DNA of 64,000 bases. Origin: Sacculina carcini. Its lineage: Eukaryota; Arthropoda; Thecostraca; Sacculinidae. Position numbers and translations under genes: made by a program. This document shows, piece by piece, positions 1-64,000 of the stretch. Below the pieces are notes generated by a model that made no database searches, was not told the origin of the DNA, and was given only the letters and a program-made list of their open reading frames with translations. The stretch covers positions 13,005,020 through 13,069,019 of the forward strand of contig OU696570.1 of the NCBI GenBank assembly GCA_916048095.2, read 5' to 3'. Position 1 is the first letter of the stretch. The number at the start of each line of letters is the position of its first letter.

Positions 1-328
1 ATTTATACCTGAATAATCAAATAATATGGCAAATATTTCTGCATATCACATGTGTAGCCACTGTTTTATATTAACACAAACTATTTTGAGCACGATCATA
101 TTTTTGTTAGGTTATATCTTACAATATCATGTTTATCTACTTATAAATTCTTCTTTATTTATAAGTTTTACGATGTTTATAGCGGATATTTTTAGACAAA
201 CATATTTTAGGCATATATTTGTGCGTATGCACGACTATACAATATTAACTTTTCTGTTTCAATATATACGCTGTTTTGAAAAATGGATTTCCAATACCGG
301 ATTATATAATCCCCTGGAAGCTTCAAAG

Positions 329-615
329 CAGGGGTTCTAAACCGGGGTGCGAGCCTGGATCCTAGGGGGTGCGAGGATTCCTGTAATAAATAAAATAATT
401 CAAATATATGCCTTACATTTTTCCTGAAAAACGTAGTTTTGCTGAATCATCTTAAGTGAGTTGTATGAATGATTATTAAATATAAAATTTTTGATATTAC
501 GTCGTTAGTAAATACTCGTATATATTTTCGTATATCTATCAATAATCCAGGGGGTGCAAGAACTTAATGCTGATTTGAAAGCGGTGCTAACACTGAGAAA
601 GGTTGGAAACCACTG
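329..615. mobile_element. hAT-like miniature element, family A
   Basis: Ends CAGGGGTTCTAAACC and GGTTGGAAACCACTG form imperfect terminal inverted repeats. Internal GGTGCGAG motifs near both ends are shared with the copies at 2120, 4991 and 42862. The 8-bp flanks cttcaaag/ctttagag match 6 of 8. No coding capacity. Confidence 0.7.
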
Positions 616-2119
616 CTTTAGAGGAATCTAGAAGACGGTTTCATATCAGGGTAGAAATAGCAGGAAACAACAGTATGAAACAATTGTGCTGATTCCGGTG
701 CACAACAATATGGGGTTTCGCCTTTTGCAGTGTATCAGCGCGTCAAAGCAAATCTCTCATATGGCACTGAACAACATCTCACGACAATTTGCTGCAGATG
801 AAGCCCATTTGAAAAGATTACACGCAATGCTTTGCAGGCCTTGATTACACCTACATGGACGGGGGGCGAGGGGGGGAATTTCATTGTTGCATGAATCGTG
901 CACGTGTACGCGTGCAGTTGTTGACTCGCCACGCAAAACACATGCATATACAATTGCACACATTCGTTTCAAACTGCGTTTCCACATGAACTACGGTGGA
1001 ACATTAGAGATGTCTTCTGCTTGTCACTGCATGTGTGTATGTGTGTCTGCATGTGTGTATGTGTGTCTGTATGTGTGTATGGGTGTGTATGTGCGGGTGT
1101 GCGTGTGTGTGTTCAAAGCGTGAATGAAGTATGAATGGGGCTCCCGTGTGCGCAATTTTTGAATATTTCATTTTGGCACGCACACACAAACACACACACG
1201 CGCCATAGACACACGTATATTTGCACAATAAAACAATAATTCAACTCATGCAACATTGATTTTGCAAGCTATGCACGCCGCATCACAACACTGGCTGTGA
1301 TTGCTTGATTTGCATAATTTCTATAATTTATTTATTGTAGCTGCCATCTTTCTTCTGTGCCTCATATATCTTCATGTCAGCGATTATTAGGCTACCAGAC
1401 GATTGAGTTCGACGCTTAAACGTTTGTCCAGGTGGCGAATGGTTTTGAATTACATTGATCACAAGGTGCGATATCTGAATCTATCTAGTTCGTAGCGCAA
1501 TTTCTGATCAAACACAATAAAAATGAAATTAGACTTCAGATTTTCATTTTTCATTTATTAATTCATACTCTTAATCGGACCGAAATTATATTGTAAGTTC
1601 GTTTTTGTGATAACTATAATAAACATATAGAATATAATGAAAACAATATGTTTTATACTGAACATTATCGAGTTTAGTTAATTGCGCTAGGCGACGCCAA
1701 ACTCCTATCTTCTGTGTTCGTCTTTGATTCTAATACAGCTTGAGTTTGGAAACCGATCATAGACTGACACGACCACACGCTAGACTTCGGCCATGCCATC
1801 AAACCAACGCCGGAATGTGACGGCGCGTGTCCGAACCGCTTCCGTAAACGACCGGAAAGCGAGGGACCAGTTTGATCAAGCGCTCGGCTCGATTATAGCT
1901 GCAAATGTCACACATCGTTCACAGATGACAGTGGTATCATTGGTGGAATCTGTGGCGGCGACACTGGTGGCGCAGTGGTGGCGTTTATGGCGCGCTATTG
2001 CTGCTTATCTAGCCGCCAGCGACCCAAGTCGTATCCGGCCCAATGCTGATAGTTGAACCAAGCGATCCACCATCAGCATTGATCTAACATCAACGCCTTG
2101 AACTAGTGTTAAACTAGAG
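616..2119. other. No gene recognised; TG-rich tract and a GC-rich frame
   Basis: Holds TG-rich low complexity (1025-1115) and CA-rich sequence (1175-1210). A GC-richer open frame at 1793-2056 (87 codons, starts MPSNQRRNVTARVR) has no recognised domain and may be a transposon fragment. Confidence 0.5.
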
Positions 2120-2487
2120 CAGGAGTTCATAACCTTGGGTCTTAGCTCGCACCCCTAGTGGTGCGAGGGGCATCCCTAGGTTTGCACCCTCTAGGGGTGC
2201 AGGTGTGGCTTCTAATGGGCGCAATGATTGCCGTAAAAAATAAATAAATGTGTTTACACATGTTTTGTATTTGACAAGGAGAACACCTTTTCTTTCGAAC
2301 ACCTTCACCTTTTCTGACCTTAGAAACCTAAGCTTTATGAATGAATATTGAATACATAAGTTTTGTTATTACGTCTTTTCTATTTTTACTACTCTATTAT
2401 ATATAGGTATAAAAAATCAAGTGAAGCGCGAAAAATTAATTTTGATTTGAAAAAAGTGTGAGCACTAAAAATGATTAAGAACTACTG
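2120..2487. mobile_element. hAT-like miniature element, family A
   Basis: Starts CAGGAGTTCATAACC and ends ATTAAGAACTACTG; shares the internal GGTGCGAG/GCACCCCTAG block and AT-rich core with other family A copies. Diverged, with no clean target duplication. Confidence 0.6.
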
Positions 2488-2892
2488 AATGAGAAGCACA
2501 CGCTCAACGTCGTCCAGGAAATTAGCTGAACAAGATTGGATCGAGGAAGAGAACTGAAGAAGAACTTTTCAAGCCAATATGTTGTTTTTATTGGATTTCT
2601 TCTATTGTCACTCGTATGCCTGCATACAATATCGAGCTGCACGGGCTATTCTCAAAAGAATCCCGAAATACTGGGTGTCAATTTGATGTGTTGCGATAGT
2701 TCGATCCTGCAGGAAATACAGAACAAATATGGTAACATCACAAGATCATCAAGACCGCATTCGGCGTCTTAGGTCGGTACTTCTACCCACTTATCCGTAT
2801 TTTGTATCTACATAGCGGTTTTCTCGGCCTCCAGCATTGATATTGGTGCATCGTATTTGCCGCCAAATAATCCGTGACCAGGATCAACTACT

Positions 2893-2930
<38 letters not shown>

Positions 2931-4990
2931 TCAAGGACGAGATTGAAGTCTACGTATCTGTATGGTGAGTCTGATGACCCTACTGGTTGTATATGTATCG
3001 GCAGCGATCGGGATATGCGACCGGATTTTGCGAGCGAGATTTTCAAAATATGATAGTGCCGAGAGATTTAACGGCACGAAACGCACGCAAGCCGGTGGAT
3101 ATTGCGCTTCGACTCTTGAGGCAATACTATAGAATACGCACGCCTCAACAGCGCGGGAAATCGAATGGCACATCGCATGGCCAGCTGGGCTAATTCAAGT
3201 CAAGCCTGGCAAATGTAGCGGCTGATTGAAGCTTAGCTGCGCAACGGCAGGCCGACTGAAATGGGCAAGCCAGTGATACGCCGGAAATGAAATACAAAAT
3301 CTAGCCGTCATTCAATCATACGCCGTGCGATTTCAATATATGTCATCAAATAATCTGCAATTGAAGTCGAAAACGAAAAATTTAGTTGTAAAAGTGCTGT
3401 TTCTGTTCTCTTTCTGCTTGTAACAATAAGAACACTTGAAGACATTGATGATTATATGTCTGTCAATGCTATGTTATACAAATGTCTGAAATTCAACCAG
3501 ATGCTGCAATATTGCAAATATACAGGTCTGGATGATTGAGTGTATGCTGAGGGCAAATGATTTATGATATGGAAACATAACAAATGTAGCAAGTCACTTG
3601 GCAAGATTGGAGCGGGTAGAGCTAAATTTCCCACTCCTTAAAAATAAACTAGTTAATATATTTTTCAAAAGAAAATCTGTGGATATTCAAGATAGTGCTC
3701 TGTACGTTAATCCAGATCAGATGTCTTTTTTCGATAAAAACAAGTACTGAATTAGAAATAACAGTGAGTGCGCTAGTGTGGCTGTCCAATGAGTCGTCGA
3801 TGTCGTGTGAATATCAAACAGACAGAGCTGAATATAACGTCGTGTTATTGGTGCATATCAGCAGGCTGGAAGAGATTGGAGTAAATTTACGACGGCTTAA
3901 TTGTAATAAGAGAGTCAATTTGATGATAGTGATGAGGTGAGTTTTTTTCAGAGCGGACGCCATGTGAAAATAACGTAATGAAATGCAATATACCGGAAAG
4001 AAGCAGGTTGTAAATACTAGAAGAAGAGAAAGAGAAATATTTGGCTGACCAGGTGAATATTTTCGTATAAGCGAGGTACAGTAGAATCATCTATCATTGG
4101 TTACTTACTATCAAAATTCCTTTACAAAGCGGTGCAATCAAAACACCCATAACCAATCAATCACAATGACGTTGAGCCAATCAACATTACAAAGTGCGGT
4201 TCTGATTTTGATTTGATTTCGTTTGCTTTCTAAAATTAATATATTTTGCGTATTTATGCCTTTCTGCTATAATTCTTTATTCGTATATTTCTGGTTCACA
4301 CGTGTTATGCACCTAATAAGATCCAATGATAAGAACACAATTTCATGATAATTGTTGCTCGATTATGATAACAGATGATGAACTAATTGACTAAATAATT
4401 TGCCTATAAGCAGTAACTAGTGTAATAATGTATTTTGCGGTGTTTTCTGCTTTGTGTGCGAGAGGATAATTGATGCGGAAATAATCAGAATGGCTTATTA
4501 GAGGCGGTTAATTACAACACACAGCGATTGTGTGTTCTCTTGCGCTCTCTCCTTGCTCGTTATATTAAATCAGATCTCATTCCCTTCGCCACTCTGCCTA
4601 TCTCGCCGAATACGTGCGTATATATATTGTATGTGTGTGTTTTTGCGTAATCTCATGTGGCAAGCAATTTGGCAGCGCACACACATATATGTGTGTGTGT
4701 ACACACGAGGCAGTGGGGTGTCGTTATTACCGCACAGCTGTGACGCTAACTATTGTCTAAGAGTCAGCATGTGACCGGGATGTGTGGGCAAACAGCGTGA
4801 ACTGAGATAGCGCGAGCAAGTGTGTGCACATGCATTATATCCTTGTTCTTATGATGTCATGTGTCGCATTTTCACTTTCACAGCATAAATGTCTGTATGT
4901 CTTTCTATACCAATAAGCGTAGTATGTAGTTTTGCACTTTGAAAGACAGTGTTGTGTTTCTCGAGTAGGCATATTCGCGTGTGTTGAGAT
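2488..4990. other. No gene recognised
   Basis: AT-rich sequence with one AC microsatellite; a GC-richer patch near 3000-3250 has only short frames. Confidence 0.6.
2897..2926. repeat. AC microsatellite, 30 bp
   Basis: Uninterrupted AC repeats. Confidence 0.9.
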
Positions 4991-5299
4991 CAGGCCTTCT
5001 TAACCTGGCGTACTGGCACCCCTAGGAGGTGCCAAATTGGTTCATAATGGGTGCGAGGATTCCTCTGAAAAATAAAGAAAATATATGTTCTACTTGTGTC
5101 TTACATTTTTCTGGAAAAACCAGTTTTGCTTAATTCTTTTGAAGGAACACCAAACTGTCTGAATGAATATTGAATAAATATGTTTTGTGAATACGTCGTT
5201 TGTATTCATATTTCTTATATAGCTTATTATCCAGGAGGTGCGAAAACTGACTGCTGACTTAGAAAAGGTAAAATTACCTGATAAGGTTAAGAACCGCAG
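4991..5299. mobile_element. hAT-like miniature element, family A
   Basis: Starts CAGGCCTTCTTAACC and ends GGTTAAGAACCGCAG. The core shares with the copy at 329 the segment around TTACATTTTTC and the subterminal CCAGG-GGTGCGA-AACTGA. No open frame. Confidence 0.7.
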
Positions 5300-6026
5300 G
5301 TTTAGGTAATGTACCCATCACGAGGTAATGGACCTAGCGCTTACATCCTGGACTAAGTGTTGGCACATGTGTTGTGTACAAATGGTAACTTGTAGGGACT
5401 GGCTTAACAGTTTGTAAGAGATTGGCGAGACGCGAAATACCTACGCTAAAATCTGCAGCTGTGTCCTCAAATATCAAATACCTCTCTAGGACAATGCAAA
5501 AAAACTAATTAAATCAATGAGTTTCCCTAAAAGTAGATAATGTCTTAGTTAATCGCGCTCACAAAACGAAAACATTTCTAATGAGCGAACAACGAGGAAC
5601 CAAGATGAAACCAGCTGTGGCGATTACAAACGACTAAATTTCCATAGCAAGCATTCATTTGCTCGCGACAAAATCAATGCAATATATACGTGAAACACGC
5701 CACAGCGGGCAGTTGTCATAAGACCACCTGAGTCGATCGTTCAGAGCGGTTTAACTCCGTATCTGAGACCAATGACATCTACTCTATGCTTGCGCATGGC
5801 TTCATGCATTCTGAAAGCTGTTCGTCTGTCAGATCACGTCCAGTGTCGAGATGATGGTGATCAAATGTCCTTGATGGTACAGGCCTAAGTGCCTTAGTGT
5901 GCGTCACAGTACGTATGTATGTGCCGTGAGAGTGTGTTTGTGTGTGTGTGTGTTTCTGTGCGTTTGTGTGTGTGTTTGTTTGCAGAGTAATTACGATTGT
6001 CGAATAACAGCGTTCGTAAACAACTG

Positions 6027-6370
<344 letters not shown>

Positions 6371-6827
6371 GCGCAGACACTCCAGCACATACAAATATAA
6401 ACAGACCAAATATTCTCTACACACAATGTTTAATCTTCTACAGAGAGAATTTACATGCACAAAGACTACACCGATATTGTCAGTCTATTGCTAACATTTT
6501 CACCACCAAAGGATTGAAAAAGCGAACACTTCTGAAATGCCGTACAACAGGCATACATGGTCGATAAGTTGTGCATTGGGAAATGAAAGCTTGTATACTT
6601 AGTCAATATTATTATTTGACCATAATTGGCCAAACATGGTTGAACGACTCATCTCATTGAATATACCGGGGACTTCAATCAACAGAAACCATCAAAGCTG
6701 AACTCAGATCACACAGGCAATTAAGGTGTTGAGCTCATTGTTGCCGCTTATTCACCGAGTAGGCAAACATACGACATTGCCGCGGTGTACGGTAATTGCA
6801 AGATCACCACTAGTTGATGCCTTTGGG

Positions 6828-7107
6828 CAGTGGCGGGGCCAGGTTTTTTCCGATGGGGGGCTGAGGGGGGCCAAGGGAAAAGTCGTGGAGGCTTGTCGAA
6901 ACACGAAGAGCCACACTCGAAAGCTGACTAAATACTATTATAATGAGGGACTGGGGCACACTGATTCAGTCCTCGAACTTCTACCAAAATTGAAGGGTTT
7001 CATTCACAGTGGTGATAAATTTGTATACCCATTATTTTGATTTCTTGGGGGGCTTGGCATATTTTTGAGGGACTGCAGCCCCCAAGCCCCTCTTAGCGCC
7101 GCTTCTG
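6828..7107. mobile_element. hAT-like miniature element, family B (CAGTGGCGG ends)
   Basis: Starts CAGTGGCGGGGCCAGG and ends TTAGCGCCGCTTCTG, with G-rich and C-rich blocks (ggggggctgag, cccccaagcccc) just inside the ends. Flanks cctttggg and cctttgag match 7 of 8. Related copies at 44336, 47998, 49423 and 52029. Confidence 0.75.
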
Positions 7108-7207
7108 CCTTTGAGGGCTGCGATGATTTTGGATTAGCTTGAACAATCACAATCGTAACACGTATATTCGCGCGTCGAAAGCCACATTTTACTGTCTATA
7201 TGTCACC

Positions 7208-7234
7208 ATATATATATATATATATATATATATA
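7208..7234. repeat. TA microsatellite
   Basis: About 13 TA units. Confidence 0.9.
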
Positions 7235-7886
7235 AATTATTCAAATTATTCTCGATATGTAAAGTTATACTATTCACATTGCTATACGCCGAAAATGAAC
7301 GATATATTACCCCCAGCTTTGGCTTAAAAGCTTCATTATATAATTTTTATTACATATAATATATATATATATTTATATATACTTGATACATTTGCTATAT
7401 TTCATCTATATATTCCTATGACACCCTTAATCGTTCAATGACAGGAATGGCTGGGACTCATACGTCTTTCGTAAGATATATGAATCTTAGTCTGTTATAT
7501 TTAATGGCGACATATACAGCGAAATAACGAACTGTCCGCAATATTCACCTGTAAGATGTTTAAGTGTCCGCGAATCGCCGTGTTTATATAAACGAAATAA
7601 ATTGAAAAATCAGCACCGACAGATGAAGCTGGATTTGGGATGGAAATTTTCAGGGCGACTTGTTTGACAGCGTGAAACAGAGGGTTATAACAGTGAATTT
7701 GGAAATAATTAAATGACCTTGTTTCGTAAATGATTTAATTGATACCATTTATATACACAATATTAACTCAATATTGAATATATACTCATAAATTTGTATC
7801 ATTAAATTATTATTTAAAATGAATTCAATCATATTTGATGCTGAAATTAATTTTTTTTGGTAATATTTTGTGTGTTCGCTGCAAAT

Positions 7887-8058
7887 TAAATTTATTTTAC
7901 AATACGATTTCGTTATGGAGCTGGTATGACATTTTACAACATGACATAATCAACTGTAAGGTGTTTGCGGAAAACGAGAGCTTAAAAGTTAAAGTTCAGA
8001 AGCGTCTCTTGTCTAACACGCTTGCCAAATAATTCAAATACCGCCGCACAAAATTATG
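7887..8058 (+). repeat. Left arm of 172-bp inverted repeat
   Basis: Reverse complement of 8803-8974 with only a few mismatches. This arm lies outside the transposon, about 310 bp left of its end. Beyond that it has no recognisable content; its ends are not repeats of known elements. Confidence 0.9.
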
Positions 8059-8536
8059 CAAACGATATTACTTTGATCGATAGAGATTTGCATAAATTTC
8101 ATAAGCGCGAAACGTACATATCAATCTTGATTGTTCAACGCTGTATCACACATATGCCTGGATGTGTGTTATCATCGCATACATCATCGATTCTTAACCA
8201 TCGATTTCTGTGTGTTGGCAGTATTTTGATATCAGCAGTCTGATCTGGCACCCCTGGATTATCGAGTTTTTTGCGAATTTATCCCTTCATTAGGAAATTA
8301 TATTAAGATATATCTCCTGGCACGCTGTTTAAGAGGATTAAGCACAACAAAATCCAGGAACAAATACAGGGTGTTTCAGAAAAAATGCCAGGATTTGTTT
8401 CCATCACAAAATTTTCAATTTTTGCTACTCTAATGTTTCCTTTGAAGATGTTGTTTAAAACTTGGTGGCAATTAACCCTGATGTGTTTTTTTCTTGTTTC
8501 AGAGAAAAATGTATATAGTATGGAGCAGAAAAAATA

Positions 8537-9220
8537 GTGCAACTTTGGTATGAGACCAAATCTTACGTGGAGGTTCGCCGCAGGTTTGTGAAGAAATTTG
8601 TGCTTCACCGAGGCAGGAACACCCCAGATGACAAGTCAATTAGGAAGATTGTCAAGCACTTTGAGAAGGAGCAAACTAATCACCCTTGCAATAAAGGAAG
8701 AAGTGGTGCAAAGCTTAGCATCACAGCACAGAAACGTCAAAAAATTCAGCAGTCAGTTGAGAACAGTCCAAGGAATATATTTATTTTACAGATTACAAAA
8801 AACATAATTTTGTGCGGCGGTATTTGAATTATTTGTCAAGCGTGTTAGACAAGATACGCTTCTGAACTTTAACTTTTAAGCTCTCGATTTTCGCAAACAC
8901 CTTACAGTTGATTATGTCATGTTGTCATATGTCATACCAGCTCCATAACAAAATCGTATTGTAAAATAAATTTACTTCGGATCACATCGGATCCGTGCTC
9001 AAGAGCTGAGTCTTACACCATCCACTCTATGGCAAACAATGAGGAAAGATCTACAGCTCTTTCCTTACAGGATCTCAACTCATCATGTTTTGAAGCCCGA
9101 GGACATGGTCAAGCGCGTTAAGATGTGTCAAAGGCTTAATGACAAGCTGGAGCGCACCCCAGGCTGGTTAAACAACATTTGGCTTAGTGACGAAGCACAC
9201 TTTCACCTCTAGTCTATGCC
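8537..9220 (+). pseudogene. Tc1/mariner-like transposase remnant
   Basis: The N-terminal part (8537-about 8790) encodes a helix-turn-helix region with EVRRRFVKKFVLHRGRNTP and SIRKIVKHFEKEQTN, typical of transposases with the DUF4817-type DNA-binding domain. After an inserted segment the frame resumes at about 8985 with STLWQTMRKDLQLFPYRIST, then PGWLNNIWLSDEAHFHL, where SDEAHF holds the first catalytic aspartate of the DDE/D triad. The C-terminal catalytic residues are not recognisable. Split, frameshifted and truncated. Confidence 0.7.
8803..8974 (-). repeat. Right arm of 172-bp inverted repeat, inside the transposase remnant
   Basis: Inverted copy of 7887-8058, same length, about 97 percent identical by eye. 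It interrupts the transposase between the helix-turn-helix and catalytic regions. The arms are separated by 744 bp. Confidence 0.9.
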
Positions 9221-9508
9221 AACAAACCATCAACACTCACTGAATTAAAGCAAAATGTGGAGGCAAACACAACCTGTGTGACCCAAGAGACATGCCAGAA
9301 AGTTAGTGAGAATTTCTGTCTACGCCTTACAGCATGCTTCAACCGACGCGGCACTCATATAGAAAACCTGAGCTTCAAGAAGTTCACTTAGACAAAGGAT
9401 AAATTGCCATCAAGGTTGCTTTCAATAGCAATACTGTTTGTTCTTTTGTTATTATTAGTTTATGAAAAAACGGAGATCAAAATCCTGGCATTTTTTTGAA
9501 ACACCCTG

Positions 9509-10067
9509 CATAATCAAAGATATATTTTAGGATGATTTCCACAGAATTCATCGCAGCCTTTAGGAAGCAAGCTCACGCCCCTGTAATACAGAGACCCTGG
9601 CATACATGCTGGCAATACTGACAGTATCCATCTTGCTATGCCAAGTCACACGAACAATTAGTACAATTGATTACACAGCCATAGACAACTACAGTACGCT
9701 TGCGAGCACAAACAAATGTGTTCATATAGTGACGAACATATTTCTAGCTGCTGTTTATTCGACAAGCATAGACAGATGTATATATCAAATTAGCAATCAC
9801 ACATATACACGCATTTGTTAGCGAGTGATTACGTTGGCACAATACGATATATCACCCAGCACACAATTGATTGACATAGCCGCTCTAGAATAGGGAGCAA
9901 TTATGGAGGCATGTGTGTGTTTCATGCACCACATATTGGTAGCAATCGCGACCGCGTGTGTGTGTGTGTGTATGAGTGAGGGCATTCTGGTGACCGATAT
10001 AGAACATCGGCTGTACGAGACAATACCAGCGGATTGTGGTTGAAAACAACGTTTGCAGAATATCGTG
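9509..10067. other. No gene recognised
   Basis: AT-rich flank between the mariner-like remnant and the LTR element, with one short TG run near 9955-9970. Confidence 0.6.
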
Positions 10068-10071
10068 AGCG

Positions 10072-11068
10072 TGTGGCGTGTCATGCCATATAAATGTATA
10101 TATAAATGTATATATAAATGTGTGTATATTTAAATGTGTATGCGTGCGCGTATGCGTTTATATGTATGTGCCGCACGTGTTTGTATGTTTGTGTGGCATG
10201 CCTTCCAGAATGTTCGGTGTAGGTTAGGTGACGTGTGTCTACGTACAACCAGCAAACACGCTTGTTGCATGTGTATACGTGTGCGTATGTGTCTCTATGT
10301 ATGTGCCGCATGTGTCTGTATGTTTGTGTGGCATGCGTTCTAGAATATTCCATGTAGGTTAGGTGACGTGTGTGTGCGTGTTAGCTTGCGAAAATAGTTC
10401 AGCCAATCACAGTAGCCTACGTGCTGGCGTGATCACATAGCTACCAATCGGGTGGTTACATTTGTCTTTTACTATTGCCTGGCCAATTGTGTTCCAATGT
10501 TCATACGCGGTCCGGTCGATGCACACGCACGGCCAAGTATATTTAAGTCCCGTCGCCTCGGTGCGCGGGCAGTTGGACTGGGACTTTGGCAATAGCTTGA
10601 CTGACAGGGCTACTCTCTGTGTCTCGCTCGCCTTGTGTCAGTTCGACCCGAGCATCGTCCGACACATTGTGTTGGACAACGTGCTCGTTGCGATTGCCGC
10701 GCATTGGCCTAGGATATTACCTGTATTACTTGTAACGGTGCAGTAGCTGTTTCAGTGGAGGACTCGCTACACCACTGTTACGGAATTCTGTGCCGCGGCC
10801 TTCGTGCCGAGGTTTTGCTGGTCTCCGGCCTTTGATATTTATTGCGCGATTATTACCTGTATTATTTGTAACGGTGCAGTAGCTGTTTCAGTGGAGGACT
10901 CGCTACACCACTGTTACGGAATTCTGTGCCGCGGCCTTCGTGCCGAGGTTTTGCTGGTCTCCGGCCTTGTGATATTCTATGTACTATTGTTACTGTGTAT
11001 TTATAATATATCTGCTGTGCTACACCGCTCTTTGTTATGTGCGCGCTCTGAACGAGCTTCGCGTAACA
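10072..11068 (+). repeat. 5' LTR (997 bp)
   Basis: Starts TGTGGCGTGTC and ends CGCGTAACA; matches 16956-17952 along its whole length. It carries two internal two-copy tandem duplications: one with period about 135 bp (from about 10134 to 10388) and another with period 136 bp (10716-10851 and 10852-about 10968). A TATA-like GTATATTTAAG lies at 10537-10547 and is the likely promoter. Small open frames inside it are incidental. Confidence 0.95.
10537..10547 (+). promoter_or_regulatory. Putative LTR TATA box
   Basis: GTATATTTAAG sits mid-LTR, about 530 bp upstream of the LTR end, where a U3 core promoter is expected. The transcription start is not determined; a start about 25-35 bp downstream near 10570 is inference. 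Confidence 0.45.
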
Positions 11069-11070
11069 AG

Positions 11071-11081
11071 TGGTGACCCCG
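11071..11081 (+). promoter_or_regulatory. Primer binding site, tRNA-Trp
   Basis: TGGTGACCCCG starts two bases after the 5' LTR. It is the exact complement of the last 11 bases of mature eukaryotic tRNA-Trp (CGGGGTCA plus CCA). The two-base gap (AG) is the usual retrotransposon spacing. Confidence 0.85.
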
Positions 11082-11273
11082 TATTTTATCAGTATTGTAC
11101 TCGTATTATATAAGTACTGTATTATTATAGAGTCGTGTAGTTTTCAGTAGCGTTACGTACCGTTGATTAGCTCTCGTTCGTAGTTTGTAGCTAGTTCGCG
11201 GTTTGTAGCTAGTTCGCAGTTGTGGCTCATTCGCTTGCAGTTATTGCCGCTTACTCTCGCATACTAACCCAGC

Positions 11274-12125
11274 ATGGACGGTGAAGTGAAATCAGACGCG
11301 GTGTCTGTTCCTGCCGTCATGGGTCCACCACCCCCATTCGTGGAAAACGACCCAAGTGTGTGGATAATTCAGCTGGATTTATATTTTGCCAGAGCAAATA
11401 TTAGGCAAGAAACTCTTCGTTTCCAAACAGCCGCATCGCTTCTGCCGCCGCATCATGTCCGTGAGTTTATAGATCTCATTCGTAAACCACCTGCAGACGC
11501 CTATACGCAGTTGTGCAACGCTCTACAGTCGCGACTGGGCGCGACGAATGAGCAGAAATTGCGTACGGTGCTGGAACAGCAGGAATTAGGCGACCGGCGG
11601 CCCAGTCAGTTTCTCCGTCACTTGCATGACCTGACAGCGCCGTATATTTCTGACAGCGAATCGCCACTGGTACGGCAAATATTTTTGAAGGCGATGCCAG
11701 ATGCTGTCGCTCCATTCCTGCAATTTTTGCCACCGGAGACGCCGCTAGAAACCCTGGCTGGCACAGCGGATCGAGTGTTGACTGCACTGCCGAGTGCTAG
11801 CCTTGCAATTAACGCAGTGAGTCCACCTGAGCACGGCTGCAATTGCGCTAAAGATCTGGCTGAAATGCGACAGTGTTTGAACCAGCTGCAGCGCCAAGTC
11901 AGCAAGCTCGCAGTGCGGCGGACTGCCTCGCCAGCCTCGCAACAGGTGCCGTCTCGCGTAACGAGGCACAAATCTCCGCGACCGGTAAAGTCTCGGTCAC
12001 ACTCTGTGGCAAAAGACGAGGAATCCACCACAGATGGTGAGAGGACCAACCTTTGTTGGTATCATTACAATTTCGGCGAGAAAGCGCGCTCGTGCGAAAA
12101 ACATTGCAGGCATTATTTAAACTGA
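11274..12125 (+). CDS. gag: Gag polyprotein with CHCC box
   Basis: 283-residue Gag of the LTR element, forming the particle that packages element RNA. Residues about 20-165 form the Gag fold common to this group of metazoan Gypsy elements ([20 protein letters not shown], then [33 protein letters not shown]). Residues about 205-255 are basic and Ser/Arg-rich. At the C terminus C261-x2-H264-x9-C274-x3-C278 forms a CHCC zinc box in place of the usual CCHC knuckle. The ATG at 11274 is the first in frame after the leader. The stop TGA (12123-12125) directly follows a slippery heptamer, so a fraction of ribosomes should enter pol in the -1 frame. Confidence 0.92.
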
Positions 12126-15100
12126 TCCCGAGAGGAGAATGTCTGCCAAATTCTTCTCTCGCAACCATCGCAGGCAGCCACAAAAATTCACTGTTTTTCA
12201 TCCGGGACCAGGTATCAAGCATTTCCTTTTTGATAGACACCGGGGCGCAGTATAGTATCGTGTCAACGCGTCATTATCCATCCAGTGACAAGTCTTCATT
12301 GTGTCTGCAAGCGGTCAATAACAGTGCTATACGCACACATGGTTCTAAAACGCTCACAGTATCACTCGGTCTGCGTAGAAATTTTCCGTGGACATTTATC
12401 TTAGCTGATATTGACATATCGATAATCGGGTGTGATTTCCTTTCGCATCATGATATTAGCGTTAACCCAAGAAAGTGCGAGCTTATCGATAATACCACGC
12501 AGCTCAAGGTTCGCGGTTCTGGTTCACATGCGCCTTTGCTGATCTCCGTGTCCATATCTGGTCACCATGAGAACTACCAGGCCATTGTCAAACAATTCCC
12601 AGAGCTTTTGTCGCCTTCCGTCACTTCTGACGTTTCGAAACACGGTGTTTTTCACCGAATTCATACACATGGTAAGCCTGTGTTTTGTCGACCTCGAAAA
12701 CTTGATTCTGCTAGGCTGAAAATTGCCAAAGCGGAGTTTGAAAAGATGCTGGCACAGGGTATAATACGACCGAGTAACAGTCCTTATGCATCGGCACTCC
12801 ATCTTGTTCCGAAACGGGCATCTTCCGATTGGCGGCCTTGTGGAGATTATAGAGCTCTGAACAGAGTAACAACTCCGGACAGATACCCAGTGCCGTATCT
12901 GCAAGATTTTTCTGCAGCATTACATGGTTCGACTGTATTTTCGAAGATTGACCTGGTCAAAGCGTTTTTCCAGATTCCTGTACACCCGGACGACATACAC
13001 AAAACGGCAATCACCACGCCATTTGGTTCTTTCGAAATGTTGCGGATGCCGTTTGGATTGCGTAATAGCGCGCAGTCAATGCAACGTCTGTTGGACTCAG
13101 TACTCCGAGGCTTAAATTTCATATTCGTGTACATAGACGACATCTTGATAGCCAGCAAAAACGAGGCAGACCACCGGTCGCATCTACACACAGTTCTCAG
13201 TCGTTTGCGCGCACACGGCATCAAAATAAACATAGACAAATGCGTGTTTGGCAAGCCGGAATTGACTTTTCTCGGCCACACGATAAATAAGGGCGGCATA
13301 CTTCCACAGCACGACGCAGTGAAAGCTATAATCGAATTTCCTCTTCCAAAAACGCACGAGCAACTGCGTAGGTACTTGGGCATGGTAAATTTTTACCACC
13401 GTTTTTTGCCTCATGCAGCTTCACTTCTTGCTCCCTTACACAAGCTGATAACAAATCATGCAAAAAAATCCAAGGTTCCTGTCATATGGACAAACGAGGC
13501 TACAGATGCATTTGACAAGTCAAAAAACGCACTTAGCGAAGCCGCGTCGTTGCATCATCAGAATGACTCCGCGCAATTAGCTCTTTTCACAGATGCCAGT
13601 GATTCCGGGATTGGTGCAGTTTTGCAGCAATGTAGTCACGGTGAGTGGCAGCCACTGGCTTTTTGGTCGAAACAGCTGACTTCAGCTCAAGCCAACTACA
13701 GTGCGTTCGGTAAAGAAGTGCTAGCCGTGTATTTATCCGTTCGACATTTCCGTCAGTATCTAGAAGGTCGAGATTTCACCATATTTACCGACCATAAGCC
13801 GCTGACGCACGCGATCCGCACTCCCACACACAACCACTCACCGAGAGAACAGCGCCATTTAGACTACATACTACAGTTCACTGCAGATGTGCGTCATATA
13901 AGCGGCAAGGACAATGTGGTCTCTGATGCGTTATCTAGAGTAAGCGCCGTGTCTTCAACCATTGACATAGACTCGCTGTCAAAACAGCAGCAAGCAGATA
14001 CTGAACTGCAAGAACTTTTACAAAACGAGTCAACCAGCTTGAAACTGGAGTGGCAGAATTTTCCTGCAGTTTCCAAAAACAAAATTCTGTGCGATATTTC
14101 AACCGGAACACCGCGACCCTTGGTGCCAACCAAAATGCGTCAGGATGTTTTCCGTATCTTGCACAGTCTTTCCCATCCAGGTCGAGCTGCAACTTTGAAG
14201 CTCGTATCCGACAGATATGTCTGGCCCAACATGCGACAAGATATCGTTACTTGGACCAAACAGTGCGCACATTGTCAAACATGTAAGATCACCAGACATA
14301 ATCGTTCACCAGTCGGACAATTTGAGCTGCCCTCGCGCCGGTTTCAGAATGTGCACGTAGACATAGTAGGCCCACTTCCGTGCTCTAATGGTCACCAATA
14401 TATTTTGACAGTGATTGACAGGTTTACACGCTGGCCAGAAGCATGCCCTATTCCTGACATATCGGCCGATACGGTAGCACGATATTTTATTTCAACTTGG
14501 GTGTCACGTTTCGGTGTCCCCGAGAGTATTGTCTCAGACAGGGGCACTCAATTCACAAGCCACCTCTGGAGACAACTCAACAACTGCTTCGGATCTAACA
14601 CGCGCTTGACAACGGCGTACAATCCGGCAGCCAACGGCCTAGTAGAACGGCTTCACCGCCAGCTCAAAGGCGCACTTCGGGGTTGTAGTGACTGGACAAA
14701 CAGACTGCCAATAGTCCTGTTAGGTATTCGGTCCTGCATGAAATCACCTTTAAATTGTTCCTCCGCCGAGCTGGTATATGGTGCCAAATTGCGTTTACCA
14801 GGTGAATTGTTAAATAGACAACCACAATTGACTCACACATATTGTCAGTTTGCCAAACAATTGTCTGAACATTTCAGTGCTATCCGGCCACAGCAGACCC
14901 GTGCAGCTGAGACAGCAGTGTTCCACCTGCCCAGCTTGTCCGATGCAGATTTCGTGTTCGTGCGTCATGACGGCCACAGACGTCCGCTGCAGCCGGTGTA
15001 CCAGGGGCCGTACAAGGTGGTGAAACGTACGCCAAAAACGTTCACTATTGAGCGGCATGGACACGAGGTGGTCGGCATTGATCGTCTGCGTCCAGCATTT

Positions 15101-15271
15101 CTGGAAAATGAGAATATTTCATCCGCTCCGGAGAACGACAGCTTCGTGCATCAGGCAAAACAAAACTCCACCAAGATCACTCACACTCAGACGCACACCA
15201 CACCACAATCCATTTTGTACCGTACCCGATCTGGCAGAGCTGTCAAACCTCCGGTTCGTTTCTCGCCATGA
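12053..15271 (+). CDS. pol: Pol polyprotein: protease, RT, RNase H, integrase
   Basis: Open frame of 1072 codons, uninterrupted; the true product is probably Gag-Pol made by -1 frameshifting at about 12122, so the ATG at 12053 is not a real start. Residues in the frame: aspartic protease DTG at 62-64; reverse transcriptase with VYIDDIL (YIDD 360-363); RNase H with FTDAS (D514) and FTDHKPL; integrase zinc finger H704, H708, C738, C741; catalytic D770, D829, E865 (35 residues between the last two); then a GPY/F-like module near 984 (YQGPYKVV). All catalytic residues are present, so this copy may encode active enzymes. It ends 16 bp before the polypurine tract. Confidence 0.95.
12116..12177 (+). 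promoter_or_regulatory. -1 ribosomal frameshift signal between gag and pol
   Basis: Slippery heptamer T TTA AAC at 12116-12122, read in the gag frame as the last two sense codons before TGA. After a 6-nt spacer comes an 11-bp stem: 12129-12139 (CGAGAGGAGAA) pairs with 12151-12161 (TTCTTCTCTCG), with one G-U pair and an 11-nt loop. Loop bases CTGCC (12143-12147) can also pair with GGCAG (12173-12177), which would make an H-type pseudoknot. Pol is in the -1 frame relative to gag, as required. Pairing was checked by eye; energy was not computed. Confidence 0.88.
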
Positions 15272-15274
15272 TCT

Positions 15275-15283
15275 AAGGGGGGG
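15275..15283 (+). promoter_or_regulatory. Polypurine tract (first copy)
   Basis: AAGGGGGGG just after the pol stop and 4 bp before the LTR start at 15288; it would prime plus-strand DNA. The same tract recurs at 16943-16951 before the 3' LTR. Confidence 0.75.
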
Positions 15284-15287
15284 CTCA

Positions 15288-15392
15288 TGTGGCGTGTCAT
15301 GCCATATAAATGTATATATAAATGTATATATAAATGTGTGTATATTTAAATGTGTATGCGTGCGCGTATGCGTTTATATGTATGTGCCGCAC
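15288..15392 (+). repeat. Truncated internal LTR, first 105 bp
   Basis: Matches the first 105 bases of the LTR, then breaks at GCCGCAC, inside the first unit of the 135-bp internal repeat. What follows is LTR sequence in the opposite orientation. Confidence 0.93.
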
Positions 15393-15713
15393 TTGTTACG
15401 CGAAGCTCGTTCAGAGCGCGCACATAACAAAGAGCGGTGTAGCACAGCAGATATATTATAAATACACAGTAACAATAGTACATAGAATATCACAAGGCCG
15501 GAGACCAGCAAAACCTCGGCACGAAGGCCGCGGCACAGAATTCCGTAACAGTGGTGTAGCGAGTCCTCCACTGAAACAGCTACTGCACCGTTACAAATAA
15601 TACAGGTAATAATCGCGCAATAAATATCAAAGGCCGGAGACCAGCAAAACCTCGGCACGAAGGCCGCGGCACAGAATTCCGTAACAGTGGTGTAGCGAGT
15701 CCTCCACTGAAAC
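15392..15713 (-). repeat. Inverted LTR 3' segment (322 bp)
   Basis: Reverse complement of 11070 back to 10749. It starts at CTTGTTACG, that is two bases outside the LTR end and directly against the primer site, exactly where minus-strand strong-stop DNA starts. It ends at TGAAAC (15708-15713), a 6-bp identity with pol at 14040-14045, where the sequence switches to pol in the forward direction. Confidence 0.92.
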
Positions 15714-16955
15714 TGGAGTGGCAGAATTTTCCTGCAGTTTCCAAAAACAAAATTCTGTGCGATATTTCAACCGGAACACCGCGACCCTTGGTGCCAACCA
15801 AAATGCGTCAGGATGTTTTCCGTATCTTGCACAGTCTTTCCCATCCAGGTCGAGCTGCAACTTTGAAGCTCGTATCCGACAGATATGTCTGGCCCAACAT
15901 GCGACAAGATATCGTTACTTGGACCAAACAGTGCGCACATTGTCAAACATGTAAGATCACCAGACATAATCGTTCACCAGTCGGACAATTTGAGCTGCCC
16001 TCGCGCCGGTTTCAGAATGTGCACGTAGACATAGTAGGCCCACTTCCGTGCTCTAATGGTCACCAATATATTTTGACAGTGATTGACAGGTTTACACGCT
16101 GGCCAGAAGCATGCCCTATTCCTGACATATCGGCCGATACGGTAGCACGATATTTTATTTCAACTTGGGTGTCACGTTTCGGTGTCCCCGAGAGTATTGT
16201 CTCAGACAGGGGCACTCAATTCACAAGCCACCTCTGGAGACAACTCAACAACTGCTTCGGATCTAACACGCGCTTGACAACGGCGTACAATCCGGCAGCC
16301 AACGGCCTAGTAGAACGGCTTCACCGCCAGCTCAAAGGCGCACTTCGGGGTTGTAGTGACTGGACAAACAGACTGCCAATAGTCCTGTTAGGTATTCGGT
16401 CCTGCATGAAATCACCTTTAAATTGTTCCTCCGCCGAGCTGGTATATGGTGCCAAATTGCGTTTACCAGGTGAATTGTTAAATAGACAACCACAATTGAC
16501 TCACACATATTGTCAGTTTGCCAAACAATTGTCTGAACATTTCAGTGCTATCCGGCCACAGCAGACCCGTGCAGCTGAGACAGCAGTGTTCCACCTGCCC
16601 AGCTTGTCCGATGCAGATTTCGTGTTCGTGCGTCATGACGGCCACAGACGTCCGCTGCAGCCGGTGTACCAGGGGCCGTACAAGGTGGTGAAACGTACGC
16701 CAAAAACGTTCACTATTGAGCGGCATGGACACGAGGTGGTCGGCATTGATCGTCTGCGTCCAGCATTTCTGGAAAATGAGAATATTTCATCCGCTCCGGA
16801 GAACGACAGCTTCGTGCATCAGGCAAAACAAAACTCCACCAAGATCACTCACACTCAGACGCACACCACACCACAATCCATTTTGTACCGTACCCGATCT
16901 GGCAGAGCTGTCAAACCTCCGGTTCGTTTCTCGCCATGATCTAAGGGGGGGCTCA
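15708..16955 (+). pseudogene. Duplicated 3' part of pol (integrase end) plus polypurine tract
   Basis: Copy of 14040-15287 at a constant offset of 1668. The encoded residues from [10 protein letters not shown] to the pol stop (at 16939) are identical to the first copy and include the whole integrase catalytic triad, but there is no upstream gag, protease or RT. It is not expected to be an independent gene; it is a by-product of the rearrangement. Confidence 0.92.
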
Positions 16956-17952
16956 TGTGGCGTGTCATGCCATATAAATGTATATATAAATGTATATATA
17001 AATGTGTGTATATTTAAATGTGTATGCGTGCGCGTATGCGTTTATATGTATGTGCCGCACGTGTTTGTATGTTTGTGTGGCATGCCTTCCAGAATGTTCG
17101 GTGTAGGTTAGGTGACGTGTGTCTACGTACAACCAGCAAACACGCTTGTTGCATGTGTATACGTGTGCGTATGTGTCTCTATGTATGTGCCGCATGTGTC
17201 TGTATGTTTGTGTGGCATGCGTTCTAGAATATTCCATGTAGGTTAGGTGACGTGTGTGTGCGTGTTAGCTTGCGAAAATAGTTCAGCCAATCACAGTAGC
17301 CTACGTGCTGGCGTGATCACATAGCTACCAATCGGGTGGTTACATTTGTCTTTTACTATTGCCTGGCCAATTGTGTTCCAATGTTCATACGCGGTCCGGT
17401 CGATGCACACGCACGGCCAAGTATATTTAAGTCCCGTCGCCTCGGTGCGCGGGCAGTTGGACTGGGACTTTGGCAATAGCTTGACTGACAGGGCTACTCT
17501 CTGTGTCTCGCTCGCCTTGTGTCAGTTCGACCCGAGCATCGTCCGACACATTGTGTTGGACAACGTGCTCGTTGCGATTGCCGCGCATTGGCCTAGGATA
17601 TTACCTGTATTACTTGTAACGGTGCAGTAGCTGTTTCAGTGGAGGACTCGCTACACCACTGTTACGGAATTCTGTGCCGCGGCCTTCGTGCCGAGGTTTT
17701 GCTGGTCTCCGGCCTTTGATATTTATTGCGCGATTATTACCTGTATTATTTGTAACGGTGCAGTAGCTGTTTCAGTGGAGGACTCGCTACACCACTGTTA
17801 CGGAATTCTGTGCCGCGGCCTTCGTGCCGAGGTTTTGCTGGTCTCCGGCCTTGTGATATTCTATGTACTATTGTTACTGTGTATTTATAATATATCTGCT
17901 GTGCTACACCGCTCTTTGTTATGTGCGCGCTCTGAACGAGCTTCGCGTAACA
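16956..17952 (+). repeat. 3' LTR (997 bp)
   Basis: Same length and apparently the same sequence as the 5' LTR, including both internal tandem duplications and the TATA-like box (17421-17431). It is followed by the AGCG target duplication. Confidence 0.95.
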
Positions 17953-18117
17953 AGCGGTTGAAATGGATGAAGCACCACACCTTTCTATTGATACAACACT
18001 CACAAAAGCCATTACAACAACAACGGATGTTTACTAAAGTACAAAAATATAAGCACAGGAACAAGAAGATTAGCTAAAGAAAAAAATTAGAAAATTGGCT
18101 TACATACACAAGAAGAA

Positions 18118-18512
18118 GGTAGAAGTTAACATGTAGAAGGTAGCAAATCAAGGTTAAAGGTTACAAAGATTAGAGGCACAAATGTTAGAGGTTAAAGGCC
18201 TAAGTGACAGCTGCTACACGGGGAGAAGTCGAAGCTTATGAACACACAGGTGTGTCCCGTGCAGCTCGCTGCCACCGCAGAACCGACCCTCCCCACGCTA
18301 TTGCGCCACATGGACGAAAGACGTATTAGAGAGGGCGACCTCCTCAGAATGCATGGCAAAACACTTGATTGACATCTGGTATCGTCATTTACTGCTGAGT
18401 GGACAGGGACTGTTGGATTATAGAATTCGCCCAAAAGAAATTCTCCTCCGCCGGATTCGAGCCACGGACTTCCCGCTTGTGAGGCGGGTGTGCTACCACT
18501 ACACCACGGAGT
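18118..18512 (-). mobile_element. tRNA-Val-derived SINE, copy 1
   Basis: The head (18446-18512, minus strand) folds as tRNA: box A TGGTGTAGTGG, box B GGCTCGAATCC, anticodon stem CCCGC/GCGGG with 7-base loop CTCACAA, anticodon CAC (plus-strand gtg at 18479-18481). The body (about 330 bp) includes GCGGTGGCAGCGAGCTGCAC and ends in a TAACCTT-like tail. The same head plus body recurs at 47082-47430, which shows a retroposon and not a tRNA gene. The 3' border is approximate. Confidence 0.85.
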
Positions 18513-19389
18513 TTTGCGGTGCGTTGCGTTGAGTTTCAAAACATTGAATTGCGTTCGGAGGATAGCCGTTGGCTATCAACTAGCTTCTGAACCCTTAAGG
18601 CAGGTTTCGATTTTAATCCATCTCCCTCGCTACAGAACAGTAGGGGAGCAGGTTTATTCGCCAACAACTCGACTAGACGTCTGACGCCGATTTTCATAGG
18701 GTGATCTCAACGGATTGGTCTCGCATTTTCGGAAACTAATTCGGCTTCGTCTAGGAGAGAAGATATAAGCAAACAGCTTGTCCTACCGAAAATAAAGCGA
18801 GTCGATTCAAATGCGGGCTATGATCGCTCACCATTAGCCTTCTCAGTCCGTCCTGTGATCACCCACTTTGTCTGATATGTCTTCTACATTCGTTACCAGT
18901 AAGCAATCGAAGTTGATAATCTTGCACAAAATCTGAGGCCAAATGGTCTCACTTAGTCTCAGCCGGCATCTCAAGCTTACGTTTCATGGACAATCCTTTT
19001 GCTCTCTATTTGAAACACATTGGTTCTGAACCTGGCATCGAACGCACCCCAGGAGATCGGTGAGTCAGTTTCAGGGATGCGGTGGTTTGGTTCACCCACT
19101 CGTATGATTCGTGACCTTTGCTTGACCATCATTGGTTGCATCTAATCACGCTACATCGCTTGGTCTTGATATCTGTGCTGCAAGCAACTCGGTCCACTCA
19201 GTAGTAGCCTACTTGTGACTGTCTTGATCGTATGTATTTGTGATGTTTCCTTCAATAGTTCAAACACGAAGGGTTCGATGAATGTGTATATGTGGAGCTT
19301 GTGGAGTTCAGCACCTCCATTAAGTTTAAGAATCACTGTTCTAACATCCTAAAATCAACACAATCCAATCTCGAACTTCTTGTGATTAG

Positions 19390-20796
19390 TAGGGCTGTCA
19401 AAAAAGTAACCTAAAAATCAGAAAAAAGTAACTTTATTTTCGAGAAAAAGTAACCTAAAAAAGTAACCTAAAAATAACCTATGAGTTTTAATGTTATTAT
19501 CACTTTTGTATCGTTTTATCACATGTTTATCACGCCTTTGCTGATTAGTGCGCTATATGAAGTACACGGTTTGTTTGTTGTTTGTTTGTGAACATATTAA
19601 GTAACATAATAACCTGTAAAAAGTAACATAAAAATAACCTAACCTTCGTAAAAATAACCTTCAAAAGAGGTGAATTTCTGTTTGCAGTTCTGAAGGAAGA
19701 AAATACACCAGTCCTTCTTTTTTATCATCTTTCCGAGTTGGTACTACTTTTCCACCCTCTCCAATCTGGTACCATTTGTACAAAAAACAACCAAAAGTGA
19801 CTTAACATCATTTAGCTAACATCGAAAAAGGAGCATAACCATCAAAATATACTTTTAAGTGGAAAGCACATACAAATGCGAAATACACTAATTGCAAATG
19901 TAAATATTTTTAGTAATGGTCGCAATAATTTTCTTTATATTTTTTCAATGGAACTTTTTATCAAATAGCACGTACTGCAGTTTGTATATTATTGTGAGCG
20001 TAAATGCATGTGTGAATGCCCCCCGTCCTCCCATATGTCAAACGTGGGATAATGGCGCGATCTCACGCCCTGAAAATCCCGTGCAAATTCCTGTTCAAGT
20101 GAATACGTACTGTCAAGTGCTACAGTGCAGCATCTGGTATAGAGAGTTCACACATCATACTATACCACGCTCCGAACATCTCACGAAACCCTCCGGTTCG
20201 TGGCCATTTCCTAAAATGGAATTACCCTATCCTGCGTAACCAAAAACGTTCAAGTAAATACGTACTGTCAAGTGCTACAGTGCAGTATCTGGTATAGAGA
20301 GCTCACACATCGTACTATACCACGCTCCAAACATCTCACGAAACCCTCCGGTTCGTGGACATTTCCTGAAATGGAATTACACTATCCTGCGTACCCAAAA
20401 ACGTATAAATATCAAGTAGCAAGGATATTAGGATGAATATCAATTGCTAAATCCTAAGAGCAGAAATGTTGACATTTCTGGGTCTTCAGACCTATTATTC
20501 CATCTCTTCTCCTATTTTATCCTCATATATACCGTTTTTGTGCCTCTTATCTGCAAAAAGTCACCAAACTTCGTGGTAAACTTACCTAATAACAAGAAAA
20601 ATAACAAAAGGTAACCTGACGATAAAAAAGTAACCTTAAAAGCAAAAAAGTAACCTAACGATGAAAAAGTAACTTTTGGTAACCTAATAACTTTTTTAAT
20701 AATTATGGTACACAACTTTTTCATGCAGTTTTAGGTAGCTTATGAAAAAGTGACCTTTAGGTGAAAAAGTAACTTTATTAACTTTTGACAGCCCTA
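19390..20796. mobile_element. hAT-like element, family C (TAGGGCTGTCAAAA ends)
   Basis: 1407 bp. The ends TAGGGCTGTCAAAA and TTTTGACAGCCCTA are perfect inverted repeats. The flanking 8 bp gtgattag is exactly duplicated (19382-19389, 20797-20804). Both subterminal regions are packed with AAAAGTAACCT-type repeats in the same orientation, perhaps transposase binding sites. The core has a two-copy 155-bp tandem duplication. No transposase is encoded, so it is nonautonomous. Confidence 0.9.
20094..20403. repeat. Two-copy tandem duplication, 155 bp
   Basis: Units 20094-20248 and 20249-20403 differ at about ten positions. Each contains an inverted-looking ACCCTCCGGTTCGTGG segment. Lies wholly within the family C hAT-like element. 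Confidence 0.85.
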
Positions 20797-20804
20797 GTGA
20801 TTAG

Positions 20805-21341
20805 TACGCTTCGAAGCGTGAACATAATCCCGATGGTCTGTGCTACACAAACTAATTTTAACTTGTAACTTGCCAGTATGGATCGAAGAAGGAAGATGAT
20901 GAACATGAAAGGAAGAAAATAGATGATGAAGGTTCAAGATTTTGGTCACTGCTGGCCTAAATATTACAAAACAGTGCATTTTCAGCCCGAGCTATACATT
21001 TACGTAAAAACACCATTGCATAAAACCTAATTTCATTTTTATTTGCGGTCACCCTGTTAAAATAGCTCAATAAAGTTGTGTGTCACCAAATGAGGCTAGT
21101 GTGCGTGCCTGTGTGTATGGGTGCAAGAGCGTGCATGGGTGTAAGCGCGCCCTGGTATGTGTGCTATGTGTCCGTGTGTGTGTGTGTATGTGTGTGTTGA
21201 TCTTGACGTTGGTCATTGGTTGCCTTTGTTCGGTGAAAGAGTGAGTAATTGCATGTTGGCCGAGCTATTTGGCAGTGGCGAATATGTGTCAAACGGCCCA
21301 ATACTTTGGCCGCCGCCCTAATCAACTTCTCCACACACATA

Positions 21342-21414
<73 letters not shown>

Positions 21415-24219
21415 TCACACACTTAGGCGCACACAAATATAGACACATCCACACACATTCACACACACATGCACAGACTCATGTAAACACACGCGCACTC
21501 CCACTGGCACGAGTCACGCATCACACGCAGCCACGCGACCTGAGCTGAGCGATTGAGACAATTTGGCAGGGACACATCAGCAGACTTAATGAAACACCCT
21601 AACAAACATATCAGCCTAGATGTATCGGCAAATTTTGCTCTCGATCAAAACGACAGCAGATTAAGTGCTTGGCGACAGCAAATTAATTATGGACCACTGC
21701 GGAGATATTAATGCCTTTCCATTAGGGAACCACCATTTTTGAGACATTTGTATTAAGAACTTCAGTTTCATGCGTTTTTAAGCAATTATTCGGGGCATTC
21801 AGGCCGGCGGTTTTCGAAATAAATGGTACGGAAAAACGTCATTTTTAACCAACATATGTTTATAACACTGACAAAAAATATACGCCATTGTAGCCATGAC
21901 AACACGTTGATAACCACTGAACAGTTTCACCCCTCAAGCTTCCCCTCTTGGCACCGCCACTACCGCTGAGAATGAGTCAGTTGGGAAAGAACGGAATTGC
22001 CTGGTTTCAATGAAATATCTCACCAGGGACAGTGGCATCTTCAGCGAAAACAACAACACTTTCAGTGACTAATAGAAAAAGTATCACCCCGAGACTGCTA
22101 CCAATTTGCAGGAAAAAATGTGACAGAGTAAAAACGCAGCAGAATGCCTCAATAGTGTTGGTGTGTGACGTCCAAAAATATGACATTACGCTTGCAGAAA
22201 ATATTTTATAATATTCTCCCACACAAGTGATGGCACGTAGAAAAGTGAATGTTTCGGACACAAGAGACAATGTTTGGTGAGGAGTTGATGCTGCATATGC
22301 CTAGTACTGAGTGTTTTGCTGTTTGAAATGAAAATGCATCATGCAACTTTAGTGAAAATCTTCCATCTTGAAATAGACACGGCTTTATCAGCATCGGCTT
22401 GATTTAATCAACTGGAATTGTGCGAGACTTGGAACATACGGTCTGAGAAATAGACAATACAAATTTTTCCTAACTGGAAACTTTGCCACCAGAATGCTTG
22501 AGCGGATCTCTAGCACGAGACTCTTGATACTCTTGATAGAATCAAATTTCCGAAGTTGAGTGTGTTACGACTATGCCAGAGAGCACATTGACAAGGTTGA
22601 AGCGATGATGTCCGACTGAAGATGTGAACGGAAAAGTTTCAGCTTCAACTAGACCAGGTTGGAACGAATTATCGGCCCGTTGGCTGAGAATTTTGTGTTT
22701 TGTTTCAGCGGTGAGTGTCTGATTGTCATTCAACCGTCGAATGCCACCTAATGCCAAAGTCTTTTGAATTAACAACTATATCAGCAAAAGCTGGCTACAT
22801 TACCCATTTGACATTTCACATTTTCACTGCGTTTGCCGATGACGCCGAAGTCACGACTATCTAGGTGTCTGTTACTCACAGATCAATAGGGAACACCAAC
22901 TCGAATGTTACTTTAAACTTTGGATAGATGGTATATATGAGTATATAACCGAACAAATGCCTAAAAACAGAGCGCTTGTGTGGAGCATTTAAGCCAGGGA
23001 ATTATAGCTGGCCTGCGCGCTACACTGATATACATAATGCATGTTCTAGCTGTTCGTGCATGTTGACTTCTTCATGATAACAGCGAGAAAAATTGCAGGA
23101 ATATTGCAATGTGAAAGAAGCAGAGAAGTGCACATAATTAGGTTAATTAACGCCAAAACTTTTTTTCCCGGCAGTTTTTCCACTGGGAGTTTGTAATTAA
23201 GCTTTGATGTATGGCTTGAAAAGATAACTCGCCCTAAGTTGCCGGTTTATCGCGTTGTGCCTCGTATTCTGAAATTCAGCGAGGTTCTAGCATTAATAAA
23301 TAACGCGGTTATCTGTGCGATATAGTCTGTTACTGTTCACCATGCTGGTTGCGATAAATACTCAGTAATGCACACCTTCATATTGCCGAATCTCATGTTT
23401 TACGGTAACTTAACGTCAGAGATTTTTGTCATTTATTTGTCTATACGGATTGCCTCATTAGAGTAATTTCCTTTCTGTTTAGACGCCAGCTAAAATGTTA
23501 CTATCCGGCGTTATAATATTGCTTATACTTAAGTGATGTTTTCTAAATGAATTTGTGTCTGATGTGGGCAAATAGATGCTTTTGCTGAAAAGGTGAATCG
23601 AATTGAGTGCATTTCGCTTCTTATGGCGTTTTATGGCAGAATTATCGATGTCTAATTACTGGTCCCTTAGCTTTGCTTAAATCTAGGAAAAGCTTGCATA
23701 TCTTACACCATGCTGCTACTGATAAATTAAGAAAAAACACAAAATAACAGCAAAACTAATTTTGTAGATAGTTAATATCAAGCTGCTTCATAAATTCATC
23801 ATATAAAGTTGAACAAACGGCTTATATTGATGTTGTGGTGTCGTGTGAGTTTTACGCTGTTTGTTTGTCTGCTAGGGTGTCCTGTTGTAAGTGTGTACGT
23901 TTCGTACTTCTGTATGCGTGTCTGGCCAGCATGTATGTCAAGTGTGCTTGTATGTCCGCGTGCTGTTAGTCTTGGGTTACTCTGTGTGTCCGGTATGTAT
24001 ATAGCTATTGAACTAGTATGTCTGTGTTTATCCATTTATACTGTTGAATGCGCTTGTGTGTGTGTATGTGTGTGAATGTGACCGAGCTTATATAACACGA
24101 CACAGTGTCGGTTAGCAGACATTCGCTAGGATTCACTGGTATTTTACGCTCGCCTCGATAATATATTGCTGCAGGGTATCTATCTCCGATTTAATGTGGT
24201 CAACACTACCACAATGTAG
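20805..24219. other. No gene recognised
   Basis: Contains one AC microsatellite. Minus-strand frames at 22007-22270 and 22542-22775 are short and unrecognised; they might belong to a decayed element but nothing supports it. Confidence 0.5.
21343..21413. repeat. AC microsatellite, 71 bp
   Basis: Uninterrupted AC repeats, followed by degenerate CACA-rich sequence to about 21530. Confidence 0.95.
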
Positions 24220-24423
24220 ATAGGTTCTACCCCAAGACAACAGGAAGCATATGTTTCCACTGACGTGTATAATGTCAAACTAGTTGCTAACAAATTCGAC
24301 AACGTTAGTGCTCGACGCTCTAATGTTGTCGAATTTGCTCATTCTTTGGGTCTCATCCGTTTGACTTCTATTGAAATTGGTGTTGGAAAAGTTGAAGCTC
24401 AACTTTGGTCGATTGACAGTTGA
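24220..24423 (+). other. Short coding-like frame, unassigned
   Basis: 67 codons from a possible acceptor atgtag|ATA to TGA. Its composition is unlike the neighbourhood: most codons end in T or C (GTT, GCT, TCT, ATT, GGT), and residues such as NVKLVANKFDNV and SNVVEFAHSLGLI look protein-like. No family recognised; may be an exon, a remnant of an element, or chance. Confidence 0.25.
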
Positions 24424-24744
24424 AAACATGCTGCTGGATAAGACGTATGGTCGTATGGACGTACAGGGTTAAAGAAAAATGGTTCAACTCATCGTAATTG
24501 AACGGTGTTTTGCATTTGTTTTCTGAAGCCTATCATTGAATTGAATTTCTAACCCAAGCAGTCTGGTCATCAAACAGTCAATGAAACATACTTTGTTATA
24601 TCCGCAATAAAAATCTAAAAGTGATCTTGAAGTGATGTGTACTCGAATCTTAGCCTGACATAAACAACGTGGCGCATATTGGTCTCATTTACACGAGGAA
24701 ATCTATAATATATATTATTAACGAGAATAGGAGTAGGCAGTGAA

Positions 24745-24748
<4 letters not shown>

Positions 24749-24780
<32 letters not shown>

Positions 24781-24788
24781 TGTGTGTT
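24749..24788. repeat. TG microsatellite
   Basis: TG repeats with one TA interruption. Confidence 0.9.
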
Positions 24789-25149
24789 TATATGAGAGGT
24801 GAGTCAATGTGTTGAACCCTGGACAATTTCAGATAAGTGTCCATTTTTTGGAAGTATATGAAAGGGTGGAATTTGCGCATAGGAATGCGTTCATATTGCA
24901 CAAGGATACCAGGAGTAAGCAATTATCGCTTGAATACCATCTTCATTCATAATACACTTTCACATGCACGACAACATCAAGAACACTTGTATTTGAATCC
25001 AAATATATCAAATACTGTAACAAAACTGAAGAGACTAAAATATATTACAAACAGGCGCGCGTGGGCATCACTGCCCCACGCACGCCTACAAGACGTCACA
25101 CCACAATCGCACCACGAACAAGACTCTAAGCTCACACCGTGACACACGG

Positions 25150-25440
25150 GAGCACACACACACACACACACACACGCACAGTCCTCAACCGCCGCAACAA
25201 CCAATCAGCGGCGAGCCGGTCAATCGCTCGCCGCCGCGGGACATGCATACTCGACAAACGCATACACACACACACACCGAAACAACTGCACACACTTACC
25301 GACACAGCTATACACACTCTCGCACGCAATATACAATTCAACCATACACGATCACATATAGACACACTAACACGTTCACGCACACACAATCTTTCACACA
25401 CACACTCTCTCTCACTGCACACGATCACACCACAAATACA
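25150..25440. repeat. Degenerate CA-rich tract
   Basis: Several short CACA and CTCT runs interrupted by a CG-rich segment (25190-25245). Open frames across it are low-complexity. Confidence 0.7.
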
Positions 25441-26639
25441 AATACACCTCTCGGTTGGAAATATTCCAGCCATATATTATATACATACTGAACGTAATCC
25501 GCTACAATGGACGAACGCATCTTGAATAAACTGTGCGTCTTTACGATCGAATCTGACTTGATCATCGATTTCGTTGATCAAGCCATTAGATCGGCTAAAG
25601 CGACGTTCAGAGCTAACACTCACATAAACAAGCATAACATTGCGTGTTGGTGTGAGATAAAAGCGTCTGAGGTGATTGTAAACAACTAGGCGTACCTGGA
25701 ATTACCGTCCAGGGTGGTATAACCAGTTCGGGTATAATTGCACCATTTTTCTTCGATAGAACGGCAAATGGAAAGCTTTATCTGTCGATGTAGCACTGAA
25801 AGCGTCACTATACGTACATCGGCCACCCGATATTGAGCAAACATCATTGCAGTTAGCAACAGCGGTGTTGCTCTATTATGGTTCTCAACCATCTAAGTCA
25901 GTCATTCATATCTTAATCATCTTTGATACTCCATCCAGCACAGGCTGGGAAAACAACCAGATTTGGTGCCTCAAACAAGCGACCCATCGAACATTTATTC
26001 GCGGCCCGTCAATATATTTAAAAAGTCAAACAAAAAAAACGTGGAGAAATTACATGCATTATATACAAGTACAATTTAGTACAATTTCGTCGTACAATTC
26101 TCGTAGAACAATTTTTCATACATTATTTAAATCACGTTGTCTTTAATTCTTCTGAGTGTTGAGGTAAATTTAGAGGTTTTGTAGACAAATGCAATCACAG
26201 TATGCTTCCTATAGATGCGGCTCGCTTCTCATTTCTATTTCATTGAAATGGTTAATATTTTCCACAGATATCTTACATTTCGTCATTCTCTGAGCCTGAG
26301 ACCACTTTTGACGTGAGCTTGATAATAACTCCGATATATAAATAAATTACGAGATCAATTTCGGTTATGATTCATAAAAACGGTGTTACGGTAATATTTG
26401 GTGACAGAATTTTGTAGAATTCCAACCACTGTCGTCGAGGAGCAGACGTCGCAGTTCTCCGTGAATTTTTCAATAACTTAAATGCACTAATGCATATCCA
26501 TTTATTCGAGTAGTTTTTGGCTGAAGAAATCGGCAGTGCGAGTGTAGCCAAATGCCATCACCAACGCCAAAGAGTATCCGGTGTACACTGACAGTTCAAA
26601 CTCATAAATCAATCGGACATGCACTGAAGCGTCCGTCAC

Positions 26640-26940
26640 ACTATTGCATTCCAAACGGTGACAACGCCGGGTTTATTTGTTCTACCGCAAACCTATAGCC
26701 GCCAGACCGTTGTCGTTGATAAATTTCGCCAATGTCGTCAGCGGTTCAATATGCCGTCGCACAAGCTCGTATAAAAAAACGTGCCCGACATTGAAACCAC
26801 GTTCAATGAAGAGCGTGGCCTGCAGGCGGCGTGGAAATTGTCAACATCGCCGCAGACGCACCACGCCATACACGATAAACAGCTGCAATGGCTCGATTTA
26901 GCCATGTACAAGCAGATAAATGCAGTAGACAAGAACTAAG
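26640..26940 (+). pseudogene. Possible decayed coding remnant
   Basis: One plus-strand frame reads through about 90 codons with a single stop, giving GLFVLPQTYSRQTVVVDKF before the stop and NVPDIETTFNEERGLQAAWK after it, then LQWLDLAMYKQINAV. It looks protein-like but matches no family I recognise. Confidence 0.25.
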
Positions 26941-27253
26941 CCAGTTGTCTAAACAAATTCGCAACGAAACCGCCAGCGAAACTGGACCTAACTGGCCCAC
27001 AAAATGCAGTGGTATATTAACATATATATTTAAAAAATCAAATTGTACTAATAAACACGGCTTAAAATAACCAAATTTATGATGTTAAAGTAAAATTATA
27101 TATAAAATACCCAATTACAAAAGAGGTTGAGGGGCCAGTTGCTTCACGCATAATATAAAAATTTATCATAAAGTAGCGCCTAAAAGTAGCGTAAGTCCCC
27201 AGGAGATCAAGGAGCTGCTCGTAACTGCATTTTCCGAAGGTCGTACCTCTTGT

Positions 27254-27346
27254 AAAATAATTGTATTCATTGAAAGTCTTCCTGTCACAGAGTTAGATGA
27301 ATTACTTTGAACCGAATGACACCAGCGCATAGTACAAAGCCCATAT
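27254..27346 (-). repeat. 93-bp inverted repeat, left arm
   Basis: Reverse complement of 28012-28104 with about eight mismatches. The shared frame (minus here, plus in the partner) encodes YGLCTMRW followed by HSVQSNSSNSVT, with no stop. Confidence 0.85.
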
Positions 27347-28011
27347 GGTGATTTATTTATTATGGGGGTCCCCATTATGGCTTTCGGGGGGGGGGGGGTC
27401 ATTAAACCTGCAACGGCTCTCCATAGTACCGTTTTATATCGTTGGTATATCGTTTAATATTACAATATATTACCGTATTCATTGCCTTTATGCATGATGA
27501 AAATCTTGCTAATAAATGCATTTGATCAATCCATAAATAACGCAAGACAGATCAAAGAGGCTCACCTTGTTGAAGAAATCTGGAAAGTGATGATTCCAGT
27601 TGTATCCGACAGTAATTTTGACAGGTCTAAATTTAGATCTGAATCTAAATCTAATTTAGCATACACAAATCTGGTGGGTGTACGCCAATTAAGAAATGTA
27701 AAACAATGTGTGAAAGCTGAAGGTTAACAATGCCGAAACAAATCATGAATATGAATGAAAAGTAAGCTAATATACTGACCAATTCACGACAAATTCAACA
27801 GAACAAGACAAACAGTATAAACAACTAGAGATCCAAACACAAACACATTGGACTTGTTCACGATTCTGCCCGCCACGAATACTAAACGCTCGATACAGCC
27901 TTGGTGACCAATCAGCGAGCTGAAAATAAGTTGTGGTCACGTGACCCAACTGCCAGTGGATCTCAAACCATTTTACAGTATATTTGTACAGCGTTCAATA
28001 CTCTGTTTGCG

Positions 28012-28104
28012 ATATGGGCTTTGTACTATGCGCTGGTGGCATTCTGTTCAAAGTAATTCATCTAACTCTGTGACAAGAAGACTTTCAATGAATAAACTTA
28101 TTTT
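28012..28104 (+). repeat. 93-bp inverted repeat, right arm
   Basis: Partner of 27254-27346, arms separated by 665 bp. No terminal motif or target duplication recognised, so the element class is unknown. Confidence 0.85.
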
Positions 28105-29448
28105 CGTTGCAAACAGCGGTATATCATCATGCAACATATCTTGTATTCAATGAAAACAACACAGCATTATCGTTCGAATCAGTCATGCAATTTCGTCTAA
28201 TTAACATCCAGTTTGCAACAATAATGCAACATGTATGTTGCAATAATGCATTCAATTAGAGCCCTTTGACACATGCATGCTTCAATCCTATGTGCGTATC
28301 CTATCCGACTACAAACGGATCAAACACAAATCAATTAGCATTTGGTTTTATCGGAAACAGGACAATTCCATCGTCGTGCGAATGCAATTGAAATCCACGT
28401 CGGCAACACACAATTATTCACATCCGCGTTCATATCAACACACAACATCGCCTAGGAAACATGTACATTCGCAGGCGAATAAGATCAAAGCCTTGCTATC
28501 AGCCGCAATCATACGCCTCGTAGCTAACGGCAAAAGCGTATAATGATTGCGTGGCTTCGGAAGAACGAATCAATCTAGCGACTATCAGAATTTGCCGTAC
28601 TGAGCTTTAATCGAGCGCCTTGCACAAACAGTATATGTTAGGCTAGAGCAAATAAACACAGTTGCAACACCAAAACCTCAAATTCTACTGCAGTGCACAG
28701 GCAATATATATTTCGCTGTTTGCTGAGCGATGTTCGTCGTTCTGCAAAATGCAAACTATTCATCGAGTCGGCTCGTCCAGCGATACGGCTTTTATTGCTT
28801 CAATACCAAAATCCCAGATTTAAATTGGCAACATTCAGATAGCAAATAACTAGGCAGCATTTCATCTATATACATAAATTTTGCATCACCGCTACAAGCC
28901 AGTACAGTGAAATGCTCGTTTGAGTGAAGCTCTTTGAACACACATCATACATAACGTGATGCGGTTTGAATAATGCGCGATTACAAGTTCAGAGCCTCCG
29001 TTAGACTCTAAATATTTTAACACTTAGGTGAATCTACGTCTAAATCAGTGCCTTTATATATGTTGTGAATAAATTCCGCATTTGTCATCGAGGATATGCA
29101 AAAACATGCCGATTCACAAATTCGTGTCGCACACGCAACTGTGCAGACTTCAAAAAAAACATTGGAATACAAAATGTTTGTCGCAAATTTCAATTTTCCT
29201 CATTGACCAATATGGCCATATATATTGGCCAAATTGACCAATAATGATTATAATACTCAAGCCATATTCAAATGCACAATCATAACTCATCAAGCATACA
29301 ACTCCCATATATAATTCTGACAATGCCTGCGTCTCATATTCTGAGACGTCATTTCGGATACAGTTTGTAACAAAGTGAAATACCATCGTGTAGTGGAGGG
29401 TGAGTCTGAAAGACAGAACAAAGTACGAGTTTCAGCATGTATGTGCCG

Positions 29449-29955
29449 TCAAGTATCGTTGTTGCGACAGTATGCCGTGCACAAGTACGATATGACCACG
29501 TGGAAGAAGTAGCCTAATAACAGCAGCTGCAGACCGAGCGCAGTCGTGTGTGCACAGTGATAGAAACTGCCTCGCTCAACCGTCGACAAGATGTAGAAAA
29601 AGTGAGGATCGACAATCACCATCAAGAACTGGCAGCCAACGGCCAGCATATCGACAATCATGTAGCTGCCCACCACCAGGATCGAGCAGGCGTTCTTCAA
29701 GTTGATGCCGCACAACATCACAATTCCACAAACAATCTCCAGACACTCAACGCCCAGCACAATCGTCACTCCGACCTTTTTGGTCTCGACCACCTCTTGC
29801 TTGGTGATATTTCCTAGAAGATATGGAGCCGGAGTGGCGTACGACAGCTCAGGATCCTTGATCAAAATGGCCAGCTTGAACATGTCGATTGTAGCGGTGA
29901 GGAATCCGGCAGTCTGTGGCCATACCATATTGTCAAACAGATCAAAACATAGATG
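29449..29955 (-). CDS. Terminal exon of unrecognised multi-pass membrane protein
   Basis: Open frame of 168 codons ending TGA. A candidate acceptor cactag|CAT gives HLCFDLFDNMVWPQTAGFLT as the first residues; the ATG at 29928 is an alternative start. Three strongly hydrophobic stretches: VGVTIVLGVECLEIVCGIVM, ILVVGSYMIVDMLAVGCQFL and LGLQLLLLGYFFHVVISYL; a weaker one lies at the N terminus. Short charged linkers (KQEVVETKK) separate them. Cysteine-rich within the membrane segments. I do not recognise the family. Its long frame and ordered hydrophobic pattern favour a real exon. Confidence 0.55.
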   Translation of the reverse strand, partial: HLCFDLFDNMVWPQTAGFLTATIDMFKLAILIKDPELSYATPAPYLLGNITKQEVVETKKVGVTIVLGVECLEIVCGIVMLCGINLKNACSILVVGSYMIVDMLAVGCQFLMVIVDPHFFYILSTVERGSFYHCAHTTALGLQLLLLGYFFHVVISYLCTAYCRNNDT

Positions 29956-30454
29956 CTAGTGATGTAAGTCAGATGCATTAAGAAATTACACCAATAGCAT
30001 TAACACTTTTTTGTATACAAATTCTCCACTGAAAATAGCATGCACTTAACAACTGATATTTTAAGTTGTCAAATATAAGGCTTAATTAGCTTCATCTTTT
30101 TCCGACAGATGCCAGTGACATTATTGCCAAAGTTTGAGAAACTCTCAATCATTGCGTTGCTCTGCATTGCAGCCTGTTCTCGAGAAAAAATCATCTTTCT
30201 GCAAGGCTGGGCTTACAAATGGTCTGTCGCTTTGGCTTGTCGCCACACATTGTCAATTTTTCGGCGATGATGCATTTGGGCGCTGCCTAATTATTCTTCC
30301 TCACCACAAGTCTTGGTGAATGACCATTTTATCTCAAATGTAGCGGTCTAATGTGGTGGCCTGTATGTCAATATTTGTATGTATGCGTGGGTGTGTGCAT
30401 GTGCGAACGTGAGCGTGCATATTTGTCTAGGCGCGTATGAACGCATATATGAAT

Positions 30455-30512
30455 ATGAATATATATATAGCGTGAATATGAATATATATAGCGTGAATAT
30501 GAATATTCGCGT
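30455..30512. repeat. Short tandem repeat
   Basis: Three near copies of a gcgtgaatatgaatatata unit, about 24 bp each. Confidence 0.7.
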
Positions 30513-30949
30513 GGGGATTCTCAGCGTCACATATATCAGAGTGTTTCAGCAATTGTCTTTTTTATAGCTTCGATTTTTTCTATTTCATTTTTGTATAATA
30601 TAAATGCGATATCATTTCGCTGGTTTATATTAATTGTGTTCTCGTGCTGTGTTCACTTGAATTATATTTCAATAGATAAGCTTATATAGATACTTGACAC
30701 AAATGAAATTAGCAAATAAATAAATGAACAAAATAAGACACCAATAATGAGATAAGCCTATAAATTTCAAGGCTTCGTAAAATATATGAAAAAGTTCAAC
30801 TACGTTTATCGCTTGACACAAATCTCGTCGAAAAGGATAAGTTTGCAAAAAAGAACACATATCTCAATCAAACATCGTGTGTCGGAAAATCATTCGGTGG
30901 TAAGTAATAGAGGAATAGAGAGAGGTGTTAGAGACAGGTAAATATATAC

Positions 30950-31315
30950 AGTTAAATTTCACTGACCATCATAAATATGCCGATTTTGCGTGCACCATCT
31001 TCCAGCGAGCAACCACAACAGCACTTTGTAGCGTTAAACATGTCCAAACTCGTCCAGATGACCCATCTACAATGTGGACAGCGAATGCCGACAATGTTTT
31101 CCTTGCTCGTTAGATGCGACTTGAACTGGCTCTTAACTGTGGCCAGAAAAACTTCGCTGTTTGGGGATAAGGTAAAGTTTAGCCCACATTGTTTGCGCCG
31201 ATTGTGAATTCCGTTCGTGTTTGCTCTATGAGAACGGTCTGCTGAGAAGTGTTCTAGCTGAAATTCTTGATTGCAATCGCGTGCTACTGAAATCCCACAA
31301 CCAGCGGTAGCATGA
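30950..31315 (-). CDS. Candidate cysteine-rich exon, family unknown
   Basis: Open frame on the minus strand with no in-frame ATG until near its end, bounded upstream by a possible acceptor gcaacag|AAT and downstream by a possible donor ATG|gtcagt (30966) or the stop TAA (30950). It encodes a zinc-ribbon-like arrangement: RCPHCRW followed 17 residues later by KCCCGC, plus earlier AGCGISVARDC and RRKQCGLNF. Could be an upstream exon of the membrane protein ending at 29449, or a chance frame. Family not recognised. Confidence 0.35.
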
Positions 31316-31402
31316 TTCTGTTGCGACCACGATCAAACTAGCGTTTCACTAGTGTATCCCCAACATGCTGATCCTACTGATGATAGAGATATGACTACAT
31401 AT

Positions 31403-31658
31403 TTGTACTCTGTACGTATTTGAGCCTGATGTTCTGCATGATCTCAAGTGGGTGCAGTTTTTGGGCACACGCGAAATTCACCAGATGTTCTAGCTCTTGA
31501 CAATCAGCCAGGACGACGGACGGCAGCTGACTGAGCCAGCGGCTCGAGGTGAACTCTTCAGCGGAAAAACCAGCAAGCAACTGCGCATGCACCAGACGAA
31601 CGCCAACGCACACGACTTGCTTGAAACTCGTGTGTTGTGCTCGGTCGTCTTCTAATTA
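31403..31658 (-). CDS. Candidate exon upstream of the cysteine-rich frame
   Basis: Open frame on the minus strand from a possible acceptor attag|AAG to a possible donor TAC|gtacag. It encodes FKQVVCVGVRLVHAQLLAG, then LPSVVLADCQELEHLVNFAC and LEIMQNIRLKY. Splicing to the acceptor at 31315 would remove an 87-bp intron and keep phase. No domain recognised. Confidence 0.3.
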
Positions 31659-34600
31659 ATGTCTGTATATCGCACATGAAATGAATGAGACCGCAACCGC
31701 GGCCAAATTGTCACCTTTTCCTAATTTTTCAGTTGTTCCAAAGTATGCCATATATTTATTTCTGTAGAAGCCACTATGTATTTCTTGCAAGTTTACCCGA
31801 GCACTAACCAAGTATCACCCAAGATCATTTACCCAATTATCATTACAATTATAATTTACCCAACTATGCCCTACTGAACTATAAATCACGTTTATCAGTC
31901 AATATCACGCATTAATTCTCACATTAAAACGTGTAATGATAGCAGCTGAGTCAGATGTAGATTTTGACTGGTGTTAAGTCCGAGTCAGAATTCAAGATGC
32001 GTATAAGCTATGGGCCACTATGGGTCAGCACACACACACACAAATATCCATTTCTGTGGATTTATGGCCAATTCTTTTTGTTATTGTGCGTTTGTTGAGC
32101 CTCAGCAAAAGATGATGGATTGATATTGGAGAGATTGGCAGGGTGAATCGACACGACAATCGTAGAGTTGCAGTGATTGTGCCATTCATTTTGCTGTGAG
32201 GATGTTCCGCCATACTTGATTTATTTAGTGGCTTCACACTGTTCAGATGTGGGCAATACCAGAACTGATTGCAAAAGATATGATTTCAAGCAATGGTAGA
32301 AACGATATATCGGGGAAATTATTATTACGACTAGATTAACCCATAAATAACGTTCAATAGCAAACAAGACGGAAAAATATACTTGTAATCAGTTCAGACA
32401 CTTTTTTCATTGAAAAAATATACCTTCAAAACAGAAAATTAGATAAAGCCAACTTTCTAACATACATAAATTACATAAATAAAACATACATTACATTACA
32501 TTACATAAAACATAAATTACAGAGCGTTTTGCAAATGCCACAAAGACAAAATATTTCACAAAATTAATAGACATACCTCAAAATATAAAACTATTTCCAG
32601 CATCTTTGCCGTTCGGAAAATATTCAAGCCAAATCTTACCTTGGAAAAACCCAACACGTGTGCGTTATTTAAACAGGTTATTTACAGAAATTTCCACAGA
32701 AATTCAATATGATTTACTATAACATATGATGCTGGAATATACCTTACATTTTTAGGCATATATATATATGTATATATACGACCACTTCTCAGAATGACAG
32801 CATACTGAAGTCTAGAATATTTACTTCCTATGTGCTTATGTATTTATATATTATACTAATATTTCATGTGTGCTTCTCAAGTGTTCATTTTGATATCCGT
32901 CGTGTTTCTGTAACTTTCATTTTGATATAATCACCTACGCATTTAATCGTAGATCAAAAATGAAAAATAGACGGTAATAACAACCTGCGTGTACTTCGTC
33001 CGGTTTGAATGTTGTTAGTCATGCCTCAATTGCCCGCATAAATTTGCACCATTCTGAAGTTTAACTAACACCTGGTGCTGCTAACGCTGAACAATAGCTT
33101 CAATCTGCCAAGTATCCCAGATGTCAACTCCCGCGCGACACCTCTCCCATCCAAACACCAGCGACAAAAAATCAAAAATAAAATCTGACAAACAAACACA
33201 CTTCCACGTTAACGCCGCATGCAAACGCTGCCTTTATAACACGCGTGCGCTACATGAATCATAGAAGCGACAAGTTATAATGTATTTATGCACTTGCAAT
33301 AACGCCACGCTCATCCGTGTATCCGTGCTGACCGAACGAGAAAGTTGGCCGACATTTGCACGGAAACAGAACTCATCAGCGAACATGAGAATACACAGCG
33401 TGGTCCGCTGTGGACCAAGTCACCGGGTGCACACGCGTTCGCACCCACTAACATATTCCATTAGGAGAATTAGTGTCGAGTTGCGTTAGCAGCTGCTGTA
33501 TCATCGTCGACACGACCAAATCAATGCCGCCGAGAATACCGGACCCAGGGCATACTCGTAACAGCTCACCAGCACAGTGAATACAAATACAGATATACGA
33601 GAACATAGAACACATACGATATTTGACAATTATTGCTGGCATCGTTATCCAGGCTTAGAGTGTAAATCTCGCACAAATCTGTAATTGGTAGATAAGCATT
33701 GAATATTTCAATTGCGGCCCATTAATATGGTAGATATGAGAAGCTTGAACAGTTCGCAAAACCATTTCCACTCAACGACGAATACTCTGATCTCTATAAA
33801 AATCTGATCTGACCTGCTTCACAATAACCACACGTCTTCAATATTGGAATATGAGTGCTGTTCTGTAGTTGTCTCCAGCTCTCGTACTGTCAATTCCCTC
33901 AATCAGTCAATCAACATGCCTATCCGCTAAACATATTACAAATGATTTCACCTTACATTATATTATTTTATGCCCAGAGTTTTATTGCGGTATATTTTTA
34001 TTTTAAATTGTCTGGAAGTCCTAGTATATGGACGTAAATCATCAAACCTTTGAATATGTTCATCTTGCAGCTTGTTGATAAAGCCTATGCAGTTGTATTG
34101 CAATTTGGCTTTTTGTGTTTTTGTGAATTGGCAATGAACAAACCCCAAGCGTCAACAATAGAGGGGAAATTCTGCGCGGAGCGATATTTCTAGTTCATTA
34201 CGCCGTGTCTGACTGCGAGAAGTAGCTACACATGCATGATTACAAAACAAACAGCACACGAAAAGCAAACGTTAGTTCTGTGCTAGTGCTGGCGAGGGGG
34301 ATCAAGTTGATATAGCATCGGCTGTTCTTGGAGGAGCTCTTGGCTCGCCTACGTGCGAACTAGGCGGCGTACAAACTAATTCCTCTCAAATCTCTCATTC
34401 TCGGGCAAACGGCAGGGATTAAGCTTCATAATCCCTCATGATCGCTGACCCAATTTGCTGGCTTGAGCAGCTCGACTCTGTGTATCACCAGTTATGTCTT
34501 CAAGCAGCAAATACTACACTGTATTCATTGAGAAGAAAAAAAGGCAATGAAACAAAATATAACAAAGCAGAATACAATACAGTTTGACAGACCAGAAATG

Positions 34601-35010
34601 AAAGTATAACAACTACAATTACCAACGTCATTATTGCAAGTATAAGCGATATTGTTAGTGAAACGCAAAATAGACTATTTAGATACATTGAAACAGACTA
34701 TTTACATGAATAATTACATATAATTTACATGAAAAATGGACTATTTACATGTGTCTTTGCCCGGCCTATATTCGCGCAATATATTAAAATACGGCAATTT
34801 ACACAACAATCATAAAATATACTTTGTGCGGAACACAAAATAGTTGTTAGTTCATATTATGGTGATTCAATATAAAATTGGTGTGATTAAAATGACATTA
34901 AATTACGGGAACGAAATATTTCGCAATCAACTCATTTCAGATAATGTCCAGCAAGTGTTGGTTTAAAACCCTGGTTAATAAAACACGTCTGGGCAAAACT
35001 AAATTTTAAA

Positions 35011-35042
<32 letters not shown>

Positions 35043-35678
35043 AAATAAATAAATAAATAATAAATAAACTAAATTCTTTGCACTGTGAATGCAACAAAAA
35101 TGGCGATGCAGTATAAGCGCAGGAGAGAACATTAGTCGAGTCGTATACTTAACACATTGACAATTCCATAGCAGGGCCAATAGGTAGCGACCATATGGGA
35201 GTCACGATAAACGTGCCTAACTCGACTTGTGACTGGCCCTGGCGCCAGCCATAGAACACAATCCTCTGTGGGAATAGATCTGACAGCTGGCCAAATGAGA
35301 TTTGTGTCTGCTCGCGCCGACAGTCTCACCGACAGCCATTGTTATGACGACAGCCGCGATATAATAACATCAAAACGCCTTCTAACTCACTCATTCCACT
35401 CGTCCACACACACACACACGCACACACACACACGCACACAGCGCGCGCACTCATCAAAACTGAAACGACACGCAGAAATCAGGCACCAACACAAACAGAC
35501 GAAACGAGCTGTTATCGAACAACAAAGAAAGCCATCAAGAGTCTGAACCAACGTCCTAAACGAGTCAGTTTGCGGTCAACATAGAGAATAAGAAGATATG
35601 TACTATGTGAAATATTGCACTATAAACACTGGCAGGTGGTTAGCGAATCTCCAGACAATGGCTGGAGTCGGAACCTGC
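31659..35678. other. No gene recognised
   Basis: AT-rich, with an ATTACATAAA-type simple repeat near 32460-32520 and an AAT-rich tract at 35005. No frame longer than about 80 codons. Confidence 0.6.
35005..35070 (+). repeat. AAT/AAAT-rich tract
   Basis: Runs of AAATAAAT and AATAATAAT. Could be the tail of a retroposed element on the plus strand, but no body was recognised upstream. Confidence 0.6.
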
Positions 35679-35706
35679 TAGCTTCGGAAGTGTACTTCCG
35701 AAGCTA
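35679..35706. repeat. 13-bp-arm palindrome
   Basis: TAGCTTCGGAAGT and ACTTCCGAAGCTA pair perfectly around the two bases GT. Shares gtacttccgaag with the palindrome at 37623. Confidence 0.85.
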
Positions 35707-36822
35707 CACAGGACGTAAGTTTTGTTTGCAAATAAAGCAAATGCCAACATGCGGAATTAAACCATGTGACTGCTTTCAAAGTGATTCTAGAAACATTGCT
35801 AAGCCTGTAAACACAGCATAATTATTAACAAAGAAACCAATAGAGTTTATTTGAAACACTAAAACACAATCACAAGCCAAAAACGTCATGCATATTTTTC
35901 GCTGGTGGCCGGAAAATCGTAATTCCAAGGTTTATAAGTGAACGCTAGCAAAATGTATGCTTACGTTCTCACATTCTTTGCTTACATTCATTATCTGCCG
36001 CATTTGAGCACTGTTGCAAAATTAATCAGGAACCAGTCAATCACAAAAACAAGGGGAACTCACGGAAATCTGAATGTGGAATCCATTTCACGTTGAACTT
36101 GATGAGTGTCCATCTCCCTGACAAACGCTGTAGTCGTTGATGGATGCATTTGCAAATTTCCCAGAACCCAGACTCAAGATCCACTCAATATTTTCCGAGT
36201 AACTCCTAATCCACAATACTTCCAAATTCATAACTAAAACGAACAGAGTTGATATTGGGCGGGTATAAAAATATATTCAACACGAAGTAAATTTTATCAG
36301 TCAATATTGATACAAACACAAAGACATCGCCAACAACAGTCGTAATGCACAAGCAACCATACATTACGGCGCCAATATTGGGATAAAACACCACACACAG
36401 ATGACACAGATGTACAACAGATAAAAATGTGAGGCAGCAAAACATCGCAAGACCTTCGCAAGACGAATTCGAATGCGGTGGGACCATACGTGAGGCAAAC
36501 AGCTATGCTCCTTGGACGCAGGAGCGCGACAACATATAGAAATGCATTGAGACGAATGAAACATCGACCTCAACAGAATGGAGCGTATGAACTCACGGTC
36601 GCAAATTCAAACGGGCTTGTTTTGAGTCAGCCCTCTAGAAAGACCCGCGTTGATGATGACAAATATTGGCACATTGGTAATACCGGTGTGGTAGACGAGA
36701 ATCTCAAGCAAAATATACAATGACAGACACACACGCGCATATCCTTGATGGCGTACATGACGGAATTGAAAGTTCACACGCCGCTGTGCCACTAAATCTA
36801 TTCAGCGACCAGTGAATAATTA

Positions 36823-37192
36823 CCGTAAAACCTCTATTAGAACGGCACCTTTGGGGAATAATTGAAAAATAGAAAGGCACTCTCTAACAAAACGTCACCT
36901 CCAATTAAACGTCACTTTCATGAATTGTTCTCTTTTTGGCATTAGCTATGAGTGACTGATTTTAATTAGTGAATTTGTGATTACGTACCAGTAATCACCC
37001 TGTATTTGTGTCTTTTGTGAAATGAATATGCATATGTTACCTGGTCATATGTTCATCCATAAAATAAACCGTACCTTCACAACAATTCTGACCAGTTAGT
37101 CGAAAAATAGAACGGCAGCCTCTAATTGAACGACACTACGGGTGAACGTTTGAAAAATAGAACGGCATGCCGTTCAAAAAGAGGTTGTACGG
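36823..37192. mobile_element. Miniature element with TA target site (Tc1/mariner or pogo type)
   Basis: Flanked by TA on both sides (36821-36822, 37193-37194). The ends CCGTAAAACCTC and GAGGTTGTACGG are near-perfect inverted repeats. Subterminal GAAAAATAGAACGGCA-type repeats occur at both ends and inside. 370 bp, noncoding. A related reverse copy lies at 60568-60861. Confidence 0.7.
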
Positions 37193-37622
37193 TAGGAGCA
37201 TACTGACTTTCTGTGCTTATGGAAACACAGGCGGCCGCAATAGGTATTAAATTTAGTTGTGATTGGAGCATGATATATCATATAGCAGCGGATACATCGA
37301 GATTGACATCGAGGATATGTTCGAATCACCACAATTCAGAAGTAACGACTTCCAAAATGCATGAATCGAACACCGTTTCACAAGTGCGGCATTCATGATT
37401 GTTTATCAGTCAATTGCGGTGTTATTTGTTCCGCTCACGTGCTAATATTTTTGCTTGCGATTTCAGTTTTCCTTTGATACTTCAAAACTTGGTATTATTT
37501 TTGTACTTCTGAACGAAATAGGCCCGGAATACTCGGAAAGCAAACACAGACGAAATGAATGACTGATCTGTGCCATGAATGATAACTTCTGATTCACTTC
37601 TGGATTCACTTCAAAAGCACTT

Positions 37623-37645
37623 AGAAGTACTTCCGAAGTACTTCT
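37623..37645. repeat. 10-bp-arm palindrome
   Basis: AGAAGTACTT and AAGTACTTCT pair perfectly around CCG. Confidence 0.85.
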
Positions 37646-37730
37646 GAGGCTGAATCGAACATACCCTGAGTAGTCACCATGAAATCCAATTATGAGTTAG
37701 TGTGCATAGAAGTCACCTTCGCGTACACAG

Positions 37731-37731
<1 letters not shown>

Positions 37732-37804
<73 letters not shown>
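37732..37804. repeat. CA microsatellite, 73 bp
   Basis: Uninterrupted CA repeats about 550 bp downstream of the CHSY stop codon. Confidence 0.95.
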
Positions 37805-37808
<4 letters not shown>

Positions 37809-38358
37809 GTTTGTGCTTGAATTGAATTCACATAAAATGAAAACAATTATGAGCATTCATGCATGCAAGATGTTTGGGTAAAATTGAACATGCAACACAG
37901 ACCAGATAACAATAGGAATACGGCTCAACAATGAAAACGAAACAAGACATACAGAAACAATTTGCTGAGTGCCACCGAACTGAAATACAAACAGTCGCAA
38001 AAGCTAAACATCATAACAGCTGACGCAACTGACACATAAAGGCACACATGAACCCTGTGAATAACTGCCTACTTTCAATGTTTATCACAATTGTAGAGAA
38101 CATGTGGCACCAATTGGCTGGACGACACCACAGAAGTGCTGTGTACATTTTTTGCGATATTTCTTGATCGCAAAGCGCATTCGACGTCACGTTACACACG
38201 TTGACGTCACTTACATTTACACATGTAGATTGAAACATGAACACGATCAAACATGCACATATCATTCCCGAATCTACAAGTATTCCTATGACAAGACCGG
38301 CTGAGATTAATTTGATAACAATCAATCAAAACCGATGCGTCCGCGCAAATCCTACAGC

Positions 38359-38886
38359 TCACTTGGACTTCTTGGCGCCGGCGCCGGCAGCTGACGACTG
38401 CTGCCGGCCCTCTTGCTGCGGCTGTTGAGAGGGCGTCCGCGGTGTACTCTTGGGCAGGTGGCGTGCGAACGGCAGTATGCGCTCGTCCACGCACACCTGC
38501 CATGCTAGAGCACGCTTGGCAGCCATAAATGAGTGCTGTGTGCCATGACACATGCTCTTCTGTTCGTCGCTGAGCGATTCAGCGCACTGTATCTTGTGAA
38601 ATACATGCACCATGCCTGGCTCAGCGGCCCGAATCACCGTGTAGTTAGCCGGATGACGCAGCACGTGGTCCATGAGGTCGACATCTTCCTTACCCCAGCC
38701 GTGGATACCCTCGTTGAGGCCACCAACCGCTTTCAGGTCGGATTTATACAACGCACCAACACCGAAGCCGAAGTAGCGGAACTTACCTCTACCGGCGTCC
38801 ACTGTGAAATGGTCTGCTTTTGCCAGATCCGGCTCCATTAGACTGGAAAGAGGATCATACTCGCTGAATACCACAGGGAAGTATAC
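38359..38886 (-). CDS. CHSY1: CHSY terminal exon j
   Basis: 175 codons plus TGA. It begins [12 protein letters not shown], contains [15 protein letters not shown] and the [12 protein letters not shown] block with the conserved W-G-x-E-D, then [12 protein letters not shown]. It finishes with a low-complexity tail rich in Q, S, P, A and K ([15 protein letters not shown] and AGAGAKKSK). The acceptor is ttttgcag|GTA. No clear AATAAA was found just downstream. Confidence 0.96.
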   Translation of the reverse strand, partial: VYFPVVFSEYDPLSSLMEPDLAKADHFTVDAGRGKFRYFGFGVGALYKSDLKAVGGLNEGIHGWGKEDVDLMDHVLRHPANYTVIRAAEPGMVHVFHKIQCAESLSDEQKSMCHGTQHSFMAAKRALAWQVCVDERILPFARHLPKSTPRTPSQQPQQEGRQQSSAAGAGAKKSK

Positions 38887-41800
38887 CTGCAAAACGGGAC
38901 ATACAACGTGCCAGTAAACGAATCATAAAATCAACAACAGAACGCACAAGTTAGCGTTATTCTTATACTTCGAGTTGTGAGCATTGCTCGCAAATTTTCT
39001 ATACAGTACGTACTATACCGGACTTTATAGGCTGCAACCATCGACTACACGAGCCCAAAATCCTCAAATTGAGTTCTATCGAAAGCGTCATGTCAATATC
39101 AGGCAGTCAAACACGTGTGCATAATCAAGGCTTCAACGACCTTCAACGATCAGCAAACGCACCTGTTTTCCCTGTACGACGAAGTTGCGCACGTTATCCA
39201 GCGCCGTGGATGTCGGTAAGATGTCGATATCAGTGAGCAGCACCAGATCGTCATCGGACAACACGCTGACCCCGAGCATCAGCGAGGTAGACCGGTCGAA
39301 TGGCTGAGAAGAAGTGACTACGGCCACTGCCTCGCCGTACGTGTCCTGCATGTATTGCAGCTTGTGCACGATTTCGGTTGAATGCTGTGTTCAACGAGGC
39401 ATGCAACAATGCATTGTATAATCTAAACGTGTAAATGAATAAACGGTCAGATTGTAGGAAATAATGCTAAATCACCAGCATTGGCATGTGGTAAGTGGCT
39501 GGCAAGTCGTTGCTAATATTTGTAATTTAATAAATATATCCTGGATGATAGATGTCTTACATGCAGAAACTCAGCGCGGGATAGCAAAACTCGAAGCGAT
39601 GGAATGTCTCAAACGTAAAAGCCCGTCAATTGAGGTAGCGTTTCTTCCAATAGGACGCCTGATCCTTGCTAAAACGGTTCAATTAAACTTAAACTTATTA
39701 CTTAAACTTCAATTAAAGTTAGACTCGCTACGACCGACTTTTTCATTGCCAGTAAAACCGAATACGAACAATTTCACTCACCTCTTTGTCCGCATTTTCG
39801 TGATAGACGAAAACAACTCGCACGTCACGTAAGCCCATTTTCTCAAAGTTGTCGCAAAACTTGAGAAATGGGGTAAGCTTGCCCGCCAATCCAACCACCA
39901 GGTTAACAACTACGCCTTCACGACGCGGTAGCAAGCGAACCTTTCAGAGCACAGATAATGTTGACCATCAATACAACATAGAATCATGTGAAAAAGTGTT
40001 CGGAAAGTCACTTGCTCTCTGACTTGTGTAACCTAGTTAGGCTATCTGCTGCTCTTCCCCATTCCAACTGCCAATTTCCCACGAAACTGGTCACGTGCAA
40101 AACCACTTGGGACGGATCCTGTACTAGAACTCAGCAGCTCAGCTTATTGATCGGCCAGCGACACCGTATATATGAGACATATTTTTTCAGACAAATATCC
40201 AGCGAAGAGTCCGATGCGTTACATCTTGAAATGTGGCAGCCAGGGCGAGTAGCAGGTCAAAGCGGGCGACAACACAAAGCAGCGAGAAGTAACGTAGGAA
40301 TGAACGTAAAGAACCAAACTTAATTGGTGTGTTTGTTGTTGAGCTGAAGATACGTAGTTGAAATGTAATCATGCAAGGAAATGATAATTTCAAATAACAA
40401 AACCAACATAAAATCGTGAGCGCACAGTAAACAACAACAAACAACAACAACAACATATATTTAATACAGCGCACGATAAAATGCAAAGGCGCGAAAAACA
40501 TGATAAAAGATAAAAGCTAGCGGAAAAAAACAAACGTAAACAGCACGCACAGGGAAAGACATACCGTGCACAACATGAGAAAACCAAGAGCAATCAGAGG
40601 AAACAACATACAAAAACAGCAGAGTACAAGAAACGCATTTATTCCGAAGAAGAAGCAAGAAGATGTTTGTGGAGAACAGATGAAAAGGAAGCAAAGGAAC
40701 TAATTTGATAAAGCTGAGGAGGTAGAGAGTTGTAGAGGCGAGGAACAGAAAAGTAGAATGACTTGGCCGACCAGGTGGACTCGTTGATGGCGGGAGGGCA
40801 GAAGAGTGGGACAGGGTATCGAGATGAGGGTCGTACTTGAGGTGACAGGAGTTCACGTAGGTAAGATGGGGAAGATGGAGACTTAATAATTTTGAAAACT
40901 AAACAGCAAATTTTGTAGCGAATTCTGAGGGGAGCAGGGAGCCAGCCAAGTTGACGGATGTAAGAGGAGGTCGGCGTTCTTGGAGGAAGTCTCAGAACAA
41001 AGCGGCATGAAAGATTAATGACAGATTGATGTTGGCGAATCGTCTTGAGAGGCAAGTGAAGAAATAACGAATTACAGTAGTCCAGACGAGAGAAGATATA
41101 GGCGTTAACGAGAACAATTGCAGATGATTCATCGATGAGAGACCGGATAGGAAAAAAATTTCGTAGAACAAAGCGACAAGTGATGAGTAAAAAATTTCGG
41201 GTGAAAGAGAATGTGGGGTCAAATACTACACCCAGGTTCCGAATGTGTGAGGCGAGTGATAAATTGAGAGTTGGAGGAGTAAGCCTGGGGGGATGAAAGA
41301 CCATGAACTCAGTCTTGTCCGGGTTCAAAAGGAGCCGCCTTGATGAGGCCCAAGATGAGATATGCGAGATTAGGTCATGAACAAGAGAGGAAGAAGTATG
41401 TGAGAGAGGGAAGTATATTTGCACGTCATCAGCATAAATATGAAAGGAGAGAGGATAAGAACGAAGAAGAGGGCAAAGTGAAGATACACAAGCTCCATTT
41501 GAATTGGATTCAAGGGGGTTAAATTCGCTGGAGGTTGGCATTTGTGGAGCAGTTATATTAGTTATACACATATTAGTTATATTATTCAGTTACCACATCT
41601 ATCCTTTTCTCACAAAAGTCGCCCTACCAATAACCGAGCATAATACTTGTGATATGACGTCCACCTAATCGGAGAGTAGAATAACAATATCAAGATGTGA
41701 AAAATATGAGAAATGAACTGTCTTTTTCAAGTGTTCATATCTATGTTCATAGAGCCAAAATTTTCTGTGATGAATGTGCTGCGCCGCTTTTGCAAATTGT

Positions 41801-44800
41801 CATTTACAACCTTGACAACTCGAGAGAGAGAGAGACAATCACTCAAAACACCACAGTGAAAGAGCTGTTTCGGAAAGGAATTACCTTTGCATCCATATTA
41901 AATGGCAATGAACTCGACTTGGAGTATATGGATATTATATTTTGAGCTTATGACAGTTGATACCTCGGAATAATGCTATATTAATATAATATAGCATTAT
42001 GAAACGTTCTGCACACGATACTCGACATTGCAAACTGGTTCAAATTGGTCGCGATATTCTCCTTAGAGCCCAAAAATGTGTAAATATACAGGAAATCACT
42101 GCAGATTGCAAATTCGCAAGCAAATTGGCAGTTCGAAGGCGCCAAATGGTCTGACTGATCGGTGCGCCCCTTAACCACCAATCATCATTATCAAATTGGC
42201 AGTCATTCTCAAATTGGCAGGTAGAAATTAAGCATAGGTGCCTTCTTGCTCTGAATGCGATGTAAAGCAAATTGCACGATATGTTGGAAGAATTTCAGCG
42301 GTCAACCAAAGAGAAGTGCAAATGACGTAGTGTTTGAGTTGGCTGAGATGAATGAACGTAACGGGCAAGGTGCTTCCGTTTCTGACCTATCAGAAACTGT
42401 GATTACATGTCAAGCAGTACGATTAAACTTAATTAAAACAGTACGTTTCAACGATTAAAACAGTGCGATAGCTTATTGCCATCAAATTTAATTCTCCTCC
42501 TAGGGCAGTGGTTCTCAACCTTTTTGAAATCAACTGTTCGAGGTCAGCTCGCACCCCTGTATTCTTGATTGATACATGAAATGATTAGCATAAAAACAAA
42601 TTAATAAAAAACACTTTTATTCAATATTAAATTACACAACTTACAGTTTCCTTATGTTTCCCTTAAGTATATTTCCAGGAAAAAATACAAAACAGCTAAA
42701 ACATGTTTTCTTTAAATTTTCACAGAACCCCTGTCCCAGGAAATCCTACTGCTCGTTTTAACTTTCAATTCAACAGATTCCCCACACAATTAGCATGAAA
42801 GCGCAAGAAAAATGCAATACGCAGTCATGAAAAGCCGACACGAAAGTGTAATAGCATAGAGCAGAGTTTCTTAACCGGGGGTGTTCGCACCCCTAAGGGG
42901 AGGCGATACTAGTTCTTAAGGGATGCTCGGATTCCCGTGAAAATTAAAGAAAAAAAGGCTTTGCCTATGCCTTTGCGTTGCTTATATACTTCCCTAAACA
43001 GTTTATTCTTACAGGAGCTTTAAGCTGTATGAATGAATCTTGAATAAAAGATTGTTATTACTTCGTTTGTATTTTTTATCATTTTCATATAGCTATCAAT
43101 AATCCAGGGGGTGCGAGAACTGACTTTTTATTTGAAAAGGGTTCGAGCGCAGAGAAAGTTTAATAACCATTGGCATAGAACCTTTCATAATCTCTCATCG
43201 TACTGGAAAATCGGCACCAATGTGGTTCACAAATGAAGAGCTGTATGGCTAGATAGGAAAAATGAACGGCTTTGGTATTGACTCACCTCTGACTCTCCGA
43301 ACACCTGCTGCATGTAGGCGTGCCGTCGAACCTTCTGTGTTGTCGGTTTGCCACGAAAACGAATGTACTTGAGGACCAGGTCGAGCACCATATCGACCCC
43401 GTACAGAGGGTCAACACGATGATATCCATAGTTATGGTCCTGCAGTGTTAAGCTGCGACCTCGCTCCTACACCCACAAGAAAGCACAAATGTATAAATCG
43501 AAACATCTGGGGCATCCCAAGAGATGAGAACTTGCTCACTTTATCATATGCAGAAATAACATAGAGGTGCACTATATTATGAAACAGAAATTAATGGCAA
43601 ACAGAAATCAGAAACAGAAATCGGAGTTGAAAGAGACGTTACTCATAAGAAACCAGCCAGAACAATCTCGTAACATCTCAAGATGAAGAGAAAGCAGTTA
43701 CTGAGTCGATAAACTGGACTCCGCAAAGTCAAAAACACTGAAATATAGTTACAAAGGACTAGCACTATCGAATATATGAACATACAAAACACTAGCCATA
43801 TTAACTAGAAACGGATAGATGTTAGAAGTAGTGCATTAACGCTACAATGTTGGCCTATGTGTAAACGCCGGCATTGGCGTGATGGGTTTGATATGTATGA
43901 GATAGAGAAATAATCACCTTGGTTTACACCAGCGCCAACATGCAAACATGCATAGCCTCTGAATTTGCAGCCGGCATTTTGCAAACAATGTTCACATTGC
44001 GAGAAGAAGGCATATAATAATAGAAAGAGGCCTGAGAGAGAGACCTGCATCTACACAAACTGCATTAACGCTGCTTGACCAATGGAATATTTAGCAGATT
44101 ATGAAAAAAGGATCCACCGAATTACACACGTACAAATGCAATATACAAATGCGAGCCACTATGCATAAATACATATAGCAAAGTTTGTATACGTACACAG
44201 ATTACATATAATTTGATTGAATCAAGTCGCATACATGTGATTTGGTCGTGATTGTTTAGTTCTTGTTTTCTTAGACACAAAGTTTCTGAACAACATGCAG
44301 CACCAAAATTTCACCTGCTAATATACCGCCCAGATCAGTGGTGTTGCCAAGGAGGGACAGGGGGAGGGGGGGGGGGGGTCTCGAGACCCCAATAATGTGC
44401 CAAGCCTAAGATTCCCCAATACTCCTGACCATGCACATTTGAAGTGTATTGGCTCATGTTTCGTAGGATCACAGTAAGTCCTCTTTTTGCTATGCTCGTG
44501 TTGGGGTCTGTACGACCTGTCCGTGTGTGAGTTATTTTTGTAGAATGCTTCACAAAAAGTAGAGTTATTGGTAGAGTACTTAAATTCGATATATTCCCTC
44601 TGAGAGTGTGTAATACTTTGGTCCGTGGCTAAAAAACGTCATTCAAAACATTAGTCATTGTTCTATACAAAGGTAAATTTTTCAATAAAACCTCAAGTTT
44701 TCGCGAACGCATAAGTGTCCTCGTTTCAGAGATTCAGACTATGGTCACCCTATGTTTCGTCAAACCTCTACATCTTTACCCGGAGCCTCCTCAGCCCCCA

Positions 44801-47800
44801 CCGGAAAAAATACCAGCGCCGCCACCGGCCCAGAGATACTTAAAAACAAGTCATGATCCAAGCCGACCAAACATCTGTTCAACTTCAATTGAATAACGAA
44901 AATAAAGTAGCGATTTTCGACAGTAGATTGCAATATTTAAAATTTAGCACCAGCAAACCGTAAACCATAAGCATATTGTTATCGGCTGTCGTGAATGCGT
45001 TTATAGTATTGGCCGCTAGTCATGATAAAAACAGTCATGTAAAGTATACTACAAGTAGTGCAGTACACTACTTTATGACGGTGCTTATGCTGTAGTGTAC
45101 AATAGTATATGTAGCATAATAGTATATATGAAAACCTTACTGTTGCCTGACCTTACATAACATCACTTATTCATTGCTCAGTCAAATACAGGATCGTACA
45201 CTAACACAGATAAGTATGTATGTATAATGCAAGTGTATATGTAAGTATGCATGAATAATTTGAAATGTCTTCATAATGTACTCTACTGATGAGGCACAGA
45301 CAAATCCACCGCTGTTTAGCGATATTCACCGAGTCTGAGTGGCAACACTGAATGGAGTGCCCCCTTGCCTGGGTGAACGACAGCATGTAGTCCATGAGCG
45401 CTCCGGTGGCGTCACGGATGCCCTCGCGCAGGTGCAGCGCGGCACTGATGCGAGGGTCGTACACTTTGGCGGCATTGAGCGAGAAACGGTGCCCTATGTG
45501 CATCCAGGGCAGCACGTCTTCGGGATCGCTGACCTCACGCTTATTGAGCATCGGCGCAAGACCTGCAGGACATGAAGTGGGTCCATCGTTCAGCTATGTC
45601 TTCAACAACAGCCGATGGGCAATCAGCAATCGACAGGGATCGTGAAAACACTGGCTAGACCTCGATATTTGTCAGAAGTCATCAACGGATGAAATCAGAT
45701 GAAACGGTCGTCTTACAGTGAAAAGCTTAGTCCATCAAGCCCTTAGAGGACAGTCATAATTTCCCATCACAGCTTGATGTTTCGTTCAACACAAGTGAAT
45801 TAAGCTACTGCACAAGCAAAACACACTAAAACGCTCACTCATTCGGATGAACAACATCACCCATCTACACAGTTTATCTTAATGGGTAGGCTCTGAAGTG
45901 GCAAAAATTTATGGCGTTGAGCTAGTGACATATCTGGAATAATTAAACAGCCCAGGAATTAGACAGTGATACAACAAGCACCAGATACTTGTAAGCCATA
46001 AGTACCGTTGTACAGGCAGTAACCCCTTGTGCCAGTAACAAAGTAGAATCATCCAGAGTGTAGCGTTATTGCGTAGATTTATAACAACTAATGCTTAACT
46101 TAATTAACAACACCATCATGATATTGGACTTTACCCTTAATAGGAAACAATTCTCCGTTCTCTGACACATTTGAGTGACAAACTTCATACCTTGGTCGAT
46201 AGTATATAACCAACCATTTGAGACTAAACATGGACATAACTCACTCGGTGTTAGTAATAGCGTGACTTCAAGTCATCATTACCGACGCTACAGAACACCA
46301 TTATTACCAGCGACTTATGAGTATGTGTGTGTGTGTATGCATGTATGTTTATGGGTGTATGTGTCTTCGTGGGATTAATACTCACATAGTGCATCGGATT
46401 ATACCTCAATTTGCTTCGGCATGTATGTATGCATATGTGTGTATGTGTGTATGTGTGTGTGTTTGTGTGTGTAAATGGCTAAGTGCGCGTTTGTTAGCGA
46501 GTAATAATCAACATAGCAATGAACACTCGATGTAATGCTTTGATCTGTAGTGCAAAAATGATATGCTTTGATCTTCCCAATGCAAGCGTTTAAGCCGAAA
46601 TTGAATAAAATTTCGTGGTGGAAATTCGACCCTGTTAAATACTAACCGTGTCTTCTGGTGAGAGGTGGAAGTGGTGGAACATTTTCTGGCTCGGTCGATC
46701 GCAGAATATCGCGATTCCTTATCACTTTCATCATCTGGGCTTGCTTGATCTTCTCGCTCTGTGAAAGCGCCATAATAGAAATAACAACCAAGACAGGCAT
46801 ACCAAAACAAAATGCACATTGAAACACAGGAATCATTGGCATGTAATGCCTCATATTTACATACCATTGGTAGAACATTTTATAAGCGACACACGGCACG
46901 CATAAACGCGAAACTGATACATTTCATAGTGAAAATTCGAAAACGGTCCAGACAGATATCGTTTGCTTCTTATTGGCCAAATTGTTCTATAGACTAAAAT
47001 AGAGATGGTTATTGGAGATGGTACCCATCTGTGTGCGATTGAACTTGCATTTTCATACGACTGCAAAGGGGTTTATGTGATATAAAGCTTAAAAGGTTGA
47101 ATGCTGCAAGGTTAAAAGCCTCAATTGGCAACTGCTCACGAGAAGAAGCCGAAGCTAATGAACACACACAGGTGTGTCCCGTGCAGCTCGCTGCCACCGC
47201 AGAATCGACCCTCTCCATACCATGGCGACACAAGGACGGAAGATGTATTAGAGGCCCACCTCGCCAGAACGCGTGGCACAACACATGATTGATATCTGGT
47301 ACCCATTTACTGTTTAGTGGACGGGGGCTGTTTGATTATAGAATTCACCGAAAGAAATTCTTCTCCGCCTTGTTTTGAACCACGGACCTGCCGCTTGTGA
47401 GGCGGGTATGCTACCACTACACCACGGAGTCCAATTAATGTTGAAACATTTGCGACCATATAGGCGGGCGTGATAAATCGATTAAAACATTTTAGCACGT
47501 TGGACGACTTAGAGAGTCAAAATTATCAATCATAAGCAAGATTATTATGTACCATGACGTTTAATCAGCTAAAATCGCACATATTTACAACCTTGCATAA
47601 TTCTAAAACTGAAAACGTCATTGCGTCCAGTGGTTAGTGTATTTACTATGATTAGTAATATAAGCTTCATATATTTAAACATTATTGCATTTGTATTCCT
47701 TGCCAGAATGCTTCTCAAAGTGCATCTTAAACTATTCCCTTGTACTAGTTTGCATCTAAATTATAATATTTTATGCTCTATTTATGCCTAATAACAAATA

Positions 47801-50800
47801 TTTTATATTTGTTTATCTACTATTTGCTCCCAAAATTTCCTGATCATCGATTTTCCGACATTTTCTTCACATTCATTTAATCACTCAATGAAAATTCCGC
47901 CAAAAAACAGCACAATCCGATGAATTTGATTTCCATTTGTGAAATTCATGAAATTTCATTTGATTTCTGCTCAGCCGCAATTGGAAGCTGAAATGAGCAG
48001 TAGCGGATCCAGAGTGCAATTTGGGGGGGGGCTGAGTGATTGGGGGGGCTGAATGATTTGGGGGGCTGAATGATTTGGGGGGATGATTTTTTCCAAAGAT
48101 ATATACACACATTCACAAGTGCATTCTGCGCGAATATGCTTTGCGATAATGCTTATATGAACAAACCATACAAAACACTTTTCCTTGACCTCTTTCAATG
48201 AATCTCTTGTTTATGGGGAGTTGATGGAAACATTGGGGGGGGGGGGCTTCCGCCTCCTGAGCCCCCCTCTGGATCGGCCAGTTGGTATGAGACAGATGCG
48301 CAATGATTGAAATGACGCGCGAAGCGCTATCGTTGATAACGATTTAAGCGTTTCGTTGATGAAACAGGCCAGACACGATCCTATTATCAGAGAAACCGTT
48401 TGATTTCAACAGTGCAAATAGAATAGGCCAATACACGTCCGTATAAGATAATACACGTACAATGCACGTGAATACACGTTTTAGATCAGGGGTTCCCAAC
48501 CTTTTTTGCTTCGCGACCCCCTGGACAAATACGGAGGGCTCCATGACCCCCCAATAAGACAATAAGATAAGTTAGAAAACACTTTTATACTAAATTCTTA
48601 TCACATTCAATTCTTTAATGCCATCGTTATTGAATGAATTCGGAAAAAAATCATCAGGTGTTCATAACATGGATTTTGTTTGCAAATTTTGACGAGTGAA
48701 TCATTTTTCAGGCGGCTCTCACGACCCCCTGGAGTAGCCTCGCGACCCCCTAGGGGGTCGCGACCCACCGGTTGGGAACCCCTGTTTTAGATACTGTGGG
48801 ATATAAGTTTCGAGTTTGAATCGTTAGAACAATAATACGAAACGTTTTTGTATGATTCCCCATCTCATAATGAGCCATCTCATTGTACTTCAGGTTAGTG
48901 ATGCACAAATTCGTCACCAAGTTCTGCACGCGAGAGCTGTTTAGAATGCAAATTTTGCTCATAACCCGTAAACTTTCCCATTCGAACCGCTCGTGTATCG
49001 ACGCCTTTCTGTGTTGCATCGGAAGTTTATGCGGATAGTCAAAATGTTAGTGATGATGATCAAAAGGCGTAGTCGACCATGTTGGATAGGAATGCCGTCT
49101 TCAAAACTGAATGATTCTCTAAAAGCATCACCCAACGGATTATACAAATATATTATATAATGACTAAACCGACTCATGAAGTATCGACTCGGAGAAGTAT
49201 GAAGTGAATGTGAAATGGTATTGACCAGAAAGAAGTGATGAATCCTGTAGAGTAGCGGAGGCGACTTGATCGGATGAAGAGTGATGGCATTGGTGAAGCT
49301 GCGCTTCTTCAGAGAACCGAGAAATGCATTCGTTCCGCCATACTCGTTGTAGAAGATCTCTTTCATCTGACAAACATAACAAACGGCACAGATAAGTACG
49401 CGCAACGCTAGCGACAAATAGCCAGTGGCGGCGCCGAGGGGGTTGGGGGGGGCTGGATCCCCAAAAGTATGTCAAGCCCCCCTGAGCTCCCCAAATATCA
49501 TAATCATGGACATTAAAGTTTCTTACCACTGTAAATGAAGTCCTGTAATTTTGGTTCAAGTTCGAGGACTGAATCAGTGTGCCCTAGTCCCATATTTTAA
49601 TATTATGTAGTCAGCGTTCGAGTGTAGCTATTCTTGCTTCGCCAAGCCCCCTCAACATTTTCCTTAGCCCCCCATCGGAAAAATCCTGGCGCCGGCAATG
49701 CAAAAAGCAGCAAGGTAATCGATAGTCATCTGGTTACGAATCAAAACAAAGTGCCTAGACGATAAGCGATGTGTAAATATCAAACACTTCGATCTGCTAC
49801 TCTGTGTACGAAGCGCTGAACTCAGCTGAAAAAACAGGCCGTAAAACACGTTTCTCACACACCAATGTATACAAAGACCACAGAATGTCACAGCATATTC
49901 GTGTCTGAAGTTGTATACGGCCCATTCACCAGAATCCTGCCTGTATTACTGTTTGCAATAGGGTAAAATACAACATAATCAAACAATAATTAATTCATTA
50001 TGACGTATCGCATTAATTAGAAACAAAAAACAGGTTCAAATGACGTCATATTAATTACACAGCAGATCCCAAACACAAAATAGAAACTAATGAATTCGTT
50101 AGTTCTGGAGCATCTAGCTATGCCTACTCAAAATTCGGTTGATTTAGAAACATAAATGAATGCTGGGCGTTATGAATCATAACTATATCCGGATAAATCC
50201 GGATTTGATCCATATGAATTGCAATTCAATTTAAATTAATTCTGAATTGTGTGTGTGTGTGTGCGTGTGTGTGTGTGTGTTCAGTACTACGACAGACTTA
50301 TAGGCGAAATTGTGAGCACTGTAAATATAGTTTCAAATATGCCTGTATGTGCGTATGTAATGAAAGTGAATTTGCCAAATATGATTATGAAAACTATATC
50401 ATGTATATAAAGAGTTAATTTTCCTTTGTACTACAGCTTTGACAACAACACACATGCGAAGTGTAGTCCGATTAATGTGCATATATTTGTCGAATGCGTC
50501 CAATTACATTAGTACTGTCCTTACATCGGTAGCATGTCTAGAAGGTCAAATGTGTCAAAAAGAAAGTTGTACGCTGCCATAGAACGTTATCACTGAAAGT
50601 TGTCGGACAATCGCTGCTTGGCTGCTCCCGGAAGAATCTTGTTCTTTTAGCATATTGGTTCTCGATGGAGCGGTCACAGAAAAATGTGTCTTAGTGTTTT
50701 GTGTTAAATGCTAAATCGGGTAACAAGCTTTAAAATGTTGGAAGCCACTAATTTAACACGAACAAACCAGTGATTTGTCACTATGGTGCGGTGATTTTAA

Positions 50801-53143
50801 AGCCTCACTTAACTTCTCTTACGGCATTCAAATATCTTTGTTGAAATATACTTCATTCGACTCTATAGCTCAATGATAGCATCACCCTTCTCTGTTAGCA
50901 TCGCCATTCAGTAGCGGGGCTATGGTTTTGGAGGATCAAGCAAGGTGTTCAGCACTAGCCTCACTATGATGCCATTTCACCGTCTGAATACGGGTTAAAA
51001 TAATCGTAGTTATTCTCAATCAATTGAGACAACACGTTCAGGCTTTCAGGCAGCAATTCCAGTCGAAATTGTTTCTGTAGACATTAAAGGCTCTAATTGT
51101 GTCATTTGGACGGGTGATACACGCCGCTAGAAGGATGGTGTGTTGACACATGCGAAAACAATGAACAACCAGCGATGACCTTGCCCGATCAAGTGATGGC
51201 GTCTATTATCCGGGTGATTTACCGACCGTCGACCACGTGGCAAGGTCGTCTACCAACGACTTCCTTCGCGGCCCGGGCGGTCGCAGCTCATAGGAACGAT
51301 GAACGGCGGAGTTTTTGCGTCGCAGAATCGGCACACACACACACGCATGTTCGTCTGAGTGGCGCCAGCGATGGCTACTTTTTGTGACAACGCCTGTCGC
51401 CGATGACAAAGCGCTATGCCACTAACCCAACCTAGCCCAGGCCAGACCATGTGATCGAGCGATGACCAAACAGAACGAGCGCACTTCAAGTGAATTTGTC
51501 CAATGAGTCAGCTAATGCTGGCCAGATGTGGAGATGCTTGGTGAAGTCAAGCATCTCCAACAATTGCTGAACGTCATTGAACAGTGCCGTGTCGATGTGC
51601 TCCGTGAGAACAGGCAGTGTCCCAGCAAGCTTGAATAATTTGCAAATTTGGTAAAATATATTTGGAGCTTAAGGAAACCGCCCGGAAACCTCGATTTAAG
51701 CAATCATGCAAAACGTTCAACCCCTGAACGACACGGAAAACTACAATGACACCGCTGCAATTATGCTCAAATGCGAGCAAATGCATTATGCAGTGACATG
51801 CGAGCTTTAGATTGTGCGGTGAAGTAACTCATTTGCTATATGAAATCAAACATTGAAATAATGATATGTTCGGGCTGAAGTAACCATTAAGTACGCAGGA
51901 AACTGGACCGCTCGATTGCATATCCGGTTGCATATCATGTCCATCTTGATGCTATTTATAGAGGTCGCTCAACTTTTTATCATTCAGAGCAAATTTCAAG
52001 TGAATCCCAGATAAACATATTGTTGATCCAGTGGCGGCGCCAAGGGGAGGCCAGGGGGGACTGAAGCTCCCCAAAAATATGGCAAACCCCCTGAACCCCC
52101 ACAAAGCTTGACCATAAGCATCTTGGGTGTAAATCCACGCGTTTGACAAAAACCTCACATTTTTTCTTAGCTCCACCTCCAGCTTTTCTTAACTCCCCAC
52201 CGGAAAAAATCCTGGTGTCGCCACTGATAGGTTGACAAACTAACTGATGAAACATGCCACTGACACAACACTAGATGCTAACTAAAATACAAAGTAGCAG
52301 CAAGGTGCATAATAATTTAATAAAACCACAAGCCAAATTTGAAGCAGAATCACAAATAAGACACCATTATGAAAGCAATGATAGGCAAAAAGTGCCGAAA
52401 TATACGTCGTAACGGTTAGCGCTAGCAAATGGTGAGAGGTACTCGTAAATGTAGCATGCCCACAAATCTCAACAAAGTCAGCTAGCTTCACGTACAATAG
52501 AGCAATACAATGGTGCGGCAAAAAGAGCCGTATTTTGCGCCAGTCGTCCTCATTTAGTTGCCACACTGAAGGCTGATGGTGTGGCTTGAACTGGTCGGAA
52601 TGGTGGTTGTTGTAAAGTTTACACCCACCGTCATACAGGAAAACATGCGTGCACGACCATTCAATGTTGAACACTCAATGACCTTTGAAGCGGAAGCAAC
52701 ACAACAAGCAACAATGTAGCGCAACATTGAACCAGTACATAAACTACCCTGAACAACAATAAAGCAATGCAAATTGCTCTATCGTCGTTGATGTTTGATA
52801 GGCAATGTTTCAAATACATTACAGCTCTTCGAAAAAACAAACATACACACGAATATATACATCGCGACAAGATGCAGAACGCAGACGCGTCGGCGCGTAT
52901 AGAATAAATAAACAAGGACATGCACAGAAGTAATCACAGCACTCCACCAAAACAGTTGAGGCAGATAGTTACAAACACGAACATACACACACACACACAC
53001 ACACAAACATACACACACACACAAAGACGTGGACCACAGACGAAGTAGCCGCCGCATGTCTGGATTAACAATTGTTGCTTAAAACGGAAGCAGATTAGGT
53101 ATGGATGGAGTAAACAAGTGTTAGAATATCCACACACACACAA

Positions 53144-53174
<31 letters not shown>

Positions 53175-56100
53175 CTCATATAGACACACAGAGAAAATTA
53201 AACATTAACCATAAACATAAGCATTAAACATTACCATTGAGCCAGTGGTTTCCAACCTTTTTCAGCTTGTTACCCAATTTAGCATACAATACTAAGCGTT
53301 TCACATGTTGTCAATATTGATATATATATGACCAAACTGAAGCACATATTTCTGTCACTTCTCCATTATTGCCGACAAAATGCTAGATTACTCCCAGTTA
53401 ATAATTTACCGCCAGATTGGCAGCCAATGTATTAAACGAAGGATTAAAAAACTATTAGCCTGCCAATTGATGATAGTAACAATGAGTATCCAACAACATG
53501 ATGTCCAAGAAGTCAAGCGTAACTTAAAAGTAAACTATTATAAGGCTACGACAATCAAGTTTGGAATTTTAAAATCCTGCAATGTCATGAAATGAGTTTT
53601 TAATAAACACCTATGAAAATCACATTTTTTGGGTTTTAGGTGAACAAAGTTAACCCACCAATGGAATTATAACTACGGACATATCATAATAGATGTAATT
53701 TTTGTGAATTTTGTGATATTAAACGTCTAGTAATCAGTATTTTTTTATTGTAGCACTGTGACTAATATATTGCTGACAATTTCCAGAATTTGTCTACCAA
53801 CAAGTTATCTCAATTTTGTGCAATTATTGCATAAAAGATGTGCTTCTTCCAGCACCTACACAATCAGGAATATGTCGAGGAATCATTAGAAGTGCAGAAA
53901 GAGATGAGATAAATTGCTTTAGAAGCAAAAAAATAATTATTCACTCCATTTGGACGGAAAACATTACTGAAACAGGAACACCAAGCATTTTGTCTTAAAA
54001 GTGCAGCTGGAAATATTAGACTGGGTGTTGCATGGTGCGATAGTATATCTTCAAATTATATAAATGATGCACAGAAGAATGCACTGATGCTCTGTGATTT
54101 ATGAATATGATGTTTGGTCAAGCATTTAAATGATCATACGTGATACGACTTCAATAAACACTGGACGATCAAACGGTGTTGTTGCGAGAATACAGAGAAC
54201 TATGATTGGAAATGAGCTAGACATGTCTCAATACATTGAGTGTCAGCAACACATATTATTCTGATTATTGAAGCATGTGCTTGACTTCTATGATTCTGAT
54301 AATACCATCAAGCCGAATCTGAATTACAATTACAAATTACAATCAACTACAAGGTGAGTACAATGCTGATACTCAAATAGATATGGATAAAAATTCTGAT
54401 TGTAAAGATGATTTCCAGTTCCTGTATGAACTATGTCAAACATTCCAGTATTACACAAACATGCTTAATTTTCGTTTATTAAATGGCGGAAACTGACTTC
54501 GCTAACGAGTGCCCACTGGAATTCCAGTGTTCTCTACGCTTTCGTTGCATATTTCCTCATTGAATCGTGGCATATCATGTTGCAACATCCGCTTAATTTC
54601 ATGACCAACAGCTGTCACGAAGCATGGTTTGTCCAACAAAATGTAAAATAAATAATCTATACGAGTGGTATTATTTTTTCTGGCATCACTATGCTGGCAT
54701 ATGCTGGTGCCCTGAACATATCAGCGCCTATGCTGGATATTCCACGCTCAAACATAATAGTTGAGAACGTGAGGTGATGGAAGAACTAAGTAAGTTATGT
54801 AAAAATACAAGTATTCACAAGATCGGTTTGTTGTCACCAATAATATAAATCTAACTTGACTTCTATACATATCAACCATGGATCGTTCTCATAGTCCATT
54901 ACTTTTCATTTAATTTCTATTTATCTAACTATATCAACACTATCTGACTTTTCAGCTGATTTTATTATTCAATGTAACGATGCTGGGTGTATTTTGTTGG
55001 CGTGTTGATTCATATGTCTTTGTCGACTGACTCGCTTGTTCCTGTGTTTCTAGCTATATTTGGCCTATTTCCTTGTTCATAAATGGTACTAGAGCCAGAA
55101 CAAGGAAATCATCTCTCAAATGTCATATCAATGGTCATTTAAGCGCTTGTTTAGGATAAATGAAGAGTGCTTTGTTTAATGAAGAGTTAGTGCTTTGGTT
55201 TGAGTTTGAGTTGAGTTTGAGTTGGTTTGAGTTTGTGCTTTGGTTTAATGAAGAGTGCTTTGTTTTATGAGTGTGTCAAGTGCATGAATGCATGAGTTAA
55301 TAAATGTGCTAGTACACATTTTTACACTGATGGAAGGTAAGGAAGTGCTTCAAATACGATTCCGGATAATGCAATATTTAAAACAATCAACAGGGTGTTG
55401 AGACTTTTTTCAGATTTGAACGAAATGTTTTGAAGTTTTGATCCCATAACATTGCTGGTGCTGCAGGTTGAGTATAATGCTATATAGTTGTTTTGATTCA
55501 GTAGGTACGGCTCTGAAGTAAAACACGTGCTAAGTATTCTTCAAAAAACTCATTTTTCCTATCACCACTGAGAGTACACTGATCCGGGTGCGTTCTGCTT
55601 GACTGACATCATTGTATCGTCCGTCTCATAAGAGTGAGTTCAAAAATATGATTGGCTTTATGAAGTAGCCTTTATTTGAAATCGCTTCACATGCAGATTT
55701 TGTAGCCTCAAATCATGTGGAATGCAATTAAAGCCCACGATCGATTGATACATGGAAAATTAGGCAGATAACACAAATGATTTAACACACGAACACTGAA
55801 ACATATGTGAAGAATGGCAAGACAAAGAAATACAACGAAAGTCAAGACAACGGACATCGTGTATAGGATTTTCCAAACAATAAATGCTCAATTATGCTTC
55901 GTGTTGAACCATTCTGGTGCCGACGACCTTGGTACGGACACAACCGCACACGTCAATACATATCGTAAGATCTACCGACAAGAAGAGTGCAAATACAATT
56001 ATGCCGAAAACGCGATGAAATCACACACATAAACGGATCACAGTGAAATCAAGAGTAATCATCAAGGACGATAATTGTATCGGATAAAACACACACAGAG

Positions 56101-59100
56101 AGAGAGAGAGAAAGAGAGAGCGAGAGAGAGTGAGATACACACAAATGATGTTATCACTGTTGCCCAAGGCTGGTGAATTCCAGCAAATACCGCCATTAAA
56201 ATGCCAAATGCCACATCGCTACACAAGCATCGCTACGGCACAAGGGCGAAATCGGCGTCTCTTCCAACACCTAGTGATCCCACTGCGACCAAGGGATCAA
56301 ATCGTGTTCTAGTAATCAAACTGTGATCTAGGGATCAAATTGTGATCTAATGACCAGAATGCAGGGTTTGTTTGGTTTAAGCCATGGTTTAAACCAAGTG
56401 GTTTTTTTATAAAAAAATTGTTTTTTGAAAATTGGTTTTTTGACAGAAATGATTTTTCTCATATAGAAATGATAAAATATTTTCAGAATTAGTAAATGAG
56501 TTATTTAATGCAGTTTTAAATCTTCATAAATATTACTTTTTGACATGATTCTAAGGGTTTGCACAATATGGGAAACATTTTTATTGAAATTTTGGGTTTT
56601 TGCTGGAGAAGCATTGTAGTTGGTATTTATGAGAAATCCTATATTTTTACGACAACACATTTGAGTTTCTATGAAAAGCAATATTTTTAGATACCTCTGA
56701 GTTAAAAAAAACTGTGTTTACTCTGAAAACAAACATGAATTAACCTCCATGGACAAAACGATTTATAATCACTAGGTTTTCATAAATAAGGCCACTGGGT
56801 ATTTGGATTTGGACTTTGCAAACATATGTGGGTGTTTACAATAGACTGCTTTCGCAATTGGAAGCGGTTTAAAACTTCCGTTGCCTATATACGTTACAAG
56901 GTGATATTCAAGATCATGTGTGTACATTTTTATGATTATATTTTCATCGCTTTTAAATATTTACAAAACTCTTGGTAAGTGGTACTAAAATATGTTTAAC
57001 TATATACTAAATAGCATGGTACAATCCTTTTTTTGATTTGTGTATGCAAAGTGTAAAAAACCAAATAAACAAAAAAAACAATGATTTTTTTGGTTTTTTC
57101 TAAAGAAAACATGGTTTTTGTTTTTTTAAAGACCCCGGTTATTTTCAAACCCTGCCAGAATGTGATCTAGCGATCTTTGGAGGTTTCTGTTATTGCTTTT
57201 GAGCTTTTAGTATTCCGCTATCTGGGGGGTCCACTGTTATAAAACTGATGATGAACTAGATATAATAAAATAAACATTGTATGAATGTTTAATTCAACCA
57301 AAGCCGAAACATACAATCATAAAACTTGAAATCAACGGGGTTTATTGTGTCGTCGCACTTTAGGTCGATTGTGTCTGGGGTCCTCTAGCATCCACCATGA
57401 TACACCACAACATGGTGTGCCACACGCCATGTGTGTTCGTGATCCTTGACCCAGCGGTCACCATAGACGTGTCTCAGCGGAAAACGGCTGCTGCTGTACA
57501 GCCGGCTCCAATCTGTGATTCACGGCCGGTCGCCATTGTGATAATTGTAGAAGCCACGGGGCACCGGCAGGCCAAGCGGTCGTCCGGCCATAGCAACGTG
57601 TCAATTGCATGCAGGTGTCAGAGTGCGTGACCTTTTATGGAACAAGATGCCAGACATCACCTGAGCACATCTCACTTTGCCGACGCCGCAGCGCTGACAG
57701 CAGGACACTCACGCGCGAGAGACGAGTGCTCAAAGCCGCGTGCGAGTGGTCGAGCGGACGCGGACTGATGAGGTCGGTATGCGCCGCCGGCGTGGCTGGG
57801 TTGTATAGTGTCGCGTGTTATCAACGCAGCGCCGCGGGGATCGGTGGTAATGCGAACGAGGCAGGAAAGGACGGCGAAGAAAGAGCGGAGTGATGGACGG
57901 ACAGTGATCGAGGTGATGCCAGGACACAGTGCGAGCTGAAACGCGCTTCAGCCGCAGGCAGGGACGCCGAAGCCACGCCGAAACGCAGAGTTGCCACGCT
58001 AGTCTGAATCGACGTCTTGTCTATTTATTCTGTTCCGCTCAACACTAATATATTTGAGAAATATCATAATTATTGTTGGGCGAACATAATTAAGACTGTC
58101 TGTGTCTTGAGTTTCGAGATAAATTATTTTTTCAAGTCCGATTCTGTGCGTATTTGTCTTTTTTCAGAGTCATGTCTAGCAGACATTAGCCGACACTCAC
58201 TGAGTGCAAAGAGCTCAAACAAACAACCGGGCGCGAATGTCAGAGAGAGGGAGAGAGACAGACAGAGAGAGAGAGAGGGAGTGACAGTGAAACTGGGTAG
58301 GAGCGGTGAAGAGCACGGAGGAAGACAACTTGACAAGTCACAAAAACAAGGCCCACCGCGGAGTGTGTTTGGGAGAAAAACATTGAGCCGAGTGGCAAGA
58401 AAACAATGCCTAGACGCTGCTAAACGTACATTCAGTGAGAACGAAGAATTTGCGATCCCAAAAATGCATGCATGCGCTCAGTTGAGGAAAAACAAAAACG
58501 TCGAATAACGAAATAAAAGCGAATTAAATATCGATTTCAGAATTTTGCCAATCATAGTTCGTTTGTTTCCACTTGTCACTGTGCTCTGGCAGTGTTATCT
58601 TACTCAGCAACATCTCAGTTCGTTGCGGTCGTCACACGTGACTATAATATATATAAGCGGAGCAAACAGAACAGGCTGAGAATATGGCTCGAAATACGTG
58701 TGCGGCACCAATTGTCTCTTACCTCATAATTCCACAAGCAGCTGACTCCAGTGAATCGCTTCACACAGCGGCCGATCTCAACGTCCTCGTGGGTGGTGTA
58801 CATGTTTGCGAGGCAGTAGCGAATGTGCGGGTAAATGCGTTCAAGGGTGGCGTGACTTATCACAATGCCCGGACCTCCCATGCAGAAATTGTCCTGCATA
58901 TAAACGCATGCAAATGCACTATCAGTTCGCATGAGTCATTCTGCAGACAGTAAAAATTAACCGGGAAATATTTAGCAAAAGAATAAAATGATATTGTGCG
59001 CAAATACATACATATAGCAAGTAAGTATGAAGTGTAAGTGAATCATTCGACAACTAGTAAGTTCGTTAAATCAACGCTACGAATTATTTTGTTAATATGA

Positions 59101-60876
59101 ATATTAATGCATTCACACGGATAAAGAGTTGAGATGACGAGAAAACTAATGACGATATATGAACGCACTCAAACGCAACGATTGAGTTCGTCCATATCAG
59201 TCAGCGAAAATCTAATATACGACAATACGCTGCGATTCGCCCACACATCCCGCATTTGTGCTAGCTAGCACCGATGTCTAGACATGTGGAGTGTAGATAT
59301 ACAAGTGCCGCTTGTCATAGCTACACATATACCATTCGTTCACCACCTGGGGTGAATTACCCCCTGGGGTAACTTCACAATTTATCGGGGGTAAAGGAGA
59401 GGTGAGAGAAAAAAGGTATTAGGGTTAATAAAGTCATGAGATATGAAAAATACAATACTAATACTATAATATACTAATATATACTAATACAATAAATAAA
59501 ATAAATGCTCTCTAGTGTTTTTGTTTAACCATATGTTTATGAATGTGGCATGCTAAATTGGGTAACACGCTGAAAAAGGTTGGGAACCACTGACAAATAC
59601 AACACACTTGTTTGTACCTGACCTGATCTGACCTGTGAATATGGTTATTTTGCCAGTATGAATCATGAACATGTCAAAGCCAAACCTCCCACCACAGCTT
59701 CTTGTCACTATGCCAAGATAGCAGCGACTAAGGTGTGTGTTGAGTGACACTAAATGCATGTGTGTGTGTGTGTGTGTGCGTGTGTGTGTGAAGGTGTTAC
59801 AAATACTGTCACACATAAATAGCACAGGGCCGGTATAATGCAACATTGAAAAACTTTGCCGAACAAAGTAGGTCCTATATGAGCCCTTGTCCGCGTAAGT
59901 TCGTGTGATTTAGCCCAATGATGCTCAAAAGTTGCATTTGCCTCAAGACGCAGATACGTGGTGTTCATACCTCCGTAATAATACAAGATTCAATTTGATG
60001 CTTGTTCGTAGCATTGATAATATTCGCAGCTGGATTGGTCACAAGCTCGCTCAATTGAAACCGATTCGAAAGAGACTGTATGCATTGATGAAACAATTGA
60101 AATATTTCTCCTGGGTCGATTACATACAAAATCTGGCGAATATTCGAATCGAGTGCGTCGAGCACTGAGCAAACTCATCACTAAACAAATAGTAAGTTTT
60201 GTTCGTAGGAAAAACAAGAATTATCTAGACTAGTGATTCTTAACCTTTGTTCTCTGATTCAACCACTTCTTAATGATTCATCTCTTCGCTTTCCACAACA
60301 GCGCTGATAAATCAAATAATTTCAGTTGTTACATCAGAGTAAATGTCAAGAGGTCATTAAAAAAACTAATTTGAATTGATAAAACACATTTGTCCTTCTG
60401 TCCGACCTTTAGCTTCCCAATTGGCAACTCTTCCATTCCCCACCAGGAATGGGGAATTCCCCACAGGTTAAGAACCACTGATCTATACCGAACGCATACG
60501 GTAAATATATTCCTCTATTTGAACCTCTATTTGAGCGATATGTCGTTTGATTTTTCAAGTCTTCCCTCGTAGTGCCGTTCAATTAGAGGTGTCCTTCAAT
60601 TTTTCGACTAGCTGGCCAGAATTTTGAGGAGATACGGTAATTTTTATGGATGAATAAAGAACCAGGTAACGTATGCATTTTTATTTAACAAATATAGGGT
60701 GATTACCGATAAGTAATCACAAATTCACTAATAAAAATCGGTCAGTCATAGCCTTTGCCATAAGAGAATAATTCATCAAAGTTCAATTATATGGCGTTCT
60801 ATTTTTCATGTGTTCCCCAAGGTGCCTTTCCATCAGATGTGCCGTCCAATAGAGGTTTTACAAATATAGGTTTAGG

Positions 60877-60966
<90 letters not shown>

Positions 60967-62729
60967 TTGTATGCCTGTCACCTCGTCTTGAAGACTCAAG
61001 AGGCCAATCTCGGACTTGGCTCCCTGACCTGCCTGACCAATGAACTTGGGCTGCGATGAGTTGACCCCGCGCAGTAGACGGGCCAGACGTTCAGTACGCA
61101 CATACACATCGTCATCAGCTCGCATGAACCACTCGTACCTCACAACACACACACACAGCAACGCAACCACTAACACACAAACTGTTGGCAACTGACGGAA
61201 AGGTACACACTGTATTAATCGTATACCGAACTATATGTACCGTTTAGTATCTGCCGTGCATAATTTCTTCAAACCTTCGCAAATTATTCAAGGCATTTTC
61301 AATTTATATAATTTTGTGAGCACCAAGTTTTGAAAGCAATGAACAGAGCTAGCAAAGCAAGACACCATGTTGTATGCATATACAGATGAATAAGCTATGT
61401 ATACTACATATTTTCAAGGGATTATACTTGTAATTCGAGAGACGATATATTCCAGGGTCGTAGGAACTTTTTTCCTAATGTTTACAGCTCTGGAATACGA
61501 CAATTACTCTTTCAACGACTTCGCTGACAAGAACGACCTTTCCGTCCGGAAACAGAACATGTTTCTCTGCACGGTCCAACGCTTTCTCTATGTTTACCAA
61601 CACGTTTCTCTTATTCACCAAGAAGAGCCAATTGTTAGCAGGTGGACCATAACAGTCTTCTCCAAAGAGGCAATACTAATTTGTCCTGTGCATTATGGCT
61701 ATATAACAAATCACACATATATGCGGCTTGGTTGAAATAAATATCCCCATGTGGAGGAAGTGAGGAATTCTTGGTAAAATCACAATATTGGCACGTGGCA
61801 TTCACACAAACGTTCCACAAATTCGTCATAAACTTGCATCCTTCGTGATGCACACTGATTAAAAACAAGAAGAGTGTGTATTCAACATAATCCTCAACGA
61901 ATATTTACACAGGTGCGCAAAGGTGAAGAAAGAACAACAGGAAGAACCACAAACTATTCTGAAAATAAGGCGCAAATAAATGAGAAACAACTTTTCTCGA
62001 GTGGTCTCATTAGTTGGCAGTGGATTGATTTGCGGTAGAGAAAGAAGGAGTCTCGTAGCCGAGTGGCTAAAACGCACGCTTTGTGCACGAAAGGTCCGGG
62101 CTTCATTCCCTGGCGAGGTGAAACGGATGGGTTCGTTTCTTTAAGGGATAGCCCAAATGCAGCAAGGCAGGTTTCGTGTACGCGCAGCCGTGCAGTTTTC
62201 TGTGCTGGCCGTGATTGCGATAACCCTTGTGACGGCCGGACCTGCGGTGTGCCAGCCGGGGCCGTGAGGCTTTGCCCCCGCAAAATTCATGCTGGCATAG
62301 ACTTTCTCCACTGCTGTGTTCAAATGCGTATTTATGTATCTATATATGAGAATGCGTCTGGATTACCCTTCGGAATTCAACCGTTTAATCCCCGATAGTC
62401 TAATGAATTTTAATTAAAACAAGCGGAAAACACAAAGAAATCATAATGGTAGTTCGGCCGACCGTTCAGTGTCTATTATTAAGATCAAAATTTACCTCGC
62501 ATTTGTTTATATAGCATGAGTCCCGTTAGAAATCAATTACTATGCACAATCATCGTCTGGGCAATAGGCACTAACACACACGCGTACTCAAACGTATATG
62601 CCTGCGCACATAATTAACGGTAAGTGAACTTTGACCGTGGATCAACGTGAGTAGTTTACTAAATGCCGCGTTTTTGGCAAGTCAGTGTTGGGCCCTTTTA
62701 AACACCCACACCACACAAGCACATGCTAT

Positions 62730-62771
<42 letters not shown>

Positions 62772-64000
62772 CTACAAAAAAGGCAAAAACAGACGACTAC
62801 GCAGCAGGAAATAGAATGTACCACACAATTGTGATTGCACACGATCAGCGAGTTAGAACCTATGGGGTTAGAACCTATGAGTTAGAGCCGACAGCCCAGC
62901 GTTCAGTTTACATAGTTCAGCGATAACATCTCATGATGAACCCCACTGAATAAACACTACTCGCAAACACATAAACACACACACCCATACACGCGCGCAC
63001 TTTTAGAATCTGCATCACAAGCGCTTGCATTACGACACCTATGCATCATTTTGCACTAACCAACAGACAACATAATCAAGGTCTTACTAAATTCAAGACG
63101 ATAAACTTACTGAAAGATGTTTGGACCAAATGACGAGTTTGTATGGGATCTTTTGCCGAGCATTACTGGAGCACATCTCCCGCTATTTTGACCACAAGTC
63201 GAGACACACACACACACACATACACGCACACATACCTCAGCACAAGGCTGGGATTACACCATAAAGCCGGTTTGCTTTCTGATCATAAGTCCCGATCATA
63301 TGGAGCGAAATCCCAATTGCACAACACCTACCGCTAATGAATGCTGTGTAAAGGACTACTTCCGCACTGTCTGACCTTGTTTCGGCCTCAATAGAACTAG
63401 TACACAGCCTACACTGGTGTATAGAGATAGCTCGGTTGATGCAAAACGAATGTGACAAAAACTCATGTATGAACATCGTCCGACAATCAAACGTATATTC
63501 GTTCAAATGGAACTTCAATCATGAAGGCGATAGCCCGTATCTACCCATGTCTATTGTATTCTGTTCTCCATCTCATCTCTCGCCAAGGTTGACCTTTGGA
63601 GGCATCAGATCAAAGTACAGTCCGGCTTACACAGCCACTATTCACTAGTATCCAACGATCCAAACAATTACGACCCACACGTGTGTGTGTGTGTGTGCCT
63701 AATACCACAAAATACACACCATGCACATATCAGGTATACGAGGCATATCTCGTATGCACTAGGTAACAGTTAGAACCATACACAGGCACACACACACACG
63801 CATGTCTGCACTAGCAAACTAACAAACACCAATGACAATTACAATACGAAGGACAGAATATATCGGACTTAAGCTACAACCAATTGACTTATACTCACTG
63901 ATGACCGAAGTGTTCGTACATGTACTTGAACATCATGAATGACTTCTTTTGTGGTGGATATTGGTCTGTGACTCCACGTAACCGAACGATAGGCAAATCT
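38359..64000 (-). CDS. CHSY1: Chondroitin sulfate synthase (CHSY1/3 type), ten exons, 5' end outside window
   Basis: Golgi type II glycosyltransferase that polymerises chondroitin by alternately adding GlcUA and GalNAc from UDP-sugars. Exons on the minus strand: >64000-63899, 61138-60982, 58893-58723, 49366-49226, 46758-46647, 45562-45369, 43466-43287, 39940-39782, 39384-39163, 38886-38359. They splice in phase to 654 codons plus TGA. The N-terminal GT31-like half has the metal-binding RADDDVY motif and the conserved NFCMGGPG and TTHEDVE blocks. The C-terminal half has GNFEK-like (DNFEK), a DID metal site in [20 protein letters not shown] and GWGKEDVDL. Both metal sites are present, which favours a catalytic CHSY over the CHPF cofactor. 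About 150 N-terminal residues (cytosolic tail, membrane anchor, stem) lie past base 64000. The last 30 residues are a Q/S/A/K-rich tail. Family assignment is from established sequence knowledge; exon borders are read from splice sites. Confidence 0.96.
39163..39384 (-). CDS. CHSY1: CHSY exon i, DID metal site
   Basis: 74 codons in phase 0 from [13 protein letters not shown] to [18 protein letters not shown] carries the DxD-type metal-binding motif of the second (beta-1,4-GalNAc) transferase domain. The acceptor is aacacag|CAT and the donor CAG|gtgcgt. Confidence 0.95.
39385..39781 (-). other. CHSY intron h/i
   Basis: 397-bp AT-rich GT-AG intron between the two exons of the C-terminal domain. 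No repeat or other feature recognised inside it. Confidence 0.9.
39782..39940 (-). CDS. CHSY1: CHSY exon h, start of C-terminal transferase domain
   Basis: 53 codons in phase 0: [20 protein letters not shown] through VYHENADKE, including [10 protein letters not shown], which corresponds to the conserved F-x-GNFEK block of CHSY C-terminal domains. The acceptor is tgaaag|GTT and the donor GAG|gtgagt. Confidence 0.94.
40430..41571 (-). mobile_element. 5'-truncated non-LTR retrotransposon, CR1/L2-like
   Basis: Carries the C-terminal half of a reverse transcriptase (see CDS) and about 200 bp of 3' UTR ending in a TTG-repeat tail (AAC repeats on the plus strand near 40434-40455), as expected for CR1/L2-group elements with short-repeat tails. 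Inserted antisense-free, in the same direction as the host CHSY gene, in intron g/h. Confidence 0.75.
40639..41571 (-). CDS. Reverse transcriptase C-terminal fragment, LINE
   Basis: 310 codons without a stop. Residues 43-50 FHIYADDV hold the RT catalytic [15 protein letters not shown] (82-92) and NLGVVFDPT (112-120) are the following conserved RT motifs. The thumb region has [10 protein letters not shown] and [20 protein letters not shown], typical of CR1/L2/Crack-type elements. The endonuclease and RT fingers are absent, so it is 5' truncated, yet the remaining frame is intact, suggesting a fairly recent insertion. Confidence 0.8.
   Translation of the reverse strand: MCITNITAPQMPTSSEFNPLESNSNGACVSSLCPLLRSYPLSFHIYADDVQIYFPLSHTSSSLVHDLISHISSWASSRRLLLNPDKTEFMVFHPPRLTPPTLNLSLASHIRNLGVVFDPTFSFTRNFLLITCRFVLRNFFPIRSLIDESSAIVLVNAYIFSRLDYCNSLFLHLPLKTIRQHQSVINLSCRFVLRLPPRTPTSSYIRQLGWLPAPLRIRYKICCLVFKIIKSPSSPSYLRELLSPQVRPSSRYPVPLFCPPAINESTWSAKSFYFSVPRLYNSLPPQLYQISSFASFSSVLHKHLLASSSE
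41970..42000. repeat. 13-bp-arm AT-rich hairpin
   Basis: ATAATGCTATATT and AATATAGCATTAT pair perfectly around AATAT, within CHSY intron g/h. Confidence 0.85.
42506..42790. mobile_element. One-ended hAT-like element
   Basis: CAGTGGTTCTCAACCTTTTT at 42506 is a typical hAT end. The matching right end is missing or decayed, so the right border is a guess. Confidence 0.45.
42862..43172. mobile_element. hAT-like miniature element, family A
   Basis: Starts CAGAGTTTCTTAACC and ends near TAATAACCATTG; subterminal GGTGCGAGAACTGA as in other copies. Flanks gcatagag (42854-42861) and gcatagaa (43173-43180) match 7 of 8, an hAT-type target duplication. Lies in a CHSY intron. Confidence 0.75.
43287..43466 (-). 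CDS. CHSY1: CHSY exon g, [11 protein letters not shown] block
   Basis: 60 codons in phase 0. It holds the conserved [20 protein letters not shown] and the basic [11 protein letters not shown] segment that precede the C-terminal GalNAc-transferase-like domain. The acceptor is ggtgtag|GAG and the donor GAG|gtgagt. Confidence 0.95.
44336..44827. mobile_element. hAT-like element, family B
   Basis: Starts CAGTGGTGTTGCCAAGG and ends ACCAGCGCCGCCACCG, with the family's gaaaaaataccag segment inside the right end. Flanks gcccagat/gcccagag match 7 of 8. The longest copy seen (492 bp); no transposase. In CHSY intron f/g. Confidence 0.75.
45369..45562 (-). CDS. CHSY1: CHSY exon f, ends at a GC donor
   Basis: Two bases plus 64 codons: [20 protein letters not shown] through [12 protein letters not shown]. 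The acceptor is cctgcag|GT. The only donor that keeps the reading frame and the family alignment to the following ERGRSL segment is CAG|gcaagg, a GC-AG intron. Without splicing, the frame runs on through non-conserved residues to a stop near 45201. Confidence 0.85.
46647..46758 (-). CDS. CHSY1: CHSY exon e, linker region
   Basis: 37 codons plus one base, [19 protein letters not shown] through [10 protein letters not shown]. This is the poorly conserved linker between the two transferase domains. The acceptor is tttcacag|AGC and the donor CACG|gttagt. The single trailing G is completed by GT at the start of the next exon (Gly), so the intron is phase 1. Confidence 0.85.
47082..47430 (-). mobile_element. 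tRNA-Val-derived SINE, copy 2
   Basis: Same architecture as 18118-18512, with box A intact, box B degenerate (GGTTCAAAACA) and anticodon CAC at plus 47397-47399. The body shares the GCGGTGGCAGCGAGCTGCAC segment and the flanking 100 bp at high identity. Located in CHSY intron d/e in the same orientation as the gene. Confidence 0.85.
47998..48281. mobile_element. hAT-like element, family B variant
   Basis: Starts CAGTAGCGGATCCAGAG and ends CTCTGGATCGGCCAG, inverted with few mismatches. Interior has long G runs and three repeats of gggggctgaatgattt type. No clear target duplication. In CHSY intron d/e. Confidence 0.65.
48487..48784. mobile_element. hAT-like miniature element with perfect target duplication
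   Basis: CAGGGGTTCCCAACC at the left is the inverted match of GGTTGGGAACCCCTG at the right (15 of 15). The flanking 8 bp ttttagat is duplicated exactly (48479-48486 and 48785-48792). Subterminal CGCGACCCCC repeats sit near both ends. 298 bp, noncoding, in a CHSY intron. Confidence 0.9.
49226..49366 (-). CDS. CHSY1: CHSY exon d, AITLHP block
   Basis: 47 codons beginning [11 protein letters not shown] and including [19 protein letters not shown]. The AITLHP-K-PP-YR-H pattern is diagnostic for the linker after the first transferase domain. The acceptor is gtcag|ATG. The chosen donor CTG|gtcaat is weak, but it places the next exon exactly where family alignment requires. Confidence 0.88.
49423..49700. 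mobile_element. hAT-like element, family B
   Basis: Starts CAGTGGCGGCGCCGAGG and ends AAAATCCTGGCGCCGGCAATG. Flanks caaatagc (49415-49422) and caaaaagc (49701-49708) match 7 of 8. Lies about 56 bp upstream of CHSY exon d, inside the intron. Confidence 0.75.
52029..52226. mobile_element. hAT-like element, family B, short copy
   Basis: Starts CAGTGGCGGCGCCAAGG and ends AATCCTGGTGTCGCCACTG. Only 198 bp. The ends pair well but the 8-bp flanks do not match. Confidence 0.65.
53243..53310 (+). mobile_element. hAT-like element end, shared with 59592
   Basis: CAGTGGTTTCCAACCTTTTT followed by cagcttgttacccaattta is nearly the inverted copy of the sequence ending at 59592. The other end was not found. 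Confidence 0.5.
56096..56135. repeat. GA-rich microsatellite
   Basis: Interrupted AG repeats in CHSY intron c/d. Confidence 0.85.
56362..57154. mobile_element. hAT-like element, family D (CAGGGTTTG ends)
   Basis: Starts CAGGGTTTG, ends CAAACCCTG, a 9-bp inverted repeat. The flanking 8 bp ccagaatg is exactly duplicated (56354-56361, 57155-57162). The subterminal ggttttttt-rich segments are like those at the other end. 793 bp, AT-rich, no transposase. In CHSY intron c/d. Confidence 0.88.
57640..57990. other. CpG-rich block inside CHSY intron
   Basis: About 350 bp clearly richer in G+C and in CG dinucleotides than the surrounding AT-rich DNA (for example runs such as gcgccgccggcg and gcagcgccgcgg). 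Short open frames cross it on the plus strand, but none has a recognisable domain or repeated support. It could be an alternative or antisense promoter, a noncoding exon, or an old GC-rich repeat. The compositional contrast is seen; any role is inference. Confidence 0.4.
58723..58893 (-). CDS. CHSY1: CHSY exon c, CMGGPG block
   Basis: 57 codons starting [19 protein letters not shown] and ending CLWNYE. It contains [11 protein letters not shown], a highly conserved block of the chondroitin synthase N-terminal domain. The acceptor is atgcag|GAC and the donor GAG|gtaaga, close to consensus. Phase 0 on both sides. Confidence 0.96.
59341..59592 (-). mobile_element. hAT-like miniature element
   Basis: The right end AAGGTTGGGAACCACTG with upstream ttgggtaacacgctg matches the inverted start of the element at 53243. 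The left part is rich in CCCCTGGGGT. The left border is approximate and no target duplication was seen. Confidence 0.5.
60231..60480. mobile_element. hAT-like miniature element
   Basis: Starts TAGTGATTCTTAACC (mutated CAGTGGTTCTTAACC) and ends GGTTAAGAACCACTG. Flanks atctagac and atctatac match 7 of 8. About 250 bp, noncoding, in a CHSY intron. Confidence 0.75.
60568..60861 (-). mobile_element. Truncated copy of the TA-target miniature element
   Basis: Reverse-orientation relative of 36823-37192: shares TAGTGCCGTTCAATTAGAGG, TTTTTCGACTAGCTGGCC-like core and the end AATAGAGGTTTTAC. The outer end on the left is missing. Ends about 15 bp before a TA microsatellite in CHSY intron b/c. Confidence 0.65.
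60878..60966. repeat. TA then GT compound microsatellite
   Basis: About 37 TA units then seven GT units. On the CHSY strand it starts about 15 bases inside the intron after exon b. Confidence 0.95.
60982..61138 (-). CDS. CHSY1: CHSY exon b, DDD metal-binding motif
   Basis: Encodes [20 protein letters not shown] and on to LLSLQDE. The DDD is the nucleotide-sugar/metal-binding motif of the N-terminal GT31-like domain. The acceptor is tgag|G and the donor GAG|gtgaca, phase 0. About 20 bases inside the following intron a (TG)n then (TA)n microsatellite begins. Confidence 0.95.
62048..62318 (+). mobile_element. Second tRNA-derived SINE-like repeat
   Basis: A tRNA-like head, GTCTCGTAGCCGAGTGGCTA (box A TAGCCGAGTGG), and a degenerate box B GGTCCGGGCTTCATTCCCTGG, followed by a GC-rich body. 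The acceptor and T stems pair only partly and the anticodon arm is broken, so it is not a working tRNA. Single copy in the window; the right border is a guess. Confidence 0.5.
62731..62769. repeat. CA microsatellite, 39 bp
   Basis: Uninterrupted CA repeats in CHSY intron a/b. Confidence 0.95.
63899..64000 (-). CDS. CHSY1: CHSY exon a (partial, continues past window end)
   Basis: Encodes [20 protein letters not shown] and the following [10 protein letters not shown], aligning with the region just before the DDD motif in CHSY proteins. The donor is CA|gtgagt at the low-coordinate end. The intron is phase 2: the last two bases CA are completed by the G that opens the next exon to give Gln. The exon is still open at base 64000, so its start is not visible. 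Confidence 0.93.

Follow-up and report, generated by a model that had tools for sequence, protein, structure and literature searches.

For the CsRn1 clade of Ty3/gypsy elements (CsRn1, PwRn1, and AgCR), the accessible text of PMC2582038 defines the CHCC motif as CX2HX9CX3C. In Ty3 and Ty1, first strong-stop products copying the tRNA are expected to be dead ends, as stated in the available part of PMC5371799. A stop of plus-strand synthesis at m1A58 of the tRNA, which nucleotide 59 adjoins, is also known (accessible portion of PMC13191261). Work on strong-stop intermediates, and on where they stop, is mostly done in test tubes or virus particles. Here, a rearranged Ty3/gypsy element with CsRn1-clade features was analyzed in a 64,000-nucleotide stretch of the Sacculina carcini genome (the window). 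The element was very probably an aberrant reverse-transcription product that was inserted by integrase as one unit.

Layout of the element and its duplicated segment

The element occupied 10072-17952 of the window from LTR to LTR. Its features, with the basis of each in brackets, were as follows.

10068..10071, no strand: target site duplication (TSD) AGCG, left copy (sequence)
10072..11068, forward: 5' LTR, 997 bp (997/997 identity to the 3' LTR)
10749..11070, forward: source-equivalent of the inverted piece, the last 320 nt of the LTR and the AG spacer (322/322 as reverse complement)
11069..11070, forward: AG spacer separating the LTR from the primer site (the bases copied first into minus-strand strong-stop DNA)
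11071..11081, forward: primer binding site (PBS), 11 nt complementary to the tRNA-Trp 3' end (sequence)
11274..12125, forward: gag, CHCC motif CX2HX9CX3C, DUF7041 (motif and family matches)
12041..15271, forward: pol open frame, first copy, with protease, RT, RNase H, and integrase (stop to stop)
14040..15392, forward: duplicated segment, first copy, with integrase, polypurine tract (PPT), and the first 105 nt of U3 (1353/1353 against 15708-17060)
15275..15283, forward: polypurine tract, first copy (read by eye)
15288..15392, forward: truncated U3, 105 nt, bearing the element's private U3 allele (sequence, alignment)
15390..15392, no strand: J1, overlap CAC, strong-stop/tRNA boundary (sequence)
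15392..15713, reverse: inverted AG and U5/R piece, a strong-stop-like copy (reverse complement of 10749-11070, 322/322)
15708..15713, no strand: J2, overlap TGAAAC (sequence)
15708..17060, forward: duplicated segment, second copy (1353/1353 against 14040-15392)
16943..16951, forward: polypurine tract, second copy (read by eye)
16956..17952, forward: 3' LTR, 997 bp (997/997 identity to the 5' LTR)
17953..17956, no strand: TSD AGCG, right copy (sequence)

The CCA end of the tRNA paired starting at 11071. Past 11 nt the PBS diverged, with TATTTTAT in place of the tRNA-predicted ACGTGAT. Protease, RT, RNase H, and integrase domains were present, a chromodomain was absent, and the final 184-aa piece matched no Pfam family. 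The integrase tail carried GPY (by eye). The 11-nt tRNA-Trp primer site, the Gag motif CX2HX9CX3C, and the 4-bp TSD (the PwRn1 value; AGCG here and GCAT in the family copy C8) were all consistent with the CsRn1 clade. The closest named Gag relatives among the 55 proteins listed were from the crab Petrolisthes cinctipes.

A first-pass annotation of the window had described a repeated integrase end, an inverted LTR piece between the repeats, and full-length outer LTRs flanked by one 4-bp duplication. All three were confirmed at every base, and the identity of the duplicates extended past neither end. Two nested insertions, for which the target duplications had been proposed as a check, were rejected, as a single TSD encloses the whole and the inner LTR pieces never have both LTR ends.

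The inverted match was 324 nt against the 5' LTR/PBS side and 322 nt against the 3' LTR side. Since the former reached 2 bases further leftward, J1 was ambiguous over the CAC at 15390-15392. J1 lay within 2 nt of the base at which minus-strand strong-stop DNA begins (11070-11072 equivalent), beside the AG spacer and the tRNA-Trp primer site, where the annotation had placed it. In the window copy, no more than 2 nt derived from the tRNA. The homology at J1 was CAC; the GCCGCAC previously named as the join merely precedes it. The TGAAAC shared with pol was found as the overlap at J2. In a scan of one LTR and the internal stretch, an overlap of at least 6 nt (the size at J2) was offered at 2/5186 acceptor positions and one of at least 3 nt (the size at J1) at 120/5186, so that the position of J1 at the strong-stop boundary could be a coincidence.

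A TATA-like box was located at 10538-10547 in the LTR, and from its spacing the transcription start is presumably near 10570. With this predicted start, complete strong-stop DNA would be about 500 nt. The inverted piece corresponds to its first 322 nt and ends inside R/U5, short of the predicted strong-stop 3' end.

Junctions and sibling copies in the genome

The junctions were compared with a 264-Mb assembly, a search that the first-pass annotation had suggested. J1 was spanned by one of the 40 matches listed (40 of 184 candidates scored) and J2 by one of 36, in both cases the window copy. Two further, weak matches to the J2 probe (87-88%), on C24 and C19, reached or almost reached the left end; they were rejected because both were ordinary pol. 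The U3 allele at 15303-15322 was present in both duplicates and in 0/27 other copies, the alignment having covered 27 of 28 loci, indicating that the parts came from one source lineage. Gene conversion from another copy was rejected on the same grounds, as the duplicated U3 bears the element's own allele.

Among 32 family copies whose 5' LTR/primer-site junctions were read, three (C8, C6, and C30) contained an 18-nt tRNA copy. The tRNA match stopped at nt 59 in all three, and like J1 these ends were breakpoints at a strong-stop boundary. The end was unambiguous in C6 only; the last 5 tRNA nt of C8 were common to U3, and the last 2 nt of C30 were common to the old PBS. The order in C8 was LTR, AG, 18 nt of tRNA, inverted U3/PPT/pol, and U5; its second joint had no overlap. 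Like the window copy, C8 had a single TSD of its own around full LTRs. In C6 the 18 nt were followed by a 17-nt filler, and in C30 the PBS was tRNA-derived. A fourth copy, C25, was 5'-truncated with 92 nt of LTR remaining and carried 35 nt of tRNA directly after its 3' LTR. Altogether, 29/33 junctions retained the divergent, RNA-type PBS and 4/33 held tRNA sequence.

The flanks of C25 differed in sequence, and a 4-bp repeat was absent. One flank was a very common repeat (40 of 450 candidates scored), LINE-like by eye only; the sequence on the other side did not match as its continuation in the one copy compared, and no empty site was obtained. Tandem elements at C25 were rejected despite tandem-like spacing, the pair being a 5'-truncated copy with a tRNA-tailed 3' LTR. 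At C1, where the spacing was also tandem-like, two elements in tandem seem to have one LTR in common.

The tRNA copies in sister elements, together with a long PBS elsewhere, showed the anticodon CCA, the loop CTCCAGA, and a paired stem. ARAGORN found no tRNA-Trp gene at L076-L078, L007, L083, and L084. All 16 matches to a tRNA 3'-half pattern carried CCA and look like reverse-transcribed copies. An approximate 5'-half pattern gave 0 matches.

Explanations for the rearrangement

The strong-stop boundary, the single 4-bp TSD, the identical LTRs, the uniqueness of the junctions among the matches listed, and the tRNA-bearing siblings gave good support to unit integration of reverse-transcribed DNA. 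The reading of the element as a fossil of aberrant reverse transcription is thus partly supported, namely in its origin and in its integration as a unit. The specific route first proposed is possible but not required, since a single growing minus strand that uses the second packaged RNA, along with the strong-stop DNA which that RNA has not yet transferred, arrives at an identical structure in two switches and without a joining step.

Within this class, we lean towards the single minus strand, with RNA 1, an unused strong-stop DNA, and RNA 2 as its successive templates. On RNA 1, minus-strand synthesis would run from the 3' LTR as far as base 14040, in pol. The nascent GTTTCA end would anneal there to a TGAAAC in minus-strand strong-stop DNA that was made on the second packaged RNA and had not yet been transferred. 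RT would copy this DNA up to its 5' end and halt at the tRNA primer or 2 nt inside it. The new AAG or AAGTG end would move to CAC in the U3 of RNA 2, where the normal minus strand would be completed, and ordinary plus-strand steps and integration would follow. We infer the template order and the use of two RNAs; the duplicates are identical, so the sequence cannot reveal two RNAs, and it likewise does not fix the order of the switches. In the other route, which seems rather unlikely, an incomplete strong-stop DNA ending in TGAAAC would anneal to pol minus-strand cDNA and prime the plus strand through integrase and LTR, and its tRNA-bearing 5' end would be bridged to another cDNA in U3. The free 3' end of strong-stop DNA is able to mis-prime, and the junctions and overlaps are equally accounted for, so that the two routes appear inseparable by sequence; this one requires a strong-stop DNA halted at 10749 and an extra bridging step over the CAC overlap only.

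Outside this class, host end joining of unintegrated cDNA pieces (a blunt unprocessed U5-AG end and a broken U3) before insertion by integrase is improbable. Unprocessed linear cDNA would likewise end in CAAG, at the base where strong-stop DNA starts; C25 has an unprocessed tRNA-bearing end; and the second joint of C8 lacks overlap. The 6-nt overlap at J2 and the 3-nt overlap at J1 favour annealing, and two separate joins of the correct pieces would be required. Duplication with a short inverted templated insert and microhomology is a recognised mark of replicative repair, and template switching at a broken fork in a normal inserted element would produce such a structure; identical copies are compatible with a recent event. 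Such repair after integration is quite improbable, as it leaves unexplained both the breakpoint at the strong-stop start and the CCA-bearing tRNA joined to the LTR in C8, C6, C30, and C25, which has no obvious chromosomal source. An assembly or library chimera is very improbable: the structure comes from one assembly, but the breakpoint falls at the strong-stop boundary, one intact TSD encloses the whole, and related yet different structures occur on other contigs. Autointegration, in which integrase joins the U5 end into the element's own U3, yields inverted LTR joints within an element. Processed ends stop at CA, but AG (and TG) are kept after CA here, and a 4-bp repeat is absent around the joint, which makes this origin extremely improbable.

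Comparison with known systems

As the PBS-tRNA match is only 11 nt, plus-strand strong-stop DNA that includes an 18-nt tRNA copy would have a mismatched 3' end. It is tentatively proposed, at somewhat under even chances, that in this family such mismatched ends are diverted to their own U3, other strong-stop DNA, or filler, and that these misprints integrate, so that the genome keeps an inherited record of normally invisible reverse-transcription intermediates. The 11-nt pairing is thus suggested as a testable cause of template switching in the family, and template switching in an invertebrate Ty3/gypsy element becomes accessible to a genome census.

Integrated aberrant cDNA is already known; the architecture of duplicates around an inverted strong-stop copy, together with its sibling series, appears to be a new form of it. 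A literature search of titles and abstract openings, with subscription papers mostly outside it, gave no account of an LTR element in the germline whose duplicates enclose a strong-stop copy in inverted orientation. In common with the CsRn1 clade as characterized in the accessible text of PMC2582038, the element has a tRNA-Trp site, the CHCC motif, a 4-bp TSD, the order PR-RT-RH-IN, and a GPY integrase tail. Unlike the clade as presented there, its PBS pairing ends after 11 nt, and this copy is rearranged. With the recycling of plus-strand strong-stop DNA in Ty3 and Ty1, the primer tRNA is as a rule not the source of the PBS that is passed on (available part of PMC5371799). The junctions here give a mixed picture: 29/33 had the divergent PBS, as such recycling would predict, and at 4/33 tRNA copies did reach the Sacculina genome. 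In HIV-1, aberrant 2-LTR junctions into which tRNA or PPT sequence has been inserted likewise show strong-stop boundary errors and primer tRNA retained in DNA, but they are unintegrated circles in the accessible portion of PMC5618025, whereas the Sacculina copies are chromosomal and one contains a strong-stop copy in inverted orientation. HIV-1 proviruses whose two LTRs are asymmetric are also integrated products, attributed to switching between two packaged RNAs in the available text of PMC9278108. Those proviruses are deletions, whereas in the window element the direct duplicates are bridged by strong-stop sequence in inverted orientation.

Structure and family of the rearranged element

The window element is a rearranged Ty3/gypsy copy in which an inverted LTR piece separates two copies of the integrase end. 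Its extent and joints were as follows.

10072-17952: whole element, with identical LTRs of 997 bp and the 4-bp target site duplication (TSD) AGCG
15390-15392: CAC, overlap at J1, the joint between the first duplicate and the inverted piece
15708-15713: TGAAAC, overlap at J2, the joint between the inverted piece and the second duplicate

By sequence comparison within the window, 14040-15392 was present again at 15708-17060 (1353/1353 identical), and the reverse complement of 10749-11070 formed 15392-15713 (322/322 exact), so the first-pass annotation had placed the duplicates and the inverted piece correctly to the base. Its proposed J1 homology, GCCGCAC, was merely the sequence preceding J1. 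Two extra bases at J1 came from the 5′ LTR/primer-site side only (324 versus 322 nt). Both LTRs also contained a tandem duplication of period 136 (10715-10832/10851-10968 in the 5′ LTR, 117/118 identical); several other copies apparently have one unit.

The Pfam domain order was DUF7041 Gag, protease, RT, RNase H, and integrase. An 18-residue Gag stretch formed the motif CX2HX9CX3C. PMC2582038 describes this motif and a primer site for tRNA-Trp as joint hallmarks of the CsRn1 clade; the window element has both. Its primer site (PBS) was complementary to tRNA-Trp for 11 nt and divergent beyond. Long tRNA copies at other loci of the assembly, with anticodon CCA, a paired anticodon stem, and a CCA end, gave the identity of the primer tRNA.

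Copies in the assembly

The assembly comprises 264,436,087 bases in 43 contigs. The integrase segment gave 42 matches listed (40 of 278 candidates scored). The window copy alone spanned the junction among the 40 matches listed for the J1 probe (40 of 184 candidates scored), and it alone spanned J2 exactly among the 36 listed for the J2 probe. Two weaker J2-probe matches, at or nearly at the probe's left end, were ordinary pol. Across the duplicate's 1247 internal bases, the copy on contig C25 showed no differences and two other copies showed one each. The three U3 stretches of the window element all carried one allele at 15303-15322, which was absent from the 27 other copies aligned. Judged from the near-zero internal differences and the common U3 allele, the duplicated parts are of one recent source lineage. 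Elsewhere, two copies 5194 bp apart (C1:7322259-7331794) apparently have a common LTR, as a tandem element.

tRNA sequence at LTR ends

The bases following the LTR end were compared at 33 junctions from 32 loci, drawn from the J1-probe match list plus one C1 copy. The loci comprised 31 with 5′ junctions and the C25 3′ end; adding the window gave 32 5′ junctions. RNA-type PBS followed at 29 junctions and tRNA sequence at four; two of the loci counted, on C6 at 3.26 and 3.33 Mb, probably represent a single segmental duplicate, with 3042/3053 bases identical in the part compared.

The C30 copy (C30:5483329-5486382) had 18 nt of tRNA in place of the PBS. The C6 copy (C6:8080520-8080820) had LTR-AG-18 nt tRNA, a 17-nt filler, AAG, and a second, RNA-type PBS. 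The C8 copy (slice L069, C8:9940800-9943200; positions within the slice) was flanked on both sides by the TSD GCAT and was arranged as follows.

340-1341: LTR, then AG
To 1361: tRNA piece, 18 nt
1357-1726: inverted U3, overlapping the tRNA piece by GTGAT
To 1875: inverted PPT/pol
1876-1945: direct U5, with zero overlap at the joint with inverted pol; normal interior next

The C8 copy (340-1945), a member of the family, is read as an independent aberrant cDNA. The tRNA match ended at nt 59 in C30, C6, and C8, unambiguously in C6; the last bases were common with the joined sequence in C8 (five) and C30 (two). This end lies just before position 58, where m1A is known to stop plus-strand synthesis, and tRNA-Trp is among the primer tRNAs with m1A (PMC13191261).

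In the C25 copy (L006/L007, about 3840524-3845886), the 3′ LTR was followed by AG and a CCA-bearing tRNA-Trp piece of 35 nt, and 92 nt of the 5′ LTR were left. A 9-nt link connected this copy to a repeat that is abundant and, by eye, LINE-like; no 4-bp repeat was found on comparing the two sides of the copy. The insertion looks integrase-independent. Since CCA-ended tRNA lies beside the LTR without an obvious chromosomal source, the four copies tie the family's aberrant junctions to reverse transcription. A tRNA-Trp gene was not found in the whole assembly with a 3′-half pattern (16 matches) and a 5′-half pattern (0 matches). All 16 matches carried CCA and look like reverse-transcribed copies.

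At all of these 16 sites (L076-L078, L083, L085-L092, L105-L107, L007), the tRNA-Trp complement was at least 33 nt long; most of the sites resemble the PBS of another LTR family. The complement ended exactly at nt 38 in 6/16, just before G37, the m1G37 modification site. It differed at exactly nt 58 in 4/16, or 7/22 with position 58 open in the pattern; some sites are visibly related, and shared ancestry may contribute. Primer sites may record tRNA modifications via stops and misincorporation. The window also contained, on its minus strand, a tRNA-Val(CAC)-like sequence at 18443-18513; a second tRNA match, at 47363-47429, was weak.

Proposed route and comparison with known systems

Followed in minus-strand direction, the element in the window begins with the LTR and integrase as far as 14040 and continues with LTR in plus sense, from GTTTCA to AAG(TG). 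U3 comes next, from its base 105, and after it the entire element in order. We infer the following order of template switches. The growing minus strand would jump at GTTTCA onto free minus-strand strong-stop DNA and copy it to the 5′ end. It would leave this template at AAG, or at AAGTG had the copying taken in two bases of the tRNA, and could then anneal anew, through CAC, to a second RNA in U3. If the particle contained two RNAs, no template would have been lost before its turn. The C8 copy has a related topology on the plus-strand side, where the strong-stop 3′ end turns back onto U3. A 3′ mismatch from the divergent PBS is a plausible candidate cause of the family's aberrant products.

The first-pass annotation instead had strong-stop DNA prime the synthesis, a route that gives the same final sequence. 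Against the reverse-transcription reading, the rearrangement is one case known from assembly sequence, the J1 coincidence has no more weight than a 3-base overlap allows (120 of 5186 positions offer such an overlap), the inverted piece falls short of the predicted R start, and identical templates conceal the number of RNAs used.

Aberrant reverse-transcription products are already known. HIV-1 2-LTR junctions with tRNA or PPT inserts are described in PMC5618025, and integrated products attributed to switching between packaged RNAs in PMC9278108. The apparently new feature is that direct duplicates enclose a strong-stop copy in inverted orientation; no such element was apparent in the titles and abstract openings searched. 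Faulty integration can rearrange host DNA and attach viral ends to more viral sequence, direct or inverted (PMC5041404); those products are related but different: host enzymes make them at one end, and normal short TSD flanks are lacking. In Ty3, plus-strand strong-stop DNA arises as a dead-end product, and the PBS is not preserved by tRNA copying, as outlined in PMC5371799. The present family mostly shows a similar pattern at the PBS (29 of 33 junctions), with exceptions that reached the genome.
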